In this document: piece by piece, positions 1 to 55,643 of the stretch
How positions within the stretch are numbered: the stretch's first letter is position 1
How the letters are laid out: each line of letters starts with the position of its first letter
DNA from: Fragilaria crotonensis
Lineage: Eukaryota > Bacillariophyta > Fragilariophyceae > Fragilariales > Fragilariaceae
Length of the DNA stretch: 55,643 nucleotides
Direction of reading: 5' to 3'
Assembly: GCA_022925895.1 (NCBI GenBank)
Contig: JAKSYS010000405.1
Span: 1 to 55,643, forward strand
Made by a program: the position numbers and the translations under genes
The notes under the pieces: model-generated
What the model was told of the DNA's origin: nothing
What the model saw: only the letters and a program-made list of their open reading frames with translations
Database searches by the model: none

Positions 1-393
1 CCAAAATGACCTTCCTGAATCATAAAAATTAGTATCCTGAATCATTCATACATGCTGTACCTTTTTTATCTTAGATTTTTTTCGAAAAGTCCGATCACAT
101 TTTGTGGTCATTTGGTACTCACTGCTTATGCCCCTATCTGTACATGTACGTAACCCACGTCGTCCTGCAATATGTAATAAAGCACATCACGACTGTTACG
201 TTGGCGTCCGGAGTCCGTAGTCCCCAAGACAGCCGTAGTACCAGGGCCTCTGTGTATGTATACTGTACCGAAAAAGGAACCTGCAAGGTTTTGCACAGAA
301 ATGAGTCATTCACTGAGATCCGCTTAAAACGCACAATAATCAATTGTTGTTGCAGTGAGAAATTCACTGCGCTCGGGCGTGCAGCTCGACAGC

Positions 394-1945
394 ATGTCCT
401 CCTGTGAAACAATAGTCGACACCTCCAACCAATCGGTGCCTACTAGACGCTTATCTGGAGAGAGTTCTTGTGATTTGTATGCCGATGTGGAACGGACCTT
501 GCACCTTCGAAAGGAGGTTGACAATCGGTCGGCCGATCGAGCACACAGCAAACGCAGGGCTGTAGAGGGCTCCGAACGCAAGCTTTCACCCCGACCACAG
601 AAGGATTCGCAGAAATCCGACGTGGCAAGCAATTTCCATCGATCACCATCAGCTCCAGAGTTGCAAAGCCCAAGAAAATCAAGTGTGGATAGCGTGGCAA
701 CCAAAGCTTCAATACCTGCTCTTTATGAATATGAGGTTGCCCCAGAAAGCGACCACAATGCAGAACCAAGAAGCAATAGTCCGACGTCCGATACTGGGAG
801 CACATTATCGGAAGAAGAACAGGAAATAATTCGATTCTTGATGAAGACGACTAGTGTCAGGCATTCCATGAGATCGCTAAGTCCCAAAACGGCTCACAGC
901 AGGGCGTGCTCAACAGGGATCGAAGGAGTGGCGCGAAGGAACAGCGATCGTGATTACTGTTCCAGAAGCAGAGGTAATCTGTCGCAGAAAGGTACTGTAC
1001 CGTTACAAGAGGCTCGGAATGCCAGAATGGCATCTTCGCAGTCGCGACCACGGCAGCTGAGTTTTGGCAGCCAAGCTAGCGAACCTAACCGAAGTTCGTC
1101 ACGCTCTCGACCGCGGCAGCAGAGTTTCGACAGCCCAGTGACCGAACCCAACCGAACTTCGTCACGCTCTCGACTGAGGCAGCAGAGTGTTGACAGCCCA
1201 GTGACCGAATCCAACCGAACTTCGTCACGCTCTCGACCGCGGCAGCAGAGTTTCGACAGTCAAACAAGCGACCCGAACCAAACGTTGCCACGCTCTCGAC
1301 CGCGACAGCAGAGTTTTGACAGCCATGCAAGCGACCTTAACCAAAGTGTTCGCTCAAAGCCGGTGGCCTTCGTCGCAGGAAGAGAGCCTCCCGTCGAAGG
1401 GCGTCTGATAAAGATCCCATGACGTCCTTGTCACCCCGAGCAGTCGAGAATTAATTGCGCAGCCAAGCGTGTCACACTTGGTGGAACGGCATCACTCTGA
1501 ATCGTCGTCGAGACAGACTGATCTTGGACAGATATCTGCAACAGCTGGATGCACGTCAAGATCAGCCCCTGATTTAGGTTCTCCTTTGCGAAAACGAATG
1601 CCTCGCGTGCCAACTGGCAATCGCGAACACGATAAGAGCAATTGCAAAGAGGAGGGCAAGGAGAAGAGCAAGAGGAGAGACAAGAGCAAGGACAAGAGTA
1701 AGTGCAAGGACAAGACCAAGACTAGGAGAAGGACACTAAAGAAACTCCCAAAACCAGCAAAGTGACAGCCTCGCTTACAACGCGAAGTTGGAGAGCGAAG
1801 CTCGCCGAACACTTCGGTCGCAGTTTGGAAACGAATCCACCCATCGGTAAGGCTCGAAATTATCGACATGCACCGATTCCTACCACTCCTTTGCTCCGAT
1901 GATTTCGCGAGCGATATTCTCGACGACCTCACAGAAATCGCATAG
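394..1945 (+). pseudogene. Frame-broken copy of the Arg/Ser/Lys-rich disordered protein gene
   Basis: This is the counterpart of the intact 518-codon gene at 11141-12697; start (394) and stop (1943-1945) are at homologous places. Relative to copy 2 it lacks one A in an A run near 1356-1358, one C in a C run near 1434-1437, one G near 1724 and a CT dinucleotide near 1889. The reading frame is therefore lost after about 320 codons and the first open frame ends at 1422; the downstream part persists as an out-of-phase open stretch near 1469-1765. There are very few substitutions, so either the copy is very young or the indels are sequence errors. The function of the intact protein is unknown. Confidence 0.75.
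1041..1352 (+). repeat. 63-bp in-frame tandem repeat, copy 1
   Basis: Five consecutive units of about 63 bp encode a 21-residue motif of the form SSRSRPRQQSFDS followed by a variable T/S-E/D-P-N segment. The unit boundaries are visible from the recurring serine-arginine-proline and QQSFDS blocks. The same array is present at 11788-12099. Confidence 0.85.
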
Positions 1946-2835
1946 CACGCGATGAAAAAATCTATGCTGTCCAAGTTTTGAAAATCAAATCATTCGCGAT
2001 GATCGGGATGAACTGTGGTATTACTCGATGTGGAGTCATAGCTCCAAACACTTCCTGGGTGAAGCGCGCAACAAGAATAACGGACGTGAACTTTCCAGAT
2101 GGCTCGACCAGCAAAACCTTTTTAAATGAAGGCCTGGAAGCGCCAGGTTCGTGCCCATTCGGGGGACCCGAACACGAATTAATGTAGTTGACTAGTTGCA
2201 TCAGTATGCCAGTTCTTGAACAGGTAGTTCATACCTGGTATTAGTTGTTTAAGCCATGGCCACACTGCATTGTGAAATGAGCTATGAAACAGGTGGCGAG
2301 TGGTGTGCATACACATTAGTGCACAAGAGCATCTGGTATGGTTAGACTTAGGGTTCTCTAGACCGGGGTATAAAATTTGGACCCTAACCAAAAATGTAAA
2401 ATAGGCAATTCTTATGGTGTCACCCTGAAATTCATGAACTCATGAACTCCGTTCATTATCATCACTGAAATCAAAAACTCATTCGGTCCATCAAACGACA
2501 ATCTGTTCACAATGGATGACAATGAGACTCATCATTATGATATTCATGCAGTTGACTGGGATGATGACACGGATATGATGGCTGCTGCTGTGTTGGTAGT
2601 AGTGAATACCAACATAGCTATCATGAATTGTATCATGCTGCTCATGAAGAACAACAGGAACAAGAGCGACTTCAGTTGATGGATGACGTCCTGCCACCAA
2701 ATCAAGCCTACAGACATCCACCAGTACCGCAATACATACAAGTACCGGTAATGTTGCACGGTGGCACCACACGTCTCTGCACTGCTACCTTGTAGTACAA
2801 GGTCCGTAGGCGAGAGCTCAATAGCTCATAGCTCC
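1946..2835. other. Spacer between the two duplicated genes, copy 1
   Basis: The stretch matches 12698-13590. It holds a TATAAAA string at 2369-2375 and, at 2512, an ATG that in copy 2 opens an in-frame extension of the SMP-30 gene. Here that extension is broken by a one-base deletion near 2637 and a two-base deletion near 2772. Together these restore frame, but a stop lies between them. No independent gene is recognised. Confidence 0.6.
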
Positions 2836-3186
2836 ATGAGCGACAGCCAACAAACAGCAACCAATATGAGTGACCCAAATGCACTCAAGTCGATCTTGAC
2901 TGGTCCTCCTGAGACCACAGCTCACCTAGTCTGGGATTTGAAGTGCGAGCTAGGAGAATGCTGTCTTTATGATGACGAAACCAACGAGATCGTGTTTTCC
3001 GATATTCTGGGGAAACGTCTTCACAAGCTGTCCTTGGAGAACGGTGCCACAAAGTCTTTTGAACTTCCAAAGATGTTGGGATCGTTTGCACTTTTGGAGA
3101 AGGGAGCGAAGGGATACCTCTGTGCGTGGGAGGATTCGTTTCAGATATACGACGTGGAGTCGAAGCAAGGTCCGCCCGAAATGTGA
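2836..3186 (+). pseudogene. Truncated SMP-30/gluconolactonase-like gene, copy 1
   Basis: From the ATG at 2836 the frame encodes the first ~112 residues of the same protein as 13591-14574, including the LGE metal-ligand motif. At 3171 homology stops, and the reading frame runs four more codons into retrotransposon DNA before a stop at 3186. About two thirds of the beta-propeller, including the later metal-binding Asn and Asp, are missing, so no active enzyme is expected. The remaining 3' part of the gene was not found on the far side of the retrotransposon, so this is a truncation and not a simple insertion. Confidence 0.85.
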
Positions 3187-6100
3187 AGGAGCGATTCCCA
3201 GAGTTGACCAGCTCTTCGAATTTGCTCCACGAGTTCTTCGATAGAAAGAGATCCTGAGCTGTCCAAGATGCCTTGGTTGGTGTCATCAACAAAAGCTCCA
3301 ACTCGCCACTTTGTACGGAGGTCGTTCCACGGGTCGGAAAAATCGAGTCCAGGAATCTCGTCTTCATCGGAGATGCGGTCCAACGCATTCAATAGAATAA
3401 CCACAAGGCCCAGCCAGATGGCTGGGGAAGCGCCACTACCTTGTCCGTGCCGAAAAGAGGTTCCGTTTCTGATCCTATATGCTTGCGAAGCTGTCCCGTA
3501 TGCATGTTTGACCGAGTATTGCATCGTCCGCAGTGTCTCCGCTTGACATTTAACGGCCATCTTTGGCATCCCAAGGCGACGGCAAGCGATCATCCCCAGG
3601 GATGTAATAATTCTGTCATAACAGCCAGTTGCATCATTATCCATATGGGCACTATTAGCTCGTGTTTGTCTAATTAAGTCTTTTCCAGACGAGCAAAGTA
3701 CAGGGCGTCAGTTGTCATGCGACGCGGGCGTGACCCATGCTGTTGGTCATTGAGTGCCTGGTCGCTCGGCATTTTTGACCATTCGCCTCCCGTAGATGAT
3801 TTTTAGAAACAGATTGTAGTCGGCTTCAAAAAGATGAATCACCCGTAGACGTGTCAGAAAGGGGCGTCCAGCGTCTTTCTCGATGAGCGGAGTCACCGAG
3901 TGCGTCCAGCGTTCAGGAGCAAAGCCATTAGCGATGGGTAGATTCAAAAGTTGAGTATGAAGGTGCGCAGTATCATCGTCGAGGATTGCCGTGCGATAGT
4001 GCCCAAGATGGCGACCAGAGGGAGATGTCGAGGTTGATTCTTTCCATTCTTTGACGGTGCGGATGAACTGCTCTACAGAGATGGTTGTAGAGATAGGTTT
4101 CACTGAGGCCGGCCGCCTGCATTCTTCCAGAAACACTTGGAGTTCACGCCGCATCGGGAGACCAAGATATTCGACACAGGCGCCTCTACAATGGCTGTGG
4201 CAGGTTCAGTCAGACCGTCGTATCCAACAAGATCGAATAGAGCACCATGACCGAATGGGGTGTCCTTGGCTTGGCGAAACCATTCCTATTGTACCGAGTG
4301 AGTTCCTCTTCGATGGCATCACAGTCGATAAGCGTTGTATATTCAACCGATGTTTTGTCAGCCTGTGCCATAGCAATGAGTTGAGTGGCAGACGCGTGCC
4401 CATTCGCATCGCAGAACTTAGAAGCCACTTTATGATTCTGAACTCCAGAAGGGACAAAAAGTTTTGATAGACCCCAGCATGCCTCTCCTGCATGGACGCA
4501 TGGATGACGCTAAAGGCTTCTCATGTTTTCGATGTTAATAAGGCGTCAAGCCGACGAATCTTTGTTTCATTTGCGCTGCGAGCGCCAGCTTTGATTTCCT
4601 CGGGAGAGAAGTGTAAGCTGTGGTATCGTTCAAGAGTGCCCAAGAGATGTACTGCGCGATGATCATACGCAGCATTGCGAATTGTGCGGAGCAGTTTAAT
4701 GGCCTGTTTCCATCTCTGTTTGAGAGTTACCACGTCCGAACACTCGTCATTTGAGAGAGATGTTGAGGGACTTGGTTCTAGCAAGTAGACTTGCCAGAGC
4801 AGACCGGAGACATACATTGCTTTCAACTTCTCGCAAGCGAAGGTGCCAGTAGCGTGCAGTCAATCCAGCTTCTCGCAGTTTCGGAGACCATGCGTATTTC
4901 CCACTTGGCCGACGAGCTTGTTTCTCTGCGTGAAGCATTCCTCTTGTGACATCGCGATCAATTGCATCAAAGCTTTCTTTACATTGCTCTGGTGTGAGAG
5001 TGGACGCCACTGTTGTTAGATCTGCAACACGATCCCATAAACGATGGTCATCCGCATATTGCTTAAAAGATTCAAGATAGCGGTCCACCGACGGTTGATC
5101 TTCTGACCGAAGTGCTCTCGCTTTGGGTGGCGCAATTTTTTCGACCGATCCCATGAGTGATGTGAAGTCCAGATCGATAAAGATGCCCCTGTGTTTTGAG
5201 AAAATACCATTATCATATGCAATGTATCCCGCATTCCGGATGACCTGAACGATAGCAGTTGATCCTAACATGTAGTCAATGCGTCGACCGGTTCCATATT
5301 TGTACGTTGCAGGGGGATCAGAAGGTCCGAGAAGATGTAGATCTGTAAGTGTGCATTCGTCGATGAGATGTGCTAAGCCACAGGTTGTGTCCTGGCCAAG
5401 TATTTCATTTGCATCAAGAGAAACAATTACTTCGTGGCCCCTGGATTGCAGATTGTTCACAAAGGTGACCAAATCGGTGATAAACTGCCTTCGTACATTT
5501 GGTTTGGAGACCCCTTGAGATAGTAGGAGAGAGTGCTGTTGATCGAAGAAACCAAAGCCTCCAGAGGGTTGCTGGCGTGGGCTGCGGTACGCCGTGATAA
5601 TGGCAAGAAGCTTTCCTCGTTTTCCCAAGTAGCAGAGACCCGACCATCGTCCAAGGCCCGAGGGGTCCACCAGAGGTGTACCCGTGCTTCGAGTAGCCCA
5701 TCGGTCTGTTGTTGTCATAAACGTACCGCCTGGTTGGTATCCACTAGTAGAGCCCGACAGACGAGCAGAATCAGGGGGAAGCGTGCTGGAGGAGAAGGCA
5801 CTGCGTGACGTGCAGAAGTGTTTGCCGATAGGGCGTTGGAGACTTTGACGGACTATCGGATTGGAGAAATCAAGTCCCGGATCTGCCCAACAGAAGGTAC
5901 CGATCTTGAGTTGCGCCATACTTGACACATATAGTGCAATTTCGTCGGCGTCGTTCCTTAGCCCGTCGATGTTCTGAAAGTATATGCGATGAAGGTCTCC
6001 AGGGTCGTCATGGATGGAGTCACCCCATGTGTTGTCGTCTTCCTTGCAATGATGTTCGGAGGGTGCAGAGGTGAAAAAATTAAACAGAGTCTGTGCAGTG

Positions 6101-6210
6101 GGCGCCGCAGTTTCTTTTTCTGCCAGTGCGTTGACTGGCGAGAGAAGGAGACGGATTCTGCAGACGAGTCGATGAGGCACGAATCGTGTCACTCCCGAGA
6201 GTAGCAACAA
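3172..6210 (-). pseudogene. LINE ORF2 remnant: endonuclease and reverse transcriptase
   Basis: The 487-codon open part (6210-4750) carries the endonuclease: a QNIDG motif, a D-A-N motif in SLDANE, RIDYM and the C-terminal SKHRG with the catalytic-type His. The position where the family has a catalytic Glu reads WADPGLDF, i.e. Asp. The RT follows in other frames: a fingers region at about 4154-3750 (SPSGRHLGHYR, PERW...PLIEKD), then NDQQHGSRP near 3746, motif A-like DNDATGCYD near 3644, motif B-like GQGSGASP, and motif C FVDD near 3300. At least four frame changes and in-frame stops separate these blocks, so the ORF is dead as sequenced. The last residues of the RT frame read antisense SMP-30 sequence across the 3171/3172 junction. 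Confidence 0.85.
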
Positions 6211-6237
6211 TCTGTGCCAGCGCTAGAACTGGGAAGA

Positions 6238-8823
6238 CTAACATGGGTACCCTCCACTGGAGCCCATGTCTTCGTTGTATTGAAGGCTCAAGTTGGATGT
6301 TGATGGTGACTTTGTTGGAGTAGAGGCGGCGCGTCGTTTCAATGGATTGGTGGCTTTCTTTGGCGTACCAAGAAGAGCCAAGACTGTGTTTCCTTGGCTC
6401 TCCGGAGGAAACAGTTGAACACCCTGCATGCCGTGTCCCTCAGATGGAAGTGATTGATGAGATGCTGGTTCGACCCAGAGTGGATCTTCATGAAGCGGAA
6501 TAATGCCAGTAGGGGTTGGTGACATAGGAGGAGAAAGTCGCTTGCTGACCATGATGGCCTTGAACATGGCCTTGATTTCTGCTAGCGACGAATCGAATTT
6601 GTCCAGTCGACTATGAGCAGAGGCTGCAGTGAGCCCAGAGTGCGAGGACGAGCGAGATACCTTCGACTTCGCAGACTTTGACATTTGTGACTCAACTGAA
6701 TTTGTCCCAGACGGGAGATCGAGTTGAGCCTCGAGGATGGCAATTTTTTTGCGTTGATTGATCTCGATGGATGACATTTTTTCTTTCGGGGCGCCTTTCG
6801 CTTTCGAGAGCAGAGTTTCCTGAAGAGGTTTGCGCCATGCAATGGACCCTTTGGAATGCGTTGTCCCATCGATGGTGTCACCTCCAGTCAGAGACGAGAC
6901 TGGAGAGAATAGACTAGAAGTGTCATCCGTAGGAGCGTCCTTTTTCGTCCTAATCCTTTTTGCCAGAATCGTGTCGATGTTTTTTGTAAAGACGGTCGTT
7001 GGAATGTCGGGATGGGTCACGAGGCTCTCCGAATAAAGTTTCACTGCGTGCGACAGGGTCGGATTTCGACGTGTCCAATAATTCTGAAGTTCCACCTTTG
7101 CCTGGAAAAGTGACGCCGAAGGAACCACTAATACTGTTTTTCCTTCATTGGTACCACCGTTCTCAAGATCCAACTCCAGAGATTCGCCGTCGGGTGATAA
7201 CAGACTTTTTGCCCATTGGCGAGGCGTGCGACTGACGGTTTCACCAGAATCAAAAAACTCAGTGACTTCAGTATCAATCGCTGCAGATGCCGCAAAGAGA
7301 AGATGAGAAACGTCGTCAAGGTATTCATTATGGACCTTGTAGATTCTCTGATAGTCATGTTTGAGGTCTGCTTGGCTCCAAGTGCAAGACGGGAGATAAA
7401 GATTTCCGGGTGGAGACCCTCGCCGCATAAGGCAGTACTGAGATGTTCTGCTAGTTGTGTTGCCGTAGATTTACCACAACGTACGGTGAGGATAGTGATA
7501 CGGCTGCCTGTCGGGTTGGAATGCCTGAGTTTGATGTCAAATACCGCGCATCAGGAGGAAGGACCTCATTACAAAGATACTTCAAGTACTGTCCGCGATG
7601 AGTCACTGATGCATCTTTAGTAGGATGTCGCCTACATAGGTGAGTTCGCCTTGTGAAGCTGGAACTGCAGATGGGTCAAATGTCAGGTTTTCACCGCGTT
7701 TGGCAATAGCCAATACCTTCGATTTCATTACGTGCGAGAACTGAGCCCCAGTAGCACATATGCGAAAGCTAAAATAGAAGCATTGCTCTTTTGCGACTGG
7801 TACGACACGAATGCTGAGGAACTTTGATAGCTGTGCCGGGTCGATGTCAGGTGTTGCATCCATTTGATCAACTTGCCATTCCATCATCCATGAGTGATCG
7901 GTATTAAAGCAGGAAAGGATCGGTGCAAGGCGCCGATGCATTGTTGCCGTAGATGACCGAAGCTCATTGAAATCTTTTGGAGCCCAGCGGGTTTCAACAC
8001 GAACCACGTGCTTAATCGCTGATGGACGTCGAACTTGGTGAGTCAGTGATGGCTGATCTGTCGCCTTGGGCTGGTCGGTGGCAGTAGTCGTACTACTGCT
8101 GGACGTGACGGTAGCTCCAGTAATAGAGCTTGTTGTCGTGGAAGACGATTTGTTGCGTTTCGTCGAATAAACAACTGCATCTGCTTGTGTGGTAGGAGGT
8201 TCATCAGAGGAGGACTGAGATGATTCCTGTAAGACGATTGCAGGCGACTCTGTCGCTGCTGCGGTGCTTAACTTCAAGGTTGCAGCAGTACGAAGCGAGG
8301 AGATTATCTCTTTGTCACTGCTGTCAGCAGAGTCAATATCCATAGCGGTGTTTTGTTCCGCGGGCTGCTTAAGGCCGAGGAGGTATGAATCCATGTCGTT
8401 CAGAGACAGATCGAAGAAGCTGGGATGAGTCTGCGCGAGTGCAGTCTCAACAGCAGAGATTGTTTGCATCAGGAAACCATCAATTTTTGCATGATTTTCC
8501 AAGTGATTGCGATAATAACGAGCCAATCGAAGATTTTCGGCTTCGACTGATTCGTGGGCTTTGTGAGAGTAATATTCATCGGGACTAACGAAGTCCTGAA
8601 TACCGAATGAAACATAGGTGTTCCAAGAGTTGACAGACAGATTTTTGTATGCTCTGTTGTAGTTTTTGATGCGTAGCGCAATCACAGAAGGGTCGATGGT
8701 TTTAAAACCAATAAGGGTGGGGGGAGCCTTGTACCCTAAAGGAGGTAGGGCGGACAGAGCAGCAGCAGTTTGGGGATGCAGTGAACCCTTGGTACCGCGA
8801 CTGGATCGTTTGGGATCCACCAT
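6238..8823 (-). pseudogene. LINE ORF1-like protein, frame-broken
   Basis: Two long open stretches, 8823-7603 (406 codons) and 7428-6238 (396 codons), are separated by ~175 bases in which the coding signal continues in the other two frames (LPPDARYLTSNSGIPTR, then RCGKSTATQLAEHL). I therefore read them as one ~860-residue protein with at least two frameshifts. The N-terminal part has a Ser/Thr-rich linker; the C-terminal part is Lys/Ser-rich and polar. I recognise no zinc knuckle or RRM. The ORF1 role is inferred from its position just upstream of the EN-RT ORF (27 bases apart), not from homology. Confidence 0.6.
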
Positions 8824-10744
8824 GGTGGATGGCTGACAATTTCGGGTGCAGATTCACGAAAAAACGGACGGACAGACAGAACGCTTCTAAAATCTCTGCT
8901 AGGAATTGTGTGAGAGCACCACAAACGTAATAATACGCATACACTCAATTCACCACTAGTACGTGTCAACAAAACCAAAATAAGGCAAACGTCGTATGTT
9001 GATGTGTTTACAATTGTATTTGCATTTATGTTCAAAATACCCATCAGCTTCATGCTGAAGAGAAATGCTTTATACCGTCAGTGATGTTTGGGAGCGACAT
9101 AACGTTAATTCAAATTCTTTATCTAGCATTAAATTCTTTGTGCACACGTTCTCTCTCCAAAACTATTACTAGTACATGATTGTTGTTTTCTTGCCAGTGA
9201 CATCACTAGAATTCAATTCTTATTCCTTCATTCCCTCATTGTGACAACCAGCAGTATACTAATTTAAAAGGTTAACAACGTATTCAAACTTTTGCAAGGA
9301 CAAACTATGTACCCGCCCTGCCTCAGCCTATCCCTCATCTTTGGGCCGTGAAGGGCTTTGCCTTTCCTTTTCGTGGCTGAACAACTTCTGTTGGACTCCG
9401 AACTTTGCATATCTCCCTGGAACACTGAAAGGTTGCATGGTTGAAGAAGCAATGCTCAATATTGTTTGTAGTTGAGTTACTATTAAACAAAATCTTGAGC
9501 TGAAAGAATACACGTTGCTTGAGGATTTCTTGCCATGCCGAACAATGACATCTCATTGTCTACAGCAGCTCATGATGTGCACATCTTATTGAGCTCAAAA
9601 GTGGCAGAAATGATGCTCGTGTAATTTCTGAAGCACGGCTGATGATAATGCTGGTATCTATGCAATCTTTGCTATTGAGTAGCCACAGATGCAAAATGAA
9701 CATCATTTCCTTTTGAAATAATGAGGTCTTGCAAAAATGGTGGGTGTTTCAATAATTTTTACACCACTTTGGGGCCAACAGGACTTTTAAAGATGCATTT
9801 CAAGATCAAATGCGGTGGCCTACAAGTTGGCATTGGAGGATTCCATTGCAGTTCTTGGGCTGGATGGCCAACACAAAAGTTGCATATCTTTTGAGCTTAC
9901 TGGAATCAACAAGGGGAGCCATTTGAACATCTAGCTTGCTATGCTGCACTCCTTGATGACTTCTATGTAGAATCTGAGTAGTTCAATGTGCATTTAATAG
10001 TGTCACTATGTTCCTATTGACCATCATGGGCAATTCTATTTTTGAGTTTGCAGCAGTAATACTCCTACACAATCTTGTTTTTTATGGCTTTAATAATGGC
10101 ACATAACAGGATTTATTAAGGTACGTGGACCGGGTGGGTTGACACTAGATTGCAAGGCAGGAGCCAAACTGAGTTGGGTCTGGGTCGGCTACATACGTTA
10201 TGACAGGTAGAGAAAGTGTTTGTAATGATGATTGGCAGGCTTCGACGTACTCTGGAGCTCTGGAGCTCTACATCGAAAGCACAGTAGTATCTAGTAGTAC
10301 AAAAGTCGAATTTACGACCAGGAACTCTATGATAATGCAATCAAAGTTGAACATCCTACAAGGGACCAGGACCGGGGACACCCGCAAATGCGTTTCTGGA
10401 TTGGTACCAGGTACAAGTACAATACCTGGTACCTGGTACGGAGACCAACGACGGCACACCATCCCACTATTACGAGTTACGAGACCACCCAAGAACCCTT
10501 TTCTCCATTAGTTGATTTCGGTGTCATCGACAGAATTGTCGCCGATCACTCAGCTTGAAGATTTGTCAGAACTTTCGGGTACTTGTAAATAGTTTTATAA
10601 ACTGTCGTCGTAGGCAGAGATGCACTTGATGCGAATATTGTAACTTGTAACCAAAGGTGCTATTGGAACTCATGAGTCATTTGTCTTGATGCAAAGGAAA
10701 TATGTCATATTGTTCAGAGTCTGCTAGGGGTCATTAGGGCTTAG
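8824..10744. other. Non-coding stretch upstream of the LINE
   Basis: The first ~150 bases are probably the 5' UTR of the LINE. The rest is AT-rich with no credible ORF. Around 9780-9990 short open pieces hint at an old decayed ORF, but I cannot name it. GTAC-rich sequence appears at 10370-10440. Confidence 0.5.
10403..10433. repeat. Perfect 11-bp inverted repeat (GGTACCAGGTA)
   Basis: The arms GGTACCAGGTA (10403-10413) and TACCTGGTACC (10423-10433) are exact reverse complements with a 9-base loop. This is one of many GTAC-centred palindromes in the spacers of this window. Its function is unknown. Confidence 0.8.
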
Positions 10745-11140
10745 CCAAAATGACCTTCCTGACTCATAAAATTTGTGTCCTTAATCGTTCATACATGCTG
10801 TACCTTTTTTATCTTAGATTTTTTTCGAAAAGGCCGATCACATTTTGTGGTCATTTGGTACTCACTGCTTATGCCCCTATCTGAACATGTACGTAGCCCA
10901 CGTCGTCCTGCAATATGTAATAAAAGCACATCACGACTGTTACGTTGGCGTCCGGAGTCCGTAGTCCCCCAAGACAGCCGTAGTACCAGGGCCTCTGTGT
11001 ATGTATACTGCACCGAAAAAGGAACCTGCAAGGTTTTGCACAGCAATGAGTCATTCACTGAGATCCACTTAAAACGCGCACAATAATCAATTGTTGTTGC
11101 AGTGAGAAATTCACTGCGCTCGGGCGTGCAGCTCGACAGC

Positions 11141-12697
11141 ATGTCCTCCTGTGAAACAATAGTCGACACCTCCAACCAATCGGTGCCTACTAGACGCTTA
11201 TCTGGAGAGAGTTCTTGTGATTTGTATGCCGATGTGGAACGGACCTTGCACCTTCGAAAGGAGGTTGACAATCGGTCGGCCGATCGAGCACACAGCAAAC
11301 GCAGGGCTGTAGAGGGCTCCGAACGCAAGCTTTCACCCCGACCACAGAAGGATTCGCAGAAATCCGACGTGGCAAGCAATTTCCATCGATCACCATCAGC
11401 TCCAGAGTTGCAAAGCCCAAGAAAATCAAGTGTGGATAGCGTGGCAACCAAAGCTTCAATACCTGCTCTTTATGAATATGAGGTTGCCCCAGAAAGCGAC
11501 CACAATGCAGAACCAAGAAGCAATAGTCCGACGTCCGATACTGGGAGCACATTATCGGAAGAAGAACAGGAAATAATTCGATTCTTGATGAAGACGACTA
11601 GTGTCAGGCATTCCATGAGATCGCTAAGTCCCAAAACGGCTCACAGCAGGGCGTGCTCAACAGGGATCGAAGGAGTGGCGCGAAGGAACAGCGATCGTGA
11701 TTACTGTTCCAGAAGCAGAGGTAATCTGTCGCAGAAAGGTACTGTACCGTTACAAGAGGCTCGGAATGCCAGAATGGCATCTTCGCAGTCGCGACCACGG
11801 CAGCTGAGTTTTGGCAGCCAAGCTAGCGAACCTAACCGAAGTTCGTCACGCTCTCGACCGCGGCAGCAGAGTTTCGACAGCCCAGTGACCGAACCCAACC
11901 GAACTTCGTCACGCTCTCGACTGAGGCAGCAGAGTGTTGACAGCCCAGTGACCGAATCCAACCGAACTTCGTCACGCTCTCGACCGCGGCAGCAGAGTTT
12001 CGACAGTCAAACAAGCGACCCGAACCAAACGTTGCCACGCTCTCGACCGCGACAGCAGAGTTTTGACAGCCATGCAAGCGACCTTAACCAAAGTGTTCGC
12101 TCAAAAGCCGGTGGCCTTCGTCGCAGGAAGAGAGCCTCCCGTCGAAGGGCGTCTGATAAAGATCCCATGACGTCCTTGTCACCCCCGAGCAGTCGAGAAT
12201 TAATTGCGCAGCCAAGCGTGTCACACTTGGTGGAACGGCATCACTCTGAATCGTCGTCGAGACAGACTGATCTTGGACAGATATCTGCAACAGCTGGATG
12301 CACGTCAAGATCAGCCCCTGATTTAGGTTCTCCTTTGCGAAAACGAATGCCTCGCGTGCCAACTGGCAATCGCGAACACGATAAGAGCAATTGCAAAGAG
12401 GAGGGCAAGGAGAAGAGCAAGAGGAGAGACAAGAGCAAGGACAAGAGTAAGTGCAAGGACAAGACCAAGACTAGGGAGAAGGACACTAAAGAAACTCCCA
12501 AAACCAGCAAAGTGACAGCCTCGCTTACAACGCGAAGTTGGAGAGCGAAGCTCGCCGAACACTTCGGTCGCAGTTTGGAAACGAATCCACCCATCGGTAA
12601 GGCTCGAAATTATCGACATGCACCGATTCCTACCACTCTCCTTTGCTCCGATGATTTCGCGAGCGATATTCTCGACGACCTCACAGAAATCGCATAG
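11141..12697 (+). CDS. Arg/Ser/Lys-rich disordered protein with 21-residue repeats
   Basis: This is a 518-residue protein of unknown function from the first ATG; the frame is open 39 bases further upstream from a GTG that follows a plausible splice acceptor (TTGTTGTTGCAG), so an upstream exon is possible. It is low-complexity throughout, with many SR, RS and SP dipeptides. Five 21-residue repeats (SRSRPRQQSFDS core) lie at about residues 215-320, followed by a basic patch (RRRKRASRRRAS). A KSK/KDK-rich Lys run lies at about residues 415-450. The motif SAPxLxSP occurs twice. There is no transmembrane segment or catalytic domain. The composition suggests a nuclear or RNA-associated phosphoprotein, but that is only a guess. 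An almost identical, frame-broken copy lies at 394-1945. Confidence 0.7.
   Translation: MSSCETIVDTSNQSVPTRRLSGESSCDLYADVERTLHLRKEVDNRSADRAHSKRRAVEGSERKLSPRPQKDSQKSDVASNFHRSPSAPELQSPRKSSVDSVATKASIPALYEYEVAPESDHNAEPRSNSPTSDTGSTLSEEEQEIIRFLMKTTSVRHSMRSLSPKTAHSRACSTGIEGVARRNSDRDYCSRSRGNLSQKGTVPLQEARNARMASSQSRPRQLSFGSQASEPNRSSSRSRPRQQSFDSPVTEPNRTSSRSRLRQQSVDSPVTESNRTSSRSRPRQQSFDSQTSDPNQTLPRSRPRQQSFDSHASDLNQSVRSKAGGLRRRKRASRRRASDKDPMTSLSPPSSRELIAQPSVSHLVERHHSESSSRQTDLGQISATAGCTSRSAPDLGSPLRKRMPRVPTGNREHDKSNCKEEGKEKSKRRDKSKDKSKCKDKTKTREKDTKETPKTSKVTASLTTRSWRAKLAEHFGRSLETNPPIGKARNYRHAPIPTTLLCSDDFASDILDDLTEIA
11788..12099 (+). repeat. 63-bp in-frame tandem repeat, copy 2
   Basis: Five 63-bp units inside the disordered-protein gene, matching 1041-1352 unit for unit. 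The unit length is a multiple of three, so copy-number changes would keep the frame. Confidence 0.85.
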
Positions 12698-13121
12698 CAC
12701 GCGATGAAAAAATCTATGCTGTCCAAGTTTTGAAAATCAAATCATTCGCGATGATCGGGATGAACTGTGGTATTACTCGATGTGGAGTCATAGCTCCAAA
12801 CACTTCCTGGGTGAAGCGCGCAACAAGAATAACGGACGTGAACTTTCCAGATGGCTCGACCAGCAAAACCTTTTTAAATGAAGGCCTGAAGCGCCAGGTT
12901 CGTGCCCATTCGGGGACCCGAACACGAATTAATGTAGTTGACTAGTTGCATCAGTATGCCAGTTCTTGAACAGGTAGTTCATACCTGGTATTAGTTGTTT
13001 AAGCCATGGCCACACTGCATTGTGAAATGAGCTATGAAACAGGTGGCGAGTGGTGTGCATACACATTAGTGCACAAGAGCATCTGGTATGGTTAGACTTA
13101 GGGGTTTCTCTAGACTCCGGG

Positions 13122-13128
13122 TATAAAA
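13122..13128 (+). promoter_or_regulatory. Candidate TATA box upstream of the SMP-30-like gene
   Basis: A TATAAAA string lies in a non-coding stretch, conserved at 2369-2375 in copy 1. It is 142 bases before the ATG at 13264 and 469 before the preferred start at 13591. The evidence is sequence match only. Confidence 0.25.
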
Positions 13129-13590
13129 TTTGGACCCTAACCAAAAATGTAAAATAGGCAATTCTTATGGTGTCACCCCGAAATTCATGAACTCATGAAC
13201 TCCGTTCATTATCATCACTGAAATCAAAACTCATTCGGTCCATCAAACGACAATCTGTTCACAATGGATGACAATGAGACTCATCATTATGATATTCATG
13301 CAGTTGACTGGGATGATGACACGGATATGATGGCTGCTGCTGTGTTGGTAGTAGTGAATACCAACATAGCTATCATGAATTGTATCATGCTCGCTCATGA
13401 AGAACAACAGGAACAAGAGCGACTTCAGTTGATGGATGACGTCCTGCCACCAAATCAAGCCTACAGACATCCACCAGTACCGCAATACATACAAGTACCG
13501 GTAATGTTGCACGGTGGCACCACACAAGTCTCTGCACTGCTACCTTGTAGTACAAGGTCCGTAGGCGAGAGCTCAATAGCTCATAGCTCC

Positions 13591-14574
13591 ATGAGCGACA
13601 GCCAACAAACAGCAACCAATATGAGTGACCCAAATGCACTCAAGTCGATCTTGACTGGTCCTCCTGAGACCACAGCTCACCTAGTCTGGGATTTGAAGTG
13701 CGAGCTAGGAGAATGCTGTCTTTATGATGACGAAACCAACGAGATCGTGTTTTCCGATATTCTGGGGAAACGTCTTCACAAGCTGTCCTTGGAGAACGGT
13801 GCCACAAAGTCTTTTGAACTTCCAAAGATGTTGGGATCGTTTGCACTTTTGGAGAAGGGAGCGAAGGGATACCTCTGTGCGTGGGAGGATTCGTTTCAGA
13901 TATACGACGTGGAGTCGAAGCAAGGTGTATCTGCCATCAGCCATGGAGAAGCCGTCAACCCAGACGGCTTACCCACACGCCTTAATGATGGGCGTTGCGA
14001 TCGGATCGGCAAGCATTTTATTTGCGGTGGGTACTACGGTGATGTCCAAGGAAAGGAGATGAAGGTCTATAAATGTACTATCGGTGAAGACAAAAGCTTG
14101 GTACATACCCCATTAGTCGATTCGATTCGAGTCACGAACAGTTTGTGCTTTTCACCAGACGGATCAACTATGTATCTTGCAGACTCTCCCTCAAAGAAAA
14201 TCCACAAGTTTGATTACAATGACGGAAAAATTTCCAATAAGACTGAATTTCATCATCAAGCGGTTGGAGTGCCTGATGGCTCGTGCGTCGACGCTGAAGG
14301 CTTCCTGTGGAGTGCGATATGGAGAAGCGGAGAAGGCCCCTCATGCGTTGTACGCCTTGACCCTTTTTCTGGCGAAGAAGTGTATCGAGTCAACGTTCCA
14401 GACAATACATCCCAAGTGTCTTGTTGTTGCTTTGGAGGAACGGACTTGAATACATTGTTCATTACTACCGCTGCCGAGCAACGCCAAGATTCTGAGCCAC
14501 ACGCAGGCGGTTTGTATGCGGTCAAGCTTCCATTCAAGGGGCTCCTCGAAAGTCGTTTCTGCGTTACTCGATAG
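13591..14574 (+). CDS. SMP-30/gluconolactonase/LRE-family protein
   Basis: This is a beta-propeller hydrolase of the SMP-30/gluconolactonase family (family role: Ca2+- or Zn2+-dependent opening of aldonolactones). From the chosen start the protein is 327 residues, normal for the family. Visible family blocks are LGECCLYD (metal-ligand Glu), RLNDGRCDRIGKHFICGG (substrate-site region), TNSLCFSPDGSTMYLAD (metal-ligand Asn) and PDGSCVDAEGFLW (metal-ligand Asp), then FGGTDLNTLFITT. The frame is open back to an ATG at 13264, adding 109 residues (Asp/His/Met-rich, then Gln/Glu-rich) that fall outside the enzyme fold; I prefer 13591, with 13621 also possible. There is no signal peptide. It ends 29 bases from the stop of the convergent Cache-receptor gene. 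Copy 1 keeps only the first third. Confidence 0.85.
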   Translation: MSDSQQTATNMSDPNALKSILTGPPETTAHLVWDLKCELGECCLYDDETNEIVFSDILGKRLHKLSLENGATKSFELPKMLGSFALLEKGAKGYLCAWEDSFQIYDVESKQGVSAISHGEAVNPDGLPTRLNDGRCDRIGKHFICGGYYGDVQGKEMKVYKCTIGEDKSLVHTPLVDSIRVTNSLCFSPDGSTMYLADSPSKKIHKFDYNDGKISNKTEFHHQAVGVPDGSCVDAEGFLWSAIWRSGEGPSCVVRLDPFSGEEVYRVNVPDNTSQVSCCCFGGTDLNTLFITTAAEQRQDSEPHAGGLYAVKLPFKGLLESRFCVTR

Positions 14575-14603
14575 CATTCATGCCTTAGTAGGAAATATTT
14601 CCG

Positions 14604-17600
14604 TTAGAACTTCTCCATGCCGAAGCCTCTCAACGTGACGCCCCCACCAATTATGGAAGCCACCTCGGCAAATGCATTCGACATGGATTGCGCGTCACCT
14701 TTTGTTTCGATCAGGGCAGATTTCCGACTACGGCAGATCGAACGCAAGCTTGAAATCATAGTTTCCGATAAGTTGATTCCCACCACGAGAAGGTGAACAG
14801 GCTGATCTCGGTTCAAAGCAGCACCCACAGCTTGCACAGAGTCCCAATCTTGGTGATCGCTCCATGACTTACATTCGGTGACGACGACTATCCACGTTGT
14901 TGTTTGCGACCTCTCCACCATACTGAGGGGTTGATGAAAGCCATCTGATAGCGGCGCCTGCAAGATTGGAACCGCGGTGCCGAACGGCAGAGTCGCGAGT
15001 CGTGATGAAGTCATTGCACACTTCTCAGTCAGATTGAAGCCTAGATCAGAGCCGCCGGCGCAGGCGAACATTGCCAAGCCAACTCTGTCACGGGTATTAC
15101 AGATCTTGGTGTACAGAGCGGTTACGCCCTCTTGAACAGCCTTCCGATGTTCAGCGTTAACGCCGAGGTTAGCGTCGATAGAAAAGATGATATTCTTTTC
15201 CATGGCCTGCAAAGAAACTGGACTTCTACAGGCTTTGTGCATACGGCAGAAATGATCCTTCGTCATGGCAACAGTTTCTGGCGTCCAATTGACGTTTTTG
15301 CGATCGTCCATGTCGAGTAACATTGCATCCGCTGCAGCCGCGAAAGCGGATTCGATGAGGTATTCGTCTTCAATGAACATTCGGACTGCGTAGCGTGCAG
15401 CGTCTTTCACGTTTCCACGCTTTAATTCGTTGCGAATGGCAACCTCTTCCAATTGTTGGAGACGTCCGATGCGGGTCACCTGTTGAATCAATGGCGCTTG
15501 ATCGTCCTTGCCAATCGAACAAAGGAGATTATCAGCCTCGTTGAGGAGCTCCTCGACATAGATCGAGTTGTCGTCAGCGCAGGACAGCAGTCCAGAAATC
15601 CTACGGATAAGTCTGTCAAAATAGACTTCGGAATTCGATGTAACTTGACGAGTACGAACCCAAAAGTCACGAACATCAGTGTCCAATCTTGCAGCTGATC
15701 TGAGATCTTTCCTGGCCATCTCACGCGAATTCTTCAGTGCACACGGATCGTCGATTGAAAGCAATAGGAAAATGCCGCGGTTGAAGTATCGGTTCGCAAG
15801 CTGCTGGGCGAAACCCGCGCGTTCCTCGTCGTCAATGCTTTCGTTGTTGACAGCATTTTCGTAATCAACAACCACTAAATCTATAGCTTCGCAGTAGCAC
15901 TCATGTGCTGCAGCCTTGACACATATCTCCTCAGCAAAACAACACCTCTCTGGGTTTCCTTTGGCCAAATACAGCGAGAGATATGTATTGCCAAGGTTGT
16001 TCAGAGCAACGCCGATCGCTTTCTGGTCATTCACGTTGCGATACAGAACCAGAGCATCTATCAGAAACTTCAATGCCCATTCAATGTTTCCAGAAAAGAA
16101 TGCTGTGTTGGATAGGCGTACGATCTTGGAAAGCTTTGCGAAGGAATTGTATAAATGGTTCACTGACCGGGAACCCCCATCAATTGGAGGAATGTCGTCG
16201 TCGATATGACCTTTGTTGATTCCAGTAACGATGCTGCAAAGGATCATGACCGGGGTAACAATCTCAACGGCAACCATGGATGTCAAGAAAGTTGCTATAA
16301 CAGCTGTGGTCATTGAAGCAACCAGGAAGATGATAAGGAGAACCAACAAGCTGTGATCAAGTTCTTCATTGGACGATTCGGTCAAGGTTGCACGTGGCAC
16401 AGCTATCGAGAATAAGTAGACAATGGAGTCGTTCTCAGCAACTCCCCTCGTATAGTCGCTACTGTTCAACGTTTCAACAGTCCGCATGCGCACAGGACTG
16501 AATGCAACGTATAGCGATTCCACTTCTCCACTTTGTAGTGTACGTGAAAAGTAATCTGAACCAGCTTCGCCAGCCTTCATTTTGTCAACAATAGTTCCAA
16601 ACCGGTTTCGAAAGTCGGATCCTTCGTCGTCGTTTGGCAAAACCAATTCCTTAATGGAGGCGGTGGTGGAATTCCCAAGGATATAGTTTGGTGCAACGAT
16701 AGTGTCACCTCCGAAGACGTCATTCGACGGCGTTATCACAAAAATAGTGCTTTGTCCTCGGAGACCAACTCGCGTCCTCGATAATTGCTTCAACAGAGCA
16801 TCAGGGTTGAAATCAAGAACCACTTGTCCAACATGAGAATCCACAATTGTATCGTAAATTGACGCTGTCATGCTAGCGCCAATTGTCTTACCATCCGCAA
16901 ATAAATATGGGGCTGTCGTATGAGTCCTGCCGAGAGACTTGCCATCGGCATACCATCCCCGACACCGCGGATCATACCCAAACTTTCCGATAGGGCATAT
17001 GTCACCTCGAATCACAGCTGCTCCATTAGTCGCAGTCGATTCAAAATGCGCTAGTTGGGCATACGAGTAGTCGCAACCGGAGAAGCCAGTTAGCATACCG
17101 TCGGATTCAAGACCAACATACGTTCCAAGGTATCTGGCTCGCTCTGACCATCCCCCAGCGTAGTTGTAGATTGGGAACTCGACAACCGATACGGCGGACA
17201 AGACTCGAACACGATCATATGTGGTTTCATAGCCAGATGAATTCTCCCCCCTTTTCGATCCCGGTATTTCTGTTACATTATCCCACCAGCTTGTTTTCTC
17301 AGGACTGATGTCGACAAAAGGAAGCTTCACAGAACTTCTGGCTCCAGTCAGGAGATTAGCATCGCGCCTTTGACTGGCCCAAAACCTTCGCTGCAAGTTA
17401 CGCGAGTCCACCCTGTAGTTCTGGCATGCCAATCCTTTTTCATCGTTCCAATCGCAATCACACGGAGTCTGGTTTTTATCTTGAAAGAATGGGCATGATA
17501 AGTCGTCAGGAAAAACCTTGCATTGCTCTGTCGCTGTGATAACGGCAGTGAGCGAATCATTTCGTTCAATCACGGCTAGGAGAAGCCATTCGCTAAATCG

Positions 17601-19988
17601 TCTGTACAAGTGAAGGTCACGAGAGACTTCAAGGAATATGTCTCCTGCATATTGTGCTCGTGATTGCGTCATAACTCGAACATGCTCTTCTGCTAGTGTC
17701 AACGATTGATCTTCTGCTGAGGCGACGAGATCGGGAAACGCAATGATGATCTTGGATGACACAACCCCAGTTATGGCAAAAACTGTGACCAATAATGGGA
17801 TCACGATCAGAAACACGATCCACCAGAACAACGGGGAATTGCGGATAGACAGTTTTCGCGTAGCAGCCTTGTGAAGCTCGACTTGTTTGCGATCCGAAGC
17901 TTCGCGCCAGTGGAGATTGCGCCCGCAATGGATTCTGGAAATTCTTTGCTGACTCGGACCATTTCCCCATGGCTCGACCACAACTGGTTTTGTCACTTCA
18001 GACACCGCGCCGCTTCGCTTCTCACTACTCTCGACGAACGTTGAAAGATCGACGTCTGCAAGGTCTTCGGTCGCCAACTCAAACGCTGCACGAAAATTCT
18101 TGCTAACACGAGGCTTTACAACGACGTCACAAAGCACTGGCTCTTCTATCGTTTCGTCTCCTGAATGTTCAACTTTGTCAAGGCAGTATAGTTGATGGAA
18201 GTCATGCTTCCTCTCTAAAGTATTTTCAATCTCGTAGAAGGTATCCTGCGCAACGCGAGATGGTCCGTCGCCCGAAAAACCTTGAATCATTGTACCGAAG
18301 CCTGTCACCAACGTAGTTATCTCAGTCTTGGGGGTCCATCGCATCGATGGCTTGTCCTCGATACTGAGGTCGAGCTCGGAGTCAACAATTCGTCTTGATT
18401 GTGCTTCCATCCACTGAAGCGATTTCGTCAGCCAGCACGATACTAACCATGTGAGACACAATACCACCAAAAGCCCCAACAACCCCAAAACAGTAGAGAT
18501 AACAACTATGTCAAGAACGCTATTGTTGACAGCACGCTCAATGACTTTGATCGATTTGAATACTTCAGTCACGTTGATGATCGTTAGAAGAATCAGTTGA
18601 GGCTGGTAGGTCGGATCACTGATTGGGGGTGCGGGAGGAATCGGATACGCTGTCACAAAATTGCCTTCGCTGTCTGAATATAAGTGATCATTTTCTTGAC
18701 CCTGATTACCATCGAAATATGCCAAGACTTGGTTTTTAATCTCATCAAATGCCTCCATCGATAGCCCTATGTCGGTGACCTGAAATGATGTAGTTTCTTG
18801 GGTACGATTTTCCCCGCCCTCAGCAATGACGCTGCCGTCGCTCCATCGCACCATCGATACTTGTGTATTGTTCTGCGCCAGTTCATTCAACAAGTCCCCT
18901 ACAAAGTTGACGGACACGTCCGCAACACTGCAACCTATGAACTCGCCAGTCATACGGTCGAAGATCCCCCGCCCAAAAGCCAAAATCCACGCATCCGATC
19001 GAAATGCGTCAATAAACGGGCCAGAGATAACGGGGGAACCACCCGCCAACGCTTGATCACGACACCAGAGTCTTTCAAGAGCGTTGTATTCTCGTCCGGG
19101 AACTTGCTCTCCGTCCTTATGACACCGACCCGCTTGACTAGCGGTGGCGAATGGGATGCCAGTATGTGGATTGAGGTTGTCAAGCATCCAGTCACAGCCT
19201 ATCGATACGTACGACGCCCTTCCGTCCCTTAATACCGCAGGGTATGACACAGAAGCTCCGGCGCCATCGTTGAAAAAATAGACGCCAATGTTTCCGATCG
19301 TGGAGTGGGCTTCAAACAGCGGCTTCAAAATGTACTGTAGGAAACCAACCTTTTGGTATAGTGTTGATACCACAGGCGAAACCACTCCCGCTGTCTTCGG
19401 GTCATTGTTTGCGTCAGTGCAGTTGGGATAGTAGGATCGATCACCCTCCGTTGCCGAAGGATCACATTGTCCCTGAAACCTGAATGTTGCGTGAGCACAT
19501 GATATTGGGGTGTCACCGTACCAGTCTCTCCGTGTTTCCCCTATGTGCTCCAAATAGTTTTCCGCGTTGACCTCGACCGTAATATTCCAATCTGGAGGAA
19601 GGTTTACGGGAGCCAGAGGATAACGTCGTTCGCCAGAGACCATGTCTACAAAGGGCACTTGATCATCTGTCTCCCAATTCCTCCCAACAATTCTATCGCG
19701 CGTTGCTTCCACAAGTATGGACACAGCTCCATGTATGCCATCTGATCGCCTTGATACTGTATCAGCTAGAGACTCAGATGAGACTCGTACTGTTCGAATT
19801 GCTTGTGTTCTCAGGGTGGATTCCGCTGCCAAGTGAACGTCATGCCCCGCAATGACGGAAATTACAATCGATACTCCGATGATCGTGAGAATTGCGATGG
19901 TAGATATTGATCCAAACGAAATCAACAGTTGATACCTCAGCGAGTTGTTTGACTTCAGGCAGAACCTACGAAGCAAATGGCGCACCAT
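14604..19988 (-). CDS. Four-TM receptor with two Cache modules, TPR-like helices and vWA-like C-terminus
   Basis: This 1794-residue single-exon protein repeats a chemoreceptor layout twice. TM1 (about 19-48) leads to extracellular Cache-like module A (to ~490, with NPHTGIPF, CRDQALAGGSPVISGPF), TM2 (~492-520) and a HAMP-like stretch plus cytosolic linker. TM3 (~719-745) leads to module B, with the hallmark YDPRCRGWY followed by APYLFADG, then TM4 (~1213-1240) and a second HAMP-like stretch. The cytosolic tail has TPR-like helices (~1285-1395, e.g. AIGVALNNLGNTYLSLYLAKG) and a vWA-like domain (~1600-1780: NIIFSIDANLG, RVGLAMFA, TWIVVVTE, HLLVVGIN). The usual MIDAS DxSxS reads DANLG, so metal binding is doubtful. 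There are many N-glycosylation sequons and cysteines outside. No kinase, cyclase or phosphatase domain is visible. The ligand is unknown; the Cache fold typically senses small molecules. Domain calls are by eye. Confidence 0.85.
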   Translation of the reverse strand: MVRHLLRRFCLKSNNSLRYQLLISFGSISTIAILTIIGVSIVISVIAGHDVHLAAESTLRTQAIRTVRVSSESLADTVSRRSDGIHGAVSILVEATRDRIVGRNWETDDQVPFVDMVSGERRYPLAPVNLPPDWNITVEVNAENYLEHIGETRRDWYGDTPISCAHATFRFQGQCDPSATEGDRSYYPNCTDANNDPKTAGVVSPVVSTLYQKVGFLQYILKPLFEAHSTIGNIGVYFFNDGAGASVSYPAVLRDGRASYVSIGCDWMLDNLNPHTGIPFATASQAGRCHKDGEQVPGREYNALERLWCRDQALAGGSPVISGPFIDAFRSDAWILAFGRGIFDRMTGEFIGCSVADVSVNFVGDLLNELAQNNTQVSMVRWSDGSVIAEGGENRTQETTSFQVTDIGLSMEAFDEIKNQVLAYFDGNQGQENDHLYSDSEGNFVTAYPIPPAPPISDPTYQPQLILLTIINVTEVFKSIKVIERAVNNSVLDIVVISTVLGLLGLLVVLCLTWLVSCWLTKSLQWMEAQSRRIVDSELDLSIEDKPSMRWTPKTEITTLVTGFGTMIQGFSGDGPSRVAQDTFYEIENTLERKHDFHQLYCLDKVEHSGDETIEEPVLCDVVVKPRVSKNFRAAFELATEDLADVDLSTFVESSEKRSGAVSEVTKPVVVEPWGNGPSQQRISRIHCGRNLHWREASDRKQVELHKAATRKLSIRNSPLFWWIVFLIVIPLLVTVFAITGVVSSKIIIAFPDLVASAEDQSLTLAEEHVRVMTQSRAQYAGDIFLEVSRDLHLYRRFSEWLLLAVIERNDSLTAVITATEQCKVFPDDLSCPFFQDKNQTPCDCDWNDEKGLACQNYRVDSRNLQRRFWASQRRDANLLTGARSSVKLPFVDISPEKTSWWDNVTEIPGSKRGENSSGYETTYDRVRVLSAVSVVEFPIYNYAGGWSERARYLGTYVGLESDGMLTGFSGCDYSYAQLAHFESTATNGAAVIRGDICPIGKFGYDPRCRGWYADGKSLGRTHTTAPYLFADGKTIGASMTASIYDTIVDSHVGQVVLDFNPDALLKQLSRTRVGLRGQSTIFVITPSNDVFGGDTIVAPNYILGNSTTASIKELVLPNDDEGSDFRNRFGTIVDKMKAGEAGSDYFSRTLQSGEVESLYVAFSPVRMRTVETLNSSDYTRGVAENDSIVYLFSIAVPRATLTESSNEELDHSLLVLLIIFLVASMTTAVIATFLTSMVAVEIVTPVMILCSIVTGINKGHIDDDIPPIDGGSRSVNHLYNSFAKLSKIVRLSNTAFFSGNIEWALKFLIDALVLYRNVNDQKAIGVALNNLGNTYLSLYLAKGNPERCCFAEEICVKAAAHECYCEAIDLVVVDYENAVNNESIDDEERAGFAQQLANRYFNRGIFLLLSIDDPCALKNSREMARKDLRSAARLDTDVRDFWVRTRQVTSNSEVYFDRLIRRISGLLSCADDNSIYVEELLNEADNLLCSIGKDDQAPLIQQVTRIGRLQQLEEVAIRNELKRGNVKDAARYAVRMFIEDEYLIESAFAAAADAMLLDMDDRKNVNWTPETVAMTKDHFCRMHKACRSPVSLQAMEKNIIFSIDANLGVNAEHRKAVQEGVTALYTKICNTRDRVGLAMFACAGGSDLGFNLTEKCAMTSSRLATLPFGTAVPILQAPLSDGFHQPLSMVERSQTTTWIVVVTECKSWSDHQDWDSVQAVGAALNRDQPVHLLVVGINLSETMISSLRSICRSRKSALIETKGDAQSMSNAFAEVASIIGGGVTLRGFGMEKF

Positions 19989-22595
19989 GGCAACCTGTCT
20001 GGAGGCCGAATCAACCAGTCAGCAAAGCTAACCTGTGTGCAGGGCTGATGAAGTATTTTTTTCGAGCAAGAAATTTTGTGTGCACGCAGAAACAGAGAAC
20101 TCTACTTGTTTTCACTCGACGTCAGCCGATTTGTGCCGTAGAAATTGGCCTTCTAATAATCCTGAACAACGACGAAAGGTACATCTCTCGGAGTCTAAGT
20201 AACTTCTGCTGGGTGTTCTCAAGCAGTAGAGTCCATATAGAATGTGCCACCTATAACTTGGATCACACTACGGGATGATACGCAGCGTTTTCGTAGTACG
20301 CACTTAAATCTAACGAATAGAGGTATGATGCTGTAGTACGTAGCGTACAATGTTATGCAGAAAGTGTGCTGTGCACCTGGTATTGCACCTTTATCTAGTG
20401 CGTATCGTAGCCAGTGTATCAGGGCGTGACCATCCCGCTTTTTAATCTAAGCTCCAAGGGCGTATAACCGTTTAATGGGTGGAGAGGGTACAAGTTGATG
20501 AAAGTGTTCCAGATGTTACTTTTCCTACTCTCATAACTGTCACAGTCAAAGACCATAGGTGCCTAGAAAAAACACCATTTGTTTGGAAGATCTCAATGAA
20601 CTAGGTGAATCGGTGGAACAGATGGCCAGCTGTTGACACCAAAAACAGCTAGGAAAGAGAATGGAGGATTATTACTACTTCCAGCAGAAGAGTGCTCCCA
20701 GAGGCAGGAATGGTGCAATGAATGCAAAAAGGCAGCCTTCTGGAATTACAGAGTACTTGCTGATTTTGAAATGTTTTTCATGAGAAGCAAGTACAAGTGG
20801 AAGTTTTGATAAATGGCAGACAAATGGCTCTCATGTGCGCAAAAACAATGGCAGAACTAACTACTAGAATTGGACATTTTCTCTGGTGAAAGTACCACGA
20901 TTTAGGATTACCGTAGAAGTAGATGTCCTCACGCTTCATGTTCCAAAGGTGACAATGCTGCTGAGGATGCGTATTCTGACACTGATACAAGAAAAAGAGG
21001 GCCTGTAGCAGTATTCATATCCTCCTGCTGTGGCTGAACTCTGACAAAATGCTGGGGATTTTTACATCACGACTGAAATGATTGCTTTTCCTTGTATGTA
21101 CGTACTAGTTCTTGATGCGGATGAGAAGTGTGACATGTGCAAAGCAAGGCAGACAAAGAAAAAAGCATGAACAGTGGGTTTATCTTGGTAAAAAGGAGTA
21201 AGCCCATGCTGCAAGTAAGCAGAGACAGCAAAGCAGCTTCTCCAAGGTCTCCCTTTTACCTTTTAGGGGGAAATGCTGACACAGCAAGTCAGAAATGCAA
21301 CAAAATCAGGCATCCAATATATTGAAGGGAGTTGAAGTTTCAACAGTGAATTGCAAGAAGACAATGGCTGTACTGAACATTCAAGCCAAAAGTGATGTCT
21401 TGATGGAGTTTGCGATACTGCCTCTTGGAACTTAAGGATCAAACAGATACAGATACAATGTTTCCTGTAGTGTGCAACCTAACCCTGTGCGTTGTGGAGC
21501 ACTAACTACAGTGTACGTTGCTTTGCCACTGCTGCTGGTAACCTGCTGGTAACATAGGAGAAGACAATGCTGCTACCTACTAATGTCAATAGTCAAGACA
21601 GGGGAAAAACAAGCCATCGGTGACTGCAAATCTTCTTCTCCATTTGTAGTAGCTGATTTCAATAAGGATGCCTTTGATGTGGAGTGACAAGAAGACATGA
21701 TGTGATTTATTAGAGTGCAAGGTGTAGCTGCAAGTACTAGTGTACTAAATCGTGAAACTGCAATCAATACACCAACTTCTTTTGAAATTGTGCTGTTTAT
21801 TACTAGATAGAATACATTAATATGTTCCTCAGAAATGCTATGTGAAAATGTGTTTTGTTGCTTCTTGTGCTCTGCTTAGAAAACCCCTAAAACTGAAATC
21901 CTTCAATACCCTTACCAATGCAGCCCTAACAGCGGGCGTCTTGTTGCTGTTTCAATCCCATGGTTTTTGCTAAGGCATTTTGAGTTCTTTGCCATGCAGC
22001 CATGCACCAGCCATGCACGCGTAACTCCTGAATCAATTCGTTCAGATACACACCTACTACTGGTACCGGCTACCGGCAGTATAGAGTATCGAGTAAAGAA
22101 AATACGGTACTCCAGTACGTCGTACGTTGTTCGCTTCAAGTACCGGAGCAACAGTACAAGTACTTATGATAGCCACACTATATCGGTAGGTGTATGGTCA
22201 CGATGTCATACTTCAGAGAGTGTACCTGTAGTAGTGCATATACCTGTCATCGTAAAAGTTGAAACGTGCAAGTTGAAATACTCGTACTAGTACTGTGTTT
22301 GGGTGTATTTTTAGGAGTACTTGCGCTACTACCGGTAGTAGCACGTCGGATCCAACGCGTTTGGTGCCCTCGGCCCTCGGGGCGACGAGATCTTCATTAC
22401 CTTCTTTGGCGCCTACAAGAGCTAGAGCGTTGTGTGGCGTTCCGACAAAGATACCCTCGGAATGCCTTCAAGTTCTATCGTTCCCACTAGAATGGCGAGT
22501 GTTCGGCCATCTAGCATTCCCTCTAGGAGGCCTTCTAACTCATTGTTGCCTTCTGGAAAGCCAATCTTTGCTCCCTCAAGGGATCCTTCTCGAAT
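19989..22595. other. Gene-poor spacer upstream of the Cache receptor
   Basis: The first few hundred bases should contain the receptor promoter. No gene is recognised. Stretches around 20640-21700 look like eroded protein-coding or transposon sequence, but no frame stays open beyond ~65 codons. From about 22040 to 22350 the DNA is rich in GTAC/CCGG palindromes. At 22470-22590 a plus-strand frame encodes a short Pro/Ser-rich stretch (PSSIPSRRPSNSLLPS), possibly a fragment of a PS-repeat protein. Confidence 0.5.
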
Positions 22596-22816
22596 CGATC
22601 GCAGTTTTGATGCGACGCGACGCGACGCCAAAAATGCTTTAAAAACGAGCTCTCCCGTCGATCATTTCGTCATCCGAAACTTTACGTTTCTTCCCTTGCC
22701 TGTGGCTTCTCGAATGCCATCACGATCGCAGTTTTGATGCGGCGCCAAAAATGCATCAACAAAACCGCTTTGCCGTCGATCATTTCCTCGCCCGAAACGT
22801 TACTTTCTTCCCTTGA
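22596..22816. repeat. Imperfect tandem duplication, ~127-bp period
   Basis: Two copies begin with CGATCGCAGTTTTGATGCG at 22596 and 22723. They share CGCCAAAAATGC, CGTCGATCATTTC and TTTCTTCCCTTG in the same order. They differ by indels, including a short ACGCG expansion in the first copy. The function is unknown. Confidence 0.75.
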
Positions 22817-23549
22817 TGGTGTCTGAGGCAAAATAATGACGATCTGTTGTTTGAATCTCTACGGGTTGTTGTCATCAATACTTCCAATACGGTGTGTTTT
22901 AATCGTTTGATCACTCGTCGCCATGCAACTACGTTCAGCTTGAACCGTCAACACCAACGTTGCGGAGTGAACGCGGCGAGTGAACCCAACTTGAACGAGC
23001 CCCATCTTGACGACCGAGGCATGTTTCTGAATCGAAGCGCCCCTCGCCATGACCCAGGTATAGAAGTTTGTGGGGCAGCGTGCTTTAGCTGCAAAGTTCA
23101 CATGGTATTGAGGTTGCTGATCTCGAATCCGAACTATGCTTTCCTCACCCTCGATGGCGGCTGACATTCCATACTGCGTTCGATCGAACTTCAATCCGGA
23201 AACGACAACAGTTGATCGGAGCGGCAATCAACCGGCAGAAGCCATTCTACTACAAGCTGCACACCCCATACCGTTCGTAGTGACCATGCAACACGAAGAA
23301 ATCTCCACAGGTATCAAGTTCTACATTCGATGGTAATGATGACAGATATGTTGCTCATCCTAGGCATTCAGTTGGAGCCAAGCTAAGAGCCAGTGGACAT
23401 CCTTGGTTGAGCATTTAGAAAAAGTCGGTCCTCTCACTTTTCCTGCAAGACATTCGTTATGACTCATTTTAGCCTTTCATTCTAGTAAGCTTTAATTATT
23501 CCCTTTAGGTAGCAGCCTGTCGAAGCACTTCCGAACAACCCTGGCGCTA
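22817..23549. other. Spacer downstream of the 23.5-kb sHSP gene
   Basis: Overlapping open frames occur on both strands (plus 22847-23164, minus 22859-23227), but neither shows a recognisable domain, signal peptide or repeat. I do not call a gene. Confidence 0.45.
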
Positions 23550-24044
23550 TCAATCCCCATGTTCCGTCGAACCGAAATCACAATGTGCAATAGTAAGTGA
23601 CTCCTCTGAGTCAACGCTATCATTCGTTTCTATCCCGCTCTCGTCAGTAACTTCGTTCAGCTCCAAATTGCATTCAGGTACGGACAAAGTCAAGACTTGG
23701 TTCTTAAGGTCGGCCGTGAGCCTGTTCTTGTCGACGGAATCATCGACGTAAAAGGTTTGCTGGAATTTATAGCGTTTCCGTGCTGTTTTGTCTGTCGAGA
23801 TGTAGCTTCGTGTTCCGGTGATGGTTAATCTATTGCAGTTTAGATTCACGTTCAGGTCTCTCTGTCGGAGTCCAGGTAGCGCAATCGCTAGTTGAAAAAC
23901 ATTATCCTTCTTGATCGCCATGTATGTTGACTCTCTTACAGATTGGAATTCTGATCGCCGTTCTGAAGTAGGAAAGCGACCGCCTGAGTCTTTTCGAAAC
24001 ACAACCCCCTCGAAGAGAAACGGGCTGTAGGGCGAAAGACTCAT
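23550..24044 (-). CDS. HSP20: Small heat shock protein (HSP20), divergent member
   Basis: This is a 164-residue ATP-independent holdase chaperone of the alpha-crystallin family. The alpha-crystallin domain spans about residues 42-124: AIALPGLRQRDLNVNLNCNR (beta3/4 with the usual PG), then RYKFQQTFYVDDSVD, then the hallmark NQVLTLSVPE near its end. The C-terminal tail is acidic and Ser-rich, and no clear IXI motif is visible. The N-terminus (MSLSPYSPFLFEG) shares the MSL start of the minus-strand paralogues, but the rest is much diverged. It stands 10 kb from the main sHSP cluster (34.3-43.7 kb). Confidence 0.88.
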   Translation of the reverse strand: MSLSPYSPFLFEGVVFRKDSGGRFPTSERRSEFQSVRESTYMAIKKDNVFQLAIALPGLRQRDLNVNLNCNRLTITGTRSYISTDKTARKRYKFQQTFYVDDSVDKNRLTADLKNQVLTLSVPECNLELNEVTDESGIETNDSVDSEESLTIAHCDFGSTEHGD

Positions 24045-25525
24045 CGCTTTTCCGTTGTCGTTGTTTTGTCAACAGAAGCACTCAAAAATGTTTTGTCTAC
24101 CAGAGAAATGAATCTTGTGTGTCAGGCGATTTGTGTATGTTGTTGATGTTTCATCGCTTTTCAAAATGTGAGAGCACCGTGCTGCTTATGTCAGTTGGGC
24201 CGTTGGACGATCGCGGGACAACTTTGTTTGAAGGGCTTCAAACCAGACATAAATCCTGTCTTTTTCGATGTTCGTCCAGACAATTGAAGCGTTGAGCCGC
24301 ATTCGCTAAAAATCCTAGTCAAAATTATTCTGGAATACAGTGCAAACGTTTAGAAAACGCATACTCCGAGTACAGCTCTTCACACCCACACTCTCCGTAC
24401 ACCAGATTACTATTTGTTGCGTGAACGGAGTAATCTAGTAATCTACAGTACTCGGATTACAGTACAAAGTTCGGAGCAGTTGCACCTGTGTTTAGCGATC
24501 TGCGCTTGTATGTTGTATGCACGACTATCATAGTCGGTACAAGTAGCGTACTGGTACCAGGTGACGGAGATGACGTACGAGAAAACGTTCACACAGTCTT
24601 TAGTCCTGCGCCGTTACTGAATTTTAACTTCATTTTGAACTTTGGGAACTGCTCAAACGCACGACTGGTTTTCACTTGTTTTTAGTTCGTAGGGGGGACC
24701 ATTCAGCCCTCGACGCTAGAAGGCGAGTTTCCAATCTTGATCTTCGAGTCCAGACTCACTTATAAGACCACCCTAACAGGATCGACAAGCTAGATTCTGA
24801 CACCTACCGGTAGTGCCGGGATTCGTAGTTTAGGAGGCGACGTCCTGGTTTGCGACTTAAGATAGATAGCGTCTACTAGGATATAAACCACTATTTCAAC
24901 CGAGATCTCAGGGCAAGGGCAGTGGACGACGACATTAACTTGGAATCAACTGCAACTACTATTGTCAACAAAGTCAGCGACTAAAGTCCAAGACAGCGTG
25001 TGCGTGCTCTGACGTGAGGTGGAACTGAACCGTTTCGGTCCATTTAGGGCGAGGAACTGCCTTTCGGGCTAAACACCTCCATGATCCCTGTTGCCTGGCG
25101 CTGAAATACGAAAACATGAAAAAGACTCTTCACCATTCGTGGCTAGCTGCGCAGAAGTGAACATGGTCGTTCCCGTCGTCGGTGTGTCGCTAAACCGCAA
25201 GAAACAGAAACATGAGCTGACCGGGACCAACGTACCTGGTACTGAGGCCACAACTATTGTTGGCACATCAAGAAGTTCAGATCTCTAATAAAAAATCAAA
25301 TAGCGGGGAACGTGCGCGATCTTTCTAACACATAAGATATGGCGACGGATTTTGTACACTTCCTGTACGTGTTAGGCGATAAATGTATTACAAGTACTGT
25401 GCAAGAATCAACTCTGTGTTTGCTCTGCATTCCTAGTACTGTAGACGTTGGACTTCTGTGTACAGTACTGGCCTTACCCGAACGAAGTATGAATTGTTTT
25501 CTTGCAGAGGGTGCACAGTGCACAG
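24045..25525. other. Spacer with GTAC- and TAATC-rich palindromes
   Basis: This stretch holds the sHSP upstream region and then unassigned DNA. At 24360-24480 sequences around CTCCGAGTAC and ACAGTACTCGGATTAC recur in both orientations. No open frame longer than ~80 codons looks coding. Confidence 0.5.
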
Positions 25526-25971
25526 CAGTGCATGACATCGGGGCCCGTTAGCCGCAGCCGGCCGGAAACCGTGGGCCGGCCGTGATTTCGGGCGGCTGCG
25601 GTCCGTGTATTTAGGTCCCGGCCGGTTCCGGCCGGCTCCGGTCGATTCCTATCACTGTTCGGCCCATCGCGGGTCAAGGGCAGATCACCTGTCATTTTTC
25701 ACGGTTACGGTGGTTGGTGATTACGTACTGTTAGTAAAGTACTGTGTACTAGGTTTCTACTACGTACTGTACTTCCGTGCGACTGCGGCCGGGTACGGGT
25801 ACGGGCAGTGACAGTCCTGCAGCGGCCCAGCGCGGGCAGGGACTGTCGGACTGCGGACGGGTACGGCCGGGCCAACGTATCGGCATACGGCCGGCTGCGG
25901 CCATAAGCCTCTGCGAAAAATCGGCCGGCTGCGGGTTCGGGTATCGTTTTTATCTCAGATGTCATGCACTG
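25526..25971. mobile_element. hAT-like non-autonomous element (MITE), GC-rich
   Basis: This is a 446-bp element with perfect 14-bp terminal inverted repeats, CAGTGCATGACATC on the left and GATGTCATGCACTG on the right. It is flanked by a perfect 8-bp target duplication GTGCACAG at 25518-25525 and 25972-25979. The CA(G)-start TIR and 8-bp duplication are hAT hallmarks. A second inverted pair (CCGCAGCCGGCCG) lies just inside the ends. The interior is dominated by CGGCCGG/GGGTACGG strings, much richer in GC than its surroundings, and has no transposase ORF. Confidence 0.85.
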
Positions 25972-25979
25972 GTGCACAG

Positions 25980-27010
25980 GTGCACATGTGCGAGGCATGG
26001 TAATTGTCACATGAGACATAACTGACGTTCGGGGTTCCAAGTCATTAGATCCGAGTCGAAACCACCTGAGTGACGATTTTTGACGTCAGCATGTGGAGTC
26101 CATACACAAAGATTGCGTAGAAAATTAACTCCACGCGTAGCTAATTGACGATGGGAATCTTACATTATGTGTGCATCACATTCCCGTTGCGATTGTTCTG
26201 TTGGCGTTAACGGCATGCACATGCACTCGAACGGATATGTTCCTACCTGGTGTGCATACCTGCGAGTGGTATACAAGTATGTCATACTCAACTCTACGCA
26301 CACGTCGTACACAAAGAGAGAATGATGTTCGTAACTTGTCATCAGGGTATTATACTATGCATACAGTACAAAATATTTCGAGTGGCCCATGGTATCATAT
26401 CATAGGTAATACCTGATACATACCCGAGTTCAAGATACGTCTTACTTCGAAGCCTACATTTGCTGTAAATCCACTAACTGTACTGGAGACTACGCAGGTC
26501 TACTTCCACTACTACACTGGAGTACTCAGGCTGCCTGGTACAGAACTCCGGCATTACCGTCGTGAGATTTGTCGATATGGAATTGATGCGATACCGGTGC
26601 TTGTACACCGGTGTTGGTGTCATCCTCCTCAGAAAAATGATAAGATTATCAATCAAAAGCAGAGAGCTTCAATCCCATTTCCACAAATAATGACTACAAT
26701 TACTACATGTTCTGTAAATGCACAGATTGGAAAGAAAAAAGAAGTGAACTATAGAGATATTACAAGCAGATTGTCAGCTGGGGTCCATTGTCCCAAATTA
26801 CATTTTATTGGAATTGTGAATCCAATTGTGTGCCGAATCCGGTTCCGTAGAAATGTACGTATCAGTATTCTTGTACAGGAAGGTCCGGCCCAAGCACGTT
26901 TCGCGATTAACTACTAGATGTAGCTTAAGGATGTGCGCGCCAGCCAATGACCGGCCGGCGTGATGAGAGCTTGTTATGATCTGTGTCGTTTCATTCGAGC
27001 TGGCAAGGTT
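25980..27010. other. Spacer right of the MITE
   Basis: Mixed-composition DNA with scattered GTAC palindromes; short open frames of no more than ~106 codons have no recognisable features. No gene is called. Confidence 0.5.
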
Positions 27011-27278
27011 CAGCAAATGTCAGCAGATTTCTTTTTCGTCAGCAAATGTCAGCAGATTTGCTTTTCGTCAGCAAACGTCAGCAAACTTGATTCTCGTCAG
27101 CAAACGTCAGAAGATGTCAGCATCACCGTAGCTTTTGTACTGGAAGAAACTCGTTTTCGTCATCATATGTCAGAAAATGTCAGCAGATTCGAATTTCGTC
27201 AGCAGACGTCAGCAAATTCGTTTTTTTGTCAGCGGATGTCAGCAGATCTGTCTTTTCGTCAGCAAGTGTCAGCAAAAC
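27011..27278. repeat. 29-bp tandem repeat built on GTCAGCA
   Basis: Units start at 27011, 27040, 27069 and 27098 with an exact 29-bp period (CAGCAAATGTCAGCAGATTT then CTTTTTCGT). After a degenerate middle the same unit resumes to 27278 with a 29-30-bp period. Each unit contains GTCAGCA or a close variant twice. There are no unique spacers, so this is a minisatellite and not a CRISPR array. Confidence 0.9.
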
Positions 27279-28154
27279 GACGATGACGCTGGCATAACCA
27301 GTTTAGCACCAGCCAGACACAGAACGGAAATGATTTTCGCCTCCGGCCAGCGTGAATTCGACCGTGATTCACGACTAAGCGTGTATTGCCGGACCTTCCA
27401 GGGACTCTCGTGGCTGTCAAATTTGAATATGGGCGCGGCTCAATGGCTCACACAAAGATTCAAACGGCACCTAATACAGTAGGTAGAACTCCATACAACG
27501 TGTGTATCCCTAGTATGACATTTCAATATTCAAGCTATATAAATAGAGGAATACATGTGCCCATATTTCAGTTTCATAACCGAAATTCCCTTGATGAAAC
27601 ATTCCGTGACATCTTGCTGACGTCAAAATTCGTCATCCTGGTGGTTTCGACCCTGATCTGCCACGAGGCGCGTCGAAGTGGAAGTTCTCATCAAAAAAGA
27701 TCACAGTTCCAATCCAAAGATCGCGTTCGAAGGTCATATGCATATAACAGTGCTGGGTCTACTCTGTACTCGCAGTACCAGGTAGTTCATTATATATATT
27801 TCATGCATATATATCATAGATGTACAATCAAGAAACAACGCCGAGGAGTGCGTCAGTACATGCTGGATTCGTGTGGGACGTTAATTTTCTAAGTGAAGGA
27901 CGTTGGGAAAGTACCTAAAGCAATCGCAAATACCTAAGTGATGTTTTTTGGTGGTGGATCAAATTTGTTATATACACGTATCCTACATGTCTTTTAAATG
28001 GCCATCCGATACTTCTGTTTGAGACGTATGAGGTACTAGTACCTGGTATGAGGCATGACATCTACTTGCGCACGCGAGGAAACTGTGCGATCAGTCATGT
28101 TCTTCTCACAACAGAACAAAAACTCAGCAAAGAGAAACGGTGAGAGGGAAAGCT
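27279..28154. other. Upstream region of the LRR gene
   Basis: A 168-codon frame (27386-27892) has no recognisable domain and irregular composition, so I treat it as chance. The final ~100 bases include an ACGGTGAGAG string at 28137, resembling a splice donor. A short upstream exon (ATG near 28055) is conceivable but unproven. Confidence 0.4.
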
Positions 28155-29597
28155 ATGAGCATGTGGTTGGCAAACACATCCCTGATGAGACCCTCTATTC
28201 CAGATTGGCTCGAAGACCTCTGTCAGCGCTTGACAGATAATGATCCAACGCTCACAACTCTTGAAATTTCGCATCAAAGAATTGATGACACATCTGTAAA
28301 ATACCTCAGTAAGGCGTTGAATGAGAACCGTACCGTCACAATTCTGATTATTTCACTTTTTAACGTGGTGGACGATGGGTCGTTCACGTTAGGTCAAGTT
28401 ATTAGCGCTAACCGACACATCAAGAAATTACAGTTCCGTGATCTTCACCACTCTCGCGAAGTAATTACACTTTTCGAGGCCGTCGGAAGGAATGACACCA
28501 TCGAAGAATTCTCGCTTCGCCACTGCCGGATATGCAGCCGAAGCGCTGAGTCGCTTGGGATTCTGGTGCGTCATCAACGCTCGATCAAGGAATTGCGTCT
28601 CGTGGACAGTGTCATACTTGGAGATACCTTGCACCCGTTGGCTGAGGGTCTTGTGACCAATAAGACATTGGAAAGACTATTTCTGGTGAACTGCGAAATT
28701 GGGGCGAAGGAGGCGAGCTTTCTAGGTTCCAGGGTGGCCCAGAGTACAACTCTGAAGGAGTTGCACCTCAGTGAAAACAATCTTGGTGACGATGGAGTTC
28801 TGAAATTGTGCAGCGGCATTCAGAGCAACTGCTCACTGACCACACTCGATCTCCGTTCGAACAATATCGGAAGCAAGGGAGCGTTGGCCCTTGAAACGTT
28901 GATTGTACGACACCGGTCACTTACTCATCTGTATGTAGGATGCAATCGGTTGGGCTGTGCCGGAGTAGCTTCCCTTGCAACAGGACTCGCTCAAAGTTCC
29001 AACATTCTTGTTCTGGATCTCAGTGACAATGGTATTGAGGCGTCAGGCGCGGAAGCGCTTGCCAGAACACTCTCCTTCAATCCGAAACTCCAGGATTTGA
29101 ACCTCTCATTCAATTTTCTGGGAGATCAAGGTGCGACTGCGATTTCCTCCGTCTTGGAAACCAACCACATTCTCCTTCGTCTGGGCCTACGTCGGAATCA
29201 TATTAGCAATGTGGGTGCCACAGCGATTGCACAGCTCCTCCCCTCCATGCGGGGCCTACGTGAGCTTGTCCTGACCAAGAATTTGATCGACTGTGACGGA
29301 GCGGCGTTGTTGCTGGCAGGATTGCGAACCAATATGGAACTTGAATACTTACACATTGAGGATTCCGATCTCTCTCAACCAATTCTAACTGAATTAGCCC
29401 ATTGGATTGGTCTTAACCAAGCGGGACGTCGGATCTTCCGAGAGACGAATCTGGATGTGGGACTGTGGGCGCAGGTATTGGCCAAAGTGAACAATGAACC
29501 CAACGTTCTGTTCCACTTCTTGACCGAGAAGCCTGAGTTCTTGCAGCTGAACATGAATAGAGGGATGTACCTTGTGAATGATTTGAGTCGCTTTTGA
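28155..29597 (+). CDS. Leucine-rich repeat protein (RNase-inhibitor/NLR-type LRRs)
   Basis: The protein is 480 residues from the first ATG (another ATG lies two codons on). About twelve LRRs of ~28 residues run from residue ~25 to ~415. They have the RI-type consensus seen in KELHLSENNLGDDGVLKL, TTLDLRSNNIGSKGALAL and LVLDLSDNGIEASGAEAL. A C-terminal cap (LNQAGRRIF, then VLFHFLTEKPEF) resembles the cap common to algal LRR proteins. There is no NACHT/NB-ARC, kinase, signal peptide or transmembrane segment, so it is probably a soluble protein-interaction scaffold. Its binding partner is unknown. It is convergent with the RAD51-like gene (193 bases between stops). Confidence 0.88.
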   Translation: MSMWLANTSLMRPSIPDWLEDLCQRLTDNDPTLTTLEISHQRIDDTSVKYLSKALNENRTVTILIISLFNVVDDGSFTLGQVISANRHIKKLQFRDLHHSREVITLFEAVGRNDTIEEFSLRHCRICSRSAESLGILVRHQRSIKELRLVDSVILGDTLHPLAEGLVTNKTLERLFLVNCEIGAKEASFLGSRVAQSTTLKELHLSENNLGDDGVLKLCSGIQSNCSLTTLDLRSNNIGSKGALALETLIVRHRSLTHLYVGCNRLGCAGVASLATGLAQSSNILVLDLSDNGIEASGAEALARTLSFNPKLQDLNLSFNFLGDQGATAISSVLETNHILLRLGLRRNHISNVGATAIAQLLPSMRGLRELVLTKNLIDCDGAALLLAGLRTNMELEYLHIEDSDLSQPILTELAHWIGLNQAGRRIFRETNLDVGLWAQVLAKVNNEPNVLFHFLTEKPEFLQLNMNRGMYLVNDLSRF

Positions 29598-29790
29598 ACA
29601 TCTCGGAAGCGTTCTTGTGTCGAGTGAGAATTGTGGAACTCGTGTGAGGGACGTGTCAGTGTCCAATTTATTTTTACATAATACTATATGGTATAGCGCT
29701 AATCCTTGCGTTGCAACTACTCGAGTATTTGTCAAACTGCAAATCAGCGTCCTTCCTAGATTATTCATGCAAGTCATGCTCGACATACTA

Positions 29791-30813
29791 TTAGCATGGT
29801 TCGACGTGCTGCTCCTGAATCCCATGCGCAGAAATGGCGAAATGCGTTGTCTCCACTGGCCTGTGAGAATTGCGACGCAACGTCGCTTCGACTTTGGGTC
29901 CCTTGGCAGCAAGCCGAAGGTGTGTTTCGGGGACTCGAGCCGACCATGTGGCACCCAATGCCGAGTCTCCAGATGCTGTTGTTCCATTTGTCATGACGAT
30001 GCGCACTTCTCCTGCTGTAGTGAGGTGGACGAGACGTTTGAGAGTCACACCAATTTGAGTCAACAGGTTCCAATCACTGCAGCCACCAAGACAACCTGAT
30101 GCTGAATCGAGTATCAAAAGTAATGATTTTGGTGAGTCGGCACAAGTGGTGGTGGATGATTCATTTTCCGCCACTTGATGCAAGGCTGTCAAAAGTTGAT
30201 GAGGTGTCGACAGCTGCATCAAGTTGATGTTCTCCAAGACATGTCGCTGTTGAATGCTATGCTGTGACGCAACCAATTGACGCAATCGTCGAGCGAGAGC
30301 GGATGGAGGTGTTGTGGTGGAAATGTACAATACTCGATGTTGCTGTTGCTGTTTCTCATGTTGTAACGAAGACACGGCAAGAGAAAGGCACAATTGTGTC
30401 TTTCCGGAAGCGGAAGGGCCTGTGATTTGGATCAGACGCGAGCTAGACAGCCAGGAACTAAGAATGGTGCATCCAGGAATCACGACTGAGGAGGCATGTC
30501 GTGTTTCAGAATGTCGCCAGTATTCCAAGGCAGTGAGAGATCCGGTGATCAGTCTTTTGTTGCCATCCTGTTTGTCATGTTCAAGTTGTTGTGCCGCGAT
30601 TCGCACTGTATCCGTCGATGTTTGTACTAGGATAGCGTCTGCCACATGTGCTCGAACTTGGTTCCAATAAGAAAGTGGAACCCTCAATTGACCAGCAGTT
30701 GAGGCGGGATCTCGGGCAAGTAAGGCAAGAGGTGTTAAAATCGGAGGTTGGACGTCGTCGCGGAGTTTCTGCAGCAATTCAGGAGCGACACGTAAAGACT
30801 GCAAAGTGGGCAT
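29791..30813 (-). CDS. RAD51-paralogue-like RecA-fold ATPase (RAD51D-like)
   Basis: This is a 340-residue protein of the RecA/RAD51 family, which acts in homologous-recombination repair in the nucleus. Walker A is GPSASGKTQ at about residues 131-139, preceded by a strand of the form SSRLIQITG. Walker B is LLLILDSASG at about 230. Downstream, VRIVMTNGTTASG and ALGATWSARVPETHLRL match the C-terminal block typical of RAD51D/XRCC2-like paralogues. The N-terminal ~80 residues are not recognisable as a helix-hairpin-helix. A Gln/His-rich insertion follows Walker A. The assignment to RAD51D and not another paralogue is tentative. The gene is divergent from the sarcosine-dehydrogenase-like gene across ~385 bases. 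Confidence 0.8.
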   Translation of the reverse strand: MPTLQSLRVAPELLQKLRDDVQPPILTPLALLARDPASTAGQLRVPLSYWNQVRAHVADAILVQTSTDTVRIAAQQLEHDKQDGNKRLITGSLTALEYWRHSETRHASSVVIPGCTILSSWLSSSRLIQITGPSASGKTQLCLSLAVSSLQHEKQQQQHRVLYISTTTPPSALARRLRQLVASQHSIQQRHVLENINLMQLSTPHQLLTALHQVAENESSTTTCADSPKSLLLILDSASGCLGGCSDWNLLTQIGVTLKRLVHLTTAGEVRIVMTNGTTASGDSALGATWSARVPETHLRLAAKGPKVEATLRRNSHRPVETTHFAISAHGIQEQHVEPC

Positions 30814-31198
30814 CCCTGTTTATACAATAGTCCGAGAGCACTTGAAGAGCGTCGTTCAGGTTCTCATTATTGTTGCATCTGGTAACAATGTAGAAATACT
30901 AGAGTGCAGAACGAGAACCTGGTACTACCGAGTCTCCGAATACAACTGTTGCGCTGATCTCAAAACGATTGGATTGTGCCGTGGGAAGTGAAATGGAAGA
31001 ATGGATTATGCTTGTGTTGATAAAAGGTTTTTCTTTCAAAAGATGGCGCGCAATGGAATCCTTGAGTCGTATGAATCGTCTGCACCCACGGATCTTTGTC
31101 TTGGGAGTGATATGCTAAGGAGTGTAGGCTTCGCTCTGTCGTAAAGAGAAGATGAGGTTGAGAACGATGAAAAAGAACACACATACCGACACACGACG

Positions 31199-33759
31199 AT
31201 GTTTCGCCAGCGCGTGGCTTCCTTGCTGGTTCGTCAGCACCGCAGTCATCCGCAATGCCGTTCACTGGCATCACTCCCAACGCAAGCTAATGTAGTAGTG
31301 ATTGGTGGTGGTATCATTGGGACGTCGGTCGCCTATCATCTGGCCAAGAAAGGTGTCCAAGGGATAATTCTTTTGGAACGACATCAACTGACCGCCGGAA
31401 CGACCTGGCATGCGGCAGGACTCATCAACACATTCGGAAGCATGTCAACCACTTCGACGAGTATGAGACAATGCACAAAGGATTTGTATTCCAAAATACT
31501 GCCTGAAGAGACAGGTCTAGATACTGGCTTTCGCGATATTGGCTTCATTGAGCTGGCCACGGATCACGATCATCTACACTATTACAGACGAGTTGCTGCC
31601 CTGAATCGACATTGTGGTGTCAATGTGCACGAAATATCGGCAGAGGAAGTTCACAGTCGATTTCCACTGGTGCGAACAGAAGATGTCATGGCAGGATTTT
31701 ATGTCGCATCGGATGGGCGAGTCAATCCCCACGAAGCCACCATGGCGTTGGCCAAGGCGAGTCAAGCAATGGGAGTTGTCATCCATCAGGGCGTTGGAGT
31801 TGAATCGGTTCAAACGCTCAAGACTTCCGGGTTGCCGCAAGTGACGAGCGTTGTCATGGAGGACGGCTCCGAAATGATGTGCAGTACTGTTGTTAATTGC
31901 GCCGGAATGTGGGCACGGCAATTGGCAGAACAGAATGGTGTAATTGTGCCCAATCAAGCTGCGGAACACTACTATTTGATAACGGATGCCATGCCGGATG
32001 TTGATCCCTCATGGCCTGTCGTGGAAGATTCTGCCAATTGTGTGTACATTCGCCCTGAAGGAGCTGGACTAATGTTAGGCTTCTTTGAGACGCAAGGCGC
32101 AGCCTGGAATGCCAAGACGATCCCCAAAGATTTCTCCTTTGGTGAAATCGAACCTGACTGGGATCGCATGATGCCTTATTTGGAACAAGCTATGGAAAGC
32201 GTATCCCCGCGGCCCTGGAGGCAGGCGCCAAAAAATTCTTTTGTGGACCCGAAAGCTTTACGCCAGACAATGCTCCTATTGTTGGTCCAGCTCCCTTTTT
32301 GAAAGGGTATTACGTCGCCGCAGGACTCAATTCCATTGGAATCTTGACTGCTGGTGGGATCGGCAAGGTCTTGGCGGAATGGATTGTGAATGACGGAACA
32401 GCACCGCATACCACCGACGTGACCCACATGAGAACAAATCGATTCCACGCTCATCAAAGCAATCCACTGTACAGAGCAGAACGTGTGGTTGAGAGTTTAG
32501 GAAATACGTACAAACTGCCGTATCCTGATCGACAACTACAAACCTGTCGTGGATGCTTCCACAGCCCACTGCATGATCGACTGGCACTGCAGGGGGCTTT
32601 CTTTCGGGATGTTTCAGGATGGGAGTCTCCTGCTTGGTACGGACGAAACGAGGCGCTGGAACGAGCTAGTAATGAACCTTATACGTTTGGAAAGCCTTCT
32701 TGGTTCCCCTTGTGGGCGGAGGAACATCGTGCCTGCCGTGAACAAGTTGCACTATTCGACATGAGTTTCATGAGCAAGTTTCTGGTGCAGGGTCGGGACG
32801 CTGGTGCGTTTCTTAATCGACTATCGACGGCTCAAGTGGACGGTCGTGTCAAGGAAATTACCTACACCCAGTGGTTGAATGAAGCGGGGTTTATGGAGGC
32901 GGATTTAACTATCACTAAATTGGCAGACGACCAGTTTCTCGTGATTGCAACCGACACCATGCAACACCACGTGCACGCGCACATGAAGCAACGTCTGACA
33001 ACGGACTACCACTGCTTCGTTACGGATTTGACAGGACGCTATGCACAAATTAATCTTCAAGGGCCACGTTCGAGAGATCTGATGCAAGCACTAACGTCTC
33101 GGGACATGACTGATTTCGCCTTTCGCCATGCCGAGGAGATTGACATTGGTTTGGCAAGAGTCTTGTGTACCCGCATTACGTATGTCGGCGAGTTGGGCTA
33201 CGAATTATTCATTCCTGTGGAACAGGCAAATCTTGTGTATGATTCAATCCTTGCCAAGGGTGAAGATTTCGGTCTGAAGCACTCTGGTCTGCGCGCTCTT
33301 GGCAGCCTGAGACTCGAGAAAGGGTACCGCGACTATGGCCATGACATGGACAACACGGATACGTTGCTCGAATGCGGATTGGGATTCACCTGCGATTTTG
33401 AGAAACCAGGCGGGTTTATCGGTAGAGAACATGTGGTGAAGCAGCGGGCAGATTCAAAACTTCACGGAGGCCTATTCAAGCGCATGGCAAGTGTTCTCGT
33501 GAAGGATCCGGAACCATTGATGACGCATGGGGAAATCTTGTGGCGAAATGGCGAGCCCGTCAGCGATGTCAGAGTTGCTTCCTTTGGGCACACACTTGGT
33601 GGGGCTGTGGGCCTATCCATGCTTGAGTGCAAGGAACCCATCACCAAGAGTTGGATCCAAGGCGGGGAATGGGAGGTTGAAATTGCCGAGAAACGATTTC
33701 CCTGCGAAGTCTCAACGGCACCATTTTACGACCCCAAGAACCAGCGAATTAAGGTCTGA
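31199..33759 (+). CDS. SARDH: Mitochondrial sarcosine dehydrogenase-like flavoprotein (one frame break)
   Basis: This is a predicted mitochondrial enzyme of the sarcosine/dimethylglycine dehydrogenase family, which oxidatively demethylates sarcosine and passes the C1 unit to tetrahydrofolate. A basic/Ser-rich presequence is followed by the FAD Rossmann motif VVIGGGIIGTSVAYHLAKKG (residue ~32). TTWHAAGLI holds the His that bears covalent FAD in this family. The C-terminal half is a GcvT/aminomethyltransferase domain (WAEEHRACREQVALFDMS, YVGELGYELFIP). The end (LEKGYRDYG, ECGLGFTC, DPKNQRIKV) is closer to SARDH than DMGDH. The frame changes once near 32205, in a run of four C; the segment reading CGPESFTPDNAPIVGPAP is present in the other frame. 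With one added base the span is 854 codons, the family's normal size. Confidence 0.85.
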
Positions 33760-34341
33760 AGTTGGTTGTCTTCCGATACCTCCTTGGGAAAGCGAGATGG
33801 GAATCAGTTTTGTGTTGCAACGCGGAATTCCGTTGCCGGTTTTGAGTTTCTGCCGAAATCCTCCGTTGGCTTTTTGCCTGTCGCTGGTTAGAACCGCGAA
33901 GACTGCTGTGGCACCGAAAGCCTATTATGTGATAACGAGGAACTATTTGAAGGAGATCCAAGTCGGGCATCAGGAATTCGTGAGCAGGCAACGATTGATA
34001 CGACAGTACGACAGTATAGTGTACAGTGTAGTACCACTACAGCCTGAGAAATCGGGTCGTGCACCAATTCAGGGACTATCGGGTTGTACTGTACTGCTAC
34101 AACTCAGCAGTACTGGAGCCCTTTTGTACTTGTACGCACTTATCAGTCGTAAGCATCCCGCGAATCAAACAGGAACGATAGTACCCGTGCGCCTTGTCCA
34201 GTACATGAAGCTTCCCGCTGAGCGAACTCTGAAGAAAATCATCGATTTTCTGCGATCTTCTTGGATGAGCTTGGTTTAGATATATTTTCCTGCTCACATT
34301 TCATCTCCACCCCTAAAGCAGATCGATAACCGGTTTACAAC
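33760..34341. other. Spacer between the SARDH-like and sHSP genes
   Basis: The first part is 3' UTR of the flavoprotein gene, then GTAC-rich sequence (34000-34130). GAAGCTTC at 34206-34213, i.e. two heat-shock-element units (GAAnnTTC) without a clear third, lies ~130 bases before the sHSP start. No gene is seen. Confidence 0.5.
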
Positions 34342-34929
34342 ATGACCTGCGGTTCATTTTCTACTCTTGCCTTCCACCCAGTGATTGGTTCGAGGCTTCA
34401 TCTCCGACACCGACGTCCTGATCGATGCAAAGCCAAGTTTACCCTTCGTCGATTCCCGGGGCACGCTGGTGGCCATCAGAATCTCCAGGTGCGCGACCTC
34501 GGTGATAAGGTACAGCTTTCTATCGATCTACCGGGCGTCAAAGCATCCGCTCTCAAAGTCCAAGTTGAGGACAAAATCCTCTCCGTTTCTGCCAGCCGTG
34601 ATATCCACACAGAGTACGGCCTCCGTGAGGTTGAGTACCACCGTAGATTCCGATTGGACGACTCGATTGACTCTCAACGTGCCACCGCTAATCTGGCCGA
34701 AGGGGTTCTGATCCTGACAGCACCCAAAATCCAGAAAGCTGGCTCCAGAACAATCCCTATTACTACGAATGATCCTGCGACGACTACTGATAAGCAGGGC
34801 GACAGAGCAGAGGAAGGCGACGATGACGTTGTTCTCGTTGATGCGCCAGATTCGACGGCCACGGAATCTGCCGAAGACAAAAATTCATCCGCAGACGACG
34901 ATGAGACGAAGAAAGACTGTTCGCTTTAA
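34342..34929 (+). CDS. HSP20: Small heat shock protein (HSP20), acidic-tailed group
   Basis: This is a 195-residue sHSP. The alpha-crystallin domain lies at about residues 48-132: DLGDKVQLSIDLPGVKASALKV, YHRRFRLDDSID, and the hallmark EGVLILTAPK. An Arg/His-rich N-terminus precedes it. The C-terminal ~55 residues are very acidic and disordered (repeated D/E with T/S), unusual for the family, whose C-terminal extension is normally short with an IXI motif. It is most like the gene at 42302 (shared DKVQLSID.PGVKAS). It is convergent with the next sHSP gene, 369 bases apart. Confidence 0.9.
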   Translation: MTCGSFSTLAFHPVIGSRLHLRHRRPDRCKAKFTLRRFPGHAGGHQNLQVRDLGDKVQLSIDLPGVKASALKVQVEDKILSVSASRDIHTEYGLREVEYHRRFRLDDSIDSQRATANLAEGVLILTAPKIQKAGSRTIPITTNDPATTTDKQGDRAEEGDDDVVLVDAPDSTATESAEDKNSSADDDETKKDCSL

Positions 34930-35298
34930 ACCTACCCTGCTCCGAAGCAGGTAGTAAACCGACCATGTTAACGTGAACTCTAGTAGTGTTAATAAAATGA
35001 AAACTGACGTCATGGCTGTCCCTCACTTTCATTGTGTCAACAACTGCAATAGAATTTGTATAGGTTTGTGTTACTTTTGGGTTACTTGTGCGGGAGGACA
35101 GAGGTTGCTGCGCACGCGGCCATGCCAATGCTCCTCATCAAGCCGAAATCGCGAATCTACCATTGAAGGCAACATCACCACAGCTTCATTTGAAAAGTAT
35201 CTTCGACTTTATTTCATGCAATCGTTAATTACTACTTATCGTTACATAGTAGCTAGCTACAATCAAGAGGCGCTTCCATCGGTCCCCTCGGACACGGT
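34930..35298. other. Shared 3' spacer of two convergent sHSP genes
   Basis: AT-rich 3' flanking DNA between stops; no ORF or repeat of note. Confidence 0.5.
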
Positions 35299-35718
35299 CT
35301 ATTCGCTTTTGTTGGAAGTCACGCTTGGCTGAGTAATCGCCAATGGAGCTGCAGTCACGGTAATAGTCTTGCTAACGGCTGGCTTGATGCGCTTGGGAGC
35401 AGTCAAGGTCAGAACACCGCAATCCAAGTTCGCCTTGATGTTTTCGACATCGACTGTCTTGGGGTCGATCGTGAAGGATCGGATGAACTTCGATTCACTG
35501 CCGGCTGTCTTGCGTTCACCGGTGACACGGAGCACGTTGTCCTCGACTTGGACCTGCAAGTCCTTAGCCATGACTCCTGGAACATCAACCGAGAGGGTGA
35601 CCGCATCCTCGGTCTCGTAAACTTGGTGGTGGGTCTGCGTAGAAGCTGTAGGAAGTGCCAACGAGTTACCAAGACCGAAGAAGTCGTCAAAGAAAGGATC
35701 ACGGCGGAAAAGAGACAT
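35299..35718 (-). CDS. HSP20: Small heat shock protein (HSP20), MSLFRRDPFFDDFFG group
   Basis: This is a 139-residue sHSP with a compact plant-class-I-like layout. The N-terminal MSLFRRDPFFDDFFG resembles the SLFRR/DPF start common in plant and algal sHSPs. The alpha-crystallin domain starts with TEDAVTLSVDVPGVMAKDLQV and ends with DCGVLTLTAPKRIKPAVSKTITVT, which offers an ITV-type C-terminal IXI motif. It is closely related to the gene at 40189 (roughly 80% identical by eye). Its upstream region is cut by a Harbinger-type element that starts 106 bases before the ATG, so most distal promoter elements are foreign DNA. Confidence 0.93.
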   Translation of the reverse strand: MSLFRRDPFFDDFFGLGNSLALPTASTQTHHQVYETEDAVTLSVDVPGVMAKDLQVQVEDNVLRVTGERKTAGSESKFIRSFTIDPKTVDVENIKANLDCGVLTLTAPKRIKPAVSKTITVTAAPLAITQPSVTSNKSE

Positions 35719-35769
35719 GGTGAAGAATGCTTTACGAAAGTTTTTGATGTGACGGTTCTGTTTTCAATA

Positions 35770-35785
35770 TTCAAGAATTGTGAGA
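35770..35785 (-). promoter_or_regulatory. Candidate heat-shock-element core and shared sHSP promoter motif
   Basis: TTCAAGAA (35770-35777) is a two-unit heat-shock core (TTCnnGAA), overlapping AGAATTGTGAG, which recurs upstream of the paralogue at 40189. It sits 50-65 bases before the ATG and is the only such core left between the gene and the transposon. Flanking third and fourth HSE units are imperfect. Confidence 0.45.
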
Positions 35786-35824
35786 CCGACCGATCAACCA
35801 TGTGACAGGCGACCCTTCGCTTAA

Positions 35825-37321
35825 GGCAGTGTCCGGACAACAAAACTTCGTACGAAGTTCCAAGGGCGCATAACCAGATAATTTCAACTTCCATTTTCTT
35901 TTCCATGAGTGTCGTCCGGACAAGAAAACGTCCGTTCGAAGTTTCCAAGTTTTGAACTCCCAAGTTTTCGTTAGTAGGTCGCAGGTGAGTACTTCGTGGT
36001 CGTTACAGTACTCGTCACGTCGTCACTGGACGTGTAGCATGCATGTACAGTATGCATACGTCTCGACAGTACAAAGCACTTTGTAGAGTACCAGTACCAA
36101 ACATCTATGCTCCTCTTCTTTCACTTCGTCACTCTCCCAGTGTATTGCGTTAAAGTTTGGTGCGGACATGAACGAACGAAACACTGCTTGATAACGCGAC
36201 CTTTGAAGGGATAATACTACTAGAGTTGTAACATTACCTACTTTGCTCAGGGTTTTGAAAGGAGTGTTTGAAGTACTTTATTAGTGTAATGTGTAACGCG
36301 TATGTGCTGTTCTTGGATTTCTCGACAGAGTATCGATGATTCGTCACTTGTCCACAAGTTGTTCAAACATGAGGTTCCACTTTACTTTGCTCATCCATAT
36401 TTGCTCAGAAAATGCTCTCCAATTAGATAGATCACAAAATCTGATGGATGTCATGCTTGCTTCGCCCTCAATTTCTCCCTCGTCGTCGCCGTCGTCGCAT
36501 TTTTACTCTTAGTACACGGCATGCACACTAAACATGCAAACATGTTTGGGCCATCAATCTTCTGGAAGATAGTGATCGCCTTGGACATGTAGAAAACCTG
36601 GAATGATTAACCACTCCAGCATCCTTCCAACATGGGGCTGGTTTACAGAAGTGCTCTCAAATCACCACGTGAACTTTGAAGCTATTCACGTGGTCGCAAA
36701 ATCATTCCGAAAGTGAACACGCGTGCACACTTCTCAAGATTGGGAATGGTTCTGGCGGCATCATAATAATGAACGCGTTGTTGGATGAACACTGATACTG
36801 AAGTGACTGGAATGGATACTGGAAATCGCCATTCCTGCTTTTGACAGGGCGGGGTACCCCATTCGAACCGCCAAGAAAAGGTTGCGAAGCAAGTGAGCAC
36901 TTCCGATGTGCGTCACTTTGGCCTTGCTCTCCTCACACTCTTCAATTGTCTCGAAAACAATGGAGCAAGCCTCTCGAATTCGATCATGCAGCTTGGTTTA
37001 TCGTAGTCGTCAATGATATGAACAAACAAATGGAGAAGAATCTTGCACAAACCAGTGTGGCATCATTCGCATGACGGGCGTATCTGTTAATGTTGAAACA
37101 AAATCTCAATTGAAATGAGTGGTCTAAAATTACAAGCTTAATAGGATATGAAACTTGGCATCCCAAACTTGGATAAAAGGCTTTCGTTAGGTTCGAATCG
37201 AGAAGTCGCGAAAGGCGAGTCCCACTAACTCAGAAATCGAAGTTGATTCACGAGTCGATTAGTTCGAGCACTTCGAAACTTCGAAACTTGGTGCCAAGTT
37301 TTTTCTTGTCCGGACACTGCC
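35825..37321. mobile_element. PIF/Harbinger-type non-autonomous DNA transposon
   Basis: This 1497-bp element is bounded by perfect 16-bp terminal inverted repeats, GGCAGTGTCCGGACAA at the left and its reverse complement at the right. A 3-bp target duplication TAA flanks it at 35822-35824 and 37322-37324. A TWA duplication with GG-starting TIRs is the PIF/Harbinger signature. Sub-terminal repeats are visible: GTCCGGACAAGAAAAC recurs at 35929, and CGAAGTT strings recur near both ends. No frame longer than ~77 codons exists, so no transposase or Myb-like partner is encoded. Confidence 0.88.
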
Positions 37322-37324
37322 TAA

Positions 37325-40188
37325 GTAACTTGGACAGGTCCCCCGAAGCGACACTCTTCGAGGTTCACAGACTGTCAGCGAAGAACTCCGATTACTTTAT
37401 ATGGATTTCCACGAAATTTTCTGTATACCATAGCACAAGGTCCAGAAAATGATAAATTTAGCTATTTTTGATCGCGTCTCAAACCGTCATTTGCCGGACC
37501 TCTTAGCCTTCGCATTTCATGAGCTACTACGATACTGTACATTGTACAGTAGCTGGAGTACAATGTACACCGAGTTCTCGTATGTCATATGCATACGGTA
37601 GAAGTACTTTTTGTCGTTTCTCGTGCACAAATTGTCCAGACAAAAAAGCCCACAACAAGAAAGGAAAGACGGCTACTACTTGTACTCTAGTATTATCTGG
37701 AAAATACCACCGAAGTGGTATAAATGCATAGATTCTTGAAGAGGCGAGAAAATTAATACGGTAGTACTGTATAATATGTGGAAGGTAGATTTGTGTAGCT
37801 AGTACCGGGATCGGAATGATATCATAATGCAACGTACGCGCATGCAGAATTGGATATTCTGATCCCAATTTGCTTCAATTTGGCACTGGCGTCACTCGTA
37901 CCATCCGTAGGATGTGTACCAAAAAGTAACAAGTACCGTCGATACTACTTGGAGTATAATTGATGATACGTTGGTGCCGCGAAACCTCAAAATTGCCATG
38001 AGAGGTCAGAGCGTACGATCTTTGGCAGTTTGATGCTGTGATAGCTACTGTGCATGATTCACGCCACAGCGTCAGCAAACGCAGCAGAGGTCTGGTACAT
38101 TTGCGGAATGTGGGTCTAGGGAGTGATGGATTTCTTGCATTTTTGACCGAAAGCGATCTTCGGCTTCCAGCTGTTGTCCCACAAGGTGGTCCAGAATCAT
38201 TCGATATGATATGCGGCAGAGAGTGACGAGCGCAATTTTGAAGTTTGTGAACAAATACTATTTTGAACTCTGATTTCTTCATTCCTCAGGGACGGGTGGT
38301 CTATTGCCAGAAAAGCTACGATCCCGACTACTGGCTCGCCTACCTGAACCACATTTACATGCTGCTGTTTGATGGTTACTACCTGCTGCTCTGGGCAACC
38401 TCTACTACTATAACATGGGAAGTGCCGGGTACAACTTGACTTGTTGGGGATCACCGAAATTGTTCGCCAAAGATGGCTTTCATTATAAATGCTGGTGCGT
38501 TCGAAGCTTGCTACCTTGTACTACGCCAATTGTTTGCGAGGACGGGTCATGGGCACTTGCTTGCAATGCTCAAGGATGGGAACGAAGTCGAAAGGGTGTG
38601 TTGTCGACACGATTGGAGTCTTGAGTTGCGGTCCCGATCGTTTCTTTTCATTGGATGGAGAAGACTGCCATTGTCGCATATTTGTTGAGGCGCTATACGA
38701 GTCTCCCTACTGTCCTCAACTTGCCAGGGCAGAGATCCCAGAGGGCAATCAACGTGATCTACAGTCGGAACTATGATCCACAGGCAAATATGACTGGCAT
38801 TATAAAAAGGCTTTAGCTCTTCAGATTGAATTGTCTACAATGTTTAAGTTGATAAGATCTGAAGGGTTTGTTCGGACTTGATCGTTTTCCCCCTTTCCGC
38901 GACATGTCATGGGAGCTTGGAGTACAGATGTGATAACTGTACGTAGTCTCTTAGTATGGTTTTCACATACGTTAGCCTTCACGTTGGACGCCGTATTCGG
39001 TGGTATGCTTTGATGCATGAAATCCGGATACATTCGTAGTACTCTACTAGAGTCTCTAGTAGTAGAAGCAGTACTCATACCCCTTCATTGACAATTGAAA
39101 AGTGCAGAATGACAATGGCGCTAGCACCTTGCATAGGTAGTCTACTGGAGTGCACTCATACACACCTACGCACTCCACTCGTCGACCGGGAGTAGAGTAC
39201 AATGACGTGCTCCTGAAAACTCCAATCTTTCGACGTGTCCTTGTCAGTCCTCGAGCGTATCTTAATTGATATCGTGCATATCAGCTTTACATAATTATGT
39301 CACACAGCCAACCTTGCTCATTCATCATGAACAGCAAGTTTCTGCGGCGGCCCAAAATACAAATTCTCTTTCTCTGATGCAATAGGCCTTGTCTTTTTGC
39401 ATCTCACACTTTGTTATCTGGCCTGTACAAGGTGGTTTCTTACTACCAGAAAAAATTATGTACCCTCTGAAACGAGGATACGCATACTCATGCAGAATGT
39501 GATAACCTGAGGGCAGGCACTTTCACACTTTCCTCTTGACTTTTTATCCACAACAAAGTCATGTGCCAAGCCCGCTGTTACGGCTCAATACAATAATACT
39601 ACAGTATTATTTTTAGATTTGGATCGTTAGCTTGGGCCATCAAAAGCAATTTCATAGAAATAGCTCTTTCTCAACGGATGTCAGAGGTGTTTGCTCAGGT
39701 TGAAGGTCAGGGCAATCCATGGTTATGAGGTCTTAGGTCTTCGCTACAAAATGCCGGACACCAGTTATGAGCATCCAAACTCATTCGCCTTACCAGGTAG
39801 TCTATTCGGTGTGCGATCACTGATCATGTTGCGAAAGTCACATAGCACACTCTACTGGGACTACAATGTGCAGCACCGTTCTTCGTAGTAGAGTATTAGC
39901 GGTGCAACTGCAAACTCCACACTTCGCACTTCGAACACTTGATGCAGTTCTCGGTTCTCGTAGTCAACGCACTGTACGGGGAATACGGGTAGAGCACCTT
40001 GCTTACTGCGCATGCACACCATTCTCGATTCTCGAGTATACGCTCTTTGTGAATAACAAGCACTACCACAGTACATAGTACAAGTACTACTGTATTGATA
40101 GGAAACCTGGAGGATGTACTACATGGTACCGCTACAATGCGTTTTAAAGATTAATGCTCTACTTTCAACTCTTCTTGTCTGCAGTGAT
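37325..40188. other. 2.9-kb gene-poor stretch between sHSP genes
   Basis: The stretch contains GTAC-rich palindromes (37530-37800, 38830-39200). A patch at 38290-38780 keeps several 60-95-codon plus-strand frames (e.g. CGPDRFFSLDGEDCHCRIF) and may be a decayed gene, but I cannot identify it. The last few hundred bases are 3' flank of the sHSP at 40189. No intact gene is recognised. Confidence 0.5.
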
Positions 40189-40617
40189 CTAGGATTCGGC
40201 GCTCTCAACAGCCACCTTTGGTTGGCCTTCAAGCAATGGGGCTTCTTTAACCTCAATCATCTTGCTGACAGCTGGCTTGTTCCTCTTGCGAGCGGTCAAG
40301 GTAAGAACACCGCAATCCAAATTGGCTTCGATGTTTTCAACATCGACGGTCTTGGGGTCCATCGAGAATGATCGGATGAACTTCGATTCACTGCCGGCTG
40401 TCTTGCGTTCACCGGTGACACGGAGCACGTTGTCGTCAACTTGGACCTGCAGGTCCTTTGCCAAGACGCCGGGGACGTCAACTGTGAGCGTGACAGCATC
40501 CTCGGTCTCATAAAGATGATGGTGAGCTTGATGGGCGCCAGGACGAAGTGCCAATGAGTTGCCTACATTAGGGCCAAAGAAGTCGTCAAAGAAGGGATCG
40601 CGACGGAAGAGAGCCAT
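40189..40617 (-). CDS. HSP20: Small heat shock protein (HSP20), MSLFRRDPFFDDFFG group
   Basis: The protein is 142 residues and starts MALFRRDPFFDDFFG. The alpha-crystallin domain runs from TEDAVTLTVDVPGVLAKDLQV to DCGVLTLTARKRNKPAVSK. The central stretch RVTGERKTAGSESKFIRSF is identical to the paralogue at 35299. The C-terminal motif is MIEV where the paralogue has TITV. Divergence is concentrated in the His-rich linker (residues ~25-36) and the tail. Together with the genes at 35299 and 41165 it forms a same-strand subfamily, probably by tandem or dispersed duplication. Confidence 0.93.
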   Translation of the reverse strand: MALFRRDPFFDDFFGPNVGNSLALRPGAHQAHHHLYETEDAVTLTVDVPGVLAKDLQVQVDDNVLRVTGERKTAGSESKFIRSFSMDPKTVDVENIEANLDCGVLTLTARKRNKPAVSKMIEVKEAPLLEGQPKVAVESAES

Positions 40618-40662
40618 GTTGAACGATGAAAGAAGATTGATGTTTTTCCTCTCGAATATAGA

Positions 40663-40673
40663 ATTGTGAGATC
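40663..40673 (-). promoter_or_regulatory. Shared sHSP upstream motif
   Basis: AGAATTGTGAG, identical to the motif at 35774-35784, lies 46-56 bases before the ATG. It could be a core promoter or initiator element (reverse complement CTCACAATTCT), or simply residual paralogue similarity. Confidence 0.35.
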
Positions 40674-41164
40674 AAACAATAACTATGATGTTTGGCTTCG
40701 CGTTTGGGTTGGGTTCCCAATAATGATTCTCTTCGAGTATCCAAGATTCATGTCAATCTCGTGCGCCCGAAGGTGAATCAAACATCCTGACGTACTCGTA
40801 TACATGTTACTTGAACCGCCGTAGTGGTAGATGTTGTTCGCGGGACTCGCTAGTACGGAACAAGCGTAGGTGTCTACGATGACATCCCAAGATTTCTGAA
40901 TTCTTCGATGGGACTGTGATGCGATGATGCTGACGACGGGCTCAGTCCGAGTGAAGTCTGAGGCCGATCTACCATCCCAGGAGTATCCAAACCCAATTGA
41001 CCTCGTGACTACTAATTCCATTCCATTTTGGCAGTCGTCGGGAGGAATTGTCTCTTAGTCATGACCAAGATGTAGAACACGTTCGATACAACCAGTAATG
41101 TTTGTTATATAAGTACAAGGGACGCGAGGCGAGGGTTTCTATTCCGTTCTTAGTCTCAAGTGGT
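40674..41164. other. Upstream spacer of the 40.2-kb sHSP gene
   Basis: The region holds the sHSP promoter and the 3' flank of the next gene. No ORF or repeat of note is seen. Confidence 0.45.
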
Positions 41165-41602
41165 CTACTCGCTGCCCTCGCTAGCTACCTTAAGTTGGGT
41201 TTCTTCCATCGGGGCTTCCGTCACGGTAATGGTCTTACTAACTTGTGGCTCGGTCATCTTGGGTGCGACCAAGGTAAGAACACCGCAATCCAAAAAGGCC
41301 TTGATGTTATCAACGTCCACAATCTTGGGATCGATCGAAAATGATCTGTAGAATTTGGATTCACTGCCGGCAATCGTGCGCTCGCCACGGATGCGAAGGA
41401 CGTTGTCATCAACTTGGACTTGCAAGTTCTTCGCCGAGACGCCTGGAACATCAACCCTAAGCGTGACCGCCTCCTCGGTCTCGACGGAATAGTGGTGATG
41501 GTGGTGTTCATGAGTATTGGGGGCACTTTCGGCCGCCGGATGACCACCCATATTGGGGACGAAGAAGCCAGTCAAGAATGGTTCGTTGCGGAAAAGCGAC
41601 AT
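41165..41602 (-). CDS. HSP20: Small heat shock protein (HSP20), His-rich linker
   Basis: The protein is 145 residues from the ATG at 41602, chosen because it aligns with the paralogues' MSLFR start; the frame is open 10 codons further up. The sequence starts MSLFRNEPFLTGFF and has a run of five His in the linker. The alpha-crystallin domain runs TEEAVTLRVDVPGVSAKNLQV to DCGVLTLVAPK, with ITV near the C-terminus (SKTITVTEAP). It is the more divergent of the three same-group genes. It is divergent from the sHSP at 42302, 699 bases apart. Confidence 0.92.
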   Translation of the reverse strand: MSLFRNEPFLTGFFVPNMGGHPAAESAPNTHEHHHHHYSVETEEAVTLRVDVPGVSAKNLQVQVDDNVLRIRGERTIAGSESKFYRSFSIDPKIVDVDNIKAFLDCGVLTLVAPKMTEPQVSKTITVTEAPMEETQLKVASEGSE

Positions 41603-42301
41603 TGCGAAGAATGATAGGATGTGGTTTTTCAAGTTTCAAAATTCGGGATATGAGATATGTGAGTGAGGGAATGCCACACTTCCTGAGCCCTCATTCCTGA
41701 TTGATGGATGGGTTCTGATTTGAGTTCGCTTTCAAAAAGACAAGAGTGATGGAAACTCGTTATGATCTCCTCTTTCAACTGCACGAACGATTTTCCTGAT
41801 TTGGTGTACAACTGCGATACAAGTAACAGGTACTACTGTACGTCAGTTTAAAGGTTGAAGGTGTCATTCAGCAGGTGCAAGGCGCAAGGTTCAAATATAC
41901 TCATATAAGAAGTACTTGTACTTCGCGCTCCGCGCTCCCAATTGCACCAGGTACTGGGTTTAATTCGTTTTAATCGATCCTGATCCTGACATACTGTATG
42001 TACCACGTCCAGTGCAAGTGGCTTTCTAATTTTTAAATGCAAAAACACAAATATACACGCTGAAAAGGCAAATGTTATTAGTAAATTAATTCTGAATTTC
42101 CAATAAGAAATAATCAGGAAAATCAATATATGACATGTGAACTCGATACTCGAGAACTGCACTGTACACGCCTTCCTGAGGTCAACAACGCGGAGAGCTT
42201 CTAAGAATTACGTCCATCAAGATTTGAAACCTCATTAATCCAAGTAGGAACAAACTATAACAAATTGACGAGTGCTATGCGCATGACTTGAACGACAAAA
42301 C
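41603..42301. promoter_or_regulatory. Divergent upstream region of two sHSP genes
   Basis: Between the starts at 41602 (minus) and 42302 (plus). ATATGAGA at 41648-41655 is a weak relative of the GTGAGA motif at the same distance in the two paralogues. A GTAC-rich patch lies near 41830-41950. No canonical three-unit heat shock element was found. Confidence 0.4.
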
Positions 42302-42856
42302 ATGTCGAGCGGACTCACATTGACACCTACGTACTACTCCGAGTCATTAGGTACGACGGCAGTCTCACCAAACCGCTCGACATGTGATGCTCCTGTAGCG
42401 GCACAAAAAGAACAACGCAAAGGCAAGTTTGGACGATATCGTTCCGCACTTCTAGCAAAGCACCAGAAGCGACGTGCCGAGAATCTTTGTGTTTCCCACG
42501 TCGGAGACAAGGTGCAGCTTTCCATCGACTTTCCAGGAGTCAAGGCCTCTGATTTGAACGTGCGGGTTGAGAACCGAGTCCTCTCCATTTCCGGAATACG
42601 CTATGTCCAAACCGACCACGGCGGTGTACGTCGGATCGAACATCATCGCCGGTTTCACCTTGACGGCGCCATTGACTCGGAGCATATCGAAGCTAATTGG
42701 TCTCACGGGGTCTTGTCCCTGATTGCGCCGTTGCGCCGGAAATCATCGCATCCAATCACTATTCCAGTTACTACCGGTGTTACGCAGGCGCCTGATGCGT
42801 CGAAGGGGATGGATGCTGAACACCCCATCGGATGTAGGAACGCTCTCCGGGAATGA
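42302..42856 (+). CDS. HSP20: Small heat shock protein (HSP20), DKVQLSIDFPGVKAS group
   Basis: This is a 184-residue sHSP with a basic N-terminus (RRAENLCVS preceding the domain). The alpha-crystallin domain is at about residues 63-147: VGDKVQLSIDFPGVKASDLNV, HHRRFHLDGAID, HGVLSLIAP, followed by PITIPVT, an IXI-like motif. It is closest to the gene at 34342 but lacks that gene's long acidic tail. Same strand as, and ~500 bases upstream of, the shortened sHSP at 43360. Confidence 0.9.
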   Translation: MSSGLTLTPTYYSESLGTTAVSPNRSTCDAPVAAQKEQRKGKFGRYRSALLAKHQKRRAENLCVSHVGDKVQLSIDFPGVKASDLNVRVENRVLSISGIRYVQTDHGGVRRIEHHRRFHLDGAIDSEHIEANWSHGVLSLIAPLRRKSSHPITIPVTTGVTQAPDASKGMDAEHPIGCRNALRE

Positions 42857-43238
42857 TGGTGAGGTGTCGCAGTGCAGCCATCCCGTGTGTTAGTCGCTAG
42901 TACCGCGTATGTAGGTAGGTTACTATGCATTCTATACAGTACTTAGGTCAGTACTAATCCCCGTAGTCGATCTATTTTTTTCAAGGTGTACGACTAGTAT
43001 GATAAGATTTGTACAATCGATGAACGGCCTACATTCACGTTCCAACAGTCTCTTTTTTTAGTTTTACGGCAAAGTTCTCACCATTCTACCAACGCCAGCA
43101 GATGGCGCGCTCCTTCCTCTGCCAATGATATTTGACCAAACAACACGACTGGAAACAGCTGACCAGAATCACCCGCTTCCAAAGAAACTCTTCGATTAAA
43201 TGACGGAAGCAAATTGCACAAAGCTTCTCGATGCGACG
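42857..43238. other. Spacer between two plus-strand sHSP genes
   Basis: Contains the 3' flank of the 42.3-kb gene and a short GTAC-rich patch (42900-42990). No ORF is seen. Confidence 0.45.
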
Positions 43239-43285
43239 AGAGCATTCTAAAAAGAAGGAAAGAGCATTCTAAAAAAAGAAGAAAG
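43239..43285. repeat. 22-bp tandem repeat upstream of the last sHSP gene
   Basis: AGAGCATTCTAAAA is repeated at 43239 and 43261, each followed by an A-rich run and GAAGGAA/GAAGAAA. It lies 75-120 bases before the ATG of the next gene. GAA-rich units could contribute weak heat-shock elements, but spacing is not canonical. Confidence 0.6.
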
Positions 43286-43359
43286 TGTTACACCTGACGC
43301 ACTTCACGGTTGTCTCAAATTATGATCCATCTCAAACCTTCTTGGAACCGCACCACGCC

Positions 43360-43743
43360 ATGACATATAACACCAATCATGTTTCAAGACAGATGAGACA
43401 CCGCCTCATTCCTCCTGAAAGGTGGGAATACATCATCCGCCACAAACCTCGAAAAGTGCATCATTACTTGATCGTCGACCGCCCGGACAAGGCACTCCTC
43501 TTTATTCATGTACCAGGTATCAACGCAACTAATTCAAAAGTTCAAGTTGAGGGCAGAATCCTTACAATTCGTTGTCGCAGCTATCTTGGAAAGTTCCATG
43601 TGCACCAAGGCCTTTATGTACGAAATCTTTCGGCGTGCATCGTGGATGGAATCTTGGTTTTGAAGGCACCCAAGGAGCAAGAACAACCTCGATCGAGTTC
43701 AGCAACAATTACACCGTACCATGTCATTCCATCAGAAGCGTGA
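43360..43743 (+). CDS. HSP20: Shortened, divergent small heat shock protein
   Basis: The protein is 127 residues from the first ATG; the frame is open back to a GTG at 43285. It retains the start of the alpha-crystallin domain (DKALLFIHVPGINATNSKVQVEGRILTIRC) and its end (DGILVLKAPKEQ). The middle, which in paralogues contains the beta5-beta6 region, is about a dozen residues shorter. It may be a subfunctional or decaying member; beta6 is the strand used for dimer swapping in plant-type sHSPs, so oligomerisation could differ. Convergent with the cathepsin gene (134 bases). Confidence 0.75.
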   Translation: MTYNTNHVSRQMRHRLIPPERWEYIIRHKPRKVHHYLIVDRPDKALLFIHVPGINATNSKVQVEGRILTIRCRSYLGKFHVHQGLYVRNLSACIVDGILVLKAPKEQEQPRSSSATITPYHVIPSEA

Positions 43744-43877
43744 AACAAATGGCTCCAGCATAGCTCTAGAAAAGCACGACTTGGGATTGACGACGGCATC
43801 ATCACAGCAGATATGACTGTTGTGCCCGACAGTACGCTGACAACGAGAAGTTTCTCGACGATACAATGTCATTAAGA

Positions 43878-45083
43878 TCAGCTTCTCATTAACGTCTCTT
43901 GCGAAATGAATTTTGTTGAACGTAGTTGTTTATGAATGTCGTGTATACGGCGAGATGGGTCCTCATAGGTGTGCTGCTGCATTTTCCCGTGTTCGTCCAC
44001 GATCGTAAATGTCCCTGGTGTCGCCCATACGACGTTTGCTTCGATACCCAACAGGTTCTTACCTAGTTCAATCCGAAAGAATCCCATTTCACCCCAATAC
44101 TCACCCCAGCTGTTGCGCACAATCCAATACTGGACAGTCCCATCCCACCCCCAGCCCACCAAACTGACTCCATGATTGTGGGTGGTGTTGCTCCTCAACT
44201 CTGGTGAATCGTAGAGGATCCCTCCTCGATACTGTTCCAAGGTTGGTCCTGCATAGACACTGGCCTTGACCGGTCCCCGGGCATATATTTCCGCTTGAAT
44301 GGCCATCACAATGTTATTCTCATCATCGTCATGATTGTTGTTGTTGTCGATGGAGCGAGACGAGTAGGTTCCATATTCGGCAATGGTGGCATTGGGAAAC
44401 AATCCGTGGGGACGGCCGTGCAAGTTCCATTCGGAGCACAGGTGCGACAAATATTGATTGGAGAACACGACGTATCAATCTGGGGACAGAAACCAAAGGG
44501 TGAATCGGAGGAACATGCAAGGTAGGGTTGACAGGTGGCGTATGGGACGTAACCAATATCGTTCTTGATGAATTGGTAGGCACGCAGTGCCGATCCTCCC
44601 AAACAGCTTCCTGCCCGTTTATGACCACCACAATTGAGGAGGAATTGAATCGATAGATTAATGTTTGTGGGAGATTGTGGATGTGCAATTTTGATGCGAT
44701 CGGCCAGGGAACTCATGGAGGAATGCGCCCAACAGTCTCCGCAGTATTGGGGTATGTGTTGATTGAGCATGTGCGTCAAGTACGACGTCCCGTTGACATT
44801 ACTCCAAGAAAAGGCCAATGGAAGGCTTCGAATATACGACTTGGGGAGTGGACTTGTATAATCGTTCTCGATGGTATTGCCTTCCATTGTCTGAACAAGA
44901 ATGCGGCAACAGGGCATGGTTGAGGCGATGAATGCGATGATGTGACAAATCAATTTTCTGTATAGTTGTGATCAATCGCTGGATCATGCTCACCATTTCT
45001 ATTCCCTTAGTTCCAGGAGCGAGGAGTAGCGCGAGGATCGCAACAAGAAGCCATGGTACATGGGGCTGATATCGCCGGTTCAT
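43878..45083 (-). CDS. Cathepsin Z/X-like papain-family cysteine protease (1 intron, one frame break)
   Basis: This is a C1A peptidase predicted to enter the secretory or lysosomal route. Exon 1 (45083-44994) encodes 30 residues with a signal peptide (WLLVAILALLLAP). A 103-bp phase-0 intron (44993-44891) has a GTGAGC donor and a TTGTTCAG acceptor. Exon 2 carries a short pro-region, then NQHIPQYCGDCWAHSS (catalytic Cys, and the HIP motif diagnostic of cathepsin X/Z), NHGVSLVGWG (catalytic His) and VRNSWGEYWGE (catalytic Asn). An Asn/Asp-rich insertion (DNNNNHDDDENN) precedes EIYARGP. The frame changes once near 44408, in a run of four G (plus strand); with one added base the spliced length is 368 codons. 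The 5' exon is my reconstruction from splice signals and frame. Confidence 0.85.
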
Positions 45084-45651
45084 CTTGCCATCATGTATGC
45101 ATACTGGCACTTGACTGCCAGCAACAGCCTTTCGTGGGTCAGAGATGTGGTGAGTGGTAGTACTTGTAGACTACTATGATTGATGTATCCGTAAAATATC
45201 CGTATGCATACCTGATGATTGACAACTTCATTTACAGCAGGGGTCACAGAGGATGGTATTGTACTGGTACTACAGGTATTAGTAGCACTCGTACTTCGAA
45301 TGCATAGCATCCGTATTCCTTTCACGAATATATGACAGTACAGCGCCAATTTCGTACTCCAGTACTCCCGCACTATGCCGGGATAGAATAAAGATTCTGT
45401 TTTGAGTTGTTCTTGTTTTATCTTTTATACAAGTCCAGTGTCCAGTCCTACGGTACTTGTATGGTCTTTTTTCTGTCCTATGCATGTATGGTTCATGTTC
45501 AGGTTTACATAATGAGGAGGACAACAACTTGAATAGAGTCAAGGTCACGAGAGACGAGCGAGTTCCAATACAACCGGATTACTCAATCTCCAAAGTTAAT
45601 CAACTTTCCAGGTACTCTCCTACTACCTGTAGCAACAATTGAGATCAAGAG
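45084..45651. promoter_or_regulatory. Divergent upstream region, protease and methyltransferase
   Basis: Head-to-head spacer of 568 bases with GTACTG/GTACTACAG palindromic strings near 45260-45300. No ORF or clear TATA box is seen. Confidence 0.4.
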
Positions 45652-46873
45652 ATGAAGGTCGTTCAACGGGAAAATAAACAAAGCATGAAAGGATGGTTCT
45701 ACTTGTGCTGCGTCTTGATACTATCCAACGTGCTTGTTTATCAAATTGCAACATCCACCTCTGTAATCCACACTTCTGACGAGACGATGGTACTCAGTCC
45801 GCTGTCCATGTCTCGTGGTCAGCAGATGCTTGCGTCATCAACTCCAGATGAAGTATTGCGCAATCCGATGTCCATTCCTCGAGGTCAGGCCAAGGCATTG
45901 CCGTCGATTCGACAAGCTGGGAAAGAAGATGTTGTGAAACGAGATATATACGGTGGAGCTGGCGACAAGAAACATTTAGGCGGATTTACGGATATTGATA
46001 CGGCAGGAATATCTCCACGTGCTTGGAAATGGATGGTCCAGCGGCTCAACATTCAATCTGTGTTGGACGTTGGGTGTGGACGAGGAATTAGTACAACCTG
46101 GTTTCTCTTTCATGGCCTTTCCGCACTTTGCGTGGAGGGATCTCATGATGCTCGTGAAAAAACAATGTTACCCGATCCTGACAACCAAATGGTGGAGCAT
46201 GACTTTGCTCGAGGTCCCTGGTGGCCCGGAAGGACCTTTGATGCGGTGTGGTGTGTGGAATTTCTGGAACATGTAAGTGTTTTCGTGCCGTTAGGCGTCG
46301 AACTCTAGTTGGTATGTGCATGCCGTGGCTCGTGCTCAAAGCAGTTCATTTGTATTGGTAGGTTGGTCGGAATTTTCATCAAAACTACCTTCCCGCGTTC
46401 CGAAAGGCGGGCATCATTTTTGTTACGCATTCCATCAATGGTGGATGGCATCATGTGGAAGTTCATCGGGCCACCTGGTGGCGGATCAAGATGGAATCCT
46501 ATGGTTTCCAGTACAGAAATGACTTGACCATGGAAATTCGTACCCTGGTGTGGAACGAAACACATGCTCGTGACAAGGGATAGCACCCAATGGCAAACCC
46601 ATCGGAGCACCGCATATTCACGCCAACATGATGGTGTTTATGAATCCTCTTGTGACGGCACTGCCGGAACATTCTCACTTGTTTTATGAACCTGGATGCT
46701 TTGAAAGTCGCAAAAATGGTGTTTTGAGCCTGAGGGATTGCGGCATTGGACCGACAGGAGACAATGAAACCCCTTTACCTCCATCGTACAAGCCACTTGT
46801 GTTGACCAAGGAGCAAGATGATCAATGGTTCGATTGGGTGAAGGAGAGAGTCAAGCCTTATGTACCAGAGTGA
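45652..46873 (+). CDS. Membrane-anchored SAM-dependent methyltransferase-like protein (1 intron, one frame break)
   Basis: The predicted protein is a type II membrane protein. The N-terminal anchor is WFYLCCVLILSNVLVYQIA (residues ~16-34), followed by a Ser/Pro linker with two related RGQ segments. A class-I methyltransferase fold follows, with motif I VLDVGCGRGIST (~residue 135), the acidic end of strand 2 in CVEGSHD, and DAVWCVEFLEHV. Exon 1 ends at 46272 on a GTAAGT donor; an 89-bp phase-0 intron ends at 46361 (GGTAG), and exon 2 continues VGRNFHQNYLPAFRKAG and GGWHHVEVH. The frame breaks once near 46577 (GGG run), after which APHIHANMMVFMNP continues in the next frame. With one added base it is 378 codons. 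The substrate is unknown; a Golgi or secretory location is inferred from the anchor. Confidence 0.78.
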
Positions 46874-47207
46874 CGGCAGTAGAGAGTGACTTCATCGTGT
46901 TGAAGATCAATGATGGTTTTGTTTTGGTCGCGATCCGAACGCCCAGTTGGATGGCTCCGTCATGCAAGTCCTTCCTGACGCCTGGCGTCAAGCGAGCGAG
47001 GATGAGAGTTCATCTTTCCCAAAAGCACTGCCTGGTCAGTTGTCGCCCTGACGTACTCTTAATGACGAACATGGAAATAGTCGTATTGCTGCTCTGATTC
47101 GCAAACTACGGTAGGTCGTCTGCCTCATGGACACTCGCCAAATCGACTGCACCATGAGCATCCAAATAAATGAAAACGCGTCGACAACATATGCGCATAT
47201 AGTGTTT
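46874..47207. other. Convergent 3' spacer
   Basis: 334 bases between the stops of the methyltransferase and phosphoesterase genes. No ORF or repeat of note is seen. Confidence 0.5.
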
Positions 47208-48784
47208 TTATATTAATTCGTTATCATTCGCCGTAGTTGGCGTCACGGTGGGCGATCGCTGTACGTCCTCGACGTGCACCACATCAGGGACATCATAATC
47301 ATGCGCCCGTCGTCGGCAGCAAGGCAGATACAGGTATAAAATACATGCCAACGCTGCCATTCCCACGACTGCCAACGCAATCTTGGCTGCATCCGGGACG
47401 TGACCGCCGCTTGGATGTTGTGGTGCTCCATATCGGCACTCGTTAAAGGCATCACTCGAGTTGGTGGTAAAGGTGCAGTACCAATCCATGGAACACGAGT
47501 CAACGCCACTTTCCAGGCAGGTTTGCATGTAATGAGAGTAGACGCCGCATTTGTAGTTGAACAAAAATTTGGTCAGAACTACTGGATCCTGATTATGAAT
47601 CGGGTCGATAATACCCTTTTGAATGCTGGATATAGAGAGATCGTCCAAATCATACTCTTCCACCGTCGAGTAGAGTTTTGACCAGCCCGTCGCCGAGGTA
47701 TCTGACAGGTTGAGAATGTAGGAATCCACATCTTCCAGTAGACCATTTGAAGTTTGATAATGTATGACTTGATAGGCGGGATTGTTGTTGTACACTGGCG
47801 TTATGGCTGGTCCCAAGAATGTGAGGAGTGTCGTGGATGGGACGACGCGAAACTCAATGTCATGAAAGTGCCCAAACAACTGTGCTCTGATTTTCGAAGC
47901 GTACATTTCGACAATCTCATGATACAGTAACCGATATTTCTCATCCCACATGTCCTTGTGGCCGTAGCTGGATACTGTGGGTGGTATGTGACCCACAATG
48001 TACACATTATCGTAGGATTGTAATTCTCGCTGTAACCATGTGAACTGATCAAAGGGTCGCTATTAAAATCTGGGAATTTCGGCGTATGTTCGACGCTGTA
48101 TACGACCGTGTTCAAAGATACGACCCGAATGTTGCCTATGGTTCGGGCATAATAGCCTCCGTATCGAAAGAGGGTAGCTTCATCTTCCGATATGACTCCT
48201 AAATCCAACAATGTATCCCCAATCAACTTCAACTGTGACGAATTGGGATCTTCGACAATATCCAAGTAATAATCTGGTAGAACATCATTGTTTCCCAAAA
48301 CTGGCAAAATGATGGTCCCCGGCGATAGATTCGCCTGCAGTTCCCTCGTGACATTCCATAGGATGGGCAACAGTGCTTGGCTCACGGAATCTGCAACTTG
48401 ATCCAACCCATGTCGGGAAGAATCACCTGTAATCACGACAAAGGATGAATTGTGCGATGCCACAGACGCCATGGCACTTTGAATCAAACTCCAAGGCGAA
48501 TCGCAACCATATTTGGCAGTCGTTGTGGAAGTCGTCGTCGTCGTGCCATTTGAACATGTGGAAGTTGACATGGCAAAGGCTTTCGGCGTTCCAAAGTGTG
48601 GATCGTAGTGAATGTCACTCATCCAGACGAAGGATGAAGACATTGTGTTTGGTAGCAATAGATGTAGAAGCTTCGAAACAAGGATGTATACGGCTAGTAC
48701 AAGGTTGCCATTGTGAACAGTGTCAAAGATCACGATGTCGCCTCTACTAGGTACAAGTACCAGCGTACTACTCGTACTACACAT
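47208..48784 (-). CDS. Acid sphingomyelinase/endopolyphosphatase-like metallophosphoesterase (one frame break)
   Basis: This is a calcineurin-like phosphoesterase with the complete dinuclear-metal set: SDIHYDPH (DxH), VITGDSSRHG (GD), LGNNDVLPDYY (GNxD), VGHIPP (GH) and FGHFHD (GHxH). GNND followed by P and an aromatic is typical of the PPN1/ASMase-like subgroup, which cleaves phosphoesters or polyphosphate in acidic compartments. The C-terminal region is Cys-rich, followed by a TM helix (ALAVVGMAALACILYLYL) and a basic then acidic tail, giving a type I topology. The start is uncertain: 48784 gives an upstream hydrophobic stretch that may act as a signal sequence; 48643 gives MSSSFVWMSDIHYD directly. 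The frame changes once near 48054 (GGG run on the plus strand); with one added base it is 526 codons. Confidence 0.83.
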
Positions 48785-49117
48785 GAATGTCCACACCAGT
48801 CCCACTGTGCACTGTGCACTGGTTACGTAGATGTACTCCTCCTACTACCGTATGTAGAGTCTGCACGCATACTGTATACTGTAGAACTATTGGAATATGT
48901 ACTGTACGTTAGTCACACGGTACAATGGCGATTCGATCGCAACACAACTGAGTCTTGACATGAAAAAATATTTCCTTTGGAAGAAATATTTCGCAACACT
49001 AGTGCACTGCTTGACGTCAGTCAGGGAACAACTGCTCACTGGTTCTCCTATAAAGTAGTGCATCGTCTTGTCGAGAATAGAACCAGGTAGTAACCAAGAG
49101 GCCTTGTCTCATTCATC
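48785..49117. promoter_or_regulatory. Bidirectional promoter region, phosphoesterase and myosin
   Basis: This is a 333-base head-to-head spacer. A TATAAA string lies at 49049-49054, 64 bases before the myosin ATG. An inverted repeat with 9-bp arms, AAATATTTC (48966-48974) and GAAATATTT (48983-48991), could form a hairpin or bind a dimeric factor. The half near the phosphoesterase start is rich in GTACTA/GTACCA strings. Confidence 0.5.
49049..49054 (+). promoter_or_regulatory. Candidate TATA box of the myosin gene
   Basis: TATAAA in the sequence CTCCTATAAAGTAG, 64 bases upstream of the myosin ATG, in a non-coding divergent spacer. It is judged by sequence and position only. Confidence 0.4.
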
Positions 49118-52100
49118 ATGGCCGAACGCAGTATAATCTGGGTGAGAGGAGATTTGATTGCATCTGCCTCGTCGACAACTGCTGTTTCTCCTACCAGTAG
49201 TTGGAAGAAGAGCCTAGGAGACGTTGCCACAGATGCCAGTCCAACCAAGTTCCGTTGGGTTCAATGTTACTTATTGGGTGGAAGTGTGACGGATCCAGAA
49301 CTATCGATTGAAGTTGCCTCAGCATCCAATGAATTTGAAGTTGGACAAAGGGCCACCATATCGACCAACTTGGTGCCTGGGGCCGTTCTCATGGGGAACG
49401 ACCTCGGGCCGCCTCCGAGTGACTTGATTACTTTGACCCACCTTCATGAACCGTCGGTAGTGTACAGCTTGCAGAAGCGATACGAATCGGACACCATCTA
49501 CACGTCTACAGGTCCCATTCTACTGGCTTTGAATCCCTTCAAATCATTACCCGGTTTGTACAACGAAGACAAAATGATGACATACTGGAGACATGGAGAA
49601 GGGATGGAGAGAGATCCAGTGGATCCACATGTCTACGCAAGTGCTGATCTTGCCTTTCGTCAAATGCTAATTGGAATTGAATTGAATCAGGCCAATCAAA
49701 CAAAGAACAACAATACATATCCTACAATTGCAACCGACCCACCGGATACGAATACAGGTCTCGTGGACCAATCGATATTGGTATCGGGCGAATCGGGAGC
49801 TGGAAAGACTGTCACCACCAAGCACATTATGAAATACTTGGCATCCGTATCCGAGCGCAATGCAGAACATGACAAACGACGCCGTGCTCCCTCCCCAGGA
49901 CGAGGCGACATGGATGCTCCTCGCCGATCGCAATCGCTACGATTGAGTCGTGGAACGAGTTGGAAGGCTGGGGCGCATATTGAAGAAAAGAGTACGTTGG
50001 AATACGACTAAAATGCCTGGCCGACAGCATGTTTTCGATACGTGTTTGTATCTCACACCTCGTTTGTGCTCTTGTTGAATGTATCCAAAATTGCGTTGGC
50101 AGTCCTCGAATCCACCCCCATTCTAGAATCCTTCGGAAACGCTCGTACGATTCGAAATGACAATTCGTCTCGTTTTGGAAAATTCATCGAGCTGCAATTC
50201 AAGCAGACAGGATCGCTCATTGGTGCAGTTGTGGATACGTACCTGCTGGAAAAGGTTCGTCTGGTGCACCAGTCACCGGGAGAACGCAATTTTCACATCT
50301 TTTATGAAATGTTATCTGCCCTCAACGACGAAGAACGCGAGGCGTACTACTTGCAAGATTACACAGCACAAGATTTCAAGCTTACGAACCAATCGGGAAC
50401 ATATGATAGGCGAGATGGAGTGGATGACGCTGTCGTGTATGACAAACTTGCCGTTTGTAAGTTGACAATGTGGCGAATTCTGTTCAACGTCAATTTCTGC
50501 CTTCATCTAATAACTCGTATCCATGATCAGCGATGAGTACATTGGGCATCGATGCCAAGACTCAAGAAGATATCTTTCGATGCACTATATCATTTCTGCA
50601 CGCGTCCAATCTGACGTTTCGGGTTGTTGACGATGATTCCTGTCTGCTCGATGAATCGAATCCTCATCTGGAACCAGTTTTGAAATTGTTGGGGCTGGAG
50701 AAGAATGAATTCGAAAATGCACTGTGCCAGTTTGAAATAGAAGCTGGAAGTACCTCTTATTCGCGCACCGTCAATCAAGAAGGCGCGCAAAAGGGGCTTG
50801 AGGCGCTCATCAAATCCACGTATGGATCAATGTTCAACTTTATCGTTCAGTCCATCAACAAAAAGATCGACTTCAAGGTGACGAAAGGGGAAATGGGTGT
50901 CAGCAAGGCAGCGTTTATTGGAGTGCTGGACATTTTCGGATTTGAGTCTTTCAATATCAATTCCTTTGAACAATTGTGCATTAACTATTGCAACGAAGCG
51001 CTCCAGCAGCAGTTCAATCGCTACGTGTTCATGACGGAACAAGAGGAATACAAAAAAGAGGGAATAGCATGGGAGTTCATCGAATTTCCGGATAATCAGG
51101 ACGTGATCGATTTGATTGACAAGCGCGGAGAAGGCATTATTCCGATCTTGACCGATCAGTGTCGCACAACTCGTGGATCAGACAAGTCCTTCGCTGAGGC
51201 GCTTTATTCTCGTTGTGAGAAACATCCTCGCTTCCAAGCGCCTTCCTTGACGAAAGGAAAGAAGCAGTTCATCGTCAACCATTATGCCGGTCCAGTGACC
51301 TACAATTATGAAGGCTTTGTAGAGAAAAACAAGGATGAAATTCCTCGAGGAGCCTCAACCCTTTTGGAGGGGTCGACGATTGGCTTTGTCCAGTTGTTGG
51401 GGAAAATTGGCGCCGCTCAAACAAGCGCTGGGACAGGCCGCGCCACCAAGCGCCCGACGGCAGGAGGTCAGTTTACGCGCCAATTGAGTGAGCTGCGTAA
51501 GCGAATCGACTTCACGTCACCCCATTACATCCGTTGTCTGAAGCCAAATCAGTCGCTCAAGCCAAATGACTTTGACCAGGCTATGATTGCCGACCAGCTT
51601 CGCTATGCTGGAGTGTTGGAAGCGATTCGCGTTTCTCGTGTTGGCTATTCCCAGCGTTATACGCACGAGACATTCCTTAGTCGATATCGGTTTATTGCTC
51701 TGGCTGAATTGGAACGAGCGTCGAATAAAGTGGATACCTTGGTTAATGCAATCGCGAAGAAGATATATTCGTCGGAGCATCCGAATGCTGCATTGCCTTC
51801 AAATCTCTTGGACGCCGTCGGTATTCAGCACGGCCTTACCAAAGTATTTCTTCGCCAGCCAGCCTTCGAATACATGGAGAGTTTCCGCACACAGCAGCTC
51901 AATGTAGCGGCCACCAGGTGCCAAGCCCTGGCACGCCGATTCCTGTGTCGTAAGCGTTACTTGGAAATCCTCAATTGGATCGTTTTGGGCCAGGCATGTG
52001 GTCGTCGATTCTTGGCACGCAAACATATGATTCAACTCCGTCGAGAAAAGTCTGCGACGACAGTGCAACGTCAATATCGTATGTGGTACAATCGCGAGAA

Positions 52101-52800
52101 ATTTCTCGAAAAGAAATGGCTCGCTGTGTGGTGTCAAAGAATGGCGAGAGGCAAGGCTGGTCGAGTGAAATTCCACGAAGCCTTGGAGCATCGAAAGGAG
52201 GAGTTGGCTCTGAAGGAGCGCCAGAGAAAAGCAGCATCCTCCGTTCAGAGTTTATACCGAGGAAATGTCGCAAGGAAGAATGTTCTGGAAATGAGGCAAC
52301 AGCAAACAAGCGAAGCAGTTGTCGACGAGGCGCAATCAGAGGCAGTTATGGTTCTGAAGAAGCAGTCAGAGAAGGCAGCTTTGCAGGCCGATAAAGCAGC
52401 TGCCGTTGCGGTTCAGACAAAGCACGAGCGCAAGATCGAGATCGACGCTCTCCGGCACGAACTCGATGGTGTGAGCTCCGCTGCGGCCAATGCCAAGTTA
52501 ATGGCAGAAGAGATCGCCAGTGTCAGGGCGGAAGCAGAATTATTACGTAAGGAGCTTGAGTTGTCGAAGGCAGAGACGGAACGAGCAAAATCTCGACTCT
52601 TGGCTGTTGAGAGCGAAAACCAAGCACTGAAGGCCAAGCTCAAGAATGGGGGACATTTTGAGACATACAAGAGCACTCGCTTTGAAGAACACGGGGATCT
52701 GCTACAGCTGGACGAGCGTATTAACAACTTTGCCCTGAGAAGTAAGCAGGGACGAAAGGATCTTGATGCACTGGTTCAATCGTTGGCAATCTTGAGATGA
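49118..52800 (+). CDS. Myosin heavy chain, class unassigned (2 introns)
   Basis: This is an actin-based motor of 1165 residues after splicing exons 49118-49991, 50103-50456 and 50531-52800. Intron 1 (111 bp, GTACGT donor) and intron 2 (74 bp, GTAAGT donor) are both phase 1, and all motor motifs fall into frame after removal. Motifs are the P-loop GESGAGKT (~223), switch I NDNSSRFGKF (~310), switch II DIFGFESF (~543) and HYIRCLKPN (~739, near the actin site). A neck with several IQ-like repeats (AATRCQALARRFLCRKRYLE onward) spans ~868-995. A single short coiled coil (~1005-1115) and a ~50-residue tail follow. There is no FYVE, PH, MyTH4 or FERM domain. An Arg/Ser-rich insertion sits shortly after the P-loop helix. 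It ends 42 bases from the convergent glycosyltransferase. Confidence 0.93.
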
Positions 52801-52842
52801 AACCTAAAGTCGTCGTTGTTGTTGTTGTTGTACGGCAATGGC

Positions 52843-54163
52843 TCATCGAAGGTGGTGATCAAGTTCCTGGAACGAATACAAATGTGCATCCAACAGAGTA
52901 TGCATGCAGCTCATATTGGTCGCCGACCTGTCACCCTTCGTAAAATGCACCATGCCCATTTCGTTGTAGTTCTTGTTTTTCACTTTCCGTTTCATGGATT
53001 CTCTTTGGACATACTCATTGTCGTGTTCAGCGCGACCCACGACGGTAATGCTGCGGTGGTCTGTCCCGACCCATAATCCTGCCTTCGCGGGGCGTTGGCC
53101 CGCATCTGGGACAGTGACTCCTTGATCCGCCATGAATGATTGAAAACCTCGATTGAGAGCATGGGGTCCTGTAACTAGCGGAGCACGCTTGAGCAGAAAG
53201 CCAATGTCCGGGGCATACAAAAGTTCAGAGAGCACGTGATGAATGGTATAGAACATGATTGCTGGTGGAAGATTGTGTGAGATATCCGTTGTTGTGATAT
53301 GCGATTCCTGAACTGTTGCATTGGAACTTACGATGGCGGGGGCTCGCTGCCATGAAATACTGCGAAAGCATGTGGTAATGTTCAACGACAAAGAAAGCAT
53401 CGTCGTCGGCAGTAATTGTTGTAGTATTGAATATGTTGGGTTTCGTGTCCACATCAGCATATATCCCACCGTATTCCCAAAGGATGAGGTACCGCCAAAG
53501 GTCAGCTTTCAACGTTCCTTTACCTTGTATGCATTTCAACACCAACGATAAATGGGGAAACTCTGGCCAGTCCTGTTGAAAGAGTCGATCAATAGCTTCA
53601 TCAGAATGAAAGTAACTCGCCCAATCGTCACCAAGCTTCCAATTCTCAATTAGTTGAAAAAACTCCGTGGTCACACAGCGAGACTTGGAAGTTTGATGGA
53701 CAATACGTGGAATTTTAAGATTGCCGGAAAAGAGATGCGTGTATGGCAGGTGTTTATCTGCAACTGGGATCAGGTTACCCGAGCAATTTTGTTGATTGTT
53801 GTTCCCGTCTAGTCCATCTACAAGCTGATCCAACGGTATGAGATGATTTGAGTCTCGCCGCAAGGTTGAAGGACTATCATTTTCCGATGCGTCCATTCGT
53901 TTACGTGTCAAACTCTGATTACCACTAGATGCCGCATCTAGCATTGATCCATTTGACTCTCTCTCCATAGTGTCCCCTCTTCGTAAATTCCCGTCCGCCT
54001 CTCTCGGAGCTACAAACGTGGCATCCGACGATGTCAGTGTCGTCGTCGTCGTAGTCATCCATGGATTGCAGTACAATGATCCCAGATATTGTTCCAACAG
54101 TACCATTGGACACGCTATCATGAGGAAGCATTTCATCAAACGATTTGGTGCAGAAGATGCCAT
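52843..54163 (-). CDS. DXD glycosyltransferase, OCH1/GT32-like (1 intron)
   Basis: This is a predicted Golgi type II glycosyltransferase of 416 residues after splicing. Exon 1 is 54163-53332 and exon 2 is 53261-52843; the 70-bp phase-1 intron has a GTAAGT donor and a TTCCACCAG acceptor, and joining restores SPRHPIMFY. The signal anchor is CFLMIACPMVLLEQYLG (~12-28), followed by a ~120-residue Ser/Thr/Asn-rich stem. The catalytic part starts with KIPRIVHQTSKSR and contains KADLWRYLILWEYGGIYADVDTKP, where DVD is the metal/sugar-nucleotide DXD motif. This family transfers mannose or similar sugars to glycans or sphingolipids; the acceptor here cannot be told. The C-terminal ~50 residues are basic and polar. 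Tail-to-tail with the myosin gene, 42 bases between stops. Confidence 0.88.
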
Positions 54164-54428
54164 GGGAGACGGCTACTCTAGAATCTAGAAGATCATGATG
54201 TGTATGTGTGTGTTGGGGCAAGATGCGATCCTGTGGGTCTACATTCCATGGTTGCCTTGGAGACAACAACATACTTCCTGCTCTTCCCACTCAGCGCCAT
54301 ACACATCTATAGTACACGAGTACCAGGCACTACACTAGCCTACAGGTACTTGTACATCGGAATATGGGAGGACTATCATACTGTATGATAGTTGATAGAT
54401 GATAGGATGATAGGTGATAGGTGATAGG
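54164..54428. other. 5' flank of the glycosyltransferase gene ending in a GATAG microsatellite
   Basis: GTAC-rich sequence near 54310-54360 leads into degenerate, then exact, repeats of GTGATAG from about 54394 to 54428. Confidence 0.6.
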
Positions 54429-55003
54429 TATCGTTGTGTTTTAAACAAATTCAGATTTTGAATTTGTTTTAAACAGTTTAAAACTGTTTAAAACAACTTT
54501 GTTTAAAACAGCAACAGTTCACAGTAGTAAGTACTACAGTAATCCAAGTAGTCAAGTACTCGGAGTAGACCACCAATCAATACGGTTCAAAGCCTTGAGA
54601 ACAAGACAACAAGGATAACCAAGACAGAAAGGAGCCCTAAGGACTAATCAGCATGAACTTATAATTGCACTTATGCCTGACAATACTCTGCCTTGTTGCA
54701 TGCAGGTATCCTACCAACTGAATGGTATGGATCCCCTATAAGTGTCCACTGATAACATCCTTTTGTCTCACCATTCTTCTTGAATCAAAATGTATTGAAT
54801 TGTCTGACATGCATAACTTAACTGATGTTCTGCATTTTGATGCTGTTTCAACCTATAAACAATATAGTTATGTGATGAGCAATGAGCCTTGTCGATGAAA
54901 AAACCGCATCATAACCGTAAAACCTTAACCCTAACCTAGATTTCAATTAAACAAATTGTTTTTTTTGAGAAAAAAGTTGTTTTAAACAGCAAACACAACG
55001 ATA
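54429..55003. mobile_element. 575-bp TIR element inserted in a GTGATAG microsatellite
   Basis: The ends are perfect 13-bp inverted repeats (TATCGTTGTGTTT and its complement). The flanks are GTGATAGG at 54421-54428 and 55004-55011. Removing the element with one 8-bp copy restores an unbroken 7-bp period (1 or 15 bases would also do), so an 8-bp duplication is likely. The interior is AT-rich with nested TTTAAACAGTTTAAA palindromes near the left end and no ORF. An 8-bp duplication suggests hAT, but the TIR does not start with CA, so the superfamily is open. Confidence 0.65.
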
Positions 55004-55025
55004 GTGATAGGTGATAGGTGATAGG

Positions 55026-55381
55026 CAGGGGTGGGCAATTTAGGCGATCCGGCCGGCGCGCCTACCAGCGCCTAAAATAGGTTAATTTAGGCGCTTTGTC
55101 AGACTTTGATTTAGGCGCAGGGGTTAGGGGTTAGGGGTACGGTACAGTGCCTCCGTGCCAGTACAAAATCGGGTTTAGAAATAACAACCGTAATACAGTA
55201 GTTGAAATACAGTGAGCTACTGGTACCCACTACTGTTTATCGAAGTACTGTATACTGTATATTTATATATATATACAGCACGATGATGAATATGTGCAAT
55301 AATTTAGGCGCTTTGTCGAAGTCGAATTTAGGCGCCCATGCCCCTTTTTGAAGGCGGCCGCCTAAATGCTATTAAACCCTG
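55026..55381. mobile_element. Possible hAT-like fragment with CAGGG termini
   Basis: The left end CAGGGGTGGGCAATTTAGGC and the right end, read on the other strand, CAGGGTTTAATAGCATTTAG, share CAGGG and ATTTAGGCG. CAGGGGTGGGCAA resembles the TIR consensus of many hAT elements. The string AATTTAGGCGCTTTGTC occurs twice inside, ~220 bases apart. No matching 8-bp target duplication was found, so the limits and the call are tentative. Confidence 0.45.
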
Positions 55382-55643
55382 TACATCACACACATTAGGG
55401 ACGCAACCTCTCGTTTGCCGGTACTGGTAGTACGTCAAGTTCCACATTCTGTAGGTAGAATACCACAAAATCCGACAGAAAAAGCAGTCTAATTTACAGA
55501 GCGGGGGTCAGAATTTCATCGTGCTGCTCGAAAAAATCTGCACGCGGTGCGAGAAAGATACCACCAATATGTCCAAAATAGGTTTCTAAAGGATCGAGAC
55601 CAATATGTCCGATTCAGATTTCTGCTCCAGCGGTGGGGATGCT
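55382..55643. other. Right edge, unassigned
   Basis: ACCAATATGTCC recurs at about 55560-55571 and again as GACCAATATGTCC at 55599-55611, a short direct repeat. No ORF is seen, and the sequence is cut by the window end. Confidence 0.4.

Follow-up and report, generated by a model that had tools for sequence, protein, structure and literature searches.

Cache domains are present in eukaryotes in alpha2-delta proteins, histidine kinases and an adenylate cyclase from Naegleria, according to the available portion of PMC4822843. The histidine kinases and the Naegleria cyclase carry Cache in a membrane signalling protein and end in enzyme domains. In alpha2-delta proteins, the vWA domain is extracellular and interrupts the first dCache domain; its metal site is intact in alpha2-delta-1 and -2 (PMC9901441, in excerpt). 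In bacteria, dCache_1 chemoreceptors such as PctA, PctC and the Mlp-type MCPs have a dCache outer region flanked by transmembrane (TM) segments. The same excerpt of PMC9901441 gives the amino-acid motif of dCache_1 as Y, R, W and Y in the first module, followed by Y and D, and the excerpt of PMC11245519 places it in PctA at Y121, W128, Y129, Y144 and D173.

Here we describe a putative receptor gene of the diatom Fragilaria crotonensis, located in a stretch of 55,643 nucleotides that was analysed as a whole (the window). Its product resembles the bacterial chemoreceptors in having TM-flanked dCache-type outer regions, and PctA in particular in the stretch YDPRxRxWY with a later Y and D (residue numbers as in the excerpt of PMC11245519). 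However, it has two such units in one chain, large insertions with cysteines shared with a paralogue and, in place of an MCP signalling domain, a TPR array followed by a vWA-like tail. In common with the eukaryotic alpha2-delta and CACHD1 proteins it has a vWA and the amino-acid motif, along with what appear to be double Cache domains (PMC9901441, in excerpt), but its vWA is C-terminal, follows the TPR array and appears to have a degenerate metal site. It is like the Cache histidine kinases and the Naegleria cyclase in placing Cache in a probable membrane signalling protein, but none of their enzyme domains was detected in it. The vWA similarity extends to subunit D of magnesium and cobalt chelatases (TIGR02031 and TIGR02442), from which the protein differs in lacking the AAA+ part and in the replacement of the metal-site serines. 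By its parts, it matches none of the eukaryotic Cache types in the available portion of PMC4822843, and no paper title on a diatom Cache receptor was found in the open-licence literature searched. As judged from sequence, it would be a protein of known domains in a new order, with a predicted job.

The gene is a single uninterrupted open reading frame of 1,794 codons, which encodes a chain with four hydrophobic segments and two outer regions of Cache type, followed by a TPR array and a tail resembling vWA (Table 1). The first-pass annotation had given a parts list for this protein that is partly confirmed and appears to hold in outline: the order of TM, Cache, TPR and vWA-like parts stands, as do the two receptor-like halves, each a Cache region flanked by TM segments, while the HAMP-like stretches of the list were not confirmed. 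No kinase, cyclase or phosphodiesterase domain was found in the protein with Pfam at E<=1, in agreement with the earlier claim that it has no enzymatic output, and the MCP cytosolic signalling domain is absent from its Pfam matches at the same threshold. Several other genes were noted in the window. A SMP-30/gluconolactonase-like gene (13264-14574, forward strand, E 1.1e-58) is convergent with the receptor gene, their stop codons being separated by 29 bases. A leucine-rich repeat protein (28140-29597, forward), a Rad51-like ATPase (29791-30813, reverse) and a partial myosin motor frame with an IQ motif (50533-52800, forward) are also present.

Table 1. Features of the putative receptor gene and its product; the limits of the regions around the TM segments were set by us.
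Feature	Residues (aa)	Position in window	Strand	Basis
Whole gene	1,794 aa	14604..19988	-	One open frame; 100% self match, 32-36% match to paralogue on C229
TM1	27-47	19848..19910	-	Hydropathy 2.63; net +3 on N-terminal side
Cache1 outer region	48-487 (dCache_1 match 306-400)	18528..19847	-	Pfam dCache_1
TM2	488-516	18441..18527	-	Hydropathy 2.99
HAMP-like stretch 1 (putative)	517-573	18270..18440	-	By eye; no Pfam HAMP match
TM3	719-745	17754..17834	-	Hydropathy 2.86; net +3 before, -2 after
Cache2 outer region	746-1207	16368..17753	-	Paralogue match, PDB profile match, half-to-half match
Cache2 motif	Y1005 R1010 W1012 Y1013 Y1028 D1059	16812..16976	-	Register against PctA
TM4	1208-1240	16269..16367	-	Hydropathy 2.79
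HAMP-like stretch 2 (putative)	1241-1292	16113..16268	-	AdeS_HK, aa 1189-1290
TPR array	1293-1572	15273..16112	-	LGN/Pins by profile and Foldseek; model helices
vWA-like domain, metal site apparently degenerate	1573-1786	14631..15272	-	TIGR02442; VWA_2 protein match

One paralogue was detected in the assembly of the same genome (62.1 Mb, 881 contigs), as a 1,685-aa frame on contig C229 with 33% overall identity. It has the same order of parts as the window protein but lacks the vWA, and when the tail served as a tblastn query on the 9.8 kb surrounding its locus, only a 16-residue match (E 2.7) appeared. As the paralogue does without it, the vWA is a variable part of these proteins. The C-terminal letters are MEFF in the paralogue (5820-5841 of its extracted locus) and MEKF in the window protein (14604-14620), a likeness that could be due to chance and at most hints at loss of the vWA in the paralogue rather than its gain in the window gene. 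With the paralogue as query, the genome yielded only the two family genes at E<=1, and the dCache_1 model found only the same two at E<=0.001, in searches where only the best candidates were scored, exon by exon. No relatives were found in viral contigs (three profile queries and one DNA pattern) or in prokaryote genome contigs (two profile queries), as searched with short conserved peptides that may miss distant relatives, and a tblastn with the paralogue found none in plasmids. The family so far consists of two genes in one diatom, the eukaryotic scope being its own genome.

The genome is taken to be that of a diatom on its matches to the silicon transporter family, which number 19, 18 of them above the cut-off (best E 4e-193); as a control, one of 14 other genomes gave a match, which was below the cut-off. 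Three silicon transporter domains lie head to tail in a single 1,456-aa open frame (C97:29749-33762) and two in a 1,008-aa frame (C771:21664-24330). Fused silicon transporters are known in some pennate diatoms.

Hydropathy gave four strong segments, with peaks at aa 28-46, 494-512, 724-742 and 1214-1232, and a fifth, weaker peak at aa 465-483 that adjoins the second strong one. Three lines of evidence bear on the orientation of the chain. Positive charge (net +3) precedes TM1 and likewise TM3. Furthermore, 12 of the 18 N-x-S/T sequons of the window protein and 14 of the 16 of the paralogue fall in the two outer regions, where shuffling of the window protein's regions leads to an expectation of 6.0 against the 12 observed. 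Finally, 14 of the 17 cysteines common to both proteins are in the outer regions, six in Cache1 and eight in Cache2 (hypergeometric p 0.03). Because of this charge bias and the placement of sequons and shared cysteines, a topology with the Cache regions outside and the TPR-vWA part inside is modestly supported. The remaining sequons of the window protein are found in the cytosolic tail (four), TM2 (one) and the N-terminus (one), and those of the paralogue in a supposedly cytosolic loop (two); these exceptions count against this topology. The vWA-like tail sits after TM4 and would thus be cytosolic, unlike that of alpha2-delta, as had been proposed.

Cache1 of the window protein matches Pfam dCache_1 (PF02743) with E 2.8e-7 and 30.8 bits, and Cache1 of the paralogue with E 1.5e-11 and 44.7 bits, both below the curated cut-off of 45 bits. 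A two-sequence profile of Cache1 found MCP sensor chains in the PDB (E 9.3e-7). Cache2 is fainter: the full window protein gave a Pfam Cache match of only E 0.1 in this region, and the region cut out alone gave nothing Cache-like in Pfam. Cache2 of the paralogue matched MCP-like_PDC_1 with E 6.1e-4 and 20.6 bits (curated cut-off 27), and the two-sequence profile of Cache2 found the MCP chain 6iop in the PDB (E 0.0017). Cache2 was assigned because of its match in the paralogue, its amino-acid motif and its match to Cache1. The last was seen between Cache1 of the paralogue and Cache2 of the window protein with TM segments excluded (score 88, z 9.8, reached by none of 1000 shuffles), while the remaining three Cache1-Cache2 pairings gave no score (z -0.83, 0.37 and 0.54). 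Between the halves, blastp gave E 6.9e-6 and hhalign was weak (probability 1.2%, E 0.044). The two halves are probably homologous, at least in part. An exact duplication was set aside, since one of four pairings scores and the hhalign probability is 1.2%.

Cache2 is in register with PctA, whose stretch reads YDPRSRPWY in the phmmer alignment, and has the published amino-acid motif complete, with each of its six residues in place. Between Y and R there are four letters in PctA and in Cache2, and three in the excerpted text of PMC9901441. The coding pattern for YDPRxRxWY lies at 16950-16976 of the window; it occurs at two sites in the 62-Mb assembly, one in each family gene, against none for the reversed control and none in 100 shuffled windows, which is more than chance. 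Since the full motif is present in Cache2 and the pattern is confined to the two-gene family, we predict that the ligand of Cache2 is of amino-acid type. Cache1 retains four of the six residues (Y301, R306, W308 and D357), and C309 and F325 stand where the motif has two tyrosines. This variant pocket probably serves another ligand, or Cache1 may be a dimer or regulatory unit. In the paralogue, five of the six residues are found in Cache1 and five in Cache2.

The first-pass annotation had placed a HAMP-like stretch in each half, a claim that was not confirmed. Pfam HAMP had no match at E<=10 in the protein pieces scanned and none at E<=1 across the organism's own genome, and only the AdeS_HK model matched TM4 and the stretch that follows it (E 0.007). 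Compared with one another, the two stretches score no better than shuffled sequence (z -0.7 to 1.4). HAMP as an established domain was rejected on the missing Pfam match.

The TPR array is closest, among solved structures, to the TPR domain of LGN/Pins (GPSM2), both by sequence and by model, with weak E-values. Its two-sequence profile retrieved PDB chains of PINS/LGN, with E 0.013 at best, in a search where no single stretch passes alone, and LGN/Pins took 21 of the first 22 rows in a Foldseek search of the model (best E 2.7e-3, none <=0.001). Pfam TPR matches are weak (TPR_10 with E 1.6 in the window protein, TPR_12 with E 0.12 in the paralogue). The AlphaFold models were built from a two-sequence alignment; the TPR model is a row of helix pairs with pLDDT of about 50-75 in much of the array, while the Cache half (aa 1-1200) has a mean pLDDT of 31.4 and no usable fold, and the vWA model is poor.

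For the tail, NCBIfam TIGR02442 matched aa 1572-1756 of the full-length chain (E 3e-5) and was absent from all five cut pieces holding the tail, three of which matched TIGR02031 (E 0.0015-0.0027). None of the Pfam VWA models matched the tail at E<=10. Nine vWA proteins were found in the organism's own genome, and five of them, picked for the DxSxS motif, were compared with the tail. The tail matched two near-identical VWA_2 proteins (z 9.5 and 10.0, reached by none of 1000 shuffles), which we take to be magnesium chelatase subunit D, and gave no signal with the three others. These comparisons point to vWA sequence similarity of chelatase-D type. The DxSxS metal-site motif is altered: D1605-A-N1607-L-G1609 (DANLG) aligns to DASGS, and a later D is E1705 in the window protein (aligned by eye). 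The metal site thus looks degenerate, and a metal-dependent adhesion domain (MIDAS) was rejected on the altered DxSxS. Because the vWA is missing from the paralogue and its metal site seems degenerate, it would be at most an accessory docking module. Two near-identical vWA proteins of the genome, with the look of magnesium chelatase subunit D, lie at C553:32885-33202 and C649:17429-17746, possibly two alleles assembled apart. At C279:40120-49633, three vWA matches share a strand at intervals of about 4.5 kb, and their frames have a GDVNxDG-type stretch that resembles, by eye, a calcium-binding dockerin loop.

We give an even chance to the reading in which the protein is a surface receptor with two TM-Cache-TM units in one chain, an amino-acid-like ligand and an output by docking through the TPR array, with the vWA where present. 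The six motif residues of Cache2 would form a pocket that binds an alpha-amino acid or a closely related derivative. Binding would shift helices through TM4 into the linker, perhaps HAMP-like, and this shift would alter the exposure of the cytosolic TPR array, so that a partner protein is recruited. The vWA-like tail may add a metal-independent docking surface in one of the two genes. The surface location, the ligand, the helix relay and the partner binding are what we infer. This reading is favoured by the dCache similarity, the complete Cache2 motif, the sequons, the shared cysteines, the LGN-like TPR array and the chelatase-D-like vWA; it is weakened by the faint Pfam score of Cache2, the weak hhalign result, the three null pairings, the poor model, the exceptional sequons and the linker without a HAMP match.

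The LGN-like array is also compatible with a scaffold or co-receptor, rather unlikely in our judgement, in which the pockets are minor and the TPR array holds another signalling protein, for instance a G-protein regulator or a guanylate cyclase, in place at the membrane. There are 24 guanylate-cyclase matches in the genome, and as none is on the two contigs of the family, a separate output enzyme is possible; however, the full motif in Cache2 suggests that a ligand is still bound. The same receptor design may instead serve a relative of amino acids, such as an amine, a purine, a cyclic dipeptide or another small molecule. According to the excerpts of PMC11245519 and PMC12415202, dCache domains for amines and purines share some of the motif besides the aromatic pair, and dCache_1 is a group within which ligand families evolve; Cache1 also lacks two of the six residues. 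We consider this ligand class unlikely, as Cache2 retains all six, the arginine included. A channel subunit of the alpha2-delta kind, which would account for Cache and vWA within one chain, is very improbable: the vWA is at the far C-terminus, past TM4 and the TPR array rather than inside the first dCache, it is lacking in the paralogue and it has a seemingly degenerate metal site. A relationship to alpha2-delta was rejected on this order of parts.

Returning to the receptor reading, the two genes may form a family of fused dCache units without an enzyme, which would signal by opening a TPR/vWA docking platform and, through the amino-acid pocket familiar from bacteria and alpha2-delta, sense dissolved amino acids or an amino-acid-derived signal, e.g. 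a cyclic dipeptide pheromone. This broader proposal is tentative and we hold it to be doubtful. As a candidate receptor whose pocket residues can be named and whose ligand class is predicted, the window protein lends itself to a direct binding test. Its non-enzymatic design, if true, would be an addition to the few eukaryotic Cache proteins given in the available portion of PMC4822843.
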